Source: Comamonadaceae bacterium
GTDB lineage: Bacteria > Pseudomonadota > Gammaproteobacteria > Burkholderiales > Burkholderiaceae_C
DNA: 64,000 nt
Assembly (NCBI GenBank): GCA_027486755.1
Contig: JAIXOM010000062.1
Span: forward strand, 1-64,000
Direction of reading: 5' to 3'
Shown: positions 1 through 64,000 of the stretch, piece after piece
How positions within the stretch are numbered: position 1 is the first letter of the stretch
Layout: every line of letters begins with the position of its first letter
Made by a program: the position numbers and the translations under genes
Notes under the pieces: generated by a model
Seen by the model: only the letters and a program-made list of their open reading frames with translations
Database searches by the model: none
What the model was told of the DNA's origin: nothing

Positions 1-129
1 AGCAGTCCTTCGGCCTGGTCTGTCCCGCAGTCTCAGTCAGTTGGGGACAGAGCAGTCCTTCGGCCTGGTCTGTCCCGCAGTCTCAGTCAGTTGGGGACAG
101 AGCAGTCCTTCGGCCTGGTCTGTCCCGCA
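1..129. repeat. 50-bp tandem repeat, 2.6 copies, cut by window edge
   Basis: Two identical 50-bp units (1-50, 51-100) are followed by 29 bases of a third before the sequence diverges. Across each unit junction GGGACAGA and TCTGTCCC form an 8-bp inverted repeat around a 17-nt loop, so a transcript could make serial hairpins. There are no variable spacers, so it is not a CRISPR array. It lies just past the 3' end of the methyltransferase gene and may extend to the left of the window. Confidence 0.9.
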
Positions 130-134
130 AGGAT

Positions 135-1259
135 TTATAAAGTATGACTACGATCGCCTGCCTCGAAGCCGATGGCCTGCCAGCCGTCGTAGGGGTGGGC
201 GGGGGTGTCGGTGGCAAAGCCTATGACTTTGAAGAGTTCGCCCATTTCGTGTTCGTTGATCAGTTTTTGCAGCATGACCCGCTCGCTCAAGGGGGCCTCA
301 GCCATGCCCTCGAGCAGGCCGCAGTTGAGGAGGAAGTGGGCCTGGCTGGTGTAGCCCAGCACCCGTAAGCCCGCGTCCTGGCCGGCCATGGCAATGCCGG
401 TGAAATCGACATGGGCGGTGATGTCTTTTTGGCCGACTTGCATCAGCGGGTCGGGGTCGGCCCGGTGGGCCTGGTGGCACATCAGCGTGCCCATGTGGCG
501 CTGCGGGTGGTAGTACTCGTGCTCGGGAAAGCCGTAGTCGATCAAAAACACCGCGCCGCGTTGCAGTCTTTGGGCCAGGGTTCGCAGCCAGGCCTGGACC
601 TGGGGATGGATTTCGGTCAGGTAGTCGTGCTCGCCGGGCACGGGCAGGGGCGGTCGCAGTTCAGTGGGCCGGTCTTGCCAGACCAGCGCATTGCCGCCAA
701 GGGCTACGTCGGCCAGTGCCACCCCACGCTCATGCCAGGTACCGCCGCTGCGCTGCAGCAGCTTGACCGGCATGGCGTCGAGCACCTCGTTGCCCACCAC
801 CACCGCATCGATAGAGGCCGGCAGTTCCTGCACCCACTGCACCCGGTCGCCCCAGGCGGCCAGCCGCTCGCGCTGGCGGGCCATCAAGCTGCCCGACAGG
901 TCGACGATCACATAGCGCTGGACGGGCACACCCTGCCCGTCCAGCGCCCGCAGCAATTGCTCGGCCAATGCGCCCGAGCCGGCGCCAAACTCCCACACCT
1001 CGGAGGTGCCGGTAGCACGCAGGGCCTGCGCCAACTGCCGTGCCAATGCCCGCCCGAAATGCGGCGACATTTCCGGAGCGGTCACAAAGTCGCTGCCCGA
1101 CTGCGGCATGGCGCCGAATTTGCGCCGGCCGCCGCTGTAATAGCCCCAGTTGGGCGCATAAAGAGCCAGGGCCATGAAAGCATCAAAAGGCAGCCAACCC
1201 CCGGCCTGAGCGATGGCCTGTATCAGAGCGGGCGGAGGCGGGGTCGGTAAACTGTGCAT
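135..1259 (-). CDS. SAM-dependent methyltransferase, MidA/NDUFAF7 family
   Basis: Predicted class I methyltransferase of the COG1565/DUF185 family. The mitochondrial homologue NDUFAF7 methylates an arginine of complex I, but the bacterial target is not settled. The protein has a substrate-proximal N-terminal block (ALYAPNWGYYSGGRRKFG) and the SAM-binding motif WEFGAGSGALAEQLL, followed by a core with VVGNEVLDAMPVKLL. The start is taken at the ATG whose product begins MHSLPTPPPP. A longer frame reaching 1340 adds an arginine-rich stretch that overlaps the divergent SDR gene and looks non-native. Length is about 374 residues, normal for the family. Confidence 0.85.
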   Translation of the reverse strand: MHSLPTPPPPALIQAIAQAGGWLPFDAFMALALYAPNWGYYSGGRRKFGAMPQSGSDFVTAPEMSPHFGRALARQLAQALRATGTSEVWEFGAGSGALAEQLLRALDGQGVPVQRYVIVDLSGSLMARQRERLAAWGDRVQWVQELPASIDAVVVGNEVLDAMPVKLLQRSGGTWHERGVALADVALGGNALVWQDRPTELRPPLPVPGEHDYLTEIHPQVQAWLRTLAQRLQRGAVFLIDYGFPEHEYYHPQRHMGTLMCHQAHRADPDPLMQVGQKDITAHVDFTGIAMAGQDAGLRVLGYTSQAHFLLNCGLLEGMAEAPLSERVMLQKLINEHEMGELFKVIGFATDTPAHPYDGWQAIGFEAGDRSHTL

Positions 1260-1338
1260 GTTTTGTCGTTGCGCAGCCCGGCTTTGAGCTATGCGGCTTG
1301 CGCGGCGCCATTGTCGCCGCTGGGCATCAAGGCTAGCC

Positions 1339-2121
1339 ATGCATCAAAAATCCGTTCTGGTCACCGGGGCTGCCCATCGCCTGGGCGCCTGCATCGCCAC
1401 TGTTTTCGCCCAGGCCGGCTGGCAGGTGCTGTGCCACTACGAGCAGTCGCAGTCTGCCGCCCAGGCTCTGGTTGAGAGCCTGCGTGCGCAGGGCCACAGC
1501 GCCCATGCGCTGCACGGCCGTCTGGCCGACGAGGCCGGCTGCCGGGCCCTCATGGCCCAGGTGCGCGAATACACCGGCACTCTGCATGCGCTGGTCAACA
1601 ACGCCTCCACCTTTTTCCCCGATACCGGGCTGGACTTCGCGCCCGCGCAGGCCATGCACCAACTGCAGGTCAATCTGATGGCGCCGCTGCTGCTGGCCAG
1701 CCTGATGGCGCGTGACATGCCCGAGGGCCAAGAAGGCTGCGCCATCCACATCCTGGACCAGAAGGTCTACAACCTCAACCCCGACTACTTCAGCTACACC
1801 GTCACCAAGCTCGCTTTGGAGCGGGCGGTGGCGCTGCAAGCGCAGTCGCTGGCGCCGCGGCTGCGGATCTGCGGCGTGGCGCCGGGACTGATGTATTTGA
1901 GCGGCCCGCAAACCAGGGATAATTTCGAGCGTGCAGCCAGTGCCAACCTGCTGCGCCGCCCCACCGACCCGCAAGACGTCGCCCGCAGCTGCCTGTTTCT
2001 CGCCAGCACCGCCAGCATCACCGGCACGGTGCTCAGCGTGGACAACGGCCAGCATCTGGTGCCCCTGCCCAGGGACATCATGTTTGTGGTCGACGACTTG
2101 CTCAAAGGAATCACACCATGA
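1339..2121 (+). CDS. SDR-family oxidoreductase, FolM-like
   Basis: Short-chain dehydrogenase/reductase of about 260 residues. The N-terminal NAD(P)-binding motif TGAAHRLG, the NNAS motif and the catalytic YTVTK pair are all present. Its stop overlaps the folB start (ATGA), so the two are translationally coupled. Adjacent SDRs of this type are usually pteridine or dihydromonapterin reductases, which fits a pterin role. The start at MHQKSVLVTG fits the family, while an upstream in-frame start adds an arginine-rich leader. The reductase substrate is inferred from context only. Confidence 0.8.
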   Translation: MHQKSVLVTGAAHRLGACIATVFAQAGWQVLCHYEQSQSAAQALVESLRAQGHSAHALHGRLADEAGCRALMAQVREYTGTLHALVNNASTFFPDTGLDFAPAQAMHQLQVNLMAPLLLASLMARDMPEGQEGCAIHILDQKVYNLNPDYFSYTVTKLALERAVALQAQSLAPRLRICGVAPGLMYLSGPQTRDNFERAASANLLRRPTDPQDVARSCLFLASTASITGTVLSVDNGQHLVPLPRDIMFVVDDLLKGITP

Positions 2122-2507
2122 ATGCCGACCCCAGCGCAGTGCTGGCCACCACCTGCCGCCGCCTGTTCCTGCGCAACTACGAGGTCCGCATCAACATCGG
2201 CGTGCACGACTTTGAAAAAACCGGCGAGCAGCGGGTGCTGTTCAATGTCGACCTCTATATTCCTCTGGCCCAGTCGACCCCGATCGCCGACGAGCTCGAT
2301 GAGGTGGTCGACTACGACTTCATCCGCTCGGCCATCATGCAGCGCGTCTCGCTCGGGCATATTCATCTGCAAGAAACCCTCTGCGACGACGTGCTGCGCA
2401 CCATGCTGGCCCACCCCAAGGTGCAGGGCGCGCGGGTATCGACCGCCAAGCCTGATGTGTATGCCGATTGCGAAGCGGTGGGCTGCGAAGTCTTTGGCGT
2501 GAAGTGA
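2118..2507 (+). CDS. folB: dihydroneopterin aldolase
   Basis: FolB converts 7,8-dihydroneopterin to 6-hydroxymethyl-dihydropterin in folate synthesis. The 129-residue product carries the family pattern [30 protein letters not shown] in shortened form, that is the [12 protein letters not shown] block followed by the conserved D-V-D strand and VDYDFI. It overlaps the upstream SDR gene by 4 nt and is followed 8 nt later by ttcA. Length and domain match the family. Confidence 0.92.
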
Positions 2508-2515
2508 GTTTTGTG

Positions 2516-3469
2516 ATGAGCCCAACCGTCCAGGCGCAAGCCTTCCGTCCCCCCGCAGAGCCTGCAATCCGGCCAGCAGCAGAGCAGCCCGCCAGCGGCC
2601 AGGCCGATCGCAGCGAGCGCGAAAACCACAAGCTGGAAAAGCGGCTGTGCCGCGAGGTCGGCCGCGCCATCGTCGACTACCAAATGATCGGCGAAGGCGA
2701 CAAGGTCATGGTCTGCGTCTCTGGCGGCAAGGACAGCTACGCCATGCTTGACATCCTGCTCAAGCTGCAGCAGCGCGCGCCGGTGCGCTTTGAGCTGGTG
2801 GCGGTCAACCTCGACCAGAAGCAGCCCGGCTTTCCGGCCCATGTGCTGCCTGAGTATCTGGCCAGCGTGGGCGTGCCCTTTCACATTGAGACGCAAGACA
2901 CCTACAGCATCGTCAAGCGTGTCATCCCCGAAGGCAAGACCATGTGCTCGCTGTGCTCGCGCTTGCGGCGCGGCATCCTCTACCGCGTGGCGGAAGAGCT
3001 GGGCTGCACCAAGATCGCGCTGGGCCACCACCGTGACGACATCCTGCAGACCTTGTTCCTCAATATGTTTTTCGCCTCCAAGCTCAAGGGCATGCCGCCC
3101 AAGCTGGCCAGCGACGACGGCAAGAACGTGGTCATTCGCCCGCTGGCTTATGTGAACGAGAAAGACCTGATCGCCTGGGCCCAGGTGCGCCAGTTCCCCA
3201 TCATTCCCTGCACCCTGTGCGGCAGCCAGGACGGCCTGCAGCGCCAGGTGGTGGGCGACATGCTGCGCGAATGGGACAAAAAATTCCCAGGCCGGCTGGA
3301 GAACATGTTTACCGCCCTGCAAAACGTGGTGCCCTCGCACCTCATGGACAGACAACTGCACGACTTTGCCGCTATCACCGCCACCGGCCAGGCCGATCCG
3401 CAGGGCGACAAGGCTTTCGACCCCGACAACTTCGCACCTCAGCCCGGGGCAATCCGCTTCGTCGATTGA
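2516..3469 (+). CDS. ttcA: tRNA 2-thiocytidine(32) synthetase TtcA
   Basis: TtcA thiolates cytidine 32 of certain tRNAs using ATP and a [4Fe-4S] cluster. The PP-loop motif [14 protein letters not shown] and the [10 protein letters not shown] cysteine pair that ligates the cluster are both present, with a further Cys in CTLCGSQ. The start is placed at the ATG giving MSPTVQAQ, just after folB. The longer frame from 2468 would overlap folB by 40 nt. Length is 317 residues, typical. A REP-like repeat pair follows the stop. Confidence 0.93.
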
Positions 3470-3471
3470 AG

Positions 3472-3554
3472 GCATCGCGCCGAGGGCGGCGCTTCCACAA
3501 AATCAGCCAGAGCCTGTGCAAGAGGGTGTGGGAGCTGCGCCCTCGCAGCGATGG
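3472..3554. repeat. REP-like inverted pair (subtype A forward, subtype B reverse)
   Basis: A unit with core GCCGAGGGCGGCGC (subtype A) is followed about 30 nt later by the reverse complement of a unit with core GCGAGGGCGC (subtype B). Each unit ends in a CTCCCACA-like tail. The same family occurs at 12996-13119, 22977-23071, 42677-42703 and 47265-47294, always between genes. The head-to-head arrangement could fold into a long hairpin after ttcA. Confidence 0.85.
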
Positions 3555-3661
3555 ATTGCTCAAGCATGCCGCCGACCAAGCCTCCGCCGCTGGTGCGCAA
3601 AGTTTCATTTCGATACCATCTAGGCTTCGAGCTTTCGCCCTTTCGTGCTTACGCTTGCAGC

Positions 3662-4279
3662 ATGAACCACCTACGCCTTCGCGCCCTTCCGCTCTTGTTG
3701 TTGCTCGCTGCGGCCCTGCTGGCCGGCTGCTCTGGCTTGCGCCTTGTCGACAACGATGTGCTCAGCTATGCCCGCTGGCAAGGCAAGCCGGCCGAGCCGG
3801 GCAATACCTACCGCTTTGAGCGCCTGCCTTCACAGCAGTCGCAGGCCGTACGGCAGGAGCAAAGTCAGGATCAGCTTGAAGCCATGGCCCAGGCCGCGCT
3901 GGCCAAGCTCGGCCTGGTCCATCTGCCTGAGGCGCCCCTGTTCATCGTTCAGCTCAGTGCCACCACGGTTTTACAGCCGGGTTATGCCAGCAGCTGGCCG
4001 GGGGTGCCCATCGTTTCCATAGGCGCGGGCAGTGCCGGCAGCCAGATCGGCATGGCCTTTCCCATGATGCGCCATGAACCGCCGCTCTATGTGCGCGAGG
4101 TGCAGTTGATCCTGCGCGACAGCCGCAGCCTCCAGGTGGTGTATGAGACCCGGGCACGGCACAGCGGCCCCTGGTCAGATGCCAGGGCTTTGCTGCCCGC
4201 CATGCTCGACGCCGCGCTGAGCAGCTTCCCGAACCCGCCGCAGGGCCCGCGCCGGGTCGATGTGCAGATCGCGCGCTGA
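3662..4279 (+). CDS. DUF4136 domain lipoprotein
   Basis: About 205 residues. The start at MNHLRLRALPLLLLLAAALL gives a clean type II signal peptide ending in the lipobox LAGC, so the mature protein should be a lipid-anchored envelope protein. The C-terminal part (VREVQLILRDSRSLQVVYETRARHSG) resembles DUF4136, a domain of unknown function common in Gram-negative lipoproteins. An in-frame extension upstream to 3551 lacks signal character and runs through the repeat pair, so it is rejected. Function unknown. Confidence 0.75.
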   Translation: MNHLRLRALPLLLLLAAALLAGCSGLRLVDNDVLSYARWQGKPAEPGNTYRFERLPSQQSQAVRQEQSQDQLEAMAQAALAKLGLVHLPEAPLFIVQLSATTVLQPGYASSWPGVPIVSIGAGSAGSQIGMAFPMMRHEPPLYVREVQLILRDSRSLQVVYETRARHSGPWSDARALLPAMLDAALSSFPNPPQGPRRVDVQIAR

Positions 4280-4337
4280 AAGGGTTGTGAGGGGCTTTTG
4301 AAGGGCTGTGCGAGCCTCAAGGTGTATCGGCGATGGC

Positions 4338-4366
4338 TTGACATTTAACGTCTTGCATTAAATACT
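4338..4366 (+). promoter_or_regulatory. sigma-70 promoter of higBA with palindrome in spacer
   Basis: A perfect TTGACA (4338-4343) is followed after 17 bp by AATACT (4361-4366). An inverted repeat ATTTAA-N9-TTAAAT (4343-4363) fills the spacer and is a likely HigA operator for autorepression. The toxin GTG lies at 4375, only 8 nt after the -10 box, so the mRNA would have almost no leader. Confidence 0.75.
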
Positions 4367-4374
4367 TCGCTTCT

Positions 4375-4653
4375 GTGATCAAGACCTTCAGGTGCAAAGA
4401 CACGGCCAAGCTGTTTAGCGGCAAGGGCGTTGTGCGCTGGGCCAACTTTAAAAGCGTGGCAGAGCGCAAGCTGCAGATGCTCAGCCGTGCCACCCGACTG
4501 GAGGACCTGCGGGTGCCACCGAACAACCGGCTGGAGCTGCTCAAGGGCGACCGCGCTGGCCAGTTGAGCATACGCATCAACGACCAGTGGCGCCTGTGCT
4601 TTCGGTTTGAAGATGGAAATGCCTGGGACGTCGAGATCGTTGACTATCACTGA
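4375..4653 (+). CDS. higB: HigB-type toxin (RelE superfamily)
   Basis: Type II toxin of the plasmid maintenance killer family; homologues are ribosome-dependent mRNA endonucleases. The 92-residue product starts MIKTFRCKDTAKLF from a GTG, matching the usual family N-terminus, and ends QWRLCFRFEDGNAWDVEIVDYH, the typical C-terminal block. The antitoxin follows after 13 nt, giving the toxin-first order characteristic of higBA. It appears intact. The start codon lies almost on the predicted transcription start. Confidence 0.88.
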   Translation: MIKTFRCKDTAKLFSGKGVVRWANFKSVAERKLQMLSRATRLEDLRVPPNNRLELLKGDRAGQLSIRINDQWRLCFRFEDGNAWDVEIVDYH

Positions 4654-4666
4654 GGGGAGTTTCACC

Positions 4667-4981
4667 ATGGATGCGCCAAGCAATGGCATGCGCCCTATAC
4701 ACCCGGGCGAGATACTGTACGAGGAGTTCCTGCTTCCCATGGGCATGACGGCGCACGCTTTGGCCATGGCCTTGCATGTGCCAGCGCCGCGCATCAATGA
4801 CATCGTGCGGCAGCGCCGTTCAGTCACCGCCGACACAGCCATGCGCCTGGGGCGATTCTTCGGCATGAGCGCAGAGTTTTGGATGGGCCTGCAGGCCGAT
4901 TTCGACATGGCCCGGGCACGTGATGGCATCGCTGCTGATCTGGCGGCCATCAGGCCCTGGCAGGCGCGTCAGGCTGCCTGA
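4667..4981 (+). CDS. higA: HigA-family antitoxin
   Basis: XRE-type helix-turn-helix antitoxin of 104 residues. The characteristic N-terminus MRPIHPGEILYEEFLLPMGM and an HTH region around ALAMALHVPAPRINDIVRQRRSV are visible. The start at 4667 is preceded by a GAGGGGAG ribosome-binding site. A longer frame from 4607 would overlap higB and lacks such a site. It should neutralise HigB and repress the promoter at 4338-4366. Confidence 0.9.
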   Translation: MDAPSNGMRPIHPGEILYEEFLLPMGMTAHALAMALHVPAPRINDIVRQRRSVTADTAMRLGRFFGMSAEFWMGLQADFDMARARDGIAADLAAIRPWQARQAA

Positions 4982-4995
4982 GCGTGTTCGGCCCC

Positions 4996-5637
4996 ATGCA
5001 ACAACCCACCCGCATCATCGCCATCCGCCATGGCGAAACCGCCTGGAATGTCGATACCCGCATCCAGGGGCACCTGGACATTCCCCTCAATGAACGCGGC
5101 CATTGGCAAGCGCAGCGGCTGGCACAAGCGCTGGCCGAGGAAGACATTGCCGCGGTCTATGCCAGCGACCTCAGCCGCGCTTTTGAAACCGGGCGCTATC
5201 TGGCGCAGGCCGCGGGCATATCCATCACCCCCGAGCCCGGCTTGCGCGAGCGCGGCTTTGGCCTGTTCGAGGGCCGCACCTTCAAAGACATCGAGGCCGA
5301 GTTGCCCGATCAGGCGGTGCTTTGGCGCAAGCGCGACCCGCACTTTGTGCCCGAAGGCGGGGAGTCTCTGGTGCAGCTGCATGAGCGGGTGGTCGCCACC
5401 TGCGCCCGGCTGGCTCAGGCGCACCCTGGCGAGCTGATCGCAGTCGTCGGCCACGGCGGCGTGATGGACACCCTCTACCGCGCCGCCACCCGACTCGACC
5501 TGCAAGCGGCCCGCAGTTGGGAGCTGGGCAATGCCGCCATCAACCGCCTGCTGTGGTCACCGCAGGGCTTTAGCCTGGTGGGCTGGGGCGATGTGGGGCA
5601 TCTGGCCGAGGGTGCGCTTGATGAGGGGACGGCCTGA
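4996..5637 (+). CDS. histidine phosphatase family protein (phosphoglycerate-mutase-like)
   Basis: About 213 residues with the catalytic RHGETAWN motif near the N-terminus and the second histidine in VVGHGGVMD. RG.GLFEGRTFKDIE matches the GpmB/CobC-type acid branch. The substrate cannot be told from sequence. The ATG giving MQQPTRIIAIRHG is preferred; a GTG at 4984 is in frame. The last 130 bp have a diverged copy at 6654-6786 on the other side of a TA cluster. Confidence 0.85.
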   Translation: MQQPTRIIAIRHGETAWNVDTRIQGHLDIPLNERGHWQAQRLAQALAEEDIAAVYASDLSRAFETGRYLAQAAGISITPEPGLRERGFGLFEGRTFKDIEAELPDQAVLWRKRDPHFVPEGGESLVQLHERVVATCARLAQAHPGELIAVVGHGGVMDTLYRAATRLDLQAARSWELGNAAINRLLWSPQGFSLVGWGDVGHLAEGALDEGTA

Positions 5638-5754
5638 GCGGCTGGCGATGCACATCGGTAGTCAGAGCTGGTTAGTGACGATTTCTTGTTGAATTCAGCC
5701 CTGGTGCGCCGTTAAAAATGGCTGCGTGCATCTTTGCAGACCTCTGACTTAGCC

Positions 5755-6177
5755 TTAAGACCGGGGAATGCCACCTGCGCCATCTCGCATGGCGCTGCGA
5801 GCCGCCTCGACCAGAAAACCACTGCGGCTCAGGCCATGGCGTTTGGCGTAATCGTCCACCCTGGCCAGGAAGTGCCTGGGCATGGTGATATTGATCTTCT
5901 CAGCCTTTCCTTCGAAGCGGGACACATCCACATCCACCAGAGCCCATGCCCAGCCGGCGAACTGAGGGTCAGCTTGCCAATCGGCCAACGGGCGTGGGAT
6001 GGGTATATCCAGCTTGTCTTGAGCCAACAGTTCGCAGTGGGCCTCAATCGCTTCCACCGCCTGGGTGAAGGCCTCCTCCGCGGTATCGCCGGCCGAAAAG
6101 CAACCAGGCAGATCTGGTACGACGACACCCCAGGCGGTACTGGCCGTGCCGGGTTCAAGTGCGATCGGAAATTTCAT
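5755..6177 (-). CDS. hicB: HicB-like antitoxin
   Basis: 140-residue HicB antitoxin. It has an N-terminal partial RNase H-like fold (WGVVVPDLPGCFSAGDTAEEAFTQAVEAI) and a C-terminal ribbon-helix-helix segment (INITMPRHFLARVDDYAKRHGLSRSGFLVEAARS). AAAGGAC gives a good ribosome-binding site. The gene sits 11 nt after a truncated hicA, so the antitoxin appears to have lost its toxin. A GC-rich chromosomal context and intact reading frame suggest it may still be expressed. Confidence 0.88.
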   Translation of the reverse strand: MKFPIALEPGTASTAWGVVVPDLPGCFSAGDTAEEAFTQAVEAIEAHCELLAQDKLDIPIPRPLADWQADPQFAGWAWALVDVDVSRFEGKAEKINITMPRHFLARVDDYAKRHGLSRSGFLVEAARSAMRDGAGGIPRS

Positions 6178-6188
6178 AGGACTGTCCT

Positions 6189-6300
6189 TTATCTCAAGCC
6201 AGCCTGCTTCAGAATCTTATGAACCAGCCCTACCCCTAGATCCAGTTTTGGATGGGGCACGCTGATGTGGCCTGGCTTGAGCGGGTGACGGAAGACATGA
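6189..6300 (-). pseudogene. hicA toxin fragment (C-terminal third only)
   Basis: The minus-strand frame reads HVFRHPLKPGHISVPHPK, then LDLGVGLVHKILKQAGL and stop. This matches the end of HicA mRNA interferases, including the GH..VP.HP pattern and the terminal IL.QAGL. The first half of the domain, with the catalytic Gly-Ser-His-His region, is missing. Upstream the sequence joins a ribbon-helix-helix antitoxin gene in another frame, so a deletion fused two TA loci. Confidence 0.8.
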
Positions 6301-6504
6301 GGCCAGGCCGTTGCACCACTCTTGCGCCTGGGTTTCTCTAGCAAGGTCGGCCGCCATGACCCGATAGCCGTCATCAAGCGCCGTGTCCATGACGTGAGGA
6401 CGCAGCAGATCCTCGATGAACTGACTCATCCGACGTTTGCCGATGGTGCGGTTCAGGCCATCGCAGACGGCCTCGTCCAGAGTGATCGTCATGCGTTTAT
6501 GCAT
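6217..6504 (-). pseudogene. RHH antitoxin with altered C-terminus
   Basis: The ATG at 6504 follows a strong AAAAGGAG ribosome-binding site. The first 66 or so residues (MHKRMTITLDEAV, ISQFIEDLLRPHVMDTA-like block, DDGYRVMAADLARE) look like a MazE/CopG-type ribbon-helix-helix antitoxin. After CNGLA the frame runs out of register through the hicA remnant to a stop at 6217. The natural C-terminus and the partner toxin gene are absent. The DNA-binding part could still be made. Confidence 0.7.
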
Positions 6505-6653
6505 GGTTGGCTCCTTTTGTGCTGTGCGTATAACGTGTAGCCTATCCCGTTTCTTGCCCTCTGAGTGAATGTCTGTAGGAGTGTGGCTATCGAAATGATG
6601 GGGTTGGGACGGGCTTATCCTCAGCATGCTCTGGCCGCAGAATGTACTTGGTC

Positions 6654-6786
6654 GGTGTGATGGATATCCTCTACTGCGCAGCCACCCGGCTGGACCTGCT
6701 GACCGCCCTCAGCTGGGAGCGGCGCAATGCCGCCATCATGTGCCTGCTGTGGTCAGCGCAGGGCTTTAGCCGGATCGGTGGGGGCG
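6654..6786 (+). pseudogene. decayed 3' fragment of the histidine phosphatase gene
   Basis: By eye about four fifths of the bases match 5458-5590. Translation gives VMDILYCAATRLDLLTALSW and CLLWSAQGFSRIGGGG, against VMDTLYRAATRLDLQAARSW and LLWSPQGFSLVGWGD in the intact gene. No N-terminal half is present. The two copies are direct repeats flanking the hicAB/RHH cluster. Confidence 0.8.
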
Positions 6787-7106
6787 GTGAACTGCTCCAC
6801 GGCCCCACGGACGGCCCCCGTACGCACTTGATCTGTATCGCCCAGTCATCCCCGCGATCATTTCACGGGCATTAGTTGCAAAAAAGCAACAGATTGGCGA
6901 TTTTTATTCAGATCGAACGGGGTCGATTTTTCATCGAAAACTGGCATTCCAGCCAGCATTTTTGGGCATAGACCGTACAATTCAGCAGTCGGCCCCCGGT
7001 GGCTGTTGGGGTCGCCGGCAAGCGCATCTTGGTGGTGAACCGGCCTTGGCATCAGCGCAGCCGCTAGGCAGCGCAACAGCGCCTAGCCTGCCCGTGTCTG
7101 GCCCAT
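6787..7106. other. intergenic, no gene seen
   Basis: About 320 bp between the phosphatase fragment and the porin terminator. It is locally AT-richer around 6880-6970 (runs such as GATTTTTATTCAG and TCGATTTTTCATCG). No reading frame with recognisable content, RNA gene or repeat was seen. Confidence 0.6.
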
Positions 7107-7141
7107 AAAAAAACCCCGCCCAGTTGCCCGGGCAGGGTTTT
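7107..7141 (-). terminator. Rho-independent terminator of the porin gene
   Basis: On the minus strand a GC-rich hairpin (CCCTGCCCGGG with GGGCGGGG around a short loop) is followed by a run of seven T. It sits about 40 bp past the porin stop codon and fits the end of that transcript. Confidence 0.85.
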
Positions 7142-7182
7142 CACAAGACTGCTCTTGAAACTGGCGCTAGGCCAGTCTCAGA

Positions 7183-8391
7183 TCAGAAATTGTGCATGAT
7201 GCCAACACCCATGACTCTGGGGTCAGCGCCGACAGCGGAGTTACCCGATGCGTAAGCGCCGCCGGAGAAGTTCAAGGCGTTGGCCGACTCGTTGGTAATC
7301 TTGGCATAGGCGCCGTAGACGGCGGTGCGCTTGCTCAGGTCATAGCGTGCGCCAATCATGATGGCCCTGGCGCCGGTGTTGGCGACTGTTGCGCCAGCCG
7401 AGTTCTTGGCATCGCTGAAGATGCCGTACTGACCGTACAAGCTAACTTCCCCCATTTTGTGCTGCAGGTTCAGTGCCCAGCCCGACTGCTCACGGCCACC
7501 AGTAGCGCCTGCTGCCAGGTTGAGGATGGTCGGGGCAGCCGTGTTCGAAGCCGCCAGGTTGTACTCACGCTCGTGGTTAAACCAAGTGAAGCTGGCAAGG
7601 CTACCTGCTGCGTACTTGTAGCCGACACCAGCCTTGGTGCTGTTGCTGTTGAAGTCAGTGGCAGAGGTGGAGTTGTTGCCGGAGTTCTTGCCAACAGCGT
7701 AGTCAAGCATGGCCACGATGGGGCCAGAAGAATAGTTCAGCTTGAAGCCCATGATCGAGCCCTTGTTGGGGCTGCCAGCGGCGGTGCCGTTGGTAGCACC
7801 TTCTTGGGCATTGACCGAGTAGTAAGCCTGGGAGCCAGCGAAGGCGCCCAGTGCGCTGCCTGCGTGGACCAGAATCACGTTGGACTCGCGGCTGATGGTC
7901 GCGGCAGAGATGCCCGACGAAGGGGCGTACATGCCGCCGATGGCGTCAAACGAGGTGAAGTTTGCACCGGTCTGGTTCAACTCACCATGCGACCACCACA
8001 CGTTCTGGCGACCCAGGCGCAGCTCTGCAGTGGCGTTGCCAATGCCGACATGGCCTTCGCGCGAGCAGAAGAAGTTGGCGGATGAATTAACAGCGTTGGC
8101 AGCGCCCACGCCCTGGCCGTTAGCACCACCGTTGTCGATGTTGATGCCGGTCTCGCACACGACGAAAGCACGCAGGCCGCCGCCGAGGTCTTCATTGACG
8201 CGGAAGCCAAAGCGCGAGCCAGAGTCGGCCACACGGGTACGACCGACCAGGTCAGATGCAGCACCAGCGGTAGCGCCGGTTGCGGCGTAGTTGGACACGT
8301 CCACGTTGGCGCGGCCATAGATGGTCACGGTCGACTGAGCGAACGCGCCGGTGGCTGCCAGAGCAGCCAAAGCAATCAGGGATTTTTTCAT
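7183..8391 (-). CDS. Gram-negative porin
   Basis: Outer-membrane general diffusion porin of the Burkholderiales porin_4 type, about 402 residues. The start is set at MKKSLIALAALAATGAFAQ, a signal peptide, with a GGAGA site just upstream. The mature part opens SSVTIYG-like (STVTIYGRANVDVS) and contains GSRFGFRVNEDLGGGLRA and LRLGRQNVWW, conserved strand and loop motifs. The last residue is Phe (IMHNF), the usual signal for outer-membrane assembly. Expected to form trimers. A terminator follows. Confidence 0.93.
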   Translation of the reverse strand: MKKSLIALAALAATGAFAQSTVTIYGRANVDVSNYAATGATAGAASDLVGRTRVADSGSRFGFRVNEDLGGGLRAFVVCETGINIDNGGANGQGVGAANAVNSSANFFCSREGHVGIGNATAELRLGRQNVWWSHGELNQTGANFTSFDAIGGMYAPSSGISAATISRESNVILVHAGSALGAFAGSQAYYSVNAQEGATNGTAAGSPNKGSIMGFKLNYSSGPIVAMLDYAVGKNSGNNSTSATDFNSNSTKAGVGYKYAAGSLASFTWFNHEREYNLAASNTAAPTILNLAAGATGGREQSGWALNLQHKMGEVSLYGQYGIFSDAKNSAGATVANTGARAIMIGARYDLSKRTAVYGAYAKITNESANALNFSGGAYASGNSAVGADPRVMGVGIMHNF

Positions 8392-8830
8392 TTGAGAGTT
8401 CTCCAAAGTTGAACATCGGGCTCGGGACTAAGCTTCCCGGGCCAAGCTCCGATGAGGAAGCTGAAGCTATTGCAACAGAGCCGGGCGGGCAAGGCAAAGA
8501 AATGAACCCAAAAAAGCCCGGAATCGTTGTGGGTGTGCAACAAACACCGGGCTGGCGGGCGCGAACCCAGGCTTGAGTGCCGGGAACTGGGCTCTTTTTT
8601 TCGTTCTGGGCCTGAAACAGGGTAGCGCCTCGAGCCCTGCTTTGAGCCCTGCCTCTTCTGCGCCGTGTCTTGTGGGCTGTGTCTTGTGTTCTGTCTTGGC
8701 CGGCCTCCGAGGTCAAGCCGAGGCTAATCGCCTGGGGGCCGGCACTCAGGCATGCCGGGGCCTAAACTGGGGATTTATCGTTGCCACGTTTCATCAGTGG
8801 GGCGCAGCGGATGCCCCCCAGAACCTCTTT
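8392..8830. other. divergent intergenic region, porin/coq7
   Basis: About 440 bp between divergent genes, holding both upstream regions. An inverted repeat CCGGCA-N8-TGCCGG lies at 8739-8758, about 70 bp before coq7. No convincing -35/-10 pair could be fixed by eye for either gene. An in-frame extension of coq7 to 8573 has no coding character. Confidence 0.5.
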
Positions 8831-9457
8831 ATGACCCTAACCGATACCCTGTTGAGCGCCGCCGATGGTGCGCTGCGCACCTTGTTTGCGGCTCCCCGCG
8901 CCCGCCGGCCCAATCCGGCGGCGGGCCTCGCCCCGCTTGAAATGAGCCAGGCCGACAAGGCCGAGGCCGGCGCCCTGATGCGGGTCAACCATGTGGGCGA
9001 GGTCTGTGCCCAAGCTCTGTATGCCGCCCAGGCCTTGAGCACCCGCAGTCCCGCCCTGCGCCGTCATTTTGAGCAGGCCGGGCGGGAGGAAGAAGACCAT
9101 CTGGCCTGGACGCACCAGCGCCTGGAAGAACTGGGGGCACGGCCCTCGTTGCTCAATCCGCTGTGGTATGCCGGCGCCTTTGGCCTGGGCCTGGCGGCTG
9201 GCCGGCTGGGGGACGGGGTGAGTCTGGGCTTTTTGCAGGAAACCGAGCGCCAGGTCGAAGCCCACCTGGCCAGCCACCTCGACCGCCTGCCCGCCGCCGA
9301 CCAGCCATCACGCGCCATCGTCGCAAAAATGATGGACGATGAAGCCCGGCATGCGTTTGACGCCGGCAAAGCAGGCGCTTTGCCGCTGCCCTGGCCGGTA
9401 CAAGCCCTGATGAAGGCCTCGGCCAAGGTGATGACGATGACGGCGCAGCGGGTTTAG
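8831..9457 (+). CDS. coq7: 2-polyprenyl-3-methyl-6-methoxy-1,4-benzoquinone monooxygenase
   Basis: Coq7 is a di-iron hydroxylase acting late in ubiquinone synthesis. The 208-residue product shows the paired ligand motifs of the ferritin-like fold: GEVCAQALY with REEEDHLAW in the first half, and [10 protein letters not shown] with DDEARHA in the second. The start at [13 protein letters not shown] is chosen because homologues begin there. Membrane association is expected through hydrophobic helix faces. Confidence 0.92.
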
Positions 9458-9569
9458 CCGGGGACCGTGAGTTGCGTGCTGGGCTTGCGCGGCGGGGGTT
9501 TTCTCGGACAATTACCGCACGCGCCTTGCCCAAGATCAGGTTCTAGCCATTAAATCGGTCGCCCGGCGG

Positions 9570-9818
9570 GTGCTGGGTGACGATGCTCGGGTCATTCTGT
9601 TCGGCTCGCGCACCGACGACAAGCAGCGTGGTGGTGATATTGATCTGTTGTTTGAAACCCCGCACCTCGTCGGCAATCGCGTGAGGGCGATGGGGCAGAT
9701 CTACGTGGCCCTGATCCGTGAACTTGGCGACCGCAAGATCGATGTGCTGCTCAGCGACCCCGATACGCCCGATGAGCCCGTGCTGCGCGTCGCCCGTCAA
9801 TCGGGTGTGGTTCTGTGA
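9570..9818 (+). CDS. orphan nucleotidyltransferase-domain protein (MNT-like)
   Basis: 82-residue product with the nucleotidyltransferase motif GSRTDDKQRGGDIDLL (GS-X9-DXD). It is similar in layout and C-terminus (ARQSGVVL) to the MntA at 11039 (AKQTGVVL). The first canonical start in frame is this GTG, yet the frame upstream to 9471 encodes plausible family sequence (QVLAIKSVARRVLG) with no ATG, GTG or TTG. The true start may be non-canonical, or the gene may be 5'-decayed. No HEPN partner follows. Confidence 0.6.
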   Translation: MLGDDARVILFGSRTDDKQRGGDIDLLFETPHLVGNRVRAMGQIYVALIRELGDRKIDVLLSDPDTPDEPVLRVARQSGVVL

Positions 9819-9851
9819 CGCCGCCCCCGCGCCAGGGGCCTTCGCCACTGT

Positions 9852-10313
9852 TTAAGCCACTTCCCGGATCTCAAAACTTGTGGTGATGTTTGCCGTCTTG
9901 GCCAGCATGATGCTGGCCGAGCAGTATTTGTCGTGGCTCATCGCAATGGCCCTTTCGACGGCCGTGGCGGGCACGCCCTTGCCTGTGACCACGAAGTGCA
10001 TCTGGATCTGGGTGAAGACCTTGGGGTCGGTCTCGGCCCGTTCGGCCTTGAGCTGCACGCTGCAGCCGCGCACGTCGTGGCGACCGCGTTTGAGAATGAG
10101 CACCACGTCATAAGCGGTGCAGCCGCCGGTGCCGGCCAGCACGGTTTCCATGGGGCGCGGGGCCAGGTTGGCGCCGCCGTTCTCTGGTTTGGCAGCGTCA
10201 GGCGCGCCGTCCATCATGAAAGTGTGGCCGCTGCCGGTCTGGGCCACAAAAGACATGGCCGATCCCTGCGCGGGCAGGTCCGGGTTGCCACCCCAGCTGA
10301 CTATGCATTCCAT
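9852..10313 (-). CDS. OsmC family protein
   Basis: 153 residues. OsmC/Ohr proteins are thiol-dependent peroxidases. The two conserved cysteines appear in GGCTAYDVV and KYCSASIML, and the ENGGANLAPRPMETVL block matches the YhfA-like subgroup. It stands alone, convergent with the small nucleotidyltransferase gene. Peroxide reduction is the likely role but the substrate is not known. Confidence 0.85.
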   Translation of the reverse strand: MECIVSWGGNPDLPAQGSAMSFVAQTGSGHTFMMDGAPDAAKPENGGANLAPRPMETVLAGTGGCTAYDVVLILKRGRHDVRGCSVQLKAERAETDPKVFTQIQMHFVVTGKGVPATAVERAIAMSHDKYCSASIMLAKTANITTSFEIREVA

Positions 10314-10387
10314 GAATCAAGGTCTTTCAAGTTATTGATAAGGGTCGGAAAAGAACCCAAAAGGTCACTTGCGTGTCGCGCGAGATG

Positions 10388-10415
10388 TTGCAGCGCAGCA
10401 AGTCATCCGTAAAAT
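10388..10415 (+). promoter_or_regulatory. candidate sigma-70 promoter
   Basis: TTGCAG (10388-10393) and TAAAAT (10410-10415) are separated by 16 bp. No protein gene on this strand follows within 1 kb, but a strong terminator ends 124 bp downstream, so the promoter is proposed to drive a small RNA. Confidence 0.5.
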
Positions 10416-10421
10416 CAAAAC

Positions 10422-10539
10422 ATGCTCCGAGCAAGGCCCCTGCGAAGTCTCTGGTCTTGATTGTTGCACCGCTTGTCTCCTCCACTCCTCCGAAAGGGTG
10501 GTTTACAGGCCCGCACCGCAAGGTTCGGGCCTGTTTTTT
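10422..10539 (+). ncRNA. candidate small RNA, about 118 nt
   Basis: The interval starts about 7 nt after a -10-like box and ends in a T-run after a strong hairpin. A second possible stem pairs CCACTC (about 10480) with GGGTGG. The region has no long reading frame; an ATG at 10422 reads only 12 codons. The next gene on either side is on the minus strand, so this is not a leader of a visible gene. Family unknown. Confidence 0.5.
10506..10539 (+). terminator. Rho-independent terminator
   Basis: CAGGCCCG (10506-10513) pairs perfectly with CGGGCCTG (10526-10533), with a 12-nt loop, and is followed by six T. It is one of the strongest terminator shapes in the window. Confidence 0.85.
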
Positions 10540-10565
10540 CTGGTGAAGCTGGATCTGGCCCGGGT

Positions 10566-11048
10566 TCAGTGAAGGGACAGGCGCTGCCGGGTTTTTTCGA
10601 TGAGCCGAGATGCCACAAGCAGCAGCATCGGAACGAAGGCATGCCCGGCCTGCAAGGCATCGGCCAGAACGGCCCGGTCTTCTATGTACTCGTGAACCAT
10701 TTGGTTGCGCAGGTTTCGCATTTCGAGCCATTGGTCTGCAGAGTCGAGCCAGCCCAGCTTTTCAGCCCGGTCCAAATTCTCGATGGCGGCCCCTCGGGGC
10801 TCGGCCATGGCTTGCAACAGTGCAGGCAATAACTTGTCTGTCACGGTGTCTTGAAGGCGGCCGAAGCGGCTGACAAATGCATCGAGCCGCTCAGCCAGCA
10901 GGGGGTCGATGTCTAGCCGCTCAAGCGTGTCGGTTAAGGAGTGTTCGGCAAACAAGCGCGTGTCGGTTTGCAGGAGGTAGGTGGACTCTTTTCCCACCAC
11001 TCGGCAAAGGAACTGCAATCGGGCTATCAGAGCCGGCTCTAGCCGCAC
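10566..11048 (-). CDS. hepT: HEPN-domain toxin HepT
   Basis: 160-residue HEPN protein. It ends with the motif R-N-Q-M-V-H-E-Y, i.e. RX4HXY, the ribonuclease motif whose Tyr is polyadenylylated by MntA in the studied Shewanella pair. A GTG start at 11048 overlaps the mntA stop by 10 nt, the usual coupling. A longer frame to 11360 is arginine- and glycine-rich and out of register with mntA, so it is rejected. Together with mntA it forms a type VII toxin-antitoxin module. Confidence 0.82.
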   Translation of the reverse strand: MRLEPALIARLQFLCRVVGKESTYLLQTDTRLFAEHSLTDTLERLDIDPLLAERLDAFVSRFGRLQDTVTDKLLPALLQAMAEPRGAAIENLDRAEKLGWLDSADQWLEMRNLRNQMVHEYIEDRAVLADALQAGHAFVPMLLLVASRLIEKTRQRLSLH

Positions 11049-11344
11049 AGAACAACTCCGGTTTGCTTGGCAATCTGGTGGATGGCTTGTTCGCTTAGAT
11101 TGGGTGCTTTGAGGACCACATCCACCTTGCGGCCATCCATGGCCCGCGACAGGCGGCTGGCCAGTCGGGCACTGAGCACGGCGGGCGTGTCGACCGGCTG
11201 CGCCACTTCCATCATGAGGTCCACGTCCCCGCCGCGCAGGTGGTCCTGAACCCGGGAACCGAACAGCGTGACTTGCACAGCAGGCCCCAGCACCTGCCTG
11301 GCGGTGCGGACGATGAGATCGACTTGTAGGGGGTTCAGGCGCAC
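11039..11344 (-). CDS. mntA: MNT-domain nucleotidyltransferase antitoxin MntA
   Basis: Minimal nucleotidyltransferase with GSRVQDHLRGGDVDLMME (GS-X9-DXD). In studied pairs MntA transfers AMP to a tyrosine of HepT and blocks its RNase. The GTG at 11344 gives a 101-residue protein beginning VRLNPLQVDLIV, near the family start; an ATG at 11404 is also in frame. The gene is divergent from ilvA with about 80 bp between starts. Confidence 0.82.
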   Translation of the reverse strand: MRLNPLQVDLIVRTARQVLGPAVQVTLFGSRVQDHLRGGDVDLMMEVAQPVDTPAVLSARLASRLSRAMDGRKVDVVLKAPNLSEQAIHQIAKQTGVVLCG

Positions 11345-11423
11345 ACTGAGATTTTGGCATGGAAGGCCTGCCGCCGAATGCGGTACGGCCACCTTATGAT
11401 CCAAGGCTCAGCCCTGTACGCTC

Positions 11424-12992
11424 ATGCCCAAAAAGACCCCTACGGCAGCCCTCCAGCCTGCCGATTACCTCAAGAAAATTCTGACCGCCCGCGTCTACGA
11501 CGTGGCGGTGGAGTCGCCGCTGGAGGTGGCGCGCAACCTCAGTGAGCGATTGGGGCACACGGTACTGCTCAAGCGCGAGGACCAGCAGCCGGTGTTCAGC
11601 TTCAAGCTGCGGGGCGCCTACAACAAGATGGCGCACCTCAGCCCGGCGCAACTCAAGAAGGGCGTGATCTGCGCCTCGGCCGGCAACCATGCCCAGGGCG
11701 TGGCGCTGAGCGCGCGCAAGCTGGGCACCCGGGCTTTGGTGGTGATGCCGGTGACCACGCCCCAGCTCAAGGTCGACGCGGTGCGCGCCCTCGGTGGCGA
11801 GGTGGTGCTGCATGGCGACAGCTATTCCGACGCCTACGCGCATGCGCTGGAGTTGGAGCGCAAAAAGGGCCTGACTTTTGTCCACCCCTTTGACGACCCG
11901 GACGTGATTGCCGGTCAGGGCACCATCGCCATGGAGGTGTTGCGCCAAATTCAAAACACCGGCGACCGCCTCGACGCAGTGTTTGTGGCCATTGGCGGCG
12001 GTGGCTTGATTTCGGGCGTGGCCAACTACATCAAGGCGGTGCGCCCCGAGGTGCGGGTGATCGGTGTGCAGATGAACGACTCCGACGCCATGATGCAGTC
12101 GGTCGCAGCCGGGCGCCGGCTGTCGCTGCCCGAAGTCGGGCTGTTTTCAGACGGCACGGCGGTCAAGCAGGTGGGCGAGGAGACCCTGCGCATCAGCCGT
12201 GAGCTGGTTGATGAATTCATCACCGTCGACACCGACGCGGTGTGCGCCGCCATCAAGGACGTGTTTGTCGATACCCGCAGCATCGTTGAGCCCGCCGGCG
12301 CGCTGGCAGTCGCTGCGGTCAAGCAGTATGCGGCCCGCCAGCGAAAAAAGGGACAGACCTACGCGGCGATTCTGTGCGGCGCCAATATGAACTTCGACCG
12401 GCTGCGCTTTGTGGCCGAGCGCGCCGAGGTGGGAGAGGAGCGCGAGGCCTTGTTTGCGGTCACCATTCCGGAGGAGCGCGGCAGCTTTCGGCGCTTTTGC
12501 GAGCTGATTGGCCAATTACCCGGCGGGCCGCGCAACGTCACCGAGTTCAATTACCGCATCAGCGACAGCGCCAAGGCGCATGTGTTTGTGGGTCTGACCA
12601 CGCAGGCGCGCGGCGAGAGTACCAAGATCGCGGCGGCCTTCAAGCGCAATGGCTTTGAAGCGATAGACCTGACCCATGACGATCTGGCCAAGGAGCATAT
12701 CCGCCACATGGTGGGCGGGCACAGCGCCTTGTCCCGAGACGAGCGCCTGCTGCGCTTCATCTTTCCGGAAAAGCCTGGTGCGCTGATGAAGTTCCTCTCG
12801 ACCATGCGCCCGGGCTGGAACATCTCGCTCTTTCATTACCGCAATCAGGGCGCAGACTACGGCCGCATCCTGGTGGGCCTGCAAGTGCCCAGGGCCGACA
12901 CCGGCGCCTTCAAGCAGTTCCTGCAGACCTTGGGCTATCCGCACGTCGAAGAGACCGACAACCCGGCGTATCGGATGTTCCTCCAGAGCTGA
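11424..12992 (+). CDS. ilvA: threonine ammonia-lyase, biosynthetic
   Basis: PLP enzyme converting threonine to 2-oxobutanoate, first step of isoleucine synthesis. The 522-residue length with two C-terminal ACT-like regulatory segments (about residues 335-420 and 430-520) marks the allosteric biosynthetic form. The PLP lysine lies in FSFKLRGAYNKM, and the phosphate loop appears as AIGGGGLISG. Stands alone, followed by REP-like repeats. Confidence 0.95.
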   Translation: MPKKTPTAALQPADYLKKILTARVYDVAVESPLEVARNLSERLGHTVLLKREDQQPVFSFKLRGAYNKMAHLSPAQLKKGVICASAGNHAQGVALSARKLGTRALVVMPVTTPQLKVDAVRALGGEVVLHGDSYSDAYAHALELERKKGLTFVHPFDDPDVIAGQGTIAMEVLRQIQNTGDRLDAVFVAIGGGGLISGVANYIKAVRPEVRVIGVQMNDSDAMMQSVAAGRRLSLPEVGLFSDGTAVKQVGEETLRISRELVDEFITVDTDAVCAAIKDVFVDTRSIVEPAGALAVAAVKQYAARQRKKGQTYAAILCGANMNFDRLRFVAERAEVGEEREALFAVTIPEERGSFRRFCELIGQLPGGPRNVTEFNYRISDSAKAHVFVGLTTQARGESTKIAAAFKRNGFEAIDLTHDDLAKEHIRHMVGGHSALSRDERLLRFIFPEKPGALMKFLSTMRPGWNISLFHYRNQGADYGRILVGLQVPRADTGAFKQFLQTLGYPHVEETDNPAYRMFLQS

Positions 12993-12995
12993 AGC

Positions 12996-13119
12996 CGCAT
13001 CGCGCCGAGGGCGGCGCTCCCTCCAACGCTCACCAGGCCACGGTGCCGAGGGCGGCGCTCCCACAGGGTTCAGCCCGGGCGTGGGGTGGGAGTGGGAGCC
13101 GCGCCCTCGCGGCGATGGG
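12996..13119. repeat. REP-like cluster: two subtype A units and one inverted subtype B
   Basis: Subtype A units at about 12996-13022 and 13039-13067 are followed by a reversed subtype B unit at about 13092-13119. The unit pair fills the gap between convergent ilvA and the 5'-nucleotidase, where it could act as a shared hairpin. Confidence 0.85.
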
Positions 13120-13144
13120 GCGCTTGAGTGGGCGGGGCGGTCGA

Positions 13145-14116
13145 TCAGTCGCCGCGCTGGCCGTTGGCCACTCCGCTGGCCACATGGCCGGCCGGCACGT
13201 GGGCGGCGGCTGAGTTGACGTGGCCGGTCTGGTCGTCAAAAAAGAAATCGGGCTCGAACTCGCGAAGAAACTCGCCCTTGGCCAGGCCGCCCAGGAACAT
13301 GGCTTCGTCGACCTCCACATTCCAGTCCATCAGCGTGCGGATCGCTCTTTCATGGGCGGGCGCGCTGCGCGCGGTGACCAGGGCGGTACGCACCCGCATG
13401 CGCGAGGTGCCCGCCTGCTGCAGCCGGTGCAGGGCTTCGAGCAGGGGCTTGAAGGGGCCCGCCAGCAGGGGTTGCTCGGCCTTGTCACGCTCGTGCTGCT
13501 GAAAGGCCTGCAGGCCTTGGGCCTGATAGACCCGCTCGGCCTCGTCGGAAAACAGCACCGCATCGCCGTCAAAGGCAATGCGCACTTCATGCGGATGCGC
13601 CTGGCTGGCCTGCGCTGATTGGGGGTAGACCTGAGCCGCTGGCACGCCTGCGTCCAGCGCTGCGCGCACATCACTGAGGTGGGCCGACAGGAACAGGTTG
13701 GCGTGCAGGGGCTTGAGGTAGCGCCAGGGTGCCTCGCCCCGATTGAAGGTGGCGCGCTTGATGTCTAGGCCATAGTGCTGCGCCGAGCGGAACACCCGCA
13801 TGCCAGAGACCGGGTCGTTGCGCGAGAGGATCACCACCTCCACCCGCTGCGGCCCCGCCGGGCTCAGTGTTTCTTCAATGCCCTCGGGGGCCGTGTTGAA
13901 GGCCAGCAGTTTCTTGATCAGCGAAAAAGCCACGCCCGGCTTGGCCGGCACATCCAGGCGCTCAAGCTGCAGCTTCATATAGGCTGCATCGCGCTTAGTG
14001 CCAGTCGTATCGCTGTGGCGCAGGCCTTCCTCGAAGACCCGGTTCTCCTCCTCGAAGTCGAACAGGGCCCGCGAGGAAATCGCCACCACCAACTGGCCTT
14101 CAAGATTGACGCTCAT
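13145..14116 (-). CDS. cytosolic 5'-nucleotidase (NT5C/PF06189 type)
   Basis: 323 residues, beginning MSVNLEGQLVVAISSRALFDFEEE. Blocks such as VVILSRNDPVSGMRVFRS, FNRGEAPWRYLKPL, VRIAFDGDAVLFSDEAE and EPDFFFDDQTGHV carry the acidic residues expected of the HAD-like nucleotidase family related to mammalian NT5C1. It likely dephosphorylates nucleoside monophosphates. The start overlaps the upstream CWC gene by ATGA; a longer frame to 14236 has no homology character. Confidence 0.82.
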   Translation of the reverse strand: MSVNLEGQLVVAISSRALFDFEEENRVFEEGLRHSDTTGTKRDAAYMKLQLERLDVPAKPGVAFSLIKKLLAFNTAPEGIEETLSPAGPQRVEVVILSRNDPVSGMRVFRSAQHYGLDIKRATFNRGEAPWRYLKPLHANLFLSAHLSDVRAALDAGVPAAQVYPQSAQASQAHPHEVRIAFDGDAVLFSDEAERVYQAQGLQAFQQHERDKAEQPLLAGPFKPLLEALHRLQQAGTSRMRVRTALVTARSAPAHERAIRTLMDWNVEVDEAMFLGGLAKGEFLREFEPDFFFDDQTGHVNSAAAHVPAGHVASGVANGQRGD

Positions 14117-14310
14117 GGCTTCTCCTGGCCTGGTAGGGCCCCTTCGGCCAGCCGGGTCCGCAGGCAGTCGGGGCAGTAGCAGCCGGCGTCCTGCTGGCCC
14201 AGCTCTTCCAAGGGCAGAGCCGGCAGGCTCACGCACCAGCAGGGCTTGCTGCTGTCTTGGGCGCCGCAGTCAAAGCTGCGGCCGCAGCGCGGGCAGGCGG
14301 TGGTGCTCAT
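14113..14310 (-). CDS. cysteine-rich CWC family protein
   Basis: 65-residue protein with CPRCGRSFDCGAQ, PCWC and CYCPDCL, a cysteine pattern typical of the Cys_rich_CWC family and likely binding zinc. It overlaps the 5'-nucleotidase start by 4 nt, so the pair is coupled. Function unknown. Confidence 0.75.
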   Translation of the reverse strand: MSTTACPRCGRSFDCGAQDSSKPCWCVSLPALPLEELGQQDAGCYCPDCLRTRLAEGALPGQEKP

Positions 14311-14388
14311 GGCACCCGAGGATAACCTGCCGCCGCATCGGTCCGAGGGCGACCCAAGCACGACACTTGCCCTGACTACCCCCTAACC

Positions 14389-14431
14389 TTGACAAGGTCT
14401 TGATTTCGGACAAAATAGCACGATCGTTCGT
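14389..14431 (+). promoter_or_regulatory. promoter and palindromic operator of the TetR gene
   Basis: TTGACA at 14389-14394 and CAAAAT at 14411-14416 are separated by 16 bp. Immediately downstream lies GCACGATCGTTCGT (14418-14431), containing the perfect palindrome ACGATCGT, well placed for autorepression by the TetR product that starts at 14449. Confidence 0.6.
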
Positions 14432-14448
14432 TTTTTTGATCGGCTGGC

Positions 14449-15150
14449 ATGGTTGCTACCAAACTAAGCATCGCACCCCATTCTGAGCGCAGCTCTGCCG
14501 CTGCGGCGCCAGCCTTGCCCAAGGGGCAGCAGACCCGGGCGGCCATTGTGGATGCCGCGCTAGGGTTGGCCTCTCACATTGGGCTTGAAGGCTTGTCCAT
14601 CGGCGCACTGGCCGAGCTCATGCACATGAGCAAGTCGGGCGTGTTTTCTCATTTCGGCTCGCGTGAGGAATTGCAAATTTCGGTGGTGCGTGAGTACTAC
14701 CACCGCTTCGAACAAGAGGTGTTCGTACCGGCCCTGGCCGAGCCGCGTGGCTTGCCGAGGGTGCGGGCGCTGTTTGCCAACTGGATGAAGCGGGTCTCGC
14801 TGGAATTGCAGTCGGGCTGCATTTTCATCAGCGGAGCGGTGGAATTTGACGATAGGCCCGGGCCGGTGCGTGACGCGTTGGCTTCTTCAGTCCAAGCCTG
14901 GCTGGCCGCCTTTCACCGCGCCATTGTGCTGGCTCGCGAGCTTGGCCATTTGCGGGCCGACACCGACGAGCGCCAGATGGCTTTCGAGATCCACGGCTTG
15001 ATCCTCGGCCTGCATTACGAAGACCGTTTTCTCAAAAACCCAGGGTCGATCGAGCGCGCCTTGCTCGCCTTCGAAAACATCCTGCAGCGTTATGTGCAGC
15101 GCGGCGAGCTGGCCGCCGTGGCTCACCGCTCAATCTCATTCAAACCCTAG
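14449..15150 (+). CDS. TetR/AcrR family regulator
   Basis: 233 residues. The N-terminal helix-turn-helix (TRAAIVDAALGLASHIGLEG, then LAELMHMSKSGVFSHFGSREEL) is typical of TetR. The C-terminal ligand domain ends with LLAFENILQRYV. It lies 18 nt upstream of the acyl-CoA dehydrogenase on the same strand, so it probably controls the beta-oxidation genes and itself, perhaps responding to an acyl-CoA. The ligand is an inference from context. Confidence 0.85.
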   Translation: MVATKLSIAPHSERSSAAAAPALPKGQQTRAAIVDAALGLASHIGLEGLSIGALAELMHMSKSGVFSHFGSREELQISVVREYYHRFEQEVFVPALAEPRGLPRVRALFANWMKRVSLELQSGCIFISGAVEFDDRPGPVRDALASSVQAWLAAFHRAIVLARELGHLRADTDERQMAFEIHGLILGLHYEDRFLKNPGSIERALLAFENILQRYVQRGELAAVAHRSISFKP

Positions 15151-15168
15151 TCCCCTCAAGGAGCCCCC

Positions 15169-16965
15169 ATGCCTGTTTACAACCCGCCACTGCGCGACAT
15201 GCAGTTTGTCATGCACGAAGTGCTGGACTTGCCCGCCGCATTCAAGCAACTGCCGCCGCATGCCGACATCGATGCCGACACCATGAATGCGGTGCTCGAA
15301 GAAGCCGGCAAGTTCGCCGCCGAGGTGGCTTTTCCGCTTAACCGCATAGGCGACGAGCAGGGCTGCAGCCTGGACAAAACAAGCCATGAGGTCAAGACGC
15401 CCGAGGGCTTCAAGGAAGCCTACACGCAGTATGTGCAGGGCGGCTGGCCCGCGCTGTCCTGCGACCCGACTTACGGCGGACAGGGGCTGCCTTTTGCCAT
15501 CAACAATTTTCTCTATGAGATGCTCAATTCGGCCAACCAAGCCTGGACCATGTACCCAGGCCTGTCGCATGGCGCGTATGAATGCCTGCATGCGCATGGC
15601 ACGCCCGAGCAAAAGCAGCTCTACCTGCCCCGGCTGACCAGCGGCGAGTGGACCGGCACCATGTGCCTCACCGAGCCGCACTGCGGCACCGATCTGGGCT
15701 TGCTGCGCACCCGCGCCGAGCCACAGGCCGACGGTAGTTACAGCATCACCGGCAACAAGATCTTCATCAGCGCCGGCGAGCACGACCTGGCGCCCAATAT
15801 CGTGCACCTGGTGCTGGCTCGCCTGCCCGATGCACCGGTCGGCAGCAAGGGCATCAGCCTGTTTGTCGTGCCCAAATTTAGGGTCATGCCCGACGGCGCG
15901 CTGGGCGAGCGCAACGGCATTTACTGCGGCGGCCTGGAACACAAGATGGGCATACACGGCAACGCCACCTGCCAGATGGTGCTCGACGGCGCCGTCGGCC
16001 AGTTGGTGGGCCAGCCGCACAAAGGCTTGGCGGCGATGTTCGTCATGATGAACGCGGCCCGCTTAGGGGTGGGCAATCAGTCGCTGGGTCTGACCGAAGT
16101 GGCCTTCCAGAATGCCCTGGCCTACGCGAAAGACCGGGTACAGATGCGCTCGCTCACTGGCCCTAAGGCCAAGGATAAGCCAGCCGATCCCATCATCGTC
16201 CACCCCGATGTGCGCAAGATGCTGATGACCGCCAAGGCCTATGCCGAAGGCGGGCGGGCCTTGACGACCTATTGCGCCTTGTTGCTCGATCAGGAGCTCA
16301 ACCACCCCGAGGAAAAAACCCGCAAGGACGCGGCCGAGCTTTTGGCCCTGCTCACCCCCATCGTCAAGGCCTTTATCACCGACAACGGGCATACCGCGAC
16401 CAACGCTTGTCTGCAGGTCTTCGGCGGCCATGGCTTCATCAAGGAATGGGGCATGGAGCAGTTCACCCGCGACAACCGCATCAATATGATTTACGAGGGT
16501 ACCAACACCATACAGTCGCTGGACTTGCTGGGCCGCAAGGTGCTGGGCAACAACGGCGCCTCGCTCAAGAAATTCGGCAAGCTCATTGCTGCGCTGGTCG
16601 AGCAGGAGGGCGTCAATGAGCAGATGGCTGAGTTCATCAATCCGCTGGCCTATCTGGGCGAGCAGATGACCAAATTCACCACCGAGCTGGGCTTTCGGGC
16701 CTTTCAAAACGCCGACGAGGTGGGCGCGGCTGCGGTCGACTACCTGCGGGTGGCCGGCCATCTGGTGTTCGCCTACTTCTGGGCCCGCATGGCCCAGGTG
16801 GCGCTGCGGCAGATCGCGGCAGGCAGTACCGACCCCTTCTACACCGCCAAGCTGCAGACCGCGCGCTTTTACTTTGCCAAGCTGTTCCCGGAAACAGCCA
16901 CCTTGATGCGCACCGCCCGCACCGGCAGTCGGCCGCTGATGGATACCGAAGCCGCTCTGGCCTGA
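15169..16965 (+). CDS. acyl-CoA dehydrogenase (C-terminal-extended type)
   Basis: FAD enzyme introducing the alpha-beta double bond of acyl-CoA. At 598 residues it is the long type. It has YGGQGLPFAINNFLYEM, the flavin-binding MCLTEPHCGTDLG, the FGGHGFIKEWGMEQFTRDNRI helix region, and an added C-terminal domain. The reading MPVYNPPLRDMQFVMHEVLD matches family N-termini, and the RBS CAAGGAG precedes it. First enzyme of the fad-like operon. Confidence 0.93.
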   Translation: MPVYNPPLRDMQFVMHEVLDLPAAFKQLPPHADIDADTMNAVLEEAGKFAAEVAFPLNRIGDEQGCSLDKTSHEVKTPEGFKEAYTQYVQGGWPALSCDPTYGGQGLPFAINNFLYEMLNSANQAWTMYPGLSHGAYECLHAHGTPEQKQLYLPRLTSGEWTGTMCLTEPHCGTDLGLLRTRAEPQADGSYSITGNKIFISAGEHDLAPNIVHLVLARLPDAPVGSKGISLFVVPKFRVMPDGALGERNGIYCGGLEHKMGIHGNATCQMVLDGAVGQLVGQPHKGLAAMFVMMNAARLGVGNQSLGLTEVAFQNALAYAKDRVQMRSLTGPKAKDKPADPIIVHPDVRKMLMTAKAYAEGGRALTTYCALLLDQELNHPEEKTRKDAAELLALLTPIVKAFITDNGHTATNACLQVFGGHGFIKEWGMEQFTRDNRINMIYEGTNTIQSLDLLGRKVLGNNGASLKKFGKLIAALVEQEGVNEQMAEFINPLAYLGEQMTKFTTELGFRAFQNADEVGAAAVDYLRVAGHLVFAYFWARMAQVALRQIAAGSTDPFYTAKLQTARFYFAKLFPETATLMRTARTGSRPLMDTEAALA

Positions 16966-16976
16966 AAGGGTGCCCC

Positions 16977-17183
16977 ATGACACGGTATTTTGTTGTGCTC
17001 GCCATCGCCCTGAGCACGGCGGCGCAGGCCCGGACGACGCCGGTCGGCACCCGGCACAGCATCGACGATGCGACCGGCAAGCCCAAGGTAGAAATCATCG
17101 TCGGCGACGGCGGCAAGACGCTGCAGGTGCGTGGCTATATCGGGCCGTTTTTCCGCAACCAGCTCTGGCAGCGGGTGCAATGA
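16977..17183 (+). CDS. DUF2147-like exported protein with internal deletion
   Basis: 68 residues: a signal peptide (MTRYFVVLAIALSTAAQA) followed by PVGTRHSIDDATGKPK, which resembles the start of DUF2147. It then passes directly to GDGGKTLQVRGYIGPFFRNQLWQRVQ, which resembles the end of the same domain. Full proteins of this family are about 150 residues, so roughly 80 central residues appear deleted in frame. It lies in the fad operon between the dehydrogenase and the bifunctional enzyme. Function unknown and probably lost. Confidence 0.65.
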   Translation: MTRYFVVLAIALSTAAQARTTPVGTRHSIDDATGKPKVEIIVGDGGKTLQVRGYIGPFFRNQLWQRVQ

Positions 17184-17197
17184 AGCAAGGATCTTCC

Positions 17198-19594
17198 ATG
17201 AATCGATTCCATGTCAGACAGGTCGCGGTGCTGGGCGCCGGCGTGATGGGCGCGCAGATCGCAGCGCATCTGATCAACCTCAAGGTGCCGGTGCTGCTCT
17301 TCGATCTGCCCAGCGACAGCCCCAAGAGTGCCATCGCGATGCGCGGCATCGAGGGCCTGAAGAAGCTCAAGCCCGGGCCCCTGGGCCTGGCCGACGACGC
17401 TGCCCTGATCCGGCCGGCCAACTACGAAGAGCACCTGGGTCTGCTCAAGGACTGCGACCTGGTGATCGAGGCGATCGCCGAGCGCATGGACTGGAAGCTT
17501 GAGCTCTACCAAAAGATCGCGTCGGCCCTGGCTGCACACTGCATCGTCGCCAGCAATACCTCGGGGCTGTCCATCAGCCGGCTGAGCGAAGCTCTGCCCG
17601 AGTCGCTGCGGCCGCGCTTTTGCGGCATCCACTTCTTCAACCCGCCGCGCTATATGCAGCTGGTCGAATTGATCGCCACCGCATCAACCGACCTGGCGGT
17701 CATGGACCAGCTCGAGACCTTTGTGACCACCACCCTGGGCAAAAGTGTGGTGCGCGCCAAGGACACGCCCAACTTTATCGCCAACCGGGTAGGCACCGCC
17801 GGCATGCTGGCCACCATTGCCGAGGCCGAGAAATTCGGTTTGAGCTATGACGTGGTCGACGATCTGACCGGCAAGAAATTGGGCCGAGCGAGCTCAGGAA
17901 CTTTTCGCACTGCCGACGTGGTGGGTTTGGACACGCTGGCCCATGTGATCCGCACGCTGCATGACAACTTCACCGAGGCCACAGACCCCTTTGCGCCCCT
18001 GTATGAGACACCGCCCGTCCTGGCCAAGCTGATCGAGGCTAAGAGTCTGGGGCAGAAAAGCGGCGCGGGCTTTTACAAAAAGCCAGGGCGCGAGGTCTTG
18101 CGCCTCGATCCCACCACCATGGAGTACGTCACCGGCGGCGCCAAGGCCGATGAGGTGGTGGGCCGCATGCTCAAGAAGCCGGCCGCCGAGCGCCTGCGCC
18201 TGCTGCGTCATGCGCAGGGGGCTGAGCCCCGCTTTCTGTGGGCCATATTGCGCGACCAGTTCCATTACGCAGCGGTGCATCTGCAGGCCATTGCCGAGAC
18301 AGCGCGCGATGTCGATATGGCCATGCGCTGGGGCTTTGGCATGAAGCAGGGGCCTTTCGAGCTGTGGCAAGAGGCCGGCTGGCGGCAAGTCGCCAAGTGG
18401 ATACAGGAAGACATAGCTGCAGGTCAGGCCCTGTGCAAGGCGCCGTTGCCAGACTGGGTGTTCAAAGGCCCGGTCGATGAGGCCGGCGGTGTACATACCC
18501 CCGAGGGCTCCTGGTCGCCCGCAGCGGGGCGCTTCGTGGCGCCGCATCGCCTGCCTGTTCATGAGCGCCAGCATTTCCCCGAGGCTCCGATGGACACCCC
18601 AGCCCGCGCGGCCGCCCGCGCTGGCACCACGGTGCATGAAGATGAGGCTCTGCGCCTATGGACGCTGGACGGCCAGGTATTGATTGCCAGTATCAAGACC
18701 AAGATGCACGCCATCAGCCCCGATGTGGCCGAGGGCCTGGCGCGTGGCGTCGAGTTGGCCGAGCAGAACTACCAGGCCATGGTGATCTGGTCGCCCGATG
18801 ATGTGTTTTCCGCCGGCGCCGACCTGCAAGCCATGCTGCCGGCCTTCATGCTGGCCGGCGTCTCGGCCATTGAGGCGGCCGAGCATGAGTTGCAGAAGGT
18901 CATGCTCAGGCTGCGCTACGCCAGCGTGCCGGTGGTCTCGGCCATCCGCGGCCTGGCCCTGGGCGGCGGCTGCGAACTGGCCTTGTACAGCGCCCGCCGG
19001 GTGGCGGCGCTGGAGAGTTACATCGGCCTGGTCGAGGTCGGCGTGGGACTGGTGCCGGGGGCCGGGGGCCTGGCCTACATCGCCCGCCGGGCTGCGGAAA
19101 ACGCCCAACTGAGCACCAGCAAGGACCTGCTGTCCTTCTTAAGCGAGGGCTTTACCGCCGCCGCCATGGCCAAGGTGGGCACCAGCGCCCTGGAGAGCCG
19201 CAAACTCGGTTATTTGCTGGACAGCGACATCATCGTTGCGCACAAGGATGAGTTGTTGTTTGTGGCCCTTAGTGAAGCACGCGCTATGGCTGCTGGTGGC
19301 TGGCGCGCGCCGCTGAAGAAGCCTTTTGCGGCCGCCGGTCGCCACGCGCTGGCGACCATCCAGGGTCAGTTGGTGAACATGCGTGACGGCGGCTTCATCA
19401 GCGCCCACGACTATCACATTGGCAAGCTGATCGCTCAGGTGGTCTGCGGCGGCGAGGTGGAGCCCGGCACCCTGGTGAGCGAGGAATACCTGATGGCACT
19501 AGAGCGCAAGGCCTTTTGCGAACTGGTCGCCCATCCCAAGAGCCAGGAGCGCATCATGGCCATGATGAGCACCGGCAAGCCGCTGAGGAATTGA
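17198..19594 (+). CDS. 3-hydroxyacyl-CoA dehydrogenase / enoyl-CoA hydratase
   Basis: 798-residue bifunctional beta-oxidation enzyme. The N-terminal NAD-binding motif is VAVLGAGVMGAQIAAHL, followed by the dehydrogenase C-terminal domains with the HFFNPPRYMQLVE region. The crotonase domain comes last (RGLALGGGCELALYSARR, EVGVGLVPGAGG). This order is like Bacillus FadN and opposite to E. coli FadB. The start at 17198 has an AAGGA site; a long frame starting at 16970 reads through the DUF2147 remnant out of frame. Confidence 0.92.
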   Translation: MNRFHVRQVAVLGAGVMGAQIAAHLINLKVPVLLFDLPSDSPKSAIAMRGIEGLKKLKPGPLGLADDAALIRPANYEEHLGLLKDCDLVIEAIAERMDWKLELYQKIASALAAHCIVASNTSGLSISRLSEALPESLRPRFCGIHFFNPPRYMQLVELIATASTDLAVMDQLETFVTTTLGKSVVRAKDTPNFIANRVGTAGMLATIAEAEKFGLSYDVVDDLTGKKLGRASSGTFRTADVVGLDTLAHVIRTLHDNFTEATDPFAPLYETPPVLAKLIEAKSLGQKSGAGFYKKPGREVLRLDPTTMEYVTGGAKADEVVGRMLKKPAAERLRLLRHAQGAEPRFLWAILRDQFHYAAVHLQAIAETARDVDMAMRWGFGMKQGPFELWQEAGWRQVAKWIQEDIAAGQALCKAPLPDWVFKGPVDEAGGVHTPEGSWSPAAGRFVAPHRLPVHERQHFPEAPMDTPARAAARAGTTVHEDEALRLWTLDGQVLIASIKTKMHAISPDVAEGLARGVELAEQNYQAMVIWSPDDVFSAGADLQAMLPAFMLAGVSAIEAAEHELQKVMLRLRYASVPVVSAIRGLALGGGCELALYSARRVAALESYIGLVEVGVGLVPGAGGLAYIARRAAENAQLSTSKDLLSFLSEGFTAAAMAKVGTSALESRKLGYLLDSDIIVAHKDELLFVALSEARAMAAGGWRAPLKKPFAAAGRHALATIQGQLVNMRDGGFISAHDYHIGKLIAQVVCGGEVEPGTLVSEEYLMALERKAFCELVAHPKSQERIMAMMSTGKPLRN

Positions 19595-19602
19595 ATTCCC
19601 CG

Positions 19603-20034
19603 CTCCCTCCCCCTCTGGGGGAGGGTTGGGGAGGGGGCACGATGCAACAGCAGTCCACGATCAAGGCACAACGCCATGCCCGCGCTTTGCGTGCAGGCAT
19701 GACCGAATCGGAGCGACTTCTGTGGGCCAAGTTGCGTGCAGAGCAGTTGGGTGTGAAGTTCCGTAGGCAGCATCCGCTGGGAAATTACATCGCTGACTTC
19801 GCCAGCCTGGCGCCAGCTTTGATCGTGGAGCTTGATGGATCCCAGCACGCGGACCAGGTGGAATACGACGCTGGCCGCGATGCCTTTTTTAAGGCGCAGG
19901 GCTTTGCCGTCCTGCGTTTTCCGACCGACGCTCCCTTTCGAAACATGGAGGGCGTGTTGCAGGTCATTAGCGAACAACTGAGGGTGTTGGCGGACGCTGC
20001 CCCCACCCCAGCCCTCCCCCAGAGGGGGAGGGAG
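19603..20034. mobile_element. DUF559 gene between 37-bp inverted repeats (candidate element)
   Basis: A 37-bp GC-rich unit at 19603-19639 (L) and its near-perfect reverse complement at 19998-20034 (R) enclose the DUF559 gene. L begins CTCCCTCCCCC and R ends GGGGGAGGGAG, so CTCCC forms both outer ends. L is identical for 40 bp to a second copy at 20095. The arrangement looks like a small element with terminal inverted repeats inserted between two fad genes. Confidence 0.6.
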
Positions 20035-20055
20035 AGAAACCGGAGTTCCCCGTGA
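19642..20055 (+). CDS. DUF559 domain protein (Vsr-like predicted endonuclease)
   Basis: 137 residues. The N-terminal block MTESERLLWAKLRAEQLG, then FRRQHPLGNYIADF and LIVELDGSQHADQ, is the DUF559 pattern with the D...EXD acidic residues of PD-(D/E)XK nucleases. The start is at MQQQSTIKAQR just inside the left repeat. The C-terminal residues PTPALPQRGRERN are encoded by the right repeat itself. It interrupts an otherwise tight fad operon. Biological role unknown; mobility is inferred. Confidence 0.78.
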   Translation: MQQQSTIKAQRHARALRAGMTESERLLWAKLRAEQLGVKFRRQHPLGNYIADFASLAPALIVELDGSQHADQVEYDAGRDAFFKAQGFAVLRFPTDAPFRNMEGVLQVISEQLRVLADAAPTPALPQRGRERNRSSP

Positions 20056-20094
20056 TTGAAGACGATCAGGCTTTTGCGATGCCTAGCCTTTTTG

Positions 20095-20256
20095 CTCCCT
20101 CCCCCTCTGGGGGAGGGTTGGGGAGGGGGCACGACGGACCACTTTCTAGCCCCATGCACGCCAAGTCCGCGCAGACAGCCGTCAGATTTATTTCAACAGC
20201 CCACAGTGGTGGCGGATGCTGCCCCCACCCCGGCCCTCCCCCAAAGGGTGAGGGAG
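20095..20256. mobile_element. gene-less copy of the 37-bp inverted-repeat element
   Basis: L repeat at 20095-20131 and R repeat at 20220-20256 enclose 88 bp with no gene. L is identical to the L copy of the DUF559 element, and R has three to four changes plus shared upstream bases (GGCGGAYGC). It resembles a miniature, non-autonomous derivative. It lies immediately before the thiolase gene. Confidence 0.6.
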
Positions 20257-20275
20257 TCAATACCTGGAGAATTTC

Positions 20276-21472
20276 ATGAAACAACTTCAAGACGCCTACA
20301 TCGTTGCCGCCACGCGCACGCCCATCGGTCGTTCGGGGCGGGGCTTTTTCCGCAATACCCGGCCTGACGAGTTGTTGGTGCATGCCCTGCGTGCGGCCCT
20401 GGCGCAGGCGCCTACCCTCGATCCTGCAGCCATCGAGGATGTGATCGCTGGCTGTGCGATCCCTGAGGGGCCGCAGGGTCTGAACGTGGCGCGTATTGCG
20501 GCCGTGCTGGCCGGGCTTCCCACCGGCGTCGGCGGCATTACCGTCAACCGGTTTTGTGCCTCCGGCCTGTCGGCGGTGCAAATGGCGGCTGATCGCATCC
20601 GGGTGGGCGAGGCCGATGTGATGATGGCTGGTGGCACCGAGAGCATGAGCATGGTGCCCATGTCGGGCAACACGCCTTCGCTGTCGCCGGCCATGTTTGC
20701 CCGCGACGACGATGTCGGCATCGCCTACGGCATGGGCCTGACCGCTGAGAAGGTGGCGCAGCAATGGAAGGTGAGCCGGGAGGCGCAGGACCACTTTGCC
20801 TGCGAGTCGCATGCGCGGGCCCTCAAGGCTCAGCAGGCGGGCGAGTTTGCCGACGAGATCGCGCCCATGCAGATCACCGAGCGCGAGCCCGATCTGCAGA
20901 CCGGGCAGTTGCAGCTGCGCGAGCGTACCGTCAGTCTGGACGAGGGCCCGCGCGCCGATACTTCTATGCAGGGCTTGGCCAAGCTCAAGCCGGTGTTTGC
21001 GGCCCGCGGTTCGGTCACGGCCGGCAATTCCTCGCAGACCTCCGACGGCGCTGGCGCGCTGATCCTGGCCAGCGAGAGGGCCATCAAGACCCATGGCCTC
21101 ACGCCGCTGGCGCGCTTCGTCAGTTTTGCCAGCAAGGGCGTACCGCCCCACATCATGGGCATAGGCCCGATCGAGGCCATTCCCGCCGCGCTGCGCCATG
21201 CCGGGCTGCAGCAGCATGAGCTGGACTGGATCGAGCTCAACGAGGCTTTTGCCGCCCAGTCGCTGGCCGTCATCGATACCCTGGGCCTGGACGCCGCTAA
21301 GGTCAACCCTCTGGGCGGCGCGATTGCGCTGGGCCACCCCTTGGGCGCAACCGGCGCCATACGCGCCGCCACGGTGGTGCATGCCCTTCGTCGCCATCAG
21401 CTGCGCTACGGCATGGTCACCATGTGCGTGGGCATGGGCCAGGGAGCGGCCGGTATTTTTGAGCGGGTCTGA
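20276..21472 (+). CDS. acetyl-CoA C-acyltransferase (thiolase)
   Basis: 398-residue thiolase completing beta-oxidation. The nucleophilic Cys is in NRFCASGLSAVQMAADRIR, the His in GGAIALGHPLGATGA, and the second Cys in VTMCVGMGQGAAGIFE. MKQLQDAYIVAATRTPIGR is the usual N-terminus. It is separated from the bifunctional enzyme by the DUF559 element and its miniature copy but remains co-directional. Confidence 0.94.
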   Translation: MKQLQDAYIVAATRTPIGRSGRGFFRNTRPDELLVHALRAALAQAPTLDPAAIEDVIAGCAIPEGPQGLNVARIAAVLAGLPTGVGGITVNRFCASGLSAVQMAADRIRVGEADVMMAGGTESMSMVPMSGNTPSLSPAMFARDDDVGIAYGMGLTAEKVAQQWKVSREAQDHFACESHARALKAQQAGEFADEIAPMQITEREPDLQTGQLQLRERTVSLDEGPRADTSMQGLAKLKPVFAARGSVTAGNSSQTSDGAGALILASERAIKTHGLTPLARFVSFASKGVPPHIMGIGPIEAIPAALRHAGLQQHELDWIELNEAFAAQSLAVIDTLGLDAAKVNPLGGAIALGHPLGATGAIRAATVVHALRRHQLRYGMVTMCVGMGQGAAGIFERV

Positions 21473-21620
21473 TGGGGCCGGGTCGTGCCATCCAAGCTCT
21501 GTTCAGCCTTGCCGCCGGCGCCGGCCTTTAGCGGCGTGCTGTTGACCGATACTGCAGTCTTGCGGCCTTCTAACTCTGGTCTGCACGGCCAGCATCCGAA
21601 TATTTTCTGGGAGTGATTTC

Positions 21621-22385
21621 ATGAGCGATATCCTGGTCCATACCGAAGGCGGTGTGAGCACCCTGACCATCAACCGTGTGCAGCGCAAGAATTCCTTGAC
21701 CGCAGACATGTACGGACAGATGGCCGACGCGCTGGCCCAGGCCGCTGCCGATGCGCAGGTCCGCGTGGTGGTGATCCAGGGTCATGAGACGGTGTTTTCC
21801 GCCGGCAATGACATCGGTGACTTTTTGAACACGCCGCCACGCTCACAGGACGCGCCGGTGTTTCGCTTTTTGCGCGGTATCAGCAGCTTTCCCAAGCCGC
21901 TGGTGGCCGCCGTCTGCGGGCCGGCGGTGGGCGTGGGCACCACCTTGCTGCTGCACTGCGACCTGGTTTACGCGGGTGATAACGCGGCTTTTTCCACGCC
22001 CTTTGTGAACCTGGGCCTGTGCCCGGAGGCGGCCTCAAGCCTGCTCATGCCGCAGCGCATGGGTCATGCCCGCGCTGCTGAAGCCCTGCTTTTGGGCGAG
22101 CCGTTTTCGGCCGAGAGCGCGCTGGAATGGGGTTTGATCAATCGCATTGTTCCGCCCACCGAGGCCAATGCGCTGGCGCAGCAGCAGGCGCGCAAGCTCG
22201 CGAGCAAGCCACTGGCCTCACTGCTCGAGACCAAGCGCCTGATGAAGATGGGCAGCGCCGCCGAGGTGGCCCAGCGCATGAACCAGGAGTCGGAAATCTT
22301 CGGCCGCATGCTCGGCGAAGCGGCTGCCAAGGAGGCCTTCACCGCTTTCATGGACAAACGCTTGCCCGACTTCAGCAAGGTCTGA
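21621..22385 (+). CDS. enoyl-CoA hydratase/isomerase family protein
   Basis: 254-residue crotonase. The oxyanion-hole segments VFSAGNDIGDFL and AVCGPAVGVGTTLLLHCDLVYAG, and the FVNLGLCPEAASSLL region with a Glu at the catalytic position, are present. It follows thiolase after about 150 bp. It may be a hydratase or an isomerase for unsaturated acyl-CoA. Confidence 0.9.
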   Translation: MSDILVHTEGGVSTLTINRVQRKNSLTADMYGQMADALAQAAADAQVRVVVIQGHETVFSAGNDIGDFLNTPPRSQDAPVFRFLRGISSFPKPLVAAVCGPAVGVGTTLLLHCDLVYAGDNAAFSTPFVNLGLCPEAASSLLMPQRMGHARAAEALLLGEPFSAESALEWGLINRIVPPTEANALAQQQARKLASKPLASLLETKRLMKMGSAAEVAQRMNQESEIFGRMLGEAAAKEAFTAFMDKRLPDFSKV

Positions 22386-22429
22386 TCGGGCGCCCTCAGA
22401 CGCGGAAGTGATTGCCCGACAATGCGGCC

Positions 22430-22915
22430 ATGAGTTTGACCCCTGATACCTTGCCGGCGCAGGCCGACCCGCAATTTAGCGACTATCTGCGCACCCTGTT
22501 CGAGCAGCAGATTGTTTTTAACCGCCTGCTGGGACTGCGCATGCATTCGTCCGGGCCGGACTGGTTCCGGGCGGACCTGGACATGCGGCCTGACCTGGTG
22601 GGCAATTTCATTCACGACCGCCTGCACGGCGGTGTGATTAGCGCTGTGCTCGATGTCATCGCTGGCATGGCCTGCATCGCTGCCCTGGGCACGCGCCACC
22701 AGAGCGAGCCACTGGATCAGCGGATGAGGCATTTCGACAAGCTTGGCACCATCGATCTGCGCGTCGATTACCTTCGCCCAGCCATCAGCCCGCGTTTTGA
22801 AGCCCATGCGCGGGTGATCCGCCTGGGCTCGCGCCTGGCCAATACGCAGATGGAATTTTTCGCCGGCAACGGCCAACTGCTGGCCACCGGCGCGGGCGCC
22901 TACATCATCGCCTGA
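22430..22915 (+). CDS. hotdog-fold thioesterase (YigI/PaaI-like)
   Basis: 161 residues with the hotdog block HDRLHGGVISAVLDVIAGMA containing the catalytic-type HGG and Asp. The start at MSLTPDTL is preferred over MPDNAA upstream. As last gene of the beta-oxidation set it probably hydrolyses acyl-CoA intermediates. A REP-like pair follows. Confidence 0.82.
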   Translation: MSLTPDTLPAQADPQFSDYLRTLFEQQIVFNRLLGLRMHSSGPDWFRADLDMRPDLVGNFIHDRLHGGVISAVLDVIAGMACIAALGTRHQSEPLDQRMRHFDKLGTIDLRVDYLRPAISPRFEAHARVIRLGSRLANTQMEFFAGNGQLLATGAGAYIIA

Positions 22916-22976
22916 GGCAGTGCAGGGCCGGACTTCTGAGTCGGCGTTCCTCCACAGATCACTCAGCTTTATCGGC

Positions 22977-23071
22977 GCTTGTGGGAGTGCCGCCCTCGGC
23001 ACGATGCGGCTTCACGCTGAGCACCGTGCTTGTTCAAGGGCCCCTTCGCCGCGAGGGCGCGGCTCCCACAG
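22977..23071. repeat. REP-like pair (subtype A reversed, subtype B forward)
   Basis: A reversed subtype A unit (about 22977-23009) is followed by a forward subtype B unit (23044-23071), the mirror of the arrangement at 3472. It lies between the convergent thioesterase and livJ-like genes. Confidence 0.85.
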
Positions 23072-23123
23072 GCTTGGGTCCAGACCAGGCCAGAGGGGCC
23101 ATGCAGTAGCCCCCCTGCTGTGC

Positions 23124-24299
23124 TTACTTCATGTAATCAGACACCACTTTCCAGCGGCCGTCCTGGATTTGCGACAGGCGCGAAACGTTGCTGCCCAGGC
23201 GCTGCTGAGCGGTGAAACGCATTTCGGGGCTGCCGAAGATGTCGGGCGGGATGATCATGCTGTCCATGGCCTTGACGAAGCTGTCGGTGTTCAGGTTGTT
23301 ACCGGCCTTCTGGGCGGCGCGGATGAAGGCGTCGACCACCATATAGCCGTAGACCGAGAACACCGTCGGGTCGTCATTGAACTTGGTCTTGTACTTGTTG
23401 GCCCAGAAGCGGATGGGCTGCGAGGCCTCGTCCAGGTAGGGGTTTTGCACCGTCATGGTGGCATAGAGGCCGTTCATGGCCGGACCGCCGAGCTTGTGGA
23501 TCAGGTCGGTGTAGGCGCCGCTGGAGCCGATGAAGATCGGGTTGTAGCCGCTGCGACGGGCAGTGGCGATGGTGCCTATGGTTTCGCGGATGAGCGTGCC
23601 CATCACCACGAAGTCGCACTCAGCAGCTTTGAGTCGGGCCACCTGGGATGAAAAGTCTGTGGAGCCGCGCTTGAAGGTGGTCTTCTCGGCCATGGTGACG
23701 TTGATGGACTTGAGTCCTTCGTCGGCGCCGCGCTGGATCTCCAAGCCGAACTCGTCGTCTTGGTAGATGGAGCAGACCTTCTTGGCGCCCTTCTCTTTGG
23801 CCAGTTTGGGTACCGCCATGCGCATCTGGTCGTAGTAGGTGGCAGCAAAGGAATACTTGAGCCGGTGGAAGGGCTCATACATTTCCCGCGCTGCCGTGAC
23901 CGGGAAGAAGTTAACCACGTTCTTCTCGAACTGCACCGGCATGGCAGCCAGGTTGGAGGCGGTACCAATGTGACCGAGCATCGCGAAGATCTTGTCTTGG
24001 TTGACCAGCTTTTGCGCCCCCAGCACTGCCCGCTTGGGGTCATAGCCGGAGTCTTCAACCAGCAGCTGGATGCGGCGGCCATTGACGCCGCCCTGCTCGT
24101 TGAGTTCTTCCACCCGCAGCTGCATGCCGGCACGCACCTGTTTGCCGAAGCCGGCCAATGGACCGGACAGGTCCTGGATGCTGCCCAGGGTGATGGTGTC
24201 TTTGCTCACTCCTTGGCTTTGGGCGTGGGCCAGGCCTGCGCTGAGCGCCAGCGTGAGCGCCGACAAGGTGGCGGCGAGCACTCGGGTATGGGGGGTCAT
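23124..24299 (-). CDS. branched-chain-amino-acid-type ABC substrate-binding protein
   Basis: 391 residues with a signal peptide ending SAGLAHAQ, so periplasmic. DTITLGSIQDLSGPLAGFGKQ and NEQGGVNGRRIQLLVED are the family's ligand-binding N-lobe motifs. It closes the minus-strand operon livH-M-G-F-ligase. The acyl-CoA ligase in the same operon suggests that the ligand is a carboxylate such as a fatty or aromatic acid rather than an amino acid, an inference from context. Confidence 0.88.
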   Translation of the reverse strand: MTPHTRVLAATLSALTLALSAGLAHAQSQGVSKDTITLGSIQDLSGPLAGFGKQVRAGMQLRVEELNEQGGVNGRRIQLLVEDSGYDPKRAVLGAQKLVNQDKIFAMLGHIGTASNLAAMPVQFEKNVVNFFPVTAAREMYEPFHRLKYSFAATYYDQMRMAVPKLAKEKGAKKVCSIYQDDEFGLEIQRGADEGLKSINVTMAEKTTFKRGSTDFSSQVARLKAAECDFVVMGTLIRETIGTIATARRSGYNPIFIGSSGAYTDLIHKLGGPAMNGLYATMTVQNPYLDEASQPIRFWANKYKTKFNDDPTVFSVYGYMVVDAFIRAAQKAGNNLNTDSFVKAMDSMIIPPDIFGSPEMRFTAQQRLGSNVSRLSQIQDGRWKVVSDYMK

Positions 24300-24342
24300 G
24301 GGGTTCTCCTTTGAGGGGGGGGGTCAGATTGCAGCTTACTCT

Positions 24343-26196
24343 TTACTTGTACATGGCCTCGATCTGGTCGGCATACTTCTTTTCAACCAGCTTGCGCTTG
24401 AGCTTCATCGTGGGCGTCAGCTCTTCGTCCTCGGCGCTGAGCTGGCGGTCGAGCAGGAAGAACTTTTTGATCTGCTCAACGCGGGCGAACTTGGCATTGA
24501 CCCGATCCATTTCAGCCTGTACCAATTCTTGCACCTCGGGCGCCCTCGTCAAGCTGGCGTAATTACTGAAGGGGATTTCCCGATCCTGGGCGAATTTTTC
24601 CACGTTGTCCTGGTCGATCATGATGATGGCCACCAGGTAGGGTCGTTTGTCGCCAATGACCACCGCGTCGGTGATATAGGGCGAGAACTTGAGCTCGTTT
24701 TCCAGCTCGGACGGAGTGATGTTCTTGCCGCCGGCAGTGATGATGATGTCCTTCATCCGGTCGGTGATGCGAAGGTAACCGTCGGCGTCAACCACGCCCA
24801 CGTCGCCGGTGTGCAGCCAGCCATCGGCGTCGATCGCCTCGGCGGTTTTGTCGGGCAAGTTCAAATAGCCCTTGAAGACATTGGTCCCGCGCACCAGGAT
24901 CTCGCCGGTGCTCGGATCAATCCGCACCTCGTTGAATCCGGCCGCCGGCCCGATCGAGCCGGGCTTGATCCGCCCCGGCGGGTTGCCGGTGGAAGCACCG
25001 CAAGTCTCGGTCATGCCCCAGACTTCGAGCATGGGCACACCCAGGGCCAGGTACCAGCGCACCAGCTCGGGTGAAATGGGAGCCGCCCCGGTCACGCAGT
25101 AGCGGGCCCGGTGTATGCCGATCAGCTTGCGCGTGTTGTCCAGCGCCAGCAGGCGCGCCAGCAAAAACTGCAGCTTGAGCGCCGCACCCACCGGCCGGCC
25201 GGCCAGCACCGCATCGGCCACCCGGTAGCCGATGGCAATCGCCCAGGCATAGGCCAGCTGTTGTAGCCGGCTCGACTCCTTGAGTGCGATCATCACGCCC
25301 GAGTAGAACTTTTCCCAGACCCGGGGCACGGCGGTAAACACCGTCGGTGCGATTTCGCGCACGTTTTCGGGCACGGTTTCCGGGTTCTCGACGAAGTTGA
25401 GCTTGCAGCCGGTGTAGAGCGAAAAATACTCACCGCCCACCCGCTCGGCGATATGGCATAGCGGCAAGAAGCACATGCATTCGTCGTCGGTGTTGCGCGA
25501 TATCAGGGTGTTGTAGCCGCGCACGGTGTGCACCAGGGCGCGGTGGCTGTGCATGGCGCCCTTGGGCCTGCCGGTGGTGCCCGAGGTATAGACCAAAATG
25601 GCCAGATCGTCGGGCTGCAAGGCCTGCAAGCGCTGGGCCATCACCGGCTCCTGCTGCGCCATGTGCTCGCGCCCGATCTCGCGCAGCCGGCTCAGGCTGA
25701 TGACCATGCGGTCTTGCAGTCCGCGCAGGCCTTCGTCGTCATAAACGATGATCTGGCGCAGCCGGGGCAGTTGGTCGCGCACTTCCAGGGCTTTGTCGAG
25801 TTGCTCGTCGTCTTCGACAAAGAGCATTACCGTGCCGGAGTCTTCGCAGAGGTATTGAACCTGAGAGGGCGCATCGGTCGGGTAGATGCCATTGCTCACC
25901 GCCGCGCAGCTGAGCACGGCCAGGTCGGTCGTCACCCATTCCCGCCGGGTGTTGGCCAAGATGGAGACCACCTCGCCGCAGGCCAGGCCCAGCTGCAACA
26001 AGCCGGCGGTGATTTCGCGCACCGCCTGCCCAACTTCCTGCCAGTTTTGGCTGTGCCAGATGCCCAGCTCCTTCTGACGCAGCCAGACCTGATGGCTGCG
26101 CTCCGTGACCGCGTTCCAGAACAGGGCGGGCAGGGTTTCGCCCGCGAGCACCACCCGGGTTTCGGGCGCGATCTGATCGGCTTGCCAGAGGTTCAT
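24343..26196 (-). CDS. AMP-dependent acyl-CoA synthetase
   Basis: 617-residue adenylate-forming ligase. The P-loop YTSGTTGRPKGAMHSHRAL, the A5-type motif VWGMTETCGAS and the DGWLHTGDVGVVDADGYLRITDR region are all present. It resembles long-chain fatty acid-CoA ligases. It sits between livF and livJ in a transport operon, so it probably activates the imported acid. The start is 5 nt after the livF stop. Confidence 0.9.
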   Translation of the reverse strand: MNLWQADQIAPETRVVLAGETLPALFWNAVTERSHQVWLRQKELGIWHSQNWQEVGQAVREITAGLLQLGLACGEVVSILANTRREWVTTDLAVLSCAAVSNGIYPTDAPSQVQYLCEDSGTVMLFVEDDEQLDKALEVRDQLPRLRQIIVYDDEGLRGLQDRMVISLSRLREIGREHMAQQEPVMAQRLQALQPDDLAILVYTSGTTGRPKGAMHSHRALVHTVRGYNTLISRNTDDECMCFLPLCHIAERVGGEYFSLYTGCKLNFVENPETVPENVREIAPTVFTAVPRVWEKFYSGVMIALKESSRLQQLAYAWAIAIGYRVADAVLAGRPVGAALKLQFLLARLLALDNTRKLIGIHRARYCVTGAAPISPELVRWYLALGVPMLEVWGMTETCGASTGNPPGRIKPGSIGPAAGFNEVRIDPSTGEILVRGTNVFKGYLNLPDKTAEAIDADGWLHTGDVGVVDADGYLRITDRMKDIIITAGGKNITPSELENELKFSPYITDAVVIGDKRPYLVAIIMIDQDNVEKFAQDREIPFSNYASLTRAPEVQELVQAEMDRVNAKFARVEQIKKFFLLDRQLSAEDEELTPTMKLKRKLVEKKYADQIEAMYK

Positions 26197-26200
26197 GCCA

Positions 26201-26998
26201 TTACCGCCAGTTCTTCTTTTTCTTCCAGCGCCGCTCGCCGCGCACGCCGGCGTCTTTCATGCCGAGGTAGAACTCCCGGATGTCGTCTTTCTCGCGCAGG
26301 CGCTCGCAGCTGTCTTCCATGACGATGCGGCCGTTTTCCAGCACATAGCCATAGTCGGCCGCATTGAGCGCCATATTAGCGTTTTGCTCGACCAGCAAGA
26401 TGGTGGTGCCACGCTCGCGGTTGATGCGCACCACGATCTCGAAGATTTCTTTGGTCAGCTTCGGGCTCAGACCCAGGCTGGGCTCGTCGAGCAAGATCAG
26501 CTCAGGCCTGGCCATCAGGGCGCGCGAGATGGCCAGCATCTGCTGCTGTCCGCCCGAGAGCAGGCCAGCGTCCTGCCCGGCGCGTTCGCGCAGGATCGGG
26601 AAGTAGGCGAAAACCGTCTCCATGTCGCTGGCCACCGCGTCGCGGTCGCTGCGGGTGTAGGCGCCCATCAGCAGGTTGTCGCGCACCGACAGCAGGGGAA
26701 AGACCTCGCGGCCCTCAGGCACATGCGAGAGCCCGCGGCGCACGATCTCCGCCGGGTCGCGGGCGGTGATGTCCTGCCCCTGAAAAAGCACCTGGCCCTT
26801 GCGCGGATCGATGATGCCCGAGATGGTTTTGAGGATGGTGGTCTTGCCCGCCCCGTTGGAGCCCAGCACGGTGGCAATTTGGCCGCGCTGCACCTTGAGG
26901 CTGACGCCGCGGATGGCGCGGATAGGCCCATAGGCGCTCTCCACATTGGCCAGCACCAGCAGCGGCTCGTCGTTCACGGCAGCAGCATCCTGGCTCAT
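26201..26998 (-). CDS. livF: ABC transporter ATP-binding protein, LivF type
   Basis: 265 residues with Walker A GSNGAGKTTILKT, signature LLSGGQQQMLAI and Walker B LILLDEPSLGL. LivF-like start region LLVLANVESAYGPIRA. It overlaps livG by 4 nt. The last residues (GERRWKKKKNWR) are an unusual basic tail. Confidence 0.92.
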   Translation of the reverse strand: MSQDAAAVNDEPLLVLANVESAYGPIRAIRGVSLKVQRGQIATVLGSNGAGKTTILKTISGIIDPRKGQVLFQGQDITARDPAEIVRRGLSHVPEGREVFPLLSVRDNLLMGAYTRSDRDAVASDMETVFAYFPILRERAGQDAGLLSGGQQQMLAISRALMARPELILLDEPSLGLSPKLTKEIFEIVVRINRERGTTILLVEQNANMALNAADYGYVLENGRIVMEDSCERLREKDDIREFYLGMKDAGVRGERRWKKKKNWR

Positions 26999-27861
26999 CG
27001 CTGAGCCCCTTTTTGCGCCGGGGCAAGTCCTGGTGTAGGAGCTTGGGGCGACGCTTGTGGCCTGCGCAGGCTGGCGACATCGTCGACCGAGCCTAAATAA
27101 GCTTCGATCACCCCCGGGTCGCTTTGCACTTGGGCCGGTGTACCCAGGGCCAGCACCTGTCCCTGGTTCATGGCCAGCACCCGGTCCGAGACCCTAGAGA
27201 CCAGCGACATATCGTGTTCGACCATCAGCACCGTGATGCCCAGCTCGTGCCGGATGTCCTGGATCCAGAACGCCATGTCGTCGGTTTCCTCGACATTCAG
27301 GCCCGATGAGGGCTCGTCGAGCAGCAACAGGCGCGGCTCGGTACACAGCGCGCGGCCAAGTTCGACCACCTTGCGCACCCCGTAGGGCAGGCCAGCAACC
27401 AGGCTGTCACGGTGATGCTGCAGGTCGAGAAATTCGATCACCTTTTCAGCCTGCTCGCGGGCCCGCAGTTCGGCCTGTCTGACCCGGGGGGTGAACAGCA
27501 GGTCATGCCAGGGCTTGCTCTGTCGGTGCGTGTGGCAGCCGATCAGCAGGTTGTGCAGCACGCTCGCATGCTCAAACAGCTCGATGTTCTGGAAGGTGCG
27601 GGCAATGCCTGCCCCGGCCACCTGGTGGGCCGGCATGTCGGTCAGCGTCATCGGGCCCTGCGGACCGCTGTAGCTGATGCTGCCACTGGTGGGGGTGTAG
27701 ATGCGGCTGATCAGGTTGAACACTGTGGTCTTGCCTGCGCCATTGGGCCCGATCAAGGTGAATACCTCGCCGGCTTGCACCTCAAAGCTCACCTCGTTGA
27801 CGGCCAGCACGCCGCCAAAGCGCACGCTCAGGCCCTGCGCTTGCAGCAGCGGGGCGCTCAC
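26995..27861 (-). CDS. livG: ABC transporter ATP-binding protein, LivG type
   Basis: 288 residues with Walker A GPNGAGKTTVFNLI, a LivG-type loop with GIARTFQNIELF, Walker B LLLLDEPSSGLN and the LivG motif DDMAFWIQDI. A proline- and alanine-rich tail follows residue 260. Partner of livF in the operon. Confidence 0.92.
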   Translation of the reverse strand: MSAPLLQAQGLSVRFGGVLAVNEVSFEVQAGEVFTLIGPNGAGKTTVFNLISRIYTPTSGSISYSGPQGPMTLTDMPAHQVAGAGIARTFQNIELFEHASVLHNLLIGCHTHRQSKPWHDLLFTPRVRQAELRAREQAEKVIEFLDLQHHRDSLVAGLPYGVRKVVELGRALCTEPRLLLLDEPSSGLNVEETDDMAFWIQDIRHELGITVLMVEHDMSLVSRVSDRVLAMNQGQVLALGTPAQVQSDPGVIEAYLGSVDDVASLRRPQASPQAPTPGLAPAQKGAQR

Positions 27862-27895
27862 GGCTGCCCTCCGCAGGGGCTATGGGGGCGGGACA

Positions 27896-28972
27896 TCATT
27901 TGAGGCGGTCCGATTTCTGGAAGGACTTCTGCCGCTTGAACATGCCCTGGCGGTAGAAGGGGAACAGTTGCAGATAGGCGCGGATCTTGAGCCAACGGCC
28001 ATACAGGCCCATGGGCTCAAACAGCACAAAAGCCACCAGCACCGCGCCGTAGACCACGGCCTTGAGACCCGGCGCGCCGCCTATGGCCTCGGGCAGGAAG
28101 TCTTTAACCACCGAGATCGCCTGCGGCAGGCCAATGAGAAAGATAGCGCCGAGAAAAACACCGTGAATGAAGCCCAGGCCCCCGATGACCACCATCAGCA
28201 GCAGGTCGATGGACTGGATGATGTTGAACTGATCGGGGGTGAGAAAGCGGATCTGGTGCGCGTACAGGGCCCCGCCTATGCCGGCCAGCGCGGCCGAAAA
28301 GGAAAAGCTCAGGGTCTTGTAGTAGGCCAGGTGTATGCCCATGCTCTGGGCTGAGATTTCGGAGTCGCGGATGGCCACAAAAGCGCGGCCGGTGGGCGAA
28401 CGCAGCAGGTTCAGGCAGGCCAGCGTGGCCAGCACCGTGACCACCAGGCAGACAAAGTAAAACGAGCTGCCGGTATCGGCGACCCAGCCAAACATCTGCG
28501 GCGCGCTCACCGTCTTGCCGGTGTTACCGCCGGTCACGCTCTCCCAGCGCGCAAACACCTCTTCAACGATGAAACCAAATGACAGCGTGGCAATGCCCAG
28601 GTAGATGCCCTTGACCCGCAGCGCCGGCAGGCCTACCACCACCCCGACCGCAGCCGACAGCAGGCCGGCCGCAGCCATGGCCAGCGGGAAGGGCCAGCCC
28701 ATATTGGTAAGCACGGCTTGGGTGTAGGCGCCCACGCCCAGGAAGGCCGCGTGGCCGATGGAAAACAGGCCGGTAAAGCCAGCCAGCATCATCAGGCCCA
28801 GGCCGACCACCGAATAGATCAGGATGAAGGTCAGCTGCGCCAGCAGGTATTCCGACAGCAGCCAGGGCGCGGCCAGCAGCAGCAGGCCCAACAGGCCATA
28901 CCAGAAGCGATGGCCCTCGTGCTTGGCCAGGCTCAGGTCCTGCGCATAGCTGGTCTTGAAGATAAAGCGCAT
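27896..28972 (-). CDS. livM: ABC transporter permease, LivM type
   Basis: 358-residue membrane protein with about ten hydrophobic segments. The LivM signature GLMMLAGFTGLFSIGHAAFLGVGAY and the cytoplasmic loop AIRDSEISAQSMGIHLAYYK are present. The C-terminal soluble end is basic (KSFQKSDRLK). Confidence 0.9.
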   Translation of the reverse strand: MRFIFKTSYAQDLSLAKHEGHRFWYGLLGLLLLAAPWLLSEYLLAQLTFILIYSVVGLGLMMLAGFTGLFSIGHAAFLGVGAYTQAVLTNMGWPFPLAMAAAGLLSAAVGVVVGLPALRVKGIYLGIATLSFGFIVEEVFARWESVTGGNTGKTVSAPQMFGWVADTGSSFYFVCLVVTVLATLACLNLLRSPTGRAFVAIRDSEISAQSMGIHLAYYKTLSFSFSAALAGIGGALYAHQIRFLTPDQFNIIQSIDLLLMVVIGGLGFIHGVFLGAIFLIGLPQAISVVKDFLPEAIGGAPGLKAVVYGAVLVAFVLFEPMGLYGRWLKIRAYLQLFPFYRQGMFKRQKSFQKSDRLK

Positions 28973-29004
28973 GGCTCAGCGGGTCTCCAGCAGGGCGGGG
29001 TGGC

Positions 29005-29880
29005 TCATACCTTTTTGCTCAGGCGTTCGCCAAACAGGCCGTTGGGTTTGACCATCAGCATGACCAGTACCACCACATAGGCGGCGATGTCCTTGAAGCC
29101 TTCGGGCAGGTAAAAGCCGGCCAGCGATTCGACCACGCCGATGATGATGCCGCCCACCAGGGCGCCGGGCAGGCTGGTAAAGCCGCCGACGACTGCCGCC
29201 GGAAAGGCCTTGAGGCCGATGAAGCCCATATTGGCATGCACAAAGGTGATGGGGGCCAGCAGCAAGCCGGCAATGGCGGCCATGACCGCGGCCAGCGCCC
29301 AGACCAGGCCATTGAGCCGCTGCACCGGAATGCCCATGTAGTAGGCCGCCAGCTGGTTTTGCGAGGACGCTTGCATGGCAATGCCCAGCTTGGTGTATCG
29401 AAACAGGGCAAACAGCAGCGCACTGAGCACCGCGGTCAGCCCCATCACCATGAGGTGCTCCATGGGAACGATCAGGCCGCCGGCCTGCAGCAACTGGTCT
29501 TTGTAGGGCACGGGCAGCACATGGGTGTCGGTGCCGAAGCCGGGCAGCATGGTGATCAGCCCGCGTGCGACATAGCCCACACCGATGGTGAGCATGACGA
29601 TGGAAAACGCGGGTTGCCCCAAGATGGGCCGGATCAGCGCTCGCTCGAGCAGCAGGCCGAACAGCGCCATGCCGGCCATGGCCGCCAGCACCGCCAGCCA
29701 GAAGGGAAAGCCCAGCACCGTCATGCACACCAGGCCGCCAAAGGCGCCGAGCATCATGAGTTCGCCCTGAGCGAAGCTCACGGTTTCGGTGGCCTTGTAG
29801 ATGAGCACGAAACCCAGGGCGATCAGCCCGTAGATGCAGCCCAGGGCGACGCCGCTGATCACCAGCTGCACGAATTGCAC
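29005..29880 (-). CDS. livH: ABC transporter permease, LivH type
   Basis: 291-residue permease with LISGVALGCIYGLIALGFVLIYK at the N-terminus, the FAQGELMMLGAFGG motif and the AFPAAVVGGFTSLPGALVGGI loop typical of LivH. It is the first gene of the transport and ligase operon. The upstream 145 bp showed no clear promoter by eye. Confidence 0.92.
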   Translation of the reverse strand: MQFVQLVISGVALGCIYGLIALGFVLIYKATETVSFAQGELMMLGAFGGLVCMTVLGFPFWLAVLAAMAGMALFGLLLERALIRPILGQPAFSIVMLTIGVGYVARGLITMLPGFGTDTHVLPVPYKDQLLQAGGLIVPMEHLMVMGLTAVLSALLFALFRYTKLGIAMQASSQNQLAAYYMGIPVQRLNGLVWALAAVMAAIAGLLLAPITFVHANMGFIGLKAFPAAVVGGFTSLPGALVGGIIIGVVESLAGFYLPEGFKDIAAYVVVLVMLMVKPNGLFGERLSKKV

Positions 29881-30025
29881 GAATCAAATCTCCAACAAAG
29901 ACCGATTTATAGCCTTGACGCTAAGCCTTTGTCTTTAGGGGTTGATCCGATCAGGGTAGACCCCGCCCTTGGCCAAGACGCAAACCAAGCTCACGGTTGA
30001 GCCCGATTGCGGTTCTTTGTGAGGC

Positions 30026-30874
30026 TCAGAACTCGAGGTTATCGATCAGGCGGGTTTTGCCCAGGCGTGCGGCCCCCAGGGCCACTAGCGCCTGATCAGC
30101 CAGAGCGCCCTCAGGCGCCAGCAAATCGGTGCGACGGCGCACCGTCAGGTAGTCGCTTTGCCAGCCCCGCGCATTGAGGGCTTGCAGGGCCTGCGCTTCC
30201 AGGGCGGGCAGCGCCTCGGCCCCGTTCTGCCGTGTTTGCAGCGCCAGTTGCTGTAGGGCGCGAGACAGAGCCACCGCCTCGATGCGATGCTCAGCACTGA
30301 GGTAGCCGTTACGAGAAGACAAGGCCAGGCCGTCATCAGCCCTGCGCGTGGCGGCCGTGACGATCTCGATCGGCAGGGCAAATTGGCGCACCATATGCCG
30401 GATCACCAACTGCTGCTGGTAGTCCTTCATGCCAAACAGGGCCACGCCCGCTGCCTTGCCGGCAAACACCGCCTGGAACAACTTCATCACCACGGTGCAG
30501 ACCCCGGTGAAAAAGCCAGGCCGAAAATGCCCTTCCAAAATATCGGCCAGGGCTGGGTCGGGCAGCACCTTGAAGGTTTGCGCTTGCGGGTAGAGCTCGG
30601 CTTCGGCAGGCGCGAACAGCACCTGGCAGCCTGTGGCCTTGAGCTGCGCTGCGTCCTCACTGAGAGTGCGCGGATAGCTGTCAAAGTCTTCGTGCGGCGC
30701 AAACTGCAGGCGGTTGACGAAGATGCTGGCCACCGTCATGTCACCCAGGGCCCGAGCCTGCTGGACCAGATCAAGATGGCCCTGGTGCAAATTGCCCATG
30801 GTGGCCACAAAGGCCGGCTTGTGGCTGCCTGACAGCGCAGCGCGCAGATCGGCAAGGGTGTGAACGATCAACAT
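30026..30874 (-). CDS. panC: pantothenate synthetase
   Basis: 282 residues. PanC joins pantoate and beta-alanine using ATP. The adenylate-binding motif is [14 protein letters not shown], and [15 protein letters not shown] and [12 protein letters not shown] are further conserved blocks. It follows panB on the same strand with about 70 bp between them. Confidence 0.95.
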
Positions 30875-30946
30875 GTCTGGGGTCTGCGCATGGGCGCCAT
30901 CAGGCGCTCGTGGACGATGCGCAGACTGTACCTTGCGCCCAGGGCC

Positions 30947-31828
30947 TCACCAGCCGTGGGTGTCATCTACGGGAAAGCTGCCATCCTTGACCGCTTTGAC
31001 ATACGCCTGTATGGCATCGCGCACGCCGCTGGCGCCTTCCATGAAGTTGCGCACAAACTTTGGGTTCTTGCCCAGGTTGACGCCCAGCATGTCGTGCATG
31101 ACCAGCACCTGGCCAGCCGTGCCCCTGCCCGCGCCTATGCCTATGGTGGCACAGCGCTTGAGCTCGCCGGTGAGTTCGGCCGACAGGCGGGCTGGCACCA
31201 TCTCCAGCACCAGCATGGCTGCGCCTGCGTCCTGCAGTTCATGGGCGTGGCGTTTGAGGGTGGCCGCTGCATCGTCGCCCTTGCCCTGCACCCGGTAGCC
31301 GCCCAGGGCGTGTACCGTCTGCGGCGTCAGGCCCAGATGCGCGCACACCGGAATGCCGCGCTCGACCAGAAAGCGCACGGTCTCGGCGGTCCAGCCGCCG
31401 CCTTCGAGCTTGACCATGTGCGCGCCGGCCTGCATCAGCACCGCTGCGCTGCGCAAGGCCTGCTCGCGCGACTCGTGATAAGTGCCAAAGGGCAGGTCGC
31501 CGATCACCCAGGCGGTGCCTTGCACCCGGCGCAGGCCGCGCACCACGCTCTCGGTGTGGTAGCGCATGGTCTCCAGGCTCACGCCCACCGTGCTATTTAG
31601 ACCCTGGCAGACCATGCCCAAGGAGTCGCCCACCAAAATCGTTTCCACCCCGGCAGCGTCGGCCACCGCCGCAAAAGTGGCGTCGTAGGCGGTGAGCATC
31701 ACGATCTTCTCGCCGCTGGCATGCATTTCCCGCAGGCGCGGCAGGCTCACCGGGCGGCGCGAAGCGGGCACGCTCGCGGGGGGCAGGGTGCCGTAGGGGG
31801 AGGACGGGTTGGAGGGGGTTTCGTTCAC
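30947..31828 (-). CDS. panB: 3-methyl-2-oxobutanoate hydroxymethyltransferase
   Basis: 293 residues. PanB makes ketopantoate from 2-oxoisovalerate. It has [30 protein letters not shown] with the metal ligands Asp, [11 protein letters not shown]-like [10 protein letters not shown], and [20 protein letters not shown] Ser/Pro-rich N-terminal leader of about 25 residues precedes the barrel. Confidence 0.95.
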
Positions 31829-31946
31829 GGTGGCGGCATCTTCAAGTCAGGGGGAAGGCAGTTTATACAGCCGGGCGCTTGTGATCCAGTGCCTTTCCCC
31901 TGCGGCGGGTGCGGGCTCAGACTGGCACGGTTCAGGTGGGCCAGAT

Positions 31947-32879
31947 TCAGACCGGCATATATGCCAGCCGCACATAGATGGGCGCAAAGGCTTCGGCCTG
32001 CGTGACATCGACCAGTCCCTCCTTGGCCAGTTCGAGCAGGGCGATGAAGGTCACCACCAAAACCGGCATGCCGCGCGAGGTATCGAAGAGATTTTCAAAC
32101 TCCACAAAACGCCGCCCTTGCAAGGTACGCAGCACAATGCTCATGTGTTCGCGCACGCTCAGCTGCTCGCGGCTGATCACATGGTGCTGTACCAGCTTGG
32201 CGCGCTTGACGATGTCGCGCCAGGCCTGCTGCAGGTCGACCAGATGCACGTCTGGAAAGCGCGGCTGCAAGGCCTGCTCCACATACACCTGGGCGCGCAC
32301 GATGTCGCGCCCGAGTTGCGGCACATCGCTCAGGCGCTGGGCGGCCAGCTTCATCTGCTCGTACTCGAGCAGACGTCGCACCAACTCTGCGCGCGGATCT
32401 TCCGTCTCCTGACCTTCGGCCGTCTTTTTGGGCGGCAGCAGCATGCGCGACTTGATCTCGATCAGCATCGCAGCCATCAGCAGGTATTCGGCCGCCAACT
32501 CCAGGTGGGTTGTGCGGATCTCATCGACATAGCTCAGGTATTGGCGGGTGACTGCCGCCATGGGGATATCGAGGATGTTGAAGTTTTGCTTGCGGATCAG
32601 ATAGAGGAGCAGGTCCAGCGGGCCCTCAAAGGCCTCCAGGAAGACCTGCAGCGCGTCGGGCGGGATGTAGAGGTCCTGCGGCAGCGCAAACAGCGGCTCG
32701 CCGTAGAGCCGGGCCAGCGCGACCTGGTCCACCACCTCAGGCATGGCCGGAATCACCGGGCCATGGGTGTCCTCGGCGCGCGCCTGGACCGGCACGGGCA
32801 GGGCCATGGGCAGCTCGGCCTGAGCCGAGCTCGCAGGGCTTTCAGCGGGTAGCGGCCCCGGGGACGGATCGACGTTCAA
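31947..32879 (-). CDS. scpA: segregation and condensation protein A
   Basis: 310-residue kleisin partner of SMC. The conserved FEGPLDLLLYLIRKQNFNILDIPMA block marks the N-terminal SMC-binding region, and VTFIALLELAKEG lies in the winged-helix C-terminus. The first 55 residues are Pro/Ala-rich. scpB is not in the window. Confidence 0.92.
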   Translation of the reverse strand: MNVDPSPGPLPAESPASSAQAELPMALPVPVQARAEDTHGPVIPAMPEVVDQVALARLYGEPLFALPQDLYIPPDALQVFLEAFEGPLDLLLYLIRKQNFNILDIPMAAVTRQYLSYVDEIRTTHLELAAEYLLMAAMLIEIKSRMLLPPKKTAEGQETEDPRAELVRRLLEYEQMKLAAQRLSDVPQLGRDIVRAQVYVEQALQPRFPDVHLVDLQQAWRDIVKRAKLVQHHVISREQLSVREHMSIVLRTLQGRRFVEFENLFDTSRGMPVLVVTFIALLELAKEGLVDVTQAEAFAPIYVRLAYMPV

Positions 32880-32938
32880 GATGCAGCCGGCAGTCTGGGC
32901 GGTTCGGGAGGTGCGGTGCGCGCGGTGTGAGCCGTCAA

Positions 32939-33157
32939 TTACTGGCTGTTGGGGTGACCGGTGGTTTGATACACATAGCCCTTTTGCCGAACCCGGCCCT
33001 GCGCGAATTCCTGCTGATCAGTCCGGTCGACAGGCTGCTCCCACCAGATCGAGCGCCCCTGACGCTGGCGCGCTTCCAAATCGGGCTCGCTGGCTTTGAG
33101 CTGCTCGATGAAGTTGGTGATGCCTGAGGTGTAGTCGGGACGGCGGAAGATGGGCAT
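32939..33157 (-). CDS. DUF3460 family protein
   Basis: 72 residues, MPIFRRPDYTSGITNFIEQL, then RQGRSIWWEQPVDRTDQQEF. This short family is typical of Burkholderiales and often lies beside scpA. Function unknown. Confidence 0.8.
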   Translation of the reverse strand: MPIFRRPDYTSGITNFIEQLKASEPDLEARQRQGRSIWWEQPVDRTDQQEFAQGRVRQKGYVYQTTGHPNSQ

Positions 33158-33212
33158 GGCGCTGGCAATCTCGGTAAAAGCAACATTTTAGGCGCTGGCG
33201 CCTGCCCAGGCC

Positions 33213-35297
33213 TCAGTGGATGCGCATGCCCGGCTGGGCGCCGGGCCAGGGCTCGAGGATGTAGATACCGGGCTGGGCTTTTTCGTCGGCGTGGCTGGCG
33301 GCCAGGACCATGCCTTCGCTCACGCCAAATTTCATCTTGCGTGGCGCCAGGTTGGCCACCAGGACGGTCAGCTTGCCTTGCAGATCGGCGGGCTGGTACA
33401 TCGAGGCGATGCCGGAAAAGACATTGCGCGTCTTGCCTTCGCCCACATCGAGCGTCAGGCGCAGCAGCTTGGTCGAGCCTTCCACCGCCTCGCAGTTCAC
33501 GATCTTGGCGATGCGCAGATCGATCTTGGCAAAGTCGTCGATGGCAATGGTGGGCGCGATCTCTTCGCCTCCCGGCGCGCCCCCCGGCGCGCCCCCTGCC
33601 CCGCTTGCGGCAGAGGGCTGGGGTGAGGGTTCTTGCGCAGCCGGCGGCTCAAACAGGGCATCGAGCTGCTCGGGCGTGACCCGCTGCATCAGGTGCTGAT
33701 AAGGCGCGATCGCCGCCACGTCCTGCACATCGTCCCAGCGGTCGAGCTTGCGGCCGACCAGCTTTTCCACCTCGCTCGCCAGGGTTGGCAGCACCGGTGC
33801 CAGGTAGCGGCTGAGCGTAGCGAAAGCGTTGATCAGCACTGAGCAGACCTGGTGCAACTTCTCGTTGTTGTCTTCCTTCTTGGCCAGCTCCCAGGGCTTG
33901 TTTTGGTCGACGTAGGCGTTGACCTGATCGGCCAGGGCCATGATTTCTCGACTGGCCTTGCCGTACTCGCGGCTGTCGTAGTGCTCGGCAAGCGCTGTGC
34001 TGGCTTCGCGCAGGGTCTGCAGCAGGGCGGCGCCGGCCGCATCGAAGTGGGAGGTCAAGCGCCCGTCAAAACGTTTGGTCAAAAAGCCGGCCGCCCGGCT
34101 GGCGATGTTGATGTATTTGCCCACCAGGTCTGAATTGACCCGCAGCATGAAGTCCTCGGCATTGAAGTCGATGTCCTCATTGCGGGCGCTGAGCTTGGCG
34201 GCCAGGTAGTAGCGCAGCCATTCGGGGTTCATGCCCAGGCTCAGGTATTTGAGCGGATCGAGCCCGGTGCCCCGGCTCTTGCTCATCTTCTCGCCGTTGT
34301 TGACCGTCAGAAAGCCATGCACAAACACCTGGTTGGGCACCTTGCGGCCACTGAAGTGCAGCATCGCCGGCCAGAACAGGGTATGGAAGGTGATGATGTC
34401 CTTGCCGATGAAGTGGTACTGCTCGGTGGTCGGGTCAGCCATGAAGGCGGCGTAGTCACGGCCGGTCTTGCCGAAGTGGTTTTTCAGCGAGGCCAGGTAA
34501 CCGACTGGCGCGTCCAGCCAGACATAGAAGTACTTGCCCGGCGCGCCGGGAATCTCAATGCCGAAGTAGGGCGCATCGCGCGAGATGTCCCAGTCGCCCA
34601 TCTTGGGCTTGCCGTCTTCGCCCGGGGCGATCCATTCGGTTATCTTGTTGAGCACCTCGCTTTGCACCGCGCCGCTGCTGGTCCAGGCCTTGAGAAACTC
34701 GATGCAACGCGCATCCGAGAGCTTGAAGAAAAAATGCTCCGAGTTCTTCAGCACCGGTTTGGCGCCCGACAGCGCCGAATAGGGGTTCTTCAGCTCGGTG
34801 GGGGAGTACACCGCGCCGCAGACCTCGCAGTTGTCGCCGTATTGGTCCTTTGCGCCGCATTTGGGGCATTCGCCCTTGATGAAGCGATCGGGCAGGAACA
34901 TGTTCTTGTCGGGGTCGAAGAACTGTTCGATGGTGCGGGTCTCAATCAGCCCTGCCTTTTGAAGGTCCAGGTAGATCTGTTGAGCCAGTTCGTGGTTTTC
35001 GGGCGCGTCGGTCGAGTGCCAGTTGTCAAAACCGATGTGAAAGCCGTTGAGGTAGGGCGGCCGGCCGGCGGCAATGTCGGCCACAAACTGCTGCGGCGTC
35101 ACGCCCGCCTTTTCAGCCGCGATCATGATGGGCGCGCCGTGCGCGTCGTCGGCGCAGACAAAGTGCACCTCGTGGCCCTGCATGCGCTGGAACCGCACCC
35201 AGATGTCGGCCTGGATGTACTCCATGATGTGGCCGATGTGGAACTTGCCATTGGCATACGGCAAGGCGGTGGTGACGAACAGGCGACGCTGGGGCAT
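33213..35297 (-). CDS. metG: methionyl-tRNA synthetase
   Basis: 694 residues. The HIGH-type motif is [14 protein letters not shown], the zinc knuckle is [17 protein letters not shown], and KMSKS appears as [11 protein letters not shown]-terminal EMAP/tRNA-binding domain begins near [11 protein letters not shown]. The linker before it contains an [18 protein letters not shown]-like segment encoded by one unit of the 37-bp repeat family at 33582-33632, an in-frame insertion. The enzyme is otherwise of normal length and motif content. Confidence 0.96.
33582..33632 (-). repeat. single GC-rich repeat unit inside metG linker
   Basis: On the minus strand the bases ACCCTCACCCCAGCCCTCTG and the following GCGGGGCAGGG match the R-type unit found at 39136. 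It is degenerate and followed by short CCGGCGCGCC repeats. It encodes Pro/Ser/Ala/Gly residues between the catalytic and tRNA-binding domains. Confidence 0.65.
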
Positions 35298-35461
35298 GGG
35301 TGTGCGGGGTGAGGTGCGGGTGGCGCGGGGCCAAGCCCGCCGGCGGGCGAAGAGGGGATTTTATGCGGCCGGACTGGCGCTCAGCGCCCGCCCGGGCCCT
35401 GCGCTGGCGTGGGGCGGGGCCGGCGTTAGACTTTGAGTCGTTTTCTCTGGAGTTACCTTTC

Positions 35462-35623
35462 ATGGCCGCAGCATCGACAGCAAACCCCCAGCGCCTCCTG
35501 GGCGCCCTGCAGCGCGGCTTGGAGCCCAAGCTCAGCGCCAAGAGTACTTTTGTCACGGCTGCTGGCCAGACCACGGTGTTGTCGACCCTGTTTCCGACCA
35601 TCACCGCCTGCAGGAACCCATGA
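35462..35623 (+). CDS. small protein coupled to lysR
   Basis: 53-residue frame (MAAASTANPQRLLGALQRGL, then FVTAAGQTTVLSTLF) preceded by a TGGAG site and ending in ATGA that overlaps the LysR start. No family recognised. It could be a leader peptide tuning LysR translation or the remnant of a longer gene. Confidence 0.4.
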   Translation: MAAASTANPQRLLGALQRGLEPKLSAKSTFVTAAGQTTVLSTLFPTITACRNP

Positions 35624-36570
35624 GCAGCCTGGCCTCGCTGAGATACCTGCTGGCGCTCAATGAGCATCGCCATTTCGGGCGCGCGGCCCAGGCCTGCCAC
35701 ATCACGCAGCCGGCCCTGTCCAACGCCTTGAAGGCCCTGGAAGAGGAGTTTGGCACCCCCATCGTCAAGCGCGGCCGCACCTATGCCGGTCTCACGCCTG
35801 AAGGCGAGCGGGTGCTGGTCACGGCGCAGCGCATGCTGCACGAGCAGGCCTTGCTCATGCAGGACTTGGCCAGCACCGCCGAGCGGCCGCAGGGCAGGCT
35901 CAGCCTGGGTGTGGTGCCCACCGCCGTGCCGATTGCTACCCGTTTTGCCGCGCAATTGCAGGCTCGCCACCCGGGCATTGCGCCGGTGCTGCGCTCCATG
36001 AGCTCGCGCGAGATTGAAGAGGGTCTGGACAACCTCTCCCTGGACCTGGGCCTGGGCTTTGCCGAGCGCCTGGACGCTGGCAAGGCGCCGCCGCGTTTTG
36101 AGTTGTTGCCCCAGTACACCGAGCATTATTTTTTGGTGCGGCGGGCGGGGCGGCCGGCGCCGCAACTGAGCCTGGGCGCGCCCATGCCTTGGGCCCAAGC
36201 GGGCAGCTTGCGCTTGTGCCTGCTCACGCCCGAGATGCACAACCGCAGCCTGGTCGACAGCGCCTTCGAGCGCGCCGGCGTGCAAGTACGGCCGGTGATG
36301 GAAACCGACTCGGTGCTCACCCTGGCGCTGGCGGTGCAGGCCGGCGATGTGGCCAGCGTGCTGCCCGGCGCCTTGGTGGGCGCGGTGCGCAGCCAGGGCG
36401 AGCTCGAAGCCCTGCCCCTGGTCGAGCCCGAGATGCTGACGCCGCTGGTTTTTGCCAGCTTGGCTCAGTCGCGTCCCTCGCGGGTGCTGCAGGCGGCATT
36501 GGCGCTGGCGGCCGATGAGCAGTGGCTGGCGCAAGCCGCTGCGCACAGCGGCGGGCTGCAGGGCCTGTAG
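35620..36570 (+). CDS. LysR family regulator of formate dehydrogenase (predicted)
   Basis: 316 residues. N-terminal winged HTH with ALNEHRHFGRAAQACHITQPALSNALKALEEE; the effector domain begins near LSLGVVPTAVPIATRF. It lies upstream of and co-directional with the formate dehydrogenase genes, separated by 250 bp with a LysR-type site, so it probably controls them. The start has a 4-nt overlap with the small frame before it. Confidence 0.85.
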   Translation: MSSLASLRYLLALNEHRHFGRAAQACHITQPALSNALKALEEEFGTPIVKRGRTYAGLTPEGERVLVTAQRMLHEQALLMQDLASTAERPQGRLSLGVVPTAVPIATRFAAQLQARHPGIAPVLRSMSSREIEEGLDNLSLDLGLGFAERLDAGKAPPRFELLPQYTEHYFLVRRAGRPAPQLSLGAPMPWAQAGSLRLCLLTPEMHNRSLVDSAFERAGVQVRPVMETDSVLTLALAVQAGDVASVLPGALVGAVRSQGELEALPLVEPEMLTPLVFASLAQSRPSRVLQAALALAADEQWLAQAAAHSGGLQGL

Positions 36571-36751
36571 TCGCCCGATGAATTGCTAGCGAAGGCGCGC
36601 TGGCACTGGTTTTTGAAGGCCCCTAGCTTCTCGACTTCCTGGGCCTGCGCCAAGGCTATGTGTCCAGCCAAAAATCAAGCCATAGGCGGTATTGAGCGGC
36701 ACTGATGCCCACCTAAACTGAGCCTTCGTGGCCTGGCTCCCAGGGACTTTG

Positions 36752-36766
36752 ATTCAGTCTCTGAAT
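36752..36766 (+). promoter_or_regulatory. LysR-type binding site upstream of fds genes
   Basis: ATTCAG-TCT-CTGAAT is a perfect 6-bp inverted repeat with a 3-nt centre and contains the T-N11-A pattern of LysR sites. It lies about 56 bp before the fdsGB start. Confidence 0.55.
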
Positions 36767-36822
36767 AGAGTCATATGCCTCGCAAATTTGACGCGGTGTT
36801 GGGCGTCAGGCGACATTCGGGC

Positions 36823-38778
36823 ATGACTGCTTCTCTTGCCTCTCCCCCCGTGACCCGCGTGCCGCTCGACGGCCTGCGACAAAGCCTCAAGCGCCACGCC
36901 AAGCTCAAGGGCCGCCAGCCGGATGATGCCTCCCTGGCCGAGGTGCGCGCCTTGATCGGCCCTCGCCCCGAAGGCGGCCACCGCCGCGACCTGTTGATCG
37001 AGCACCTGCACCTGCTGCAAGACGCCTACCTGGGCTTGCACGAGCGGCACCTGGTGGCGCTAGCCCGGGAGATGAACATTCCCATGGCCGAGGTCTACGA
37101 GGTGGCGAGTTTTTATCACCACTTTGACATCCTGCGCGAGGGTGAATCGGCGGCGGCGCTGACGGTGCGGGTGTGTGATGGACTGCCCTGCGAAATGCAG
37201 GGGGCGCGGGCGCTGCTGGAGAGGCTGCCGGCCATTTTGGGGAGCGAGGTGCGGGTGATTGCTGCGCCGTGCATTGGCCGCTGTGAGCAGGCGCCGGCGG
37301 CGCTGGTGGGGCAGCGGGCGGTGCCTTGGGCCAGGGTTGAGAAAATTGCCGAGGTCTGTGGGCACGCGATGCCCCTCTCCCCAGAGGGGCGAGGGAGTCA
37401 TGCGGGCTTCCATGCGATGGAGGAACTAGGGAGTGATGCTGGCCCCCATTCGGCGGAGGGGCGAGGGAGCGATGTAGATCCTCTTGCGAGTGAGGGGCGA
37501 GCTAATCATGTGGCGGCTCGCGCTAGTGAGGGGAGGGGGAGTCAGACGGCGCCCCTTTCAGCACAGGTGAGCCCTGTCTTACTCCCTCTCCCTCTGGGAG
37601 AGGGCAGGGGTGAGGGCACGGAAGTCGATTACGCGGCCTACCTCTCAAAAGGCGGCTACACCCTGGCCCGGCGTATCGTCAGCGGCGAGCTGCCCGACGA
37701 CGAGGTGATCCGCGCCCTTGAAGGCTCGGGCCTGCGCGGCCTGGGCGGGGCCGGTTTTCCGGCTGGGCGCAAGTGGCGCATCGTGCGCGATCAAGCCGCG
37801 CCGCGCCTGATGGCCGTCAACATCGACGAGGGCGAGCCTGGCACTTTCAAGGACCGCACTTACCTGGAGCGCGACCCGCACCGCTTTCTTGAAGGCATGC
37901 TGATCGCCGCCCACGTGGTGGGCACCGAGGCCTGCTACATCTACCTGCGCGACGAGTACCACGACTGCCGGCGCCTGCTGGCCGCCGAGATTGCCAAGCT
38001 GCAGGCCGACCCGCCTTTCCCGCTGCCGCGCATCGAACTGCGCCGGGGCGCAGGCGCCTACATCTGCGGCGAAGAGTCGGGCATGATCGAGAGCATCGAG
38101 GGCAAGCGGGGCGAACCGCGCATGCGCCCGCCCTACATCGCGCAGGTGGGCCTGTTTGGCCGGCCCACGCTGGAGCACAACTTTGAGACGCTGTACTGGG
38201 TGCGCGAGATCGTCGAGCGCGGACCGCAGTGGTTCGCCTCCCAGGGCGCCAACGGCCGCCAGGGCCTGCGGTCTTTCAGCGTGAGCGGCCGCGTCAAGAA
38301 CCCGGGTGTCAAACTCGCGCCGGCCGGCATCACGCTGCGCGAGTTGGTGGACCAGCACTGCGGCGGCATGGCCGAGGGCCATGCGCTTTACGCCTACCTG
38401 CCGGGTGGCGCTTCTGGCGGCATTTTGCCGGCGCATCTCGCCGATATTCCGCTGGACTTTGACACCTTGCAGCCCTACGGCTGCTTCATAGGCTCGGCGG
38501 CGGTGATCGTGCTCAGCCAGCAGGACAAGGCGCGCGACGCGGCGCTGAATATGATGAATTTTTTCGCACACGAGAGCTGCGGCCAGTGCACGCCCTGCCG
38601 GGTGGGCACGGCCAAGGCCGCGCAGCTCATGGCCGCCCCGGTGTGGGACGCGGCCACCTTGCAGGACCTGAGCGCGGTGATGGTGGACGCGTCCATCTGC
38701 GGCCTGGGCCAGGCCGCGCCCAACCCGGTGCAAAGCGTGCTCAAGCACTTTGCCCATGAAGTCGGAGTTGCCGCATGA
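36823..38778 (+). CDS. formate dehydrogenase, fused gamma-beta subunits (FdsG-FdsB)
   Basis: 651 residues. The N-terminal 180 are NuoE/FdsG-like with a thioredoxin-type [2Fe-2S] site (CDGLPCEM, CIGRCEQ). The rest is NuoF/FdsB-like with FMN/NAD motifs GLGGAGFPAGRKW and NIDEGEPGTFKDR and the [4Fe-4S] site CGQCTPCRVG plus a later Cys. It passes electrons from FdsA to NAD. Between the domains, about residues 183-266, lies an insertion made of repeated (S/A)EGRGS units and LPLPLGEGRGEG. The insert is explained by GC-rich repeats at 37370-37620. The start at MTASLASPPV is chosen by homology. Confidence 0.9.
   Translation: MTASLASPPVTRVPLDGLRQSLKRHAKLKGRQPDDASLAEVRALIGPRPEGGHRRDLLIEHLHLLQDAYLGLHERHLVALAREMNIPMAEVYEVASFYHHFDILREGESAAALTVRVCDGLPCEMQGARALLERLPAILGSEVRVIAAPCIGRCEQAPAALVGQRAVPWARVEKIAEVCGHAMPLSPEGRGSHAGFHAMEELGSDAGPHSAEGRGSDVDPLASEGRANHVAARASEGRGSQTAPLSAQVSPVLLPLPLGEGRGEGTEVDYAAYLSKGGYTLARRIVSGELPDDEVIRALEGSGLRGLGGAGFPAGRKWRIVRDQAAPRLMAVNIDEGEPGTFKDRTYLERDPHRFLEGMLIAAHVVGTEACYIYLRDEYHDCRRLLAAEIAKLQADPPFPLPRIELRRGAGAYICGEESGMIESIEGKRGEPRMRPPYIAQVGLFGRPTLEHNFETLYWVREIVERGPQWFASQGANGRQGLRSFSVSGRVKNPGVKLAPAGITLRELVDQHCGGMAEGHALYAYLPGGASGGILPAHLADIPLDFDTLQPYGCFIGSAAVIVLSQQDKARDAALNMMNFFAHESCGQCTPCRVGTAKAAQLMAAPVWDAATLQDLSAVMVDASICGLGQAAPNPVQSVLKHFAHEVGVAA
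37370..37620 (+). repeat. in-frame GC-rich repeat insertion in fdsB
   Basis: Begins with an R-type unit, then short amplified versions of its 3' part (GAGGGGCGAGGGAG variants, about 36-bp spacing) and ends with an L-type unit at 37583-37619. It adds about 84 codons without a stop or frameshift, all in the linker of the fused subunit. Confidence 0.85.
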
Positions 38779-41700
38779 ACGCGCCCCTCAATGCCCAGCA
38801 CCTGCAGCCTGCTACCGTGGAATTCGAGCTCAACGGCCAGGCCGTGCAGGCCTCGGCCGGCGACACCATCCTGGCCGTGGCCAAGCGCTTGGGCGTGGAG
38901 ATTCCGCACCTGTGCTTCAGCGAAGGCCTGAGGCCTGACGGCAACTGCCGCGCCTGCGTGGTCGAGATCGCCGGCGAGCGGACCTTGGCGCCCAGCTGCT
39001 GCCGCGCTGTGGCGCCGGGCATGAAGGTGCAGTCGGGCAGCGAGCGCGCGCTCAAGAGCCAGAAGATGGTGCTGGAGATGCTGCTGTCGGACATGCCGGA
39101 TGCTGGCTACAAGTGGAATGATGGGGGCGGTGTGCTGCCCCTCACCCCAGCCCTCTCCCCAGAGGGGCGAGGGAGCCAAGAGGACCCCCGTTCCGCGCAG
39201 GGGCAAGGGCGCCCTGACTTACTCCCTCTCCCTCTGGGAGAGGGTTGGGGTGAGGGCATCGGCCTGTCCCATACTCAGCCCGTCGGCCAGCACGGCGAGC
39301 TCAGCCTCTGGGCTGAGCGAATGCAGGTCAAAGTGCGTCCCGCGCTCAAGGCCCTGCGCCGCAAGCAGCCCGAGGCCGACATCTCCCACCCGGCCATGGC
39401 CGTCAACCTCGACGCCTGCATCCAATGCACCCGCTGCGTGCGCGCCTGCCGCGAGGAGCAGGTCAATGACGTGATTGGCTACGCCCGTCGGGGCGCGCAC
39501 AGCCAGATCGTGTTCGACTTGGCCGACCCCATGGGCGCCAGCACCTGCGTGGCCTGCGGCGAGTGCGTGCAGGCCTGCCCGACCGGCGCGCTCATGCCTA
39601 AGACGCAGATCGGCTCGCAGGTGGTGGACAAGACCGTGGACTCGGTCTGCCCCTTTTGCGGCGTGGGCTGCCAGCTGAGCTACAAGGTCAAAGACAACAA
39701 AATCGTCAGCGTCGAAGGCCGCGACGGGCCGGCCAACCACGGGCGGCTGTGCGTCAAAGGTCGATTCGGCTTTGACTATGCGCACAGTCCGCAGCGCTTG
39801 ACCCAGCCTCTGATCCGCCGCGAGGGTGTGGCCAAGGACCCTGCCGCACTCGAAAACCTCAACCGCAATACGGCCGATTGGTCGCATGTTTTTCGTGAGG
39901 CCAGCTGGGAGGAAGCCCTGGCCCTGGCCGTCGGGGGCTTGAGGCGTCTGCGCGATTCCCACGGCCCCAAGTCGCTGGCCGGTTTTGGCTCGGCCAAGGG
40001 CAGCAACGAAGAGGCCTACCTGTTTCAAAAGCTGGTGCGCACCGGTTTTGGCAGCAACAACGTGGACCACTGCACCCGCCTGTGCCATGCCTCCAGTGTT
40101 GCCGCGCTGCTCGAAGGCGTGGGCTCGGGCGCGGTGAGTAATCAGGTGAGCGACGTGGCGCACAGCGAGTTGATTTTTGTGATCGGCTCCAACCCCACGG
40201 CCAACCATCCGGTGGCCGCCACCTGGATGAAGAACGCGGTGCAGGCCGGCAAAAAGCTGGTGCTGGCCGACCCGCGCATCACCGACATCGGCCGCCATGC
40301 CTGGCGCACCCTGCAGTTCAAGCCCGATACCGATGTCGCCATGCTCAACGCCATGATCTACACCGTGATCGAAGAGGGTCTGACCGACCCGGCCTTTATC
40401 GCGCAGCGGGTCAAGGACTACCAAGCGCTGCGCGAGCGCATCCGTCCCTACGGCCCCGAGGCCATGGCGGCTATCTGCGGCATCCCGGCTGAGCGCTTGC
40501 GTGAAGTGGCTCGCGCCTACGCCACATCCAAGGCCTCCATGATTCTTTGGGGTATGGGGGTGAGCCAGCATGTGCATGGCACTGACAATGTGCGCTGCCT
40601 GATTGCGCTGGCCAGCATCACCGGCCAGATCGGCAAGCCCGGCTCCGGCCTGCACCCCCTGCGCGGGCAAAACAATGTGCAAGGCGCCAGTGACGCCGGG
40701 CTCATCCCAATGATGTTCCCCAACTACCAGCGGGTGGCCGATAAAGCGGCCCACGCCTGGTTTGAAGACTTCTGGCAGAGCCCGCTCGATCCGCAGCCGG
40801 GCTATACCGTCACCGAGATCATGGACAAGGCCATGGCCGATGACAGCGATCCGCACAAGGTGCGGGGCCTGTACATCATGGGCGAGAACCCGGCCATGAG
40901 TGACCCCGACCTCCACCATGCCCGCGCCGCTCTGGCCAGCCTCGAGCACCTGGTGGTGCAAGATATTTTCATGACTGAGACCGCCTGGCTGGCTGATGTG
41001 GTACTGCCTGCCACCGCCTGGCCAGAGAAGACCGGCACCGTCACCAACACCGACCGCATGGTGCAGATGGGCCGGCAGGGCCTGCAGCCCCCGGGCGATG
41101 CAAGGGCCGACCTGTGGCTCATTCAGCAGATGGCCGCGGGCATGGGCCTGAGCTGGAATTACGCAGGCGAGCACCATGGCGTAGAGCAGGTCTACGAGGA
41201 GATGCGCCGTGCCATGCATGCGGTCATCAGCGGCATCAGCTGGCAGCGCCTGCAGCAGCACTCCAGCGTGACCTACCCTTGCCTGAGCGAGGACGATCCG
41301 GGTCAGCCCACGGTGTTCACCGAACACTTTGACACTCCGGATGGCCGGGTGCATCTGGTGCCGGCCGATCTCATCAGTGCCGACGAGCTGCCCGATGCGA
41401 GCTACCCCTTTGTGCTGATCACCGGCCGCCAGCTCGAACACTGGCATACCGGCAGCATGACCCGCCGCGCCAGCATGCTTGACGCCATTGAGCCGGTGGC
41501 GGTGGCCTCGATGAACGGCGCCGATTTGCAGGCCCTGGGCGTGAGCGCCGGTGAGGTGATCACCATCGCCTCGCGTAGGGGCGCGGTGGTGGTGCAGGCC
41601 AGGCGCGATGACGGCACACCCCAGGGCTCGGTGTTCATGCCCTTTGCCTTCCATGAGGCGGCGGCCAATGTGCTGACCAATGGCGCGATTGATCCGGTGG

Positions 41701-41807
41701 GCAAGATCCCCGAATTCAAATACTGTGCAGTCCAGGTGCAAGCCGGTGGCCAGCTGCCTGCGCAGCGCGGCTACCTTGGCCAGGCCCTGAGCCTGCAGCC
41801 TGTATGA
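38775..41807 (+). CDS. fdsA: formate dehydrogenase alpha subunit (NAD-linked, Mo/W)
   Basis: 1010 residues, catalysing formate oxidation to CO2. Order: N-terminal [2Fe-2S] ferredoxin domain (CFSEGLRPDGNCRACV), then a His/Cys region, two [4Fe-4S] sets (CIQCTRCVRACREE, CVACGECVQACP), and the molybdopterin domain opening CPFCGVGCQLSYKV. The metal-ligand Cys sits in HCTRLCHASSV, so this is a Cys not Sec enzyme. Residues about 121-163 are an insertion (LTPALSPEGRGS to LPLPLGEGWGEG) not expected in FdsA. It overlaps fdsGB and fdhD by ATGA. Confidence 0.94.
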   Translation: MNAPLNAQHLQPATVEFELNGQAVQASAGDTILAVAKRLGVEIPHLCFSEGLRPDGNCRACVVEIAGERTLAPSCCRAVAPGMKVQSGSERALKSQKMVLEMLLSDMPDAGYKWNDGGGVLPLTPALSPEGRGSQEDPRSAQGQGRPDLLPLPLGEGWGEGIGLSHTQPVGQHGELSLWAERMQVKVRPALKALRRKQPEADISHPAMAVNLDACIQCTRCVRACREEQVNDVIGYARRGAHSQIVFDLADPMGASTCVACGECVQACPTGALMPKTQIGSQVVDKTVDSVCPFCGVGCQLSYKVKDNKIVSVEGRDGPANHGRLCVKGRFGFDYAHSPQRLTQPLIRREGVAKDPAALENLNRNTADWSHVFREASWEEALALAVGGLRRLRDSHGPKSLAGFGSAKGSNEEAYLFQKLVRTGFGSNNVDHCTRLCHASSVAALLEGVGSGAVSNQVSDVAHSELIFVIGSNPTANHPVAATWMKNAVQAGKKLVLADPRITDIGRHAWRTLQFKPDTDVAMLNAMIYTVIEEGLTDPAFIAQRVKDYQALRERIRPYGPEAMAAICGIPAERLREVARAYATSKASMILWGMGVSQHVHGTDNVRCLIALASITGQIGKPGSGLHPLRGQNNVQGASDAGLIPMMFPNYQRVADKAAHAWFEDFWQSPLDPQPGYTVTEIMDKAMADDSDPHKVRGLYIMGENPAMSDPDLHHARAALASLEHLVVQDIFMTETAWLADVVLPATAWPEKTGTVTNTDRMVQMGRQGLQPPGDARADLWLIQQMAAGMGLSWNYAGEHHGVEQVYEEMRRAMHAVISGISWQRLQQHSSVTYPCLSEDDPGQPTVFTEHFDTPDGRVHLVPADLISADELPDASYPFVLITGRQLEHWHTGSMTRRASMLDAIEPVAVASMNGADLQALGVSAGEVITIASRRGAVVVQARRDDGTPQGSVFMPFAFHEAAANVLTNGAIDPVGKIPEFKYCAVQVQAGGQLPAQRGYLGQALSLQPV
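39136..39260 (+). repeat. in-frame GC-rich R-L repeat pair in fdsA
   Basis: An R-type unit (39136-39175) and an L-type unit (39224-39260) enclose 48 bp. Outer bases are TGCCCCTCA and TGAGGGCA, inverted with respect to each other. They encode the extra segment after the ferredoxin domain. Confidence 0.85.
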
Positions 41808-42661
41808 GCGCTGTACTTTGCGCAGCGGATGATGCCCTGGCCTTGCCGCGGCTCAGCCAGGCGCGGACCCCTTTTACCTGCCAAATCGAGGCTATGGACG
41901 AGAACGGGCAATTGCGCACCCTGGCCATACCGGTGGAGCGGGCGCTGACCGTTTATGTGGACAAGCGCGAGCTCATCACCCTCATGACCCTGGGCGCGCG
42001 CCCGGAATGGCTGGTGCTGGGCTATCTGCGCAACCAGGGGCTGATCAGCTCGGCGGCGCAGCTCGACTCGATCACGGTCGACTGGGAGGTGGGCGCAGCG
42101 GCCGTTAAGACCCGCAGCGGCGTTGAGGCGATTGAAGAGCGCACTGCCCAGCGGGTGGTCACCACCGGCTGCGGCCAGGGCAGCGTGTTCGGTGGCCTGA
42201 TGGATCAGGTGCAGGGCCTGCGCCTGGCTGAATCGGCGCGCATCAGCCAGGCGCAAATCCACAGCCTGGTCGAGACCATACGCCTGAGCGAGAGTACCTA
42301 CAAATCGGCCGGCTCGGTCCATGCCTGCGCATTATTTTCGCTGAGCACAGCGCAGCCCGAAATGCTGCTTTTTATTGAGGACGTGGGCCGGCACAACGCG
42401 GTCGACACCATCGCTGGCTGGAGCTGGCTCAACTCCCAAAGCGTTGCTGGGCCGCTGGCGCTCTACACCACCGGCCGGCTGACCAGCGAGATGGTTATCA
42501 AGGCGGCGCAGATGGGCGTGCCCTTTGTGATTTCGCGCAGCGGCATCACCCAGATGGGCCATCAGGTGGCGCAGACGGTGGGCCTGTGCGCCATCGGCCG
42601 GGCCTTGAATCGGCGCTACCTGTGCTTTAGCCACCCTCAGCGCTTGCTCCAGGGCGGCTAG
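41804..42661 (+). CDS. fdhD: formate dehydrogenase accessory sulfurtransferase
   Basis: 285 residues. FdhD delivers sulfur to the molybdenum cofactor of formate dehydrogenase. RVVTTGCGQGSVFGG provides the active-site Cys in place of the CXXC of E. coli. DVGRHNAVDTIAGW and TGRLTSEMVIKAAQMGVPFVISRS are diagnostic. Coupled to fdsA by ATGA. The small delta subunit gene (fdsD) often present after it in related species is not here. Confidence 0.93.
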   Translation: MSAVLCAADDALALPRLSQARTPFTCQIEAMDENGQLRTLAIPVERALTVYVDKRELITLMTLGARPEWLVLGYLRNQGLISSAAQLDSITVDWEVGAAAVKTRSGVEAIEERTAQRVVTTGCGQGSVFGGLMDQVQGLRLAESARISQAQIHSLVETIRLSESTYKSAGSVHACALFSLSTAQPEMLLFIEDVGRHNAVDTIAGWSWLNSQSVAGPLALYTTGRLTSEMVIKAAQMGVPFVISRSGITQMGHQVAQTVGLCAIGRALNRRYLCFSHPQRLLQGG

Positions 42662-42676
42662 CTCCTCCGTAAGCCC

Positions 42677-42703
42677 CTTCGCGCCGAGGGCGGCGCTCCC
42701 ACA
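42677..42703 (+). repeat. single REP-like subtype A unit
   Basis: One forward subtype A unit with its CTCCCACA tail, between fdhD and the permease gene. No B partner is visible. Confidence 0.8.
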
Positions 42704-42768
42704 AAAATCAACCCCCTTCCATGACCCCCTGAGCCCGCAGGTTCATAGCTTTGCGCTATGGTGTGGGG

Positions 42769-45312
42769 ATGCGAATCAGTTTCTGGCACTTGGGCTTAAA
42801 AAACGCTTGGCGCGATTGGCGCGCTGGTGAGTTGCGCTTGCTGGTGGTGGCCATCACCCTGGCGGTGGCGGCGCTGACGGCGGTGGGGTTTTTTGCCAAT
42901 CGTCTGCAAGGCGGGCTCGAGCGCGACGCGCGTCAGTTGCTCGGCGGCGATGCGGTGATTTCCAGCGACAGACCGACGCCCGAGGCCTTTATTGAAAAGG
43001 CCCGCGCATCAGGCTTGAGCCTGGCGCGTTCGGTGAGCTTTCCGACCATGGCCCGCGCCCGCGATGAAGACGGTGGCGATAGCCGCCTAGTAGCCTTCAA
43101 GGCGGTCGAGGCGGGCTATCCGCTGCGCGGCAGCCTGCGGGTGGCCGACGCGCCCGGGCAAAGCGAGCGAATCACCCGCGAGGTGCCCGCGCCCGGTGAG
43201 GTGTGGGTCGACCCCAGCCTGCTCGACGCCATCGGGCTGGACGTTGGGCAAATTCTGCTTTTGGGTGAGGCGCGCCTGAAGATCGCCAAGATCATCATCC
43301 AGGAGCCCGACCGTGGCGCCGGCTTTATGAGCTTTTCGCCGCGGGTCATGATCAACCAGGCCGACGTGCCGGCCACCGGCCTGATACAGCCGGCCAGCCG
43401 CACCAATTACCGGCTGGCGGTGGCAGGCACCGACGCGCAGGTCAAGCCCTTCCTGAGCTGGGTGCAGGCGCAGATCGACGGGCAGCAGCTGCGCGGTATA
43501 CGGCTGGAGTCGCTCGATAGCGGCCGCCCTGAGATGCGCCAGACCCTGGAGCGCGCCGGCAAGTTTCTGTCTCTGGTGGCCCTGCTGGCCGCGCTACTCA
43601 GCGCCGTGGCGGTGGCCATCGTGGCGCGCGGCTTTGCGGCCAGCCACCTCGATGGCTGCGCCATGCTGCGGGTGCTGGGGCAGAGTCAGCGCAGCATGGC
43701 GCTGGCCTATGCTTTTGAATTTTTGCTGGTCGGACTGATCGCCAGCGCCCTGGGCGTACTGCTGGGCTACGCGGTGCACCATGTATTCGTGCTCCTGCTG
43801 GCCGGCTTGGTGGAATCGCAATTACCGGCACCGACGTGGGCGCCAGCCGCCCTGGGCCTGGGCATGGGGCTGAGCCTGATGCTCGCATTCGGTTTGCCGC
43901 CGGTGCTGCAACTGGCGCAGGTGCCGCCCCTGCGGGTGATCCGACGCGAGGTGGGGCAGTTGCGCCCGGCCTCTTTGTTGGTCTTGCTGCTGGGCGTGGC
44001 CGGCTTTGCGGCCATGCTGCTGACGGTGACCAGCGACATCAAGCTTGGCCTGATCGCAGTCGGCGGCTTCGCCGGTGCGGTCTTGTTTTTTGCGCTCATC
44101 AGTGCGCTGGCGGTCTGGGCGCTGCGCGCCAGCGTCAACGAGGTCAGTGCGCCGCGCTGGCTGGTGCTGGCCACGCGGCAGGTGGCGGCGCGGCCGGCCT
44201 TTGCGGTGGTGCAGGTCAGCGCGCTGGCCGTGGGCATGCTGGCCCTGGTGCTGCTGGTCTTGCTGCGCACCGACCTGATCCGCAGCTGGCAACAGGCCAC
44301 GCCGGCCGATGCGCCCAACCGCTTCGTCATCAATGTGCAGCCTGAGCAGGGGGCTGATTTTCAGCAAACCTTGCGCGATGCGGGCGTACAGCGCTACGAC
44401 TGGTATCCGATGATCCGTGGCCGGCTGATCGCCGTCAACGGCAAGTTGGTGACGCCGCAGGATTATTCCGAGGACCGGGCCCGGCGCCTGGTCGAGCGCG
44501 AATTCAATCTTTCCCACAGCGCCGAGCTGCCCGCTAACAACCCCGTGGTGGCCGGTCGCTGGACGCCCGAGGAGCGCGAGGGCCTGAGCTTCGAAGAAGG
44601 CCTGGCCCGCACCTTGGGCCTGAAGCTGGGTGACCAAGTGAGCTTCGATATCGCCGGTCAGAACATTAGCGCCCGCATCACCAGCTTGCGCAAGGTGGAC
44701 TGGGGCTCGATGCGGGTGAACTTTTTTGTCATCTTCCCGCGTTCTGCGATGGACGATGTGCCCCGCAGTTATATCTCGGCCTTTCGCGCACCCGAGGGCG
44801 TCAGTCGGGTCGAAAACGGCCGGCGGCTGAGCTTTGACAACCAGCTGGTGCGGCGCTTTCCCAACATCACCAATGTCGACATGACGGCCAGCATAGGCCA
44901 GGTGCAACGGGTGCTCGGGCAGGTGATTCGTGCGGTGGAATTTTTGTTCGGCTTCACACTGGCCGCTGGCCTGGTGGTGCTGTTTGCGGCGGTGACCGCC
45001 ACCCGCGAGGAGCGCACCCGTGAATTTGCCATCATGTTGGCTCTGGGCGGGCGGGCCAGCTTGCTGCGCCAGGTTCAGCGGGCTGAGTTGGCAGGCGTCG
45101 GTTTGCTGGCCGGCCTGCTTGCCTCCCTGGTTGCTTCGGCGGTGGGCTGGGCGCTGGCGCACTATGTGTTTGACTTCGAGTGGACTGCCTCGCCTTGGGT
45201 GCTGATTGCCGGTAGTGCGGCCGGTGCCTTGCTGGCCCTGGCTGCTGGCTGGTGGGGCTTGCGCTCGGTGCTCACCACACCGGTGGTGGAGACCTTGCGC
45301 CGGGCGCAGTGA
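42769..45312 (+). CDS. FtsX-like ABC permease (YbbP type)
   Basis: About 847 residues, beginning MRISFWHLGLKNAWRDWRAGELRLLVVAITLAVAALTAVGFF shown here in part as LLVVAITLAVAALTAVGFF. It has one N-terminal TM segment, a long periplasmic region and two FtsX domains with about ten TM segments in all. The usual partner ATPase gene is not next to it, which is unusual for this family. Likely role in lipid or envelope transport, inferred. Confidence 0.85.
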   Translation: MRISFWHLGLKNAWRDWRAGELRLLVVAITLAVAALTAVGFFANRLQGGLERDARQLLGGDAVISSDRPTPEAFIEKARASGLSLARSVSFPTMARARDEDGGDSRLVAFKAVEAGYPLRGSLRVADAPGQSERITREVPAPGEVWVDPSLLDAIGLDVGQILLLGEARLKIAKIIIQEPDRGAGFMSFSPRVMINQADVPATGLIQPASRTNYRLAVAGTDAQVKPFLSWVQAQIDGQQLRGIRLESLDSGRPEMRQTLERAGKFLSLVALLAALLSAVAVAIVARGFAASHLDGCAMLRVLGQSQRSMALAYAFEFLLVGLIASALGVLLGYAVHHVFVLLLAGLVESQLPAPTWAPAALGLGMGLSLMLAFGLPPVLQLAQVPPLRVIRREVGQLRPASLLVLLLGVAGFAAMLLTVTSDIKLGLIAVGGFAGAVLFFALISALAVWALRASVNEVSAPRWLVLATRQVAARPAFAVVQVSALAVGMLALVLLVLLRTDLIRSWQQATPADAPNRFVINVQPEQGADFQQTLRDAGVQRYDWYPMIRGRLIAVNGKLVTPQDYSEDRARRLVEREFNLSHSAELPANNPVVAGRWTPEEREGLSFEEGLARTLGLKLGDQVSFDIAGQNISARITSLRKVDWGSMRVNFFVIFPRSAMDDVPRSYISAFRAPEGVSRVENGRRLSFDNQLVRRFPNITNVDMTASIGQVQRVLGQVIRAVEFLFGFTLAAGLVVLFAAVTATREERTREFAIMLALGGRASLLRQVQRAELAGVGLLAGLLASLVASAVGWALAHYVFDFEWTASPWVLIAGSAAGALLALAAGWWGLRSVLTTPVVETLRRAQ

Positions 45313-45351
45313 TCAGTCCACCCACCTGCCTGCCCGGCGACAATCGCCTCT

Positions 45352-45774
45352 ATGCACATCGAGGAACCTCCACCGGGCGATCCGCCCTTTGACTCGCCCT
45401 ATGCCTGGATAGGCGGCGAGGAAAAAATCCACGCGCTGGTGGAGCGCTTTTACGACCTGATGGACCTCGAGCCCGACTACGCCGAGCTGCGCCATGCCCA
45501 CGGCCCCGAGCTGGCCCATGCGCGGCAGCGGCTGTTTTGGTTTTTATGCGGCTGGATGGGCGGCCCCCAGCACTACACAGAGCGCTTCGGCCATCCGCGG
45601 CTGCGCATGCGGCACATGCCGTTTTCCATTGGCCTGGCCGAGCGCGATCAGTGGTTGGCCTGCATGGACCAGGCGATGCAGGAAACCGGGGTGGACGACG
45701 CCCTGCGCCGGCGCCTGAACAGCTCGTTTTTCCAGACCGCCGATTGGATGCGTAACCGCGGCACGCCTGCCTGA
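45352..45774 (+). CDS. group II truncated hemoglobin
   Basis: 140 residues. Family motifs: IGGEEKIHALVERFYDLMD, HARQRLFWFLCGWMGGP, YTERFGHPRLRMRHMPFSI with the proximal His, and RDQWLACMDQAM with the conserved Trp at G8. It probably binds O2 or NO. Confidence 0.9.
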   Translation: MHIEEPPPGDPPFDSPYAWIGGEEKIHALVERFYDLMDLEPDYAELRHAHGPELAHARQRLFWFLCGWMGGPQHYTERFGHPRLRMRHMPFSIGLAERDQWLACMDQAMQETGVDDALRRRLNSSFFQTADWMRNRGTPA

Positions 45775-45782
45775 GGCGGCCT

Positions 45783-46433
45783 TCAGCCCTGTACCAGCAG
45801 CACCACCAGCGCACCTGCGCCGCCGTCGGCCGGCCTGGCCTGCACAAAGGCCAGCACTTCCTTTTTCTGTACCAGCCAGCTGTGGACCCGGTTCTTGAGC
45901 ACCGGCGTCTTGCCCGGTGAGCCCAGCCCCTTGCCGTGGATCACCCGCACGCAGCGCCAGCCGCTTTTGTGGGCATGGCGTATGAACTCGGCCAGCGCCA
46001 GCCGGGCGTCTTCGCGGCGCAGACCGTGCAAGTCGAGCTGGCCTTGCAGCTGCCATTGCCCGCGCCTGAGCTTGCGCACCACGTCGGGCCCCAGGCCTGG
46101 GCGCCGAAAGCTCAGTGCCTCGTCGGTGTCGAGCAGCGTCTCTACATCGAATTCATCGGACAGCGCCTCGCGCATCACCGCCTGCTCGTCGCGCCGCTGC
46201 TGCACCGGCAGCGGCGCCGGCCGCTCGGTGCGCGGTGCGGCCTTGCTCAGGTGCTTGGCCGGCAGGGAGCGCACCGGCCCGACCGCCCGCACAAACAGCT
46301 GCTCCTGTGCAAGCCGCAGACGCTCGACCTGCAGCGCAGCCGCCGCCTGCTCAGCCTGCGCTCGGGCCTGACGTTCGAGGTCGCGCGCAATCACCTTGAG
46401 GTCGCGCAAATCCTTGATGGCCGGAGATTTCAT
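45783..46433 (-). CDS. Smr-domain protein
   Basis: About 216 residues. The C-terminal Smr domain, a predicted nuclease, shows LDLHGLRREDARLALAEFI and VIHGKGLGSPG, with the end WLVQKKEVLAFVQARPADGGAGALVVLL. The N-terminal half is a charged, probably coiled-coil region (ARAQAEQAAAALQVERLRLA). The ATG at 46433 is preferred to a GTG at 46442. Confidence 0.88.
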   Translation of the reverse strand: MKSPAIKDLRDLKVIARDLERQARAQAEQAAAALQVERLRLAQEQLFVRAVGPVRSLPAKHLSKAAPRTERPAPLPVQQRRDEQAVMREALSDEFDVETLLDTDEALSFRRPGLGPDVVRKLRRGQWQLQGQLDLHGLRREDARLALAEFIRHAHKSGWRCVRVIHGKGLGSPGKTPVLKNRVHSWLVQKKEVLAFVQARPADGGAGALVVLLVQG

Positions 46434-46491
46434 GAGCGCCACTTTAGCCCAGGCCTTGCCGCCCGGGCGACCCCGGGGTCATGGCGTGCCG

Positions 46492-47166
46492 CTAGATCAG
46501 GCCCTGCTCGGCCATGGACTGCGCTTCGGTGGCGGTAACCACGAAGTGGTCCAGCACCCGCACATCGACCAGAGCCAGGGCGCTTTTGAGGGCCTGTGTC
46601 AGCGCTTGGTCGGCGCGCGAGGGCTGGGCGGAGCCACTGGGGTGGTTGTGGGCCAGCACCACCGCCGAGGCCTGCAGGGTCAGGGCGCGCAGCACCACCT
46701 CGCGTGGGTAGACGCTGGTTTGCGAGAGCGTGCCGCGAAACATTTCCTCTATGCAGATCAGCCGGTGCTGGCTGTCTAGAAACATCACTGCGAACACCTC
46801 ATAGGCCAGGCTGCCCAGCTGCAGCTGCAAAGCCTGCCGTACCGCCTGAGGGCTCTCAAGAACGGCGCGCGTCTGCAAAGGTTGTAGCAGTGCGCGCCGC
46901 GCCAGCTCCAGCACCGCCACCACCTCAGCCCGCTTGGCCGGCCCCAGGCCTTTGATCTGCCTCAGCGCCTCGGCTCCGGTGTGCAGCAGACCGGCCAAGC
47001 CGCCAAAGCGATCGAGCAGCTCCTGCGCCAGTTGCAGCACGCCCTTGCCGGCGGTACCGCTGCGCAGCAGCAAGGCCAGAAGCTCGCTGTCGCTCAGTGC
47101 AGCCGCGCCGCGTGCGAGCAGTTTTTCGCGCGGTCGGCAGTCGGCAGGCAGGTCTTTCAGGCTCAT
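46492..47166 (-). CDS. radC: RadC family JAB-domain protein
   Basis: 224 residues. N-terminal helix-hairpin-helix region ([28 protein letters not shown]) and the JAMM zinc motif [16 protein letters not shown]. Its role in repair is uncertain. It is co-directional with the Smr protein gene 58 bp downstream. Confidence 0.92.
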
Positions 47167-47264
47167 CGGGCGAGCTTAAGCCAGGGGCCGCAGGCTCAGG
47201 CATAGCGCCGGCCGGCCCAACAAAATTTAACAAAACGCCTTGGATGCTGACGCCAGAAAACAAG

Positions 47265-47294
47265 GGTGGGGGAGCCGCGCCCTCGCGGCGATGG
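47265..47294 (-). repeat. single REP-like subtype B unit
   Basis: A reversed subtype B unit (GGAGCCGCGCCCTCGCGGCG) upstream of fkpB, without an A partner. Confidence 0.8.
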
Positions 47295-47327
47295 CTGCCT
47301 ACAATCAGAACACCATTGCAACCCACC

Positions 47328-47794
47328 ATGACCCTCACTCTCCCCATCATCCAGGCCGATTCCTTCCTGACCCTGCATTACCGCCTGGCGGGCCTGGGTG
47401 CGGCCGGGCAGGGCAGGGAGATCATCAACACCTTCGAGGACAAGCCGGCTACGCTCAGCCTGGGCACCGGCGAGCTCTCACCGGCCATTGAGGCGCGTTT
47501 GATTGGCCTGGCCGAGGGGGTGCGCACGCGCTTTGAGCTGGCGGCAGGCGAGGCTTTCGGGCCGCGCAACCCGGACCTGGTGCAGTGGGTGGCGCGCAAG
47601 CTGCTCGACGAACTCGGTGATCCGATGGAGCGCTATGCCGCTGGCGATGTTGTTCAATTTCCTACGCCTGACGGCGCTGGCCAGTACGCCGGTGCGGTCT
47701 TGCAGGTCGGCCCCGACGGGGCGGTGCAGTTTGACTTCAACCATCCGCTGGCCGGACAGGCGGTAGAGTTCGAGGTCCATGTGATCGGAGTGCT

Positions 47795-47798
<4 letters not shown>
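47328..47798 (+). CDS. fkpB: FKBP-type peptidyl-prolyl isomerase (SlpA/FkpB)
   Basis: 156 residues. FKBP fold with an inserted IF domain: [40 protein letters not shown], and [16 protein letters not shown]. It overlaps ispH by ATGA, the same pairing as fkpB-ispH in E. coli. A cytoplasmic folding helper. Confidence 0.9.
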
Positions 47799-50153
<2,355 letters not shown>

Positions 50154-50178
50154 AGGCTAATTTTTTTAAGGTTTCCCG

Positions 50179-50610
50179 ATGAAAGCCCTTCTAGTCCCTT
50201 TGTTCGTCGCGCTCGCCTTGCAAGGCTGCAGCAGCACCCCTTTGAACACGGCCTCTGGCGACAAGGTACAGGCCACTGAAGCGGTCGGTCCCTCCGCCCT
50301 GCCGCCCGGGGCCGTCCTCAAGCCTGAGCAGTCGCTCATCATGGGTGCGGGCGAGCAATGGGTGGGCCGCGTGGTCGCCGAGGTGGGCAAAGACGTCGAG
50401 GGCGCCTACCGCTTCTTCATCGACACCTACCCGGCCCAAGGCTGGACCCTGATCTCGGCGGTGCGCGGCAAGACCAGCTTGCTGGTCTTCACCAAACAGG
50501 ACCGTACCGCCACGGTGGAAATGAGCGAAGGCACATTGATGGGCGGCGGCACCATGGCCTTGACGGTAGCCCCCCGCAGCGCCGCAGTGGCGGCCCCCAA
50601 ACGCCCTTGA
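50179..50610 (+). CDS. small lipoprotein
   Basis: 143 residues. Type II signal MKALLVPLFVALALQGC gives a lipid-anchored protein. The central part (VGRVVAEVGKDVEGAYRFFIDTYPAQGWTLISAVRGKTSLL) looks like a DUF4810-sized compact domain, but no family was recognised. Follows serS after 25 bp on the same strand. Confidence 0.7.
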   Translation: MKALLVPLFVALALQGCSSTPLNTASGDKVQATEAVGPSALPPGAVLKPEQSLIMGAGEQWVGRVVAEVGKDVEGAYRFFIDTYPAQGWTLISAVRGKTSLLVFTKQDRTATVEMSEGTLMGGGTMALTVAPRSAAVAAPKRP

Positions 50611-50671
50611 AATCGGTGGCCAGCAGCCGTCAAATTCGGCTCTGCTAGAATCGCCGCTCGGCACAGATGCA

Positions 50672-50763
<92 letters not shown>

Positions 50764-50807
50764 CCAAGCCCTGCTAACTCGCTCAGTCGAGTCGGAGGGC
50801 GCTCAGA

Positions 50808-50831
50808 GCCCCGCACCATGCGGGGCTTTTT
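50808..50831 (+). terminator. Rho-independent terminator after tRNA-Ser
   Basis: GCCCCGC, 5-nt loop, GCGGGGC and five T. It lies 47 nt after the tRNA 3' end. Confidence 0.85.
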
Positions 50832-50883
50832 GCTTTTGCGCCCTGACTGACCCCATGGCCACTGCCTGCATCGCACACTGAAG

Positions 50884-51207
50884 TCAGAGCACGGCCTCTA
50901 GACCTTTGCGATCGAGCAAGTTGAGCAGTTTCAGCGATGGGCCGCTCGGATGCTTTTCGCCGATTTCCCACTTACGCACCGTTGAGGGACTCGTGTTGAG
51001 GACAGAGGCCAGGACGGCCTGGCTCAGCTTGACTCGCTCACGCAATGCCCGGATCTGCTCGCCGTCATAAGGGGGGATCGGGTCCAGGCATAGCGCGTCA
51101 AACTTGCGCTGCTTGCGTTTGTCAATGAAGCCCAGTCGTTGCAGGTCTTCGGTGGTTTCGTGGACCGCTTCGAGGATGCGGCTCCTGGCCTTGGGTTTAG
51201 CAGTCAT
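50884..51207 (-). CDS. XRE-type antitoxin
   Basis: 107 residues. An HTH_XRE domain (LRERVKLSQAVLASVLNTSPSTVRKWEIGEK) occupies the C-terminal half, ending LLDRKGLEAVL. This architecture is that of antitoxins paired with RelE/YgjN-like toxins. It overlaps the toxin gene by 11 nt. Confidence 0.85.
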   Translation of the reverse strand: MTAKPKARSRILEAVHETTEDLQRLGFIDKRKQRKFDALCLDPIPPYDGEQIRALRERVKLSQAVLASVLNTSPSTVRKWEIGEKHPSGPSLKLLNLLDRKGLEAVL

Positions 51208-51574
51208 GGCAGATTTCCTGTAACGCGCCGTCTTCCACGGCCACCTTCAATTGCGCACCCGATAGCGCCAGCAACTCCGACGCCAGCGCCTGGATTGCCT
51301 CGAGTTCATTGGCCGACACGTTCGCTCTCTCGCTCTTCTCGAATCCGAAGACGAAGAACCAGCGAATGGCTTTGCGCGTAGCCACCAGCGTGCGCACACC
51401 GCCACTCTTGCCACGACCAGGCAACGCGACACGCTTCTTGACGACATCGCCGCCCATATCGGCATCGATCAGGCCATTTGCCATTTCGCGCACGGCCTGG
51501 CATAGCGCCGCATCCGTCAGCGTGGTCTTGCGCATCCACCGGGTGAAGTGGCGGGTTTTGAAGACAAGTCGCAT
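51197..51574 (-). CDS. RelE-like toxin (PF06296/COG4737 type)
   Basis: 125 residues, MRLVFKTRHFTRWMRKTTLTDAALCQAVREM, with VALPGRGKSGGVRTLVATRK and RWFFVFGFEKSERANVSANELEA, the signature of this RelE branch. Intact, followed by its antitoxin. The start codon is 7 nt from the -10 box of the promoter at 51582. Confidence 0.88.
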   Translation of the reverse strand: MRLVFKTRHFTRWMRKTTLTDAALCQAVREMANGLIDADMGGDVVKKRVALPGRGKSGGVRTLVATRKAIRWFFVFGFEKSERANVSANELEAIQALASELLALSGAQLKVAVEDGALQEICHDC

Positions 51575-51581
51575 GGGTCAA

Positions 51582-51610
51582 AGTATGCCACCTAGTGGCA
51601 TAATCCACAA
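51582..51610 (-). promoter_or_regulatory. TA promoter with perfect 8-bp palindrome
   Basis: Minus-strand TTGTGG, 17 bp, CATACT. TATGCCAC-CTA-GTGGCATA (51584-51602) fills the spacer and overlaps the -10, so antitoxin binding should block RNA polymerase. Confidence 0.75.
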
Positions 51611-51886
51611 GACATCGACTTCTCTCGAATGACGGTTTGGCTCGACGATCCGTTTGTCCTCGGTGCACACCTGCTAGCAAAGCCTGATTGCTGGGCAACG
51701 ACGCATTTCAGAAACCGACGAGGCGCTGCAGTGACCTGCCCCCCACCAGCCGCACCACCATCACGTTCTTGAAGCCCGTTAGTTCAATTCGTAATGACAA
51801 GGTCTGATCCATGAAAGCCAGAACGGTTTATGTCTTTGCTCTTGGTGGTGGTAAGCATCTCATGACTTGACGGCATTGACCGGCCC
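51611..51886. other. intergenic, possible IS end
   Basis: About 275 bp without a recognised gene. GTGACCTGCCCC at 51731-51742 resembles the start of IS3-family terminal repeats and recurs at 63876-63887. Nothing else was seen. Confidence 0.4.
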
Positions 51887-52633
51887 TCACGTCACGAACT
51901 GCGAGCGAATCACCAAGAGCGTCGCAATGGCCAGCAGGAAGATCCGCAGCCATGCCTGAAATCCAGCCTCGCTCAGGCGCCCGGCGATGCGGTCTCCAAT
52001 CCGAAAGGCAAGCAGACTCATCAGCACACCGGCTGCCAAAAGCTCCAGACTCACGGCCACAGGTGCCACGATGATCAACAAGCCAATTTGGATCGACTTG
52101 CCCAATGCAAAGCATATGTTCAGAGCAATCAGCATTTGCAACCTGGACAGCCGAGCAAGCCCTGCAAAGAGGACCATGAACGGAGCGCCGACGTTCAGAG
52201 CCGCCTCGGTGACGCCCGCAAGCAGGCCAAACCACGGAGCGCGGCGCACGCTGACCGCAGGGCTTGCACTGACCCAGCGGCTCTGGATCAGGGGCAGCAC
52301 GACACTGAACAAGATCAATGCTGCCAGCAGCAGGAGCGAGACTTGCTGGGGCAGCGAAACCTGCAGAGCGACGCCCAGTGCAGCGCCCGTCACGATCCCG
52401 GGCAACACTGTCCAGGGGATGCCGGAGGTGTGTAGATACGGGCGGTTGACCGCAAGCCAGTACAGGGCCAGAACAAGCAAGGGGACTGCCGCCACCATCA
52501 CCGCAGTCTGGTAATCGAGAAACAGCGCCAGCAGTGGTGTCGCGATCATGGCAAAGCCCAGGCCGAACACGCCTTGTACAAATGCCGCCAGCGCGAGAGC
52601 CAACAAGGCTGCAGTAACCTGCAGCTCGTTCAC
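51887..52633 (-). CDS. TauE/SafE family permease
   Basis: 248 residues with about eight TM segments; FVQGVFGLGFAMIATPLLAL is the family N-terminal motif. Members export or import organosulfonates and other anions. Last gene of the catabolic operon, so it may move the substrate or a product. Confidence 0.85.
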   Translation of the reverse strand: MNELQVTAALLALALAAFVQGVFGLGFAMIATPLLALFLDYQTAVMVAAVPLLVLALYWLAVNRPYLHTSGIPWTVLPGIVTGAALGVALQVSLPQQVSLLLLAALILFSVVLPLIQSRWVSASPAVSVRRAPWFGLLAGVTEAALNVGAPFMVLFAGLARLSRLQMLIALNICFALGKSIQIGLLIIVAPVAVSLELLAAGVLMSLLAFRIGDRIAGRLSEAGFQAWLRIFLLAIATLLVIRSQFVT

Positions 52634-52658
52634 TTGTCGGCTGCTGCTTGCACTGGCT

Positions 52659-54086
52659 TCACAGCACCACCCGCTCGCGCACGGCGCGTGCCGCGTCGTT
52701 TAGGCGGGCAACCGCGCGGGGCATGTCCACATTCAGGACGCGGCCGCCTTCGACGATTGTGACCCCGTCAACGATCACACGATCCACGTCATCGCCCGAG
52801 GCCGAGAGGACCAGAAACTTGAAGGGATCGTAAACCGGCGCGGCTTTGAACGTGTCCGTGCGCACGAACACGATGTCGGCCTTGCAGCCCACCGCCAGGC
52901 GTCCGAGGTCGGGCCGGCCCAGAGCGTCGGCGCCGCCCACTGTGGCCATGTTGAACACGTCATGCGATGGGGCGACGCTGACCGAGTGCTCTACGATGCG
53001 GCAGACTGTGGCCGCCATGCGCATGTCGTTGAACAGGTCGAAGGGAAAGGTATCGGTCCCGATGGACTGGCGGATCCCCAGCTGCTTGTATTTCTCGATC
53101 GAGTTGATCACCCCGCCGCGCCTTGCCTTGACCCAGGGCAGGTGCACCACGGTGGTCTGTGAGTCGCGCAGAGCCGCCACCTCGCGGGGCTCTAGAGAGG
53201 CCATGTTGCCGTCGGCCGTCATGATCTGACCATGACCAATGAGCACGTCAGGCCCGAGCATGCCCGTGCTGTGCATGTAGTCCACTGTGGTCATGCCGTG
53301 CTGGCTGCGGATGCGCTCGTATTCGTTGGGCGATTGGCCTGCATGAACCTGAATCAGAAGCTTGTGTGCATCGGCAGCTTCGCGCGCCTGGCGCAGCATG
53401 GCTGGGTCGCAGGTGTCGATCTGGCCTGGTGCGAGCATGGTGCGCAGCCGTCCATCGAACTTGCCATCCCAGCCGACGCAAAAGTCCACGCAGTCCCGAA
53501 ATCTCTTGCGCCCATTGTCTGGATAGGCCTCGTACCAGACCTTGCCACCCGGGGCGTGCCCATAGTGCATGGCCCGAAACCGCGGCGCTGAGTAGCAGCG
53601 CAGTCCCACCCGTATCCCCGTGTGTGCGACCTGTTCGGTGATGGCGATGTCGCCATCACCACCGACCTCGTAGTCATAGCCTAACTCGACCACCGTGGTG
53701 GAGCCCGTGCGAGCGAGTTCAGCGAAGGCGCATTCGGCAGCGATCACCTGCGACTCGGGGTCAATCGCATGCCGTACGGCAGGCAGCATCTTGTAGAGCG
53801 TGCCGTAGTTGGTTTCCTTGGCCTGGCTGCTGATGTTGCTGCTCTCTTCCAAATAGCCCTTTGTGAACATCGTGTCAGTGACGTGCAGGTGCGTGTTGAC
53901 CAGACCTGGCATCACGATCCTGCCCTGAGCGTTGATACGAATGTCATCAGGGCCAGGGACCAGGCCGTTGGCAGGTCCAATGTGGACGATAAGGTCCTTT
54001 TCGATGACCACAACGGCACCTTCTAGCACCTGATGCCGACCGTCGATCCATGCAATCACGACGCCGTTTTCAATCCAAGTCTTCAT
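52659..54086 (-). CDS. amidohydrolase (cytosine-deaminase/AtzB-like)
   Basis: 475-residue metal-dependent hydrolase. The metal ligands appear in GLVNTHLHVTD, LIQVHAGQSPNEYE and IGHGQI, with the Asp in SIGTDTFPFDLF. This family deaminates or opens N-containing rings (triazines, purines, pyrimidines). Here it lies with an allophanate-hydrolase-like amidase, which suggests a ring-nitrogen compound as substrate. The start at MKTWIENGVVIAW is chosen by homology; a frame to 54203 adds an unlikely leader. Confidence 0.85.
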   Translation of the reverse strand: MKTWIENGVVIAWIDGRHQVLEGAVVVIEKDLIVHIGPANGLVPGPDDIRINAQGRIVMPGLVNTHLHVTDTMFTKGYLEESSNISSQAKETNYGTLYKMLPAVRHAIDPESQVIAAECAFAELARTGSTTVVELGYDYEVGGDGDIAITEQVAHTGIRVGLRCYSAPRFRAMHYGHAPGGKVWYEAYPDNGRKRFRDCVDFCVGWDGKFDGRLRTMLAPGQIDTCDPAMLRQAREAADAHKLLIQVHAGQSPNEYERIRSQHGMTTVDYMHSTGMLGPDVLIGHGQIMTADGNMASLEPREVAALRDSQTTVVHLPWVKARRGGVINSIEKYKQLGIRQSIGTDTFPFDLFNDMRMAATVCRIVEHSVSVAPSHDVFNMATVGGADALGRPDLGRLAVGCKADIVFVRTDTFKAAPVYDPFKFLVLSASGDDVDRVIVDGVTIVEGGRVLNVDMPRAVARLNDAARAVRERVVL

Positions 54087-54108
54087 ATTGGTCTCTGATG
54101 GTTGTATC

Positions 54109-54654
54109 TCAGATCGCGAGCCTGCCGGGGCCGACGCGTGGGTCAGGCCTGCCCCCATCGCTGACTGCCAGCACCACGAGAATCTCGTCTGGTCGTGGTG
54201 CATCTTCTATGCTGATGGTGATGGTGTCGAGCTCGTTGAAGCTCCACACGTTGTCCTTGTGCCCAAGGGGAACGTCGATACGGCTGCCTGCCGAGGCGAC
54301 CTTGCAGGTTGACGCAATGATGGCCTCGCCGCCACCGACGGCTGCACGCATTGCCTTGCCCAGCTTGGGATGCAGCAGCGCAGCGCCGTGTTCCAGATCG
54401 CCGTTGACGCCTACGATGGCGGCCTTGCCGTAGGCAACAGCCGCCCCTGCCAGAAGCGCGACAGCCTGCGGGTAGTAGCGTTCGGCAAGCAAGGGGCTCA
54501 GGTCGATCAGGACATCCAGGCTGCCTGATTGACCAGATGCCAGTGGGTTGGTGATGACCATGGCCACCACGGCCCGCGTCACGGGCCTCGGTGCGGGGTT
54601 GTTCGCCTCTGCGAGGATGGTTTCGCGCAGCAGCCAAATTTTGCGTGGTGTCAT
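54109..54654 (-). CDS. DUF1185 (amino acid synthesis family) protein
   Basis: 181 residues, MTPRKIWLLRETILAEANNPAPRPVTRAVVAMVITNP in part, with AAIVGVNGDLEHGAALLHPKLGKAMRAAVGGGEAIIASTCK. The family has a structure but no established reaction. Its start overlaps the amidase stop by ATGA. Context implies a step in the same pathway. Confidence 0.8.
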   Translation of the reverse strand: MTPRKIWLLRETILAEANNPAPRPVTRAVVAMVITNPLASGQSGSLDVLIDLSPLLAERYYPQAVALLAGAAVAYGKAAIVGVNGDLEHGAALLHPKLGKAMRAAVGGGEAIIASTCKVASAGSRIDVPLGHKDNVWSFNELDTITISIEDAPRPDEILVVLAVSDGGRPDPRVGPGRLAI

Positions 54655-56027
54655 TGCATCTGCCTTGCCCCGGACTGCTGTCCGGTCCATTGCTCAAAGC
54701 GCGCGCCCAGCGCGCGCAGGCTCGCCTCCGCGCCAGCGCGCGCTACGAGGGAAATGCCAAATGGCAATCCGTCATCTCTCAGCCGGGAAGGCACGGAGAC
54801 GGCGCACAAATCCAGCGGCCCCACGCCATAGGTGTAGAAGCCGACCTCTGCATTGCGCGTGATCGGGTCGGCGAGCATCTCACTGACCCGAAATGGCCTG
54901 GGTACCGTGGGCGTGACGACCACGTCGATCCCATCGAGCATCGAGGCAACCTGGCGACGCAGCGCAGATAGGCGGTAATGCGCCTGAAAGGCTTCCACGG
55001 CGCTGTAGCGCCTCGCCCGTGTCAGGATCGATGCCACCGCAGGCACAAGATCTTGTGCGCAGCTGTCCAGTACTTCGCCATAGCTGGCGGCCCGCTCGGC
55101 AACGAGTGCGCTTTCAAAAATAAGCTGACCGGCCTCGTGAAACGGCTCGAAGTCAAACACGCATGGCGTCCCCCCCAGGCTGCTCAGCCCGGCGACGGCC
55201 CGTTCGAAGTCTGCGGCCGACTGCTTGTCGCCAAAGAACTCCAGACGCTCGGGGATGGCGAAGCGAAAAGTCTGCGGAAAGTCCGGTTTCAAAGGTATGC
55301 CATCTGCATCTGCACGCGACACGGGATCGTCTATGTCCCGTCCGGCAATGGCCTCCAGCACAGTGAACGCATCATCGACCGTGAGCGCAAACACGGGGAT
55401 GCAGTCAAACATTCGGTTGTTGTAGACCATTCCGCGGGTGCTGACCAGACCGATGGTGGGCCTTAGTCCGACGATGTTGTTCAGTGCTGCAGGCACGCGA
55501 CCCGAACCGCCCGTGTCCGAACCCAGCGAGAAGCTCACCAGGCCCGCAGCCACGGCGACGCCAGAGCCCGAACTCGAACCTCCGGGAATAATCTCAGGGT
55601 CAAAGGTATTGAGGCAATGCCCGCCCAGCGTGCGGGTGCCGTTGAGCCCTGTTGCGAACTGGTCGAGTGATTGCTTGCCGATGAAGATCGCGCCCGCTGC
55701 AATGGCTCGCCTCACGGCCTCGGCGGTCTGCGTCGGCACGGTGGTGTAGCCCGGGCAACCGCAGGTGGTTGGCACGCCTGCCACATGCACGTTGTCCTTG
55801 ACGCCAAAGGGCAGGCCGTAGAGCGGCAATGCATCGAGCTCGCCGATGCGCTGTGCCAGTGCGTGGGCCTGCTCGCGGACCGTGACGCGGTCGGCCAGCC
55901 CGGTCCAGACATGGTCTGTCCCCCGCACATCAATGCGCCGGTACACCTCATCGATGGTCTCTACCGGCGTCAGCTGACCCGCCCGGTATCGGCCGCGCAA
56001 AGGGGCAAATTGCAGGGACATCGCCAT
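54651..56027 (-). CDS. amidase, allophanate-hydrolase-like
   Basis: 458 residues of the amidase signature family. Ser-cisSer-Lys triad: Lys in LPFGVKDNVHVAG, Ser in PGGSSSGSGVAVAAGLVSFSLGSDTGGSGRVPA. The overall match is to the amidase half of allophanate hydrolase (AtzF), but the C-terminal decarboxylation domain of full AtzF (about 600 residues) is missing. Starts MAMSLQFAPLRGR; 5 nt after the Bug gene. Confidence 0.82.
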   Translation of the reverse strand: MAMSLQFAPLRGRYRAGQLTPVETIDEVYRRIDVRGTDHVWTGLADRVTVREQAHALAQRIGELDALPLYGLPFGVKDNVHVAGVPTTCGCPGYTTVPTQTAEAVRRAIAAGAIFIGKQSLDQFATGLNGTRTLGGHCLNTFDPEIIPGGSSSGSGVAVAAGLVSFSLGSDTGGSGRVPAALNNIVGLRPTIGLVSTRGMVYNNRMFDCIPVFALTVDDAFTVLEAIAGRDIDDPVSRADADGIPLKPDFPQTFRFAIPERLEFFGDKQSAADFERAVAGLSSLGGTPCVFDFEPFHEAGQLIFESALVAERAASYGEVLDSCAQDLVPAVASILTRARRYSAVEAFQAHYRLSALRRQVASMLDGIDVVVTPTVPRPFRVSEMLADPITRNAEVGFYTYGVGPLDLCAVSVPSRLRDDGLPFGISLVARAGAEASLRALGARFEQWTGQQSGARQMQ

Positions 56028-56032
56028 CGTGC

Positions 56033-57028
56033 TCACTCGGGCTTGATCCCCGCGGCCTTGGTGGCATCCCCCCATTTGCGGTTTTCACTGGCCATGAAGC
56101 GGCCAAACTCCTCGGGCGTGCTGCCTGCGGGCTCAAAATAGTTGGCTTTGAGCTTTTCTTGGATGTCCGGCAATTGCAGGGCCTTGAGCAACTCGGTGTT
56201 GAGCCGAGTGATCACGGCGGCGGGCGTACGGGCCGGAACCAGCACACCGAGCCAGCCATAGGACTCGATACCCGTGATGCCGAACTCGCTGAGCGCCGGC
56301 ACATCGGGGATGGTGCTGTCACGCTGGCTACCGAGCACCGCCATGGGCGTGAGCTTTTGTTTGCCCTCGCGCACGTGGGCCATGAAATTGGCCGGATTGG
56401 TCGCGCCGTACTGGATGTGGCCGCCCAGCAGGCTGGTGATCATGGGCGCAGGTCCAGTGAACGTGACGTGTTGCATCCCGATATCGCTGCGCTGCTTGAG
56501 CATCTCCACCGCGAGGTGTGAAAGCGAACCGGGTCCTGGCGAGCCGTAGTTGTAGCCTGCGGAGGTGGCTTTGCCGGACGCCAGGAGTTGTTTGACATCG
56601 CGCGCTTGCGCGCTCGGGCCGGCCAGCAGCACGTTGGACCAGCGCGCCAGCAGCGCGACCGGCGCAAAGTCTTCGCGCTTCCAGCGCAGGGTGCTGAAGG
56701 CGAACTCGTTGGTCACGATATTGGGCGCCTGGATGAGCACCGTGTAGCCGTCGGGCGCAGCGCGTGAGACGAACTCTGTGCCGATGTTGGTGGAGGCGCC
56801 GCCCCGGTTCTCAACGATTACATTTTGCTTAAGCGCCTGAGCAAGTTTGGGCTGCAGCAGGCGGGCCACGATGTCCGTGGCGCTGCCCGGCGGATACGGC
56901 ACCACCAAGGTGACGGCGCGTGCCGGATAGTCCTGCGCCATAGCCGTGGCAACGGGCAACAGGCAGATCAAGAAAAGCCGGCACGCAGGCCGGTAAAGGC
57001 GATTGAGAAACGAGCGGGCGGTGGTCAT
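56033..57028 (-). CDS. Bug family periplasmic binding protein
   Basis: 331 residues with a signal peptide ending in TAMAQ. DYPARAVTLVVPYPPGSATDIVARLLQPKLAQAL is the tripartite tricarboxylate/Bug fold signature. The start at the ATG after GGAG is preferred over a TTG at 57040. No membrane TctAB genes are adjacent. It probably senses or delivers the substrate of this operon. Confidence 0.9.
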   Translation of the reverse strand: MTTARSFLNRLYRPACRLFLICLLPVATAMAQDYPARAVTLVVPYPPGSATDIVARLLQPKLAQALKQNVIVENRGGASTNIGTEFVSRAAPDGYTVLIQAPNIVTNEFAFSTLRWKREDFAPVALLARWSNVLLAGPSAQARDVKQLLASGKATSAGYNYGSPGPGSLSHLAVEMLKQRSDIGMQHVTFTGPAPMITSLLGGHIQYGATNPANFMAHVREGKQKLTPMAVLGSQRDSTIPDVPALSEFGITGIESYGWLGVLVPARTPAAVITRLNTELLKALQLPDIQEKLKANYFEPAGSTPEEFGRFMASENRKWGDATKAAGIKPE

Positions 57029-57128
57029 CGGCATCTCCAAAATGGGGCGGCGAGCCAGGTGTCGCTGCCGAATCCATTTTCCAGACCGCGGCTTTTCTCA
57101 GTAAGCAATTAATTGCGTCATACTGCGC

Positions 57129-57896
57129 TCAGCGCAAAGTGGCCAGCCGCTCTGGCGCCAGCACCTTCACCGAGCCGTCGGCCTGTTTGGCGATAAAGCC
57201 CTCGGCCTCGAACCTGGCCAGTGTCAGCGACACCCATTGCCGGGTCGACCCGATCATGCGCGCCAGCTCGCTGTGGCTGAGGTTCACGTCGGCGCCGTCC
57301 TGCCTGGCTGCGAGCATGGTCAGCAGGCGGGCCAGGCGCACACGCATCGATTGGGTGGCCAGAAGCTGCAAAAGCGCACAGTAGCACTGCGCCTTGTGGA
57401 CCAGCGCATCAATCAGGGTCAGGGCCAGATCGACCCGCTGGCTTGCCAGCTCGCGCAAGGGTCTGCCTGGCAACCAAAGGCAACTGGTTGGCGCGGTCGC
57501 GGCCGAGGCCCATGCGTGCCGGCCTCCTCCAAACATCTGCGGCGCGCCGACGTAGTGACCCGCCGTCCAGAAGCCCAAAGTCAGCTCTCGCCCATCCTCC
57601 GAGACATAGAACGAGCGAACCAGTCCCCGTTCAATCAGGTGGATGCCGTTGTGCAGATCGCCTTGGCTAAACAGCAGATCACCTGCCGCGTATTCGCGCC
57701 GGCGCGCCAGGTCCAACACAGCCTTGCGGCTCGATTCGCTCAAATGCGCCAGTACATCGGGCGCCGCCGCAGAGCCCTGCTCAGGCGTCGAAAGCAGGGT
57801 CGTTTGCTGCAAGCCAACGGCGGTTGATCGGCGGCGAATGCGGGTCGTCATGGTGGGTTGATCGAATGCAAATTTCATGCCGAACCGAACGCCCAT
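57129..57896 (-). CDS. Crp/Fnr family regulator
   Basis: 255 residues. The N-terminal cyclic-nucleotide-binding-like domain shows LLFSQGDLHNGIHLIERGLVRSFYVSEDGRELTLG, the C-terminal HTH HSELARMIGSTRQWVSLTLARFEAEGFI. It lacks the four Cys of Fnr. It probably controls the catabolic genes downstream on the same strand. Several in-frame ATGs make the start uncertain. Confidence 0.82.
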   Translation of the reverse strand: MGVRFGMKFAFDQPTMTTRIRRRSTAVGLQQTTLLSTPEQGSAAAPDVLAHLSESSRKAVLDLARRREYAAGDLLFSQGDLHNGIHLIERGLVRSFYVSEDGRELTLGFWTAGHYVGAPQMFGGGRHAWASAATAPTSCLWLPGRPLRELASQRVDLALTLIDALVHKAQCYCALLQLLATQSMRVRLARLLTMLAARQDGADVNLSHSELARMIGSTRQWVSLTLARFEAEGFIAKQADGSVKVLAPERLATLR

Positions 57897-57968
57897 GCAG
57901 CGCCTTGCTGGTTAATGTCCCAACGCGTGGTGTAAGTCCACAGCCCGGACAGGCTGAATTACACGGAC

Positions 57969-58751
57969 TCAGCGAGCCACTGCAGCCAGCCGAGTAGGCA
58001 AAGTATCGCTCAGGGTCTGCAGGCCCTCAAGTTGCATGTATCTGCGGTTCAAGCTCCACTCGTCGTTTTGCTCGAGCATCATGGCGCCGACCAGCCGGGT
58101 GATAGATGCATCATTGGGGAAGATGCCCACCACGTTGGTGCGTCGCTTGATCTCCGCGTTGAGCCGCTCCAGCGGGTTGGTGCTGTAGATCTGAGGCCAG
58201 TGCGCCCGGGGGAATGTCATGAAGGCCAGCACATCGTGCTCAGCCTCGTCCATCAAGGCGCTGAGCTTAGGGAACTTGGCGCGCAGTGGGTCGGCCACGG
58301 CGCGCCATTGCTGGCGAGCGGCCTCGGGCGAGTCCTGTACGAACGCTGTGCCGATGGCGGCCGAGACCATGCGCCGCTGGGTTTTGCCGGCGTGAGCCAG
58401 GGCGTTGCGCATGAAGTGCACGCGGCAGCGCTGCCAGGTGGCCTTCAAGACCTTGGCGGCAGCAGCTTTGAGGCCCTCGTGGCTGTCGCTGATGACCAAC
58501 TTGACTCCGCGCAGACCGCGCCGGTTCAATCTGCGCAGGAACTCAGTCCAAAACGGTTCAGCCTCACTGGCGCCGACTTTGAGGCCCAGGACCTCGCGCT
58601 GGCCTTCTGTGTTGACCCCCACAGCGACTATTACGACCACACTCACGATGCGACCAGCCTCTCGGGTTTTGACATAGGTGGCGTCGACCCAAAGGTAGAG
58701 CCAGTCGCCCTCAATGGTGCGATTGAGGAAGGCGCCCACACGCTCATTGGG
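57969..58751 (-). pseudogene. IS256-family transposase, 5'-truncated
   Basis: C-terminal two thirds of a mutator-type transposase. DDE residues lie in YLWVDATYVKTREAG, VISDSHEGLKAAAAKVL and STNPLERLNAEIKRRTNVVG. About 130 N-terminal residues, with a normal start, are missing; the frame ends at IS21-type repeats around 58752, which probably cut it. Not functional. Confidence 0.9.
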
Positions 58752-58752
58752 T

Positions 58753-58883
58753 ATTCCGGACCAACGTGACCGGTCATTCCGGTCTATCGTGACCGACTAT
58801 TCCGGTCGAACGTGACCGGGGATTCCGGTCTGAACGTGACCGATTTTGGTGTCAACCGCAATGGCCGGTCACGATGCCGGAAG
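58753..58883. mobile_element. IS21-like terminal repeats without transposase
   Basis: Four units of exactly 23 bp begin at 58753, 58776, 58799 and 58822, each ATTCCGG-N7-CGTGACCG-like. A fifth unit is inverted at 58864-58883. This is the multiple-terminal-repeat pattern of IS21-family ends. Both ends appear joined with only about 20 bp between them, so an internal deletion has removed istA/istB. Confidence 0.7.
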
Positions 58884-58891
58884 GGGGCCGG

Positions 58892-59191
58892 TCACCAGGC
58901 GTGCAGCCGGCCTTCTGCGGACGGGCCCCTGGCCAAAAGGATGATGCAGATCATCCAGCCCGCCATCACGGCGCCGATGATGCCGTTGGCAAACCAGATG
59001 TAGCCCAGGGCCTGACTGGGCACCTCAACCGGGCTGGACACCTGGTTGAAGATGGCCTCCCCGAGGCGGGGCGCCAACAGCAAGGTCAGGTTCAGGACGA
59101 TGAAGACGGCCGCAGCGGCTTGGATTAGGCGCGACCAGAAGACAAGCGCTGGGGCGACGGCTACCTCCGCGGCGTCTTGCTCACTCTTCAT
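58892..59191 (-). CDS. small membrane protein, probably 3'-truncated
   Basis: 99 residues with two clear TM segments (LIQAAAAVFIVLNLTLLLA, and ALGYIWFANGIIGAVMAGWMICIILL as a longer hydrophobic run). The frame stops 9 bp from the IS21-type end, so the natural C-terminus may be lost. The start overlaps the HigA stop (ATGA). Family not recognised. Confidence 0.55.
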   Translation of the reverse strand: MKSEQDAAEVAVAPALVFWSRLIQAAAAVFIVLNLTLLLAPRLGEAIFNQVSSPVEVPSQALGYIWFANGIIGAVMAGWMICIILLARGPSAEGRLHAW

Positions 59192-59508
59192 GCCGTTTGA
59201 AGCCTCAGTGCCTTGATGCCCGAAAGGGTCTTGCTGGCCTTCGCTGCAGCCCGCGCCTGCCAAAGATCGTAGGCGGCTTGCTGAGCCAGCCACACTTCAG
59301 CGGCTCCGCCATGGTCGCGCCCCAACCAACGCTCGATCCTCAGCGCCATCGCGGGGCTGATCCCCGCCCGCCCATTGACTACCTTAGACAAGGTGGTCCG
59401 GTCGACGCCCAACTGGGCAGCCGCTTCGCCCACCTGCAGATCCAAGGCAGGCAGGATGTCGTCCCTCAAAGTGAGGCCAGGGTGGGGTGGGTTGAACATT
59501 GAACTCAT
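59188..59508 (-). CDS. higA: HigA-type antitoxin
   Basis: 106 residues. FNPPHPGLTLRDDILPALDL and an XRE helix-turn-helix (EAAAQLGVDRTTLSKVVNGRAGI) are typical of HigA. The partner higB upstream is broken by a stop codon, so this antitoxin is orphaned in practice. Confidence 0.88.
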   Translation of the reverse strand: MSSMFNPPHPGLTLRDDILPALDLQVGEAAAQLGVDRTTLSKVVNGRAGISPAMALRIERWLGRDHGGAAEVWLAQQAAYDLWQARAAAKASKTLSGIKALRLQTA

Positions 59509-59515
59509 GGTCACC

Positions 59516-59794
59516 TCAGTGGTAATCCTGGTAGTCCACCAGGATGGCATCGCCGTTTTCAAAAGCAAAAGTCAGACGCCAGTTACCGTTCACGCTGACT
59601 GACCAGTGGCCGAAGAGGCCGCCCTTGAGGGGATGCCAGTCCCAACCGGGACGGTTCATGTCTTCGGGCCTTGTGGCCGCGTCCAGCGCAGACAGTTACC
59701 GAGCCAGGCGCGGGGCATGAGCCGCTTGTATCCCGGCGCGTGAGCCGGATTTGAAGAAGCGCTCAACGCCTTTGTGCCTGAAGCTTCGGATCAT
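59516..59794 (-). pseudogene. higB toxin with premature TAA
   Basis: Frame reads MIRSFRHKGVERFFKSGSRA, then AAHAPRLAR, TAA at 59696-59698, then LSALDAATRPEDMNRP through GNWRLTFAFENGDAILVDYQDYH. Aligned HigB proteins have Gln at the stop, so a CAA to TAA change fits. The remaining two thirds are otherwise intact. Confidence 0.88.
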
Positions 59795-59800
59795 GCATCG

Positions 59801-59829
59801 ATTGTAGCGTGTGGCGCTACGCGCAGCAA
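59801..59829 (-). promoter_or_regulatory. promoter of the broken higBA
   Basis: Minus-strand TTGCTG, 17 bp, TACAAT. The inverted repeat GTAGCG-TGTGG-CGCTAC (59804-59820) lies in the spacer. The ATG is 6 nt past the -10 box. Confidence 0.7.
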
Positions 59830-59915
59830 AGAGGCTACTTTTTGATCATGGGTTCGAAAGTGCCCCTCCAGAGGGCCTTCCCCCAGATTGAGACGGCGGT
59901 CTGCTCAGAACCAAT

Positions 59916-59934
59916 TGACTGAGCGAGTTCGAAA
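59916..59934 (+). repeat. 19-bp direct repeat, copy 1
   Basis: TGACTGAGCGAGTTCGAAA, identical to 60748-60766. The two copies bracket DUF3703 and the HI1420-type antitoxin. Confidence 0.85.
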
Positions 59935-59956
59935 GTCGATTTTTTAACCGTACTGA

Positions 59957-60334
59957 TCAGACGGAGCGCTCATCGGCAGATCGGGCAGCGTTCATGAGCG
60001 TCTGAAGGTCGCGAGGAACAGGCATTCTGCGGAACGGGCTGACGTTGGCCCCCCCAGTATTGCCCGCGGGGATCAAGCCGAATGCGGTTTTTGTGGCAGC
60101 TCCGAAGATACGAAAAAGTTGCCCAGTGACCTCCCTGCTGCTCGACTGGCGCAATCCCCAGCGCATCATCAGGATGTGTGTTTGTATGTGTAGCCAGGTT
60201 GAGTTTTGCCCAAGGATGTGAGCGCGCTCCAAGTGTCCAAACGCAAGGTGTGGGTCTGCGTTGGACTCGGCTCGGGCGGCGGCAGCAACCTCGAGATCCC
60301 AGTGGGGTTTGATTCGCTCGTAGTAACGCTTCAT
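59957..60334 (-). CDS. DUF3703 family protein
   Basis: 125 residues. LERAHILGQNSTWLHIQTHILMMRWGLR and GAATKTAFGLIPAGNTGGANVSPFRRMPVP are the family pattern. Members occur in accessory regions; function unknown. It lies within the 19-bp repeat pair. Confidence 0.8.
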   Translation of the reverse strand: MKRYYERIKPHWDLEVAAAARAESNADPHLAFGHLERAHILGQNSTWLHIQTHILMMRWGLRQSSSREVTGQLFRIFGAATKTAFGLIPAGNTGGANVSPFRRMPVPRDLQTLMNAARSADERSV

Positions 60335-60359
60335 GATGAACCTTGCGTGTTCCTACTTG

Positions 60360-60659
60360 TCATGCGGCAGATCTTGATGGAGACGCATGCAACTGCAGCC
60401 CGAGTGCCGCGATGACCTTCATGATGGTCGCAAATTCGGGGTTGCCCTCGGCGGATAGGGCCTTGTAGAGGCTTTCGCGCCCCAGCCCAGCGTCGCGGGC
60501 AATCTGACTCATGCCCTTGGCGCGCGCGATATCCCCCAGCGCAGCGGCAATGAGTGCAGAGTCCCCTTCTTGAAGTGCTGCTTCCAGATAAGCCGCCATG
60601 TCCTCTTCGGTAACGAGATGCTCAGCGGGGTCCCAGACTCGGGTCTTGGTTTTGGGCAT
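60360..60659 (-). CDS. HI1420-type addiction module antidote
   Basis: 99 residues, MPKTKTRVWDPAEHLVTEEDMAAYLEAALQEGD in part, then IARAKGMSQIARDAGLGRESLYKALS with an HTH. The partner toxin upstream is reduced to its last 28 codons. The start at 60659 is preferred over the long frame to 60782, which runs through the toxin fragment. Confidence 0.85.
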   Translation of the reverse strand: MPKTKTRVWDPAEHLVTEEDMAAYLEAALQEGDSALIAAALGDIARAKGMSQIARDAGLGRESLYKALSAEGNPEFATIMKVIAALGLQLHASPSRSAA

Positions 60660-60661
60660 GA

Positions 60662-60745
60662 TCAAAACTCCTTCAGATCGTTTGCCAAAGCCTTGGCGTT
60701 GCGGATGTCCTTGTCCTGTGTGGACTGGTCGCCTCCGGCCGGCAT
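60662..60745 (-). pseudogene. RelE/HI1419-type toxin, C-terminal remnant
   Basis: Frame MPAGGDQSTQDKDIRNAKAL, then ANDLKEF and stop, matches the GGDKSTQ.KDI..A..LA end of the usual partner of HI1420-type antidotes. The rest of the gene is absent; the homology stops 3 bp from the 19-bp repeat. Confidence 0.75.
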
Positions 60746-60747
60746 CC

Positions 60748-60810
60748 TGACTGAGCGAGTTCGAAAAACTCAACAAGAACAACTGCTTACGCAGATTTCG
60801 AAACTCGCTC
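60748..60810 (+). repeat. 19-bp repeat copy 2 with inverted partner
   Basis: Copy 2 (60748-60766) is followed by TTTCGAAACTCGCTC (60796-60810), an imperfect reverse complement of GAGCGAGTTCGAAA, so the two form a hairpin with about 30 nt of loop. Confidence 0.75.
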
Positions 60811-60962
60811 GTCGCCGTACTTTGCCTAAAAAGTCAGGAGCTTTTGCGAAAATCTAGCAACCATGCGGGTTGCCAGCGATGGGGATTCGAAATTGCAGAT
60901 CTTTCGACCGATCTCGTCAGAGGTGTATTGCTCGGTGCGTTGCCGCGGTCTATAGGTTCTGA

Positions 60963-61754
60963 TCATTTCAGGCTTGCCCATGTCAACAGCCCCCAAGCAA
61001 TCACATACATGCCCGTTCCTGCAGCCAGCACTTGCTTTGCGTAGGGGCCCACAGCTCGATCAACGAGGATGGCCCAAAGGGGTATGAGTTGCTGGGCATG
61101 TACCCCAAGAAAATGGGATGGACGAATGTCCTTGTACAGATGCCACCCCACCACCGGAAGCCCTGGCCCTGCCGGTGGCTGGTTTCCCCCTAGCAGGAAT
61201 CCGCTGACGGTGGACAGCACGAAGGTGAGCGTCAAGCCAATGATGACGCCCCAAGTTGTCACTGTCAGCGGGTCGGTGCCTCTTGCTTTCCATACCTCCC
61301 AAGCCAACCATCCTTGTGACGCCGTGAGCCCAACTGCTGCAATGGCCATCAGACCGAACATAAAAGCGTGCCAAGAGTCGCTGGTGTTGTAGTGGGACGC
61401 AGCGCCAAGGGCGGCCTGATAGGTGATGTAGGCCACTTCAAAAAAGGATGTGACCGCTAGGAGGATGCATATGCCCACGTAAGCCTGCCCCTGCGCGATG
61501 CTTGCATTAGCCAAGTGAGTGACCCATACGGTCGTCCATGCCAGTAAAGCTGTAGCAGCCATGAACTTCATGGGTTTGACCCAAACGCCCACTTCTCGCA
61601 GGGTCCGCGCATCGCTGAGCGACAGTAAGTACGTGAGCCCACAAGCGAGCGCCATCAAACTGCCATAGACCATCAAGCACTTGGATGCCAAAGACAGCGA
61701 GTTTCCTTCCCAATAGGCCCACCAGGACCACTGACCTGCGCCACTGACTTGCAT
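60963..61754 (-). CDS. unrecognised multi-pass membrane protein
   Basis: 263 residues with about seven TM segments (LMVYGSLMALACGLTYLL, FMAATALLAWTTVWVTHL, GICILLAVTSFFEVAYITY and others). Conserved-looking histidines lie in FLGVHAQQLIPL and GWHLYKDIRPSHFLG. No family recognised. Standalone on the minus strand with 95 bp to the next gene. Confidence 0.7.
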   Translation of the reverse strand: MQVSGAGQWSWWAYWEGNSLSLASKCLMVYGSLMALACGLTYLLSLSDARTLREVGVWVKPMKFMAATALLAWTTVWVTHLANASIAQGQAYVGICILLAVTSFFEVAYITYQAALGAASHYNTSDSWHAFMFGLMAIAAVGLTASQGWLAWEVWKARGTDPLTVTTWGVIIGLTLTFVLSTVSGFLLGGNQPPAGPGLPVVGWHLYKDIRPSHFLGVHAQQLIPLWAILVDRAVGPYAKQVLAAGTGMYVIAWGLLTWASLK

Positions 61755-61850
61755 GAAAACCTTTTGAAGTTGACAGTGTCAAATATTCTCGTTTTGGGGT
61801 GTAGCGCTCGCCAAGTCAGTCGGCGTAGGACGCCTGACAACTGACTCGAA

Positions 61851-62708
61851 CTAACGCAGCCCCGGATGAGGCGGAGGAAGGGCCGATGTCACCAGCGCGG
61901 GATGGGTCAACAGCAGATTGTGCTGCGCGTTCTCAATCTGCCGGTACTCATGCATTGGCAACAGGGAGCGAACTTCAGCCACATCGCGCAGGGGAACGAC
62001 GTGGTCGGCGCTGCCCGCCACCACAAAAATCTCATGCGTGCTAGCTTGCAGGCCATGGTAGTGCTCCCTCTGCGGGCCCAGCGTTCGGTTGGCAAACATG
62101 GAGGCCAAGGCATCGGCGTATCCTGGCGCACGCGCCTCGCTGATGAAGCGCCAGGTCAGATCCTCGGCCCCAATGGTTTGGTACCTGCGTGCGCGGCGAC
62201 GCTCCAGTACCGGAAGGCCGACATGGCGCATCATCAGGCCGCCTATGCCAGGCAGCGAGAAGACTTGGCCCCAGAAGGAGTTCGCCATGAAGTCCAGGAG
62301 CGGCGCGACCAGCACCAATCGCTCGATGCGCTCGGGTCGCTGGCTGGCCATGGCAGCCGCGAGCGCCGCGCCAAACGAATGGCCGAGCAAGGTCAGTGGG
62401 CGGTGGGGCCTGATGCCGTCCAGGACCTCCAAGGCCTGTTCAAGAAAGAAGCTGAAGTCATATCGGACTGCAGGGCGGTCTGAAAGCCCGTGCCCGAACA
62501 GATCGAACCGGATGGTCCTCCAGCCTGCTGCCCGCAGATGCGGGACCAGTCTGTCGAACTCCCATGCCGGAACCGTGGCGCCGTGCACCAGCAGGATCGC
62601 AGCTTGATCGTCCTGACCCTCTTCAATGACGTGGGTCAGCCCCGCTCGGAGCGGCAGGTAGCGGCCGCGACCGTTAACCCTGAGTTCAGCGAGTGAAGGC
62701 TGCCGCAC
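61851..62708 (-). CDS. alpha/beta hydrolase
   Basis: 285 residues. Nucleophile elbow LLGHSFGAAL, oxyanion region LLVHGATVP, acid in VVAGSADHVVP and His in ENAQHNLLL. Substrate unknown. Confidence 0.88.
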   Translation of the reverse strand: MRQPSLAELRVNGRGRYLPLRAGLTHVIEEGQDDQAAILLVHGATVPAWEFDRLVPHLRAAGWRTIRFDLFGHGLSDRPAVRYDFSFFLEQALEVLDGIRPHRPLTLLGHSFGAALAAAMASQRPERIERLVLVAPLLDFMANSFWGQVFSLPGIGGLMMRHVGLPVLERRRARRYQTIGAEDLTWRFISEARAPGYADALASMFANRTLGPQREHYHGLQASTHEIFVVAGSADHVVPLRDVAEVRSLLPMHEYRQIENAQHNLLLTHPALVTSALPPPHPGLR

Positions 62709-62765
62709 TTTTGCCTCGAAAATCCATCGCTAAGAAATCCATGTGGGTATCGACCATGGTGCTGT

Positions 62766-63152
62766 TTAGGGGTTCATTCTGAATTCAAGTTCCCTCTGTA
62801 AGTCTATCCAAGCTGGATCAAAGCTCAGCTTTTTTGCCAGGGGTGAACTGGATTCGACAACCCGCCAAAAAGGGGCCACGTCCCGGGTGCTGCCCGTACG
62901 GTTGTACTCCTCCCAAGCGTGCTCCGTCACGATTCTCAGAAAAATGGATGTGGAGACGGGGCATGTGGCATCGCAATTGTTTTTCTCCGCCAGTTTGCGC
63001 CTGAAGGCTTGGATCGACAGGGTCGAGCCAGGCGCGATCGTCTTAAGTTCTGCCGCCACCTCAACGGGGCATGAAATGTGCAGCTTGGACCCCTTGGGGA
63101 TTCCCGCGAAATCCTTATCAAGGATGACATGATGGGGCGGTTTGGCCTTCAT
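62766..63152 (-). CDS. possible alkyltransferase-like (MGMT-related) protein
   Basis: 128 residues, MKAKPPHHVILDKDFAGIPK, then TCPVSTSIFLRIVTEHAWEEY and PFWRVVESSSPLAKKL. The P-x-W-R-V-V order recalls MGMT's PCHRVV with Trp in place of Cys, as in alkyltransferase-like proteins. This is a pattern-based guess; no firm family. The start is divergent from the Phd-type gene with 18 bp between. Confidence 0.45.
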   Translation of the reverse strand: MKAKPPHHVILDKDFAGIPKGSKLHISCPVEVAAELKTIAPGSTLSIQAFRRKLAEKNNCDATCPVSTSIFLRIVTEHAWEEYNRTGSTRDVAPFWRVVESSSPLAKKLSFDPAWIDLQRELEFRMNP

Positions 63153-63170
63153 CTTTTCAAGGATCCCACC

Positions 63171-63440
63171 ATGTGCGTTACTGCCACCGAAGCCAAGAAC
63201 CGTTTTGGTAGCCTGTCCGCTCAGGCTAAACGCGAACCGATATTCGTGGAAAAAGCGGGTCAACTCGATACCGTGATCCTCTCTGCCGAGCACTACTACG
63301 CCCTGCAGGCCCATCACGACAAGGCCAGTCCTGCCGCGCGCAAGACGAGATTTGAAGCCGAGTTCGGTGATTGGATCGCTGCTCATAATGCCAGCTTCGA
63401 GGTCCACGGTATTCCGGGAGCCGATCTGCGTCCGTGGTGA
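63171..63440 (+). CDS. Phd/YefM-type antitoxin with CcdA-like tail
   Basis: 89 residues. The N-terminal half (MCVTATEAKNRFGSLSAQAK, then VEKAGQLDTVILSAEHYYAL) is a Phd/YefM DNA-binding fold. The C-terminal half (FEAEFGDWIAAHNASFEVHG with IPGADLRPW) resembles the toxin-binding end of CcdA. It is followed 7 nt later by a CcdB-type toxin. AAGGA precedes the ATG. Confidence 0.7.
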   Translation: MCVTATEAKNRFGSLSAQAKREPIFVEKAGQLDTVILSAEHYYALQAHHDKASPAARKTRFEAEFGDWIAAHNASFEVHGIPGADLRPW

Positions 63441-63447
63441 TTCGCCG

Positions 63448-63762
63448 ATGGCCCAATATGATGCTTTCCCCAACCCAAGCCACAGCGCTGCCGATGGCGT
63501 CCCATACGTGGTGGTGATACAGAGCGACCTGCTCGACGCTCTTTCAACGCGGCTGACCATGCCATTGGCCGAACCCGATGCGGCAATCAAGGTGCCCACC
63601 GCTCTGTGCCCCGTCATTGTGGTCAAAGGCAAGCGCCTTCATGCACTTGCGCACTATGCTGCGCCGCTACCCGCCAAAAATTTGAGGCGAGCAGTCGACA
63701 AGGTGTCAGCGCAGGCCAGCGCATGCGTGTCCGCCATAGATGCGGTGATGTCTGGAATCTAG
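63448..63762 (+). CDS. ccdB: CcdB-family toxin
   Basis: 104 residues. MAQYDAFPNPS, VPYVVVIQSDLLDALSTRLTMPL, LCPVIVVKGKRL and the C-terminal SAIDAVMSGI match CcdB, a gyrase poison. The end is SGI instead of the WGI of F-plasmid CcdB. Pairs with the Phd-type antitoxin before it. Confidence 0.82.
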   Translation: MAQYDAFPNPSHSAADGVPYVVVIQSDLLDALSTRLTMPLAEPDAAIKVPTALCPVIVVKGKRLHALAHYAAPLPAKNLRRAVDKVSAQASACVSAIDAVMSGI

Positions 63763-63926
63763 CGCCTACATGAGTTCGAATCCCCAAGGCTGTCAAAAAA
63801 AGGGGCCAGAAAACTGAGCCAGTTCGCAAACCATTCCTTCTGGGTCACCAGGTACCAAGAAAATACGCAGCTTCCGTGACCTGCCCCTTACCATACGAGG
63901 TCCACCCCAATCCCCGGACTACCCGT

Positions 63927-64000
63927 ATGGCCAGCGAAACCTACACCAGCGTCATGAGCGAGGAACGCAAAATGCTGCAGGAGGCGGCGCGCGAGTTCGC
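63927..64000 (+). CDS. N-terminus of a probable acyl-CoA dehydrogenase (cut by window)
   Basis: MASETYTSVMSEERKMLQEAAREFA runs off the window. The SEERKML-EAAREFA pattern is usual at the start of acyl-CoA dehydrogenases. Too short for certainty. Confidence 0.4.
   Translation, partial: MASETYTSVMSEERKMLQEAAREF

Follow-up and report, generated by a model that had tools for sequence, protein, structure and literature searches.

A DUF559 nuclease gene framed by triplex-type repeats: a probable mobile unit and candidate partner of BoxC/PIT elements

BoxC/PIT repeats have been known in bacteria since the 1990s, without an explanation. A locus in a Comamonadaceae bacterium raises the question of whether a nuclease gene lying between such repeats could be what spreads them. 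The locus belongs to a stretch of 64,000 nt, here called the window (GCA_027486755.1, JAIXOM010000062.1, positions 1-64,000, forward strand; own genome labelled G000). A sequence-only reading had proposed that the DUF559 nuclease encoded there could move or spread the GC-rich repeats around it, that a neighbouring gene-less repeat pair was a miniature derivative, and that no element of this kind had been described.

The insertion site is bordered on the left by a FadJ-like 3-hydroxyacyl-CoA dehydrogenase ORF (16970..19594, + strand) and on the right by a thiolase gene (20276..21472, + strand). Between them lies the gene for a YcjD-like, PD-(D/E)XK nuclease of 137 aa (19642..20055, + strand; PF04480 E 2.5e-34), with its ATG at 19642 and its stop at 20055. 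As first described, the coding sequence is framed by inverted repeats L (19603-19639) and R (19998-20034), which are 95% complementary, the final codons crossing R. A second pair without a gene follows at 20095-20131 and 20220-20256 (86% complementary, 88 bp between), and the two L copies are identical over 40 bp (19603-19642 = 20095-20134). Only DUF559 is coded between the repeats, and the unit holds no recognised transposase.

Each window repeat consists of a 9-bp pyrimidine/purine hairpin, a 3-nt linker and a G-rich tail that mirrors the purine arm, G standing against G and A or T against A when the purine arm is read backwards. Purine-motif intrastrand triple helices follow this rule of matching, with the tail as third strand. 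The left motif (19605..19637, + strand) is built from arm CCCTCCCCC, loop TCT, arm GGGGGAGGG, linker TTG and third strand GGGAGGGGG, and the right motif is inverted (20000..20032, - strand); both point their third strands gene-ward with 9/9 triads. The triplex finder places the gene-less pair at 20097..20129 (+ strand) and 20222..20254 (- strand). The third strand is complete (9/9) in all four motifs of the two pairs, and one of the four, the right motif of the gene-less pair, has a single stem mismatch. The motif exceeds chance expectation: its pattern matches five times in the window versus 0 in each of 100 dinucleotide shuffles, and the objective triplex finder gives eight window hits versus 0 in each of five shuffles. 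The left third strand (GGGAGGGGG, window 19629-19642) lies directly upstream of the DUF559 ATG and could be a ribosome-binding site, while the right repeat codes for near-C-terminal residues of the protein (PTPALPQRGRE). As for the gene-less pair, 25 bp inside its right repeat agree with the DUF559 gene at 18/25 positions, but 5/200 shuffled spacers align equally well; its origin by deletion is thus at best weakly suggested, and the miniature derivative first proposed is not a proven deletion product.

By this build, the 37-bp repeats are assigned to a known class of intrastrand-triplex motifs (BoxC = PIT = TM_ECO). The published pattern, CCCTCNCCC-N3-6-GGGNGAGGG-N3-GGGNGAGGG with at most one mismatch (PMC4666352), is matched by the DUF559-flanking window copies with one departure each, in the last block (GGGAGGGGG or GGGTGGGGG). 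In the parts of that paper drawn on here, Holder et al. (2015) give CD/NMR triplex data for the E. coli motif, report no stable triplex in vivo, count 3610 TM_ECO copies over 262 genomes and describe triplex repeats as common in proteobacteria. The same parts examine the gene contexts of the E. coli motifs and state that activities providing mobility were never found; the main text, as available, contains no word beginning 'nuclease' (PMC4666352). The window repeats resemble this class in occurring as singlets and inverted doublets, in strong number differences between strains and in belonging to the purine-motif type. They differ in that the motifs bracket a gene, whereas no mobility genes near motifs are described in those parts of PMC4666352, and in that the class is widened here by more stem types, among them GGGGGAAGG and AAAGGGGGG. 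The repeats are of a known class; the DUF559 link is new. In the open-licence PMC literature, covered mostly at the level of titles and the starts of abstracts, no paper was found that connects triplex, BoxC or REP repeats to DUF559 or ycjD. What the comparisons below add is this link and a pattern that spans phyla.

The flanking sequences are of many types, with 73 distinct purine arms when length variants are counted in. The motif finder itself conditions on triads, whereas a hairpin-first test places no condition on the tail. With hairpins taken in this way, 108/173 inner versus 14/173 outer flanks had a perfect third strand behind a linker of 3 nt, and the other linker lengths from 0 to 7 gave 0-11 perfect third strands on inner flanks. 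The mean score of.809 fell to.669 (at most.701 in 1000 rounds) when tails were swapped among hairpins of equal stem length. Stems such as AAAGGGGGG are paired with third strand GGGGGGATT. Judged from these comparisons, stem and third strand covary across lineages, also in motifs that lack a G-quadruplex motif, and it is this covariation that argues for a triplex fold of the DUF559-flanking repeats.

A G-quadruplex motif (G3+ x4) is present in 162/234 flanking motifs; quadruplex formation is not the common factor, because 72/234 lack it, and there are only two runs of G in the AAAGGGGGG/GGGGGGATT types. An account of the repeats as ordinary terminators was also set aside, as on reasoning it would leave the inward-pointing upstream copy and the type matching described below unexplained. 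The AAAGGGGGG/GGGGGGATT motifs form a separate triplex family that goes with its own DUF559 genes (L068, L073, L077, L082, L308, L312) and is found alongside other types within single genomes (G289, G329, G180).

The window protein scores 117.9 bits against PF04480 (cut-off 20.6), which places it in the DUF559/YcjD family, and 85.9 bits against the PRK09767 equivalog profile (NF007294), below the cut-off of 218. By these scores, it is related to E. coli YcjD without being its equivalog. E24, H69 and D76 are invariant in DUF559, and D52 is invariant or near-invariant. An AlphaFold model (mean pLDDT 84.4) finds its nearest solved fold in the gonococcal endonuclease-like protein 3hrl (E 3.4e-7), followed by PvuRts1I (E 6.8e-3) and the homing endonuclease I-Bth0305I (3r3p; Foldseek E 7.7e-3, and E 1.9e-4 against DUF559 by HMMER). 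Sequence matches in the PDB to cholera and enterotoxin B chains (E 0.13-0.59) were put down to chance. DUF559 shares with I-Bth0305I and Vsr both the fold and the residues E, D, H and D of EDxHD, which we take to be the motif and name for I-Bth0305I-type homing endonucleases, although the fold match is modest (E 7.7e-3) and that to Vsr is weak (1cw0 E 2.9, 1vsr E 2.4). DUF559 further differs from these enzymes in having no intron and in being flanked by structured repeats.

Are gene and repeats regularly found together? All 54 strong stand-alone DUF559 hits (E < 1e-20, own genome included) among 199 relatives were read, and a motif lay within 200 bp in 46/54 loci, on both sides in 33/54. A multi-phylum set, the best 80 of 576 relatives, took in, as judged by the titles of the records, Chloroflexi, Rickettsiales, Deltaproteobacteria, Planctomycetota, Omnitrophota, candidate phyla and further groups; in these best 80 of 576, a motif lay within 200 bp in 66/80 loci and on both sides in 48/80, compared with a background of 29 motifs in 377 kb more than 400 bp from the gene. 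For the class sample, in which 30 of 55 strong DUF559 hits outside the own genome were counted, the values were 22/30 and 19/30. Sixteen further class-sample loci were compared only between copies within one genome and stand outside the pooled count (two of them, L300 and L305, have no motif); L310 and L311 were not used.

Pooled over 163 distinct stand-alone loci (one duplicate removed; the best 80 of 576 included), 133/163 have a motif within 200 bp and 100/163 on both sides, and 210/233 motifs point inward, that is, with the third strand toward the gene. Motif-less stand-alone genes are a minority in this pool (30/163, best 80 of 576 included), rather than being equally frequent, and the first impression of one unit of gene and repeats was borne out. 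Other DUF559-superfamily genes in the relatives, 17 of them small, weak matches and 20 lying within long ORFs, had a motif in 0/37 loci. The motif-DUF559-motif unit has a median length of 431 bp from hairpin to hairpin (71 inward pairs). On these counts, the DUF559 gene and the repeats are almost certainly associated as one genetic unit.

The site beside the thiolase gene allows this unit to be followed. In the window's genus, it adjoins the same thiolase gene in 17/19 carriers, the remaining two being cut by contig ends; in the window's family, it does so in 20/23 carriers of the relatives set, with two contig-end cuts and one genome (G090) in which it lies elsewhere. Carriers of the family outside the genus have it at the thiolase site in three cases (G091, G103, G106; not G090), and Ramlibacter, Variovorax, Rhodoferax and Comamonas loci have this site in common. 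Because the gene mostly keeps one site (20/23), the unit appears to jump rarely in this family. The arrangement is not shared by all relatives: among 40 non-carrier thiolase loci (21 + 19, after dropping L332, the second locus of carrier G085, and L239, a contig break), 38 have neither gene nor motif, including one (G028) that shows a degenerate hairpin by eye, and two have one motif without the gene. Carrier G085 has a locus with the unit (C67, L061) and a second fadJ-thiolase locus without it (C82, L332). Among close relatives with similar flanking genes, the site may be empty (G055, G025, G048, G032), hold a unit of repeat type C (G050) or hold one of type A (G004). Read together, these alleles show gene and repeats being gained, lost or exchanged as one cassette at a fixed site.

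Repeat type follows the nuclease. The distinction between type A and types B/C requires one change on the DUF559 tree (19 genes) versus six on the tree of the adjacent thiolase, which includes 16 of the carriers and leaves weaker branches unresolved. All repeat types together require three changes on the DUF559 tree, against a mean of 7.7 and a minimum of 4 in 1000 shuffles; for G002 and G015, the type was taken from the DUF559 clade because no motif passed beside either. Genome-wide, the mean share of repeats matching the type beside the genome's own DUF559 is.72 versus.38 shuffled (p 2e-4, 17 genomes). The commonest type differs from the flanking type in 3/17 genomes (G000 itself, G035, G050), and two types tie in G077. 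In genomes with several DUF559 genes, these are mostly divergent, with 40-65% identity outside the three G230 copies described below, and often have different repeat types (e.g. G289, G329, G180).

If the nuclease promotes the spread of the repeats, carriers should be richer in them. The earlier expectation that repeat number depends on DUF559 was confirmed, with exceptions. In a Burkholderiales sample of 199 genomes (46 carriers, own genome included, and 153 non-carriers), exact motif copies had a median of 16.5 in carriers versus 0 in non-carriers (p 4e-15), and the difference also held in the other families alone (p 6.5e-8). The class sample gave medians of 7 in 37 carriers versus 0 in 147 non-carriers (p 4e-12). 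With a reversed-pattern control subtracted and the own genome left out, the medians were 16 versus 0 (p 1e-14) for Burkholderiales and 2 versus 0 (p 4e-12) for the class sample. This control is 0 in most genomes and high in G133 (16), G157 (13), G345 (37/39) and G207 (20/21), partly because AGA-third-strand motifs read the same backwards. The loads are lower bounds, since pattern A misses copies with TTA linkers and only three repeat types were counted; load, carrier and type counts were compiled by hand from match listings. The higher repeat number in carrier genomes is a property that DUF559 shares with REPIN/RAYT systems.

Corrected for phylogeny, the comparison rests on few pairs: eight independent pairs on the thiolase tree, with 7.1 in the same direction and 0 in the other (median p.016, range.008-.06). 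This tree is of one gene, with 12/34 inner branches open, and covers 37/87 genomes of the genus, those with the locus fetched; repeat-rich non-carriers such as G064, G068, G070 and G073 are outside it. The link between load and gene is loose or lagging, because 13/153 Burkholderiales non-carriers have at least 15 repeats and 10/46 carriers have fewer than five. The class sample has 14 non-carriers with at least five copies, some of them with short partial DUF559 hits (e.g. G308, G345, G212). G070, the nearest genome by fdsA (88%), has 107 copies and no DUF559 hit, and its thiolase locus was not found either. Repeat-rich genomes in which no strong stand-alone DUF559 was detected are G070, G064, G068, G101, G133 and G245; loss of the gene, gaps in the assembly or a different partner may account for these.

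Dispersed copies in the own genome can be read directly. The repeat units first noted inside other genes are present in the fdsB-like gene, in frame (37584..37616, + strand), and in fdsA, whose in-frame doublet has its third strands outward (39138..39173, - strand; 39224..39256, + strand); the copy in metG, a gene on the - strand, is degenerate (33592..33629, + strand). Across the own genome, 78 BLAST pieces match the region, many being both strands of one repeat, and the motif pattern has 60 matches versus 2 for the reversed pattern. In the stretches read, the copies are singlets and inverted doublets, the latter 13 inward and 11 outward. The fdsA gene was readable in 22/30 loci, with a motif insert present in 8/22 and absent in 14/22. 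Six genomes (G000, G043, G073, G060, G082, G045) have the in-frame doublet with outward third strands, opposite in orientation to the DUF559-flanking pairs; two (G070, G015) keep a single motif at the same place, and the remaining 14 loci have few residues at the insert position.

Multiplication of a whole unit is seen in one genome, G230. Its three near-identical DUF559 units encode proteins that are 96-98% identical, and two of them agree at 98.3% over 534 bp without gaps; by this near-identity, a unit of DUF559 with triplex ends has multiplied there. The copies are bounded by outer inverted ends of 40 bp and show 9-bp duplications, of which two are exact (GTGCAGATT, GTTTGTAAC) and the third has a mismatch. 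These duplications sit at the ends of an extra outer shell, beyond the triplex motifs; the alleles at the thiolase site resolve no target-site duplication. Around the 71 other inward pairs, no outer repeat of this strength was found (0/71 score at least 40; G230 copies 56-85). Short outer similarity exceeds 20 shuffles in 18/71 of these pairs, none near the G230 value, and a general inverted repeat outside the motif pair was rejected. Because the outer ends resemble IS/MITE ends and are far stronger than those around the 71 other pairs, another transposase may have moved the G230 copies. The target sites (L298, L297, L274) look palindromic in part (GGTCAGGGTTTGTAAC / GTTTGTAACCTTGACC in one case), which would fit a preference for hairpins as targets.

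In E. coli, ycjD is present in 3365/5426 genomes. Among 60 of 5108 records listed, and with 28-base exact words needed for a match, 39 strains with ycjD average 3.3 further motif places, against 1.8 in the 21 without it (p 2e-6). Going by what we take the phylogroups of the counted strains to be, the repeat-rich MG1655 is on the side of the phylogroups in which ycjD is conserved. According to PMC12817139, conservation of ycjD extends over phylogroups A, B1 and C, and the gene also occurs in ST69 and ST182. The K-12 locus has a degenerate hairpin across the ycjD stop codon and, ~170 bp downstream, one full motif with its third strand outward; there is no clear upstream copy, because no other motif passed within the 15 kb read. 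The locus does not serve as a clean empty site, as RND efflux genes occupy it in 4/4 ycjD-less strains read (cf. PMC12817139). The ycjD region is broken by an IS1-like element in NZ_CP041627.1 and NZ_AP027666.1 (H71, H85).

Several known systems invite comparison. RAYT genes are bordered by REPs. DUF559 resembles REPIN/RAYT systems in having a single gene or few genes at a fixed inherited place, many non-autonomous doublets and carriers richer in repeats (for the RAYT side, part of PMC8049555). It differs in its enzyme, which is PD-(D/E)XK and not Y1/HUH, a profile search having found no Y1 (HUH) domain in the window protein, and in its signal, a triplex-capable hairpin with a G-rich third strand. 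REPs carry a GTAG or CGTC tag at one end (PMC3733652, in part); by inspection, the DUF559-flanking window repeats have neither. Because enzyme and DNA signal are unrelated, the DUF559 system, by analogy, works like REPIN/RAYT and is not a member of it. Empty and filled alleles at the thiolase site permit a comparison with homing-type elements. Inverted ends and the three G230 copies with 9-bp duplications recall MITEs and insertion sequences, whereas the unit has no known transposase domain and the G230 duplications lie outside an extra shell.

Could the repeats depend on something other than DUF559 for their spread? The nuclease might serve maintenance or addiction, resolving triplex-blocked forks and being needed in repeat-full genomes while moving nothing, the flanking repeats marking its first settling place. 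Such a role would fit a repeat load that follows the gene in both genome samples, the block that PIT elements pose to DNA polymerase in vitro (with no effect found in vivo, according to the parts of PMC4666352 drawn on) and the finding, in part of PMC12907096, that VsrA, a DUF559 protein, is behind an SOS response in Caulobacter when a cytosine methylase is missing. Repeat-rich genomes without a detected DUF559 exist, however, and maintenance leaves unexplained the 210/233 inward motifs (best 80 of 576 included), the matching of gene and flank types and the exchange of cassettes; we consider it unlikely. A second function without movement would be Vsr-like mismatch repair, in which DUF559 mends T:G mismatches from cytosine methylation and the repeats are hitchhikers that found shelter. 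The VsrA work just cited speaks for it, as does the YcjD profile that detected Vsr at 1e-5 in 2005 (PMC1189080, in part), but it is silent on the repeats and Vsr itself is only a weak fold match, which makes this reading very improbable.

Alternatively, repeats and DUF559 could both be passengers of other mobile DNA, carried by an IS or by gene conversion through homologous recombination, with DUF559 having no part in the spread. The G230 shell and its 9-bp duplications do resemble IS/MITE transposition, and plain homologous recombination could account for the exchange at the thiolase site. Against this stand the lack of a G230-strength shell around the 71 other inward pairs, an association that holds across phyla with differing repeat sequences (best 80 of 576), and a 538-bp G230 unit that, outer ends included, has no match in plasmid or phage records at E 0.01, so that a passenger role is quite improbable. 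A further alternative, in which Y1 transposases move the repeats as REP elements and DUF559 is incidental, is scarcely credible. The own genome does have one Y1_Tnp gene, Y1 genes are common (160/199), and genomes with them are slightly richer in repeats (medians 1 versus 0, p.0013). Yet the own Y1_Tnp gene (L011, G000:C1:25783-29109) is bordered by a different inverted repeat, GGGGTCAGATACCAATTAATT, with ends at 1434-1454 and 2251-2271, and the DUF559 effect stays with Y1 held constant (p 5e-12 within Y1+, 1e-5 within Y1-). Eight carriers have no Y1 hit, five of them with 12-38 repeats. RAYT was rejected as the mover on these grounds.

On the reading we prefer, which is probably correct, the motif-DUF559-motif unit is an element that moves or once moved, and the BoxC/PIT repeats have DUF559 as their cognate nuclease. 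The sequence comparisons show inward flanking, covariation of stem and third strand, matching of nuclease clade and repeat type, repeat excess in carriers, and gain, loss and exchange of cassettes. Because this small, widespread gene usually lies beside or between inverted repeats and carriers tend to be much richer in repeats, its nuclease may be the enzyme so far missing for their spread, and a functional partnership promoting that spread seems rather likely. To our knowledge, PD-(D/E)XK nucleases cannot alone rejoin ends as transposases do, which counts against this explanation. In the mechanism we envisage, a repeat that becomes single-stranded, for instance in the template of a replication fork, would fold into a hairpin, with the G-rich 3' tail turned back into the groove to act as third strand. 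This folded shape would be what the Vsr/EDxHD-like nuclease recognises and where it nicks or cuts. As the end so released or broken is repaired or re-inserted, doublets could be copied to new places, the gene less often. By analogy with the REPINs of RAYT transposases, the dispersed doublets and singlets would be the non-autonomous products. That DUF559 recognises the folded triplex and nicks it we put forward tentatively.

In summary, the best reading is of a REP/RAYT-like system with an unrelated, Vsr/EDxHD-like nuclease. A broader version, in which BoxC/PIT repeats across bacteria are transposable elements whose end is a single-strand-folded triple helix recognised by DUF559, independently of all known transposase chemistries, is a serious possibility but somewhat doubtful. 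A cognate gene would open repeat mobility to direct tests in E. coli K-12, a strain with ycjD. If the preferred reading is true, a large DUF family would gain a function, and the covariation of stem and third strand over many lineages would be natural evidence of selection seeing a DNA triplex.
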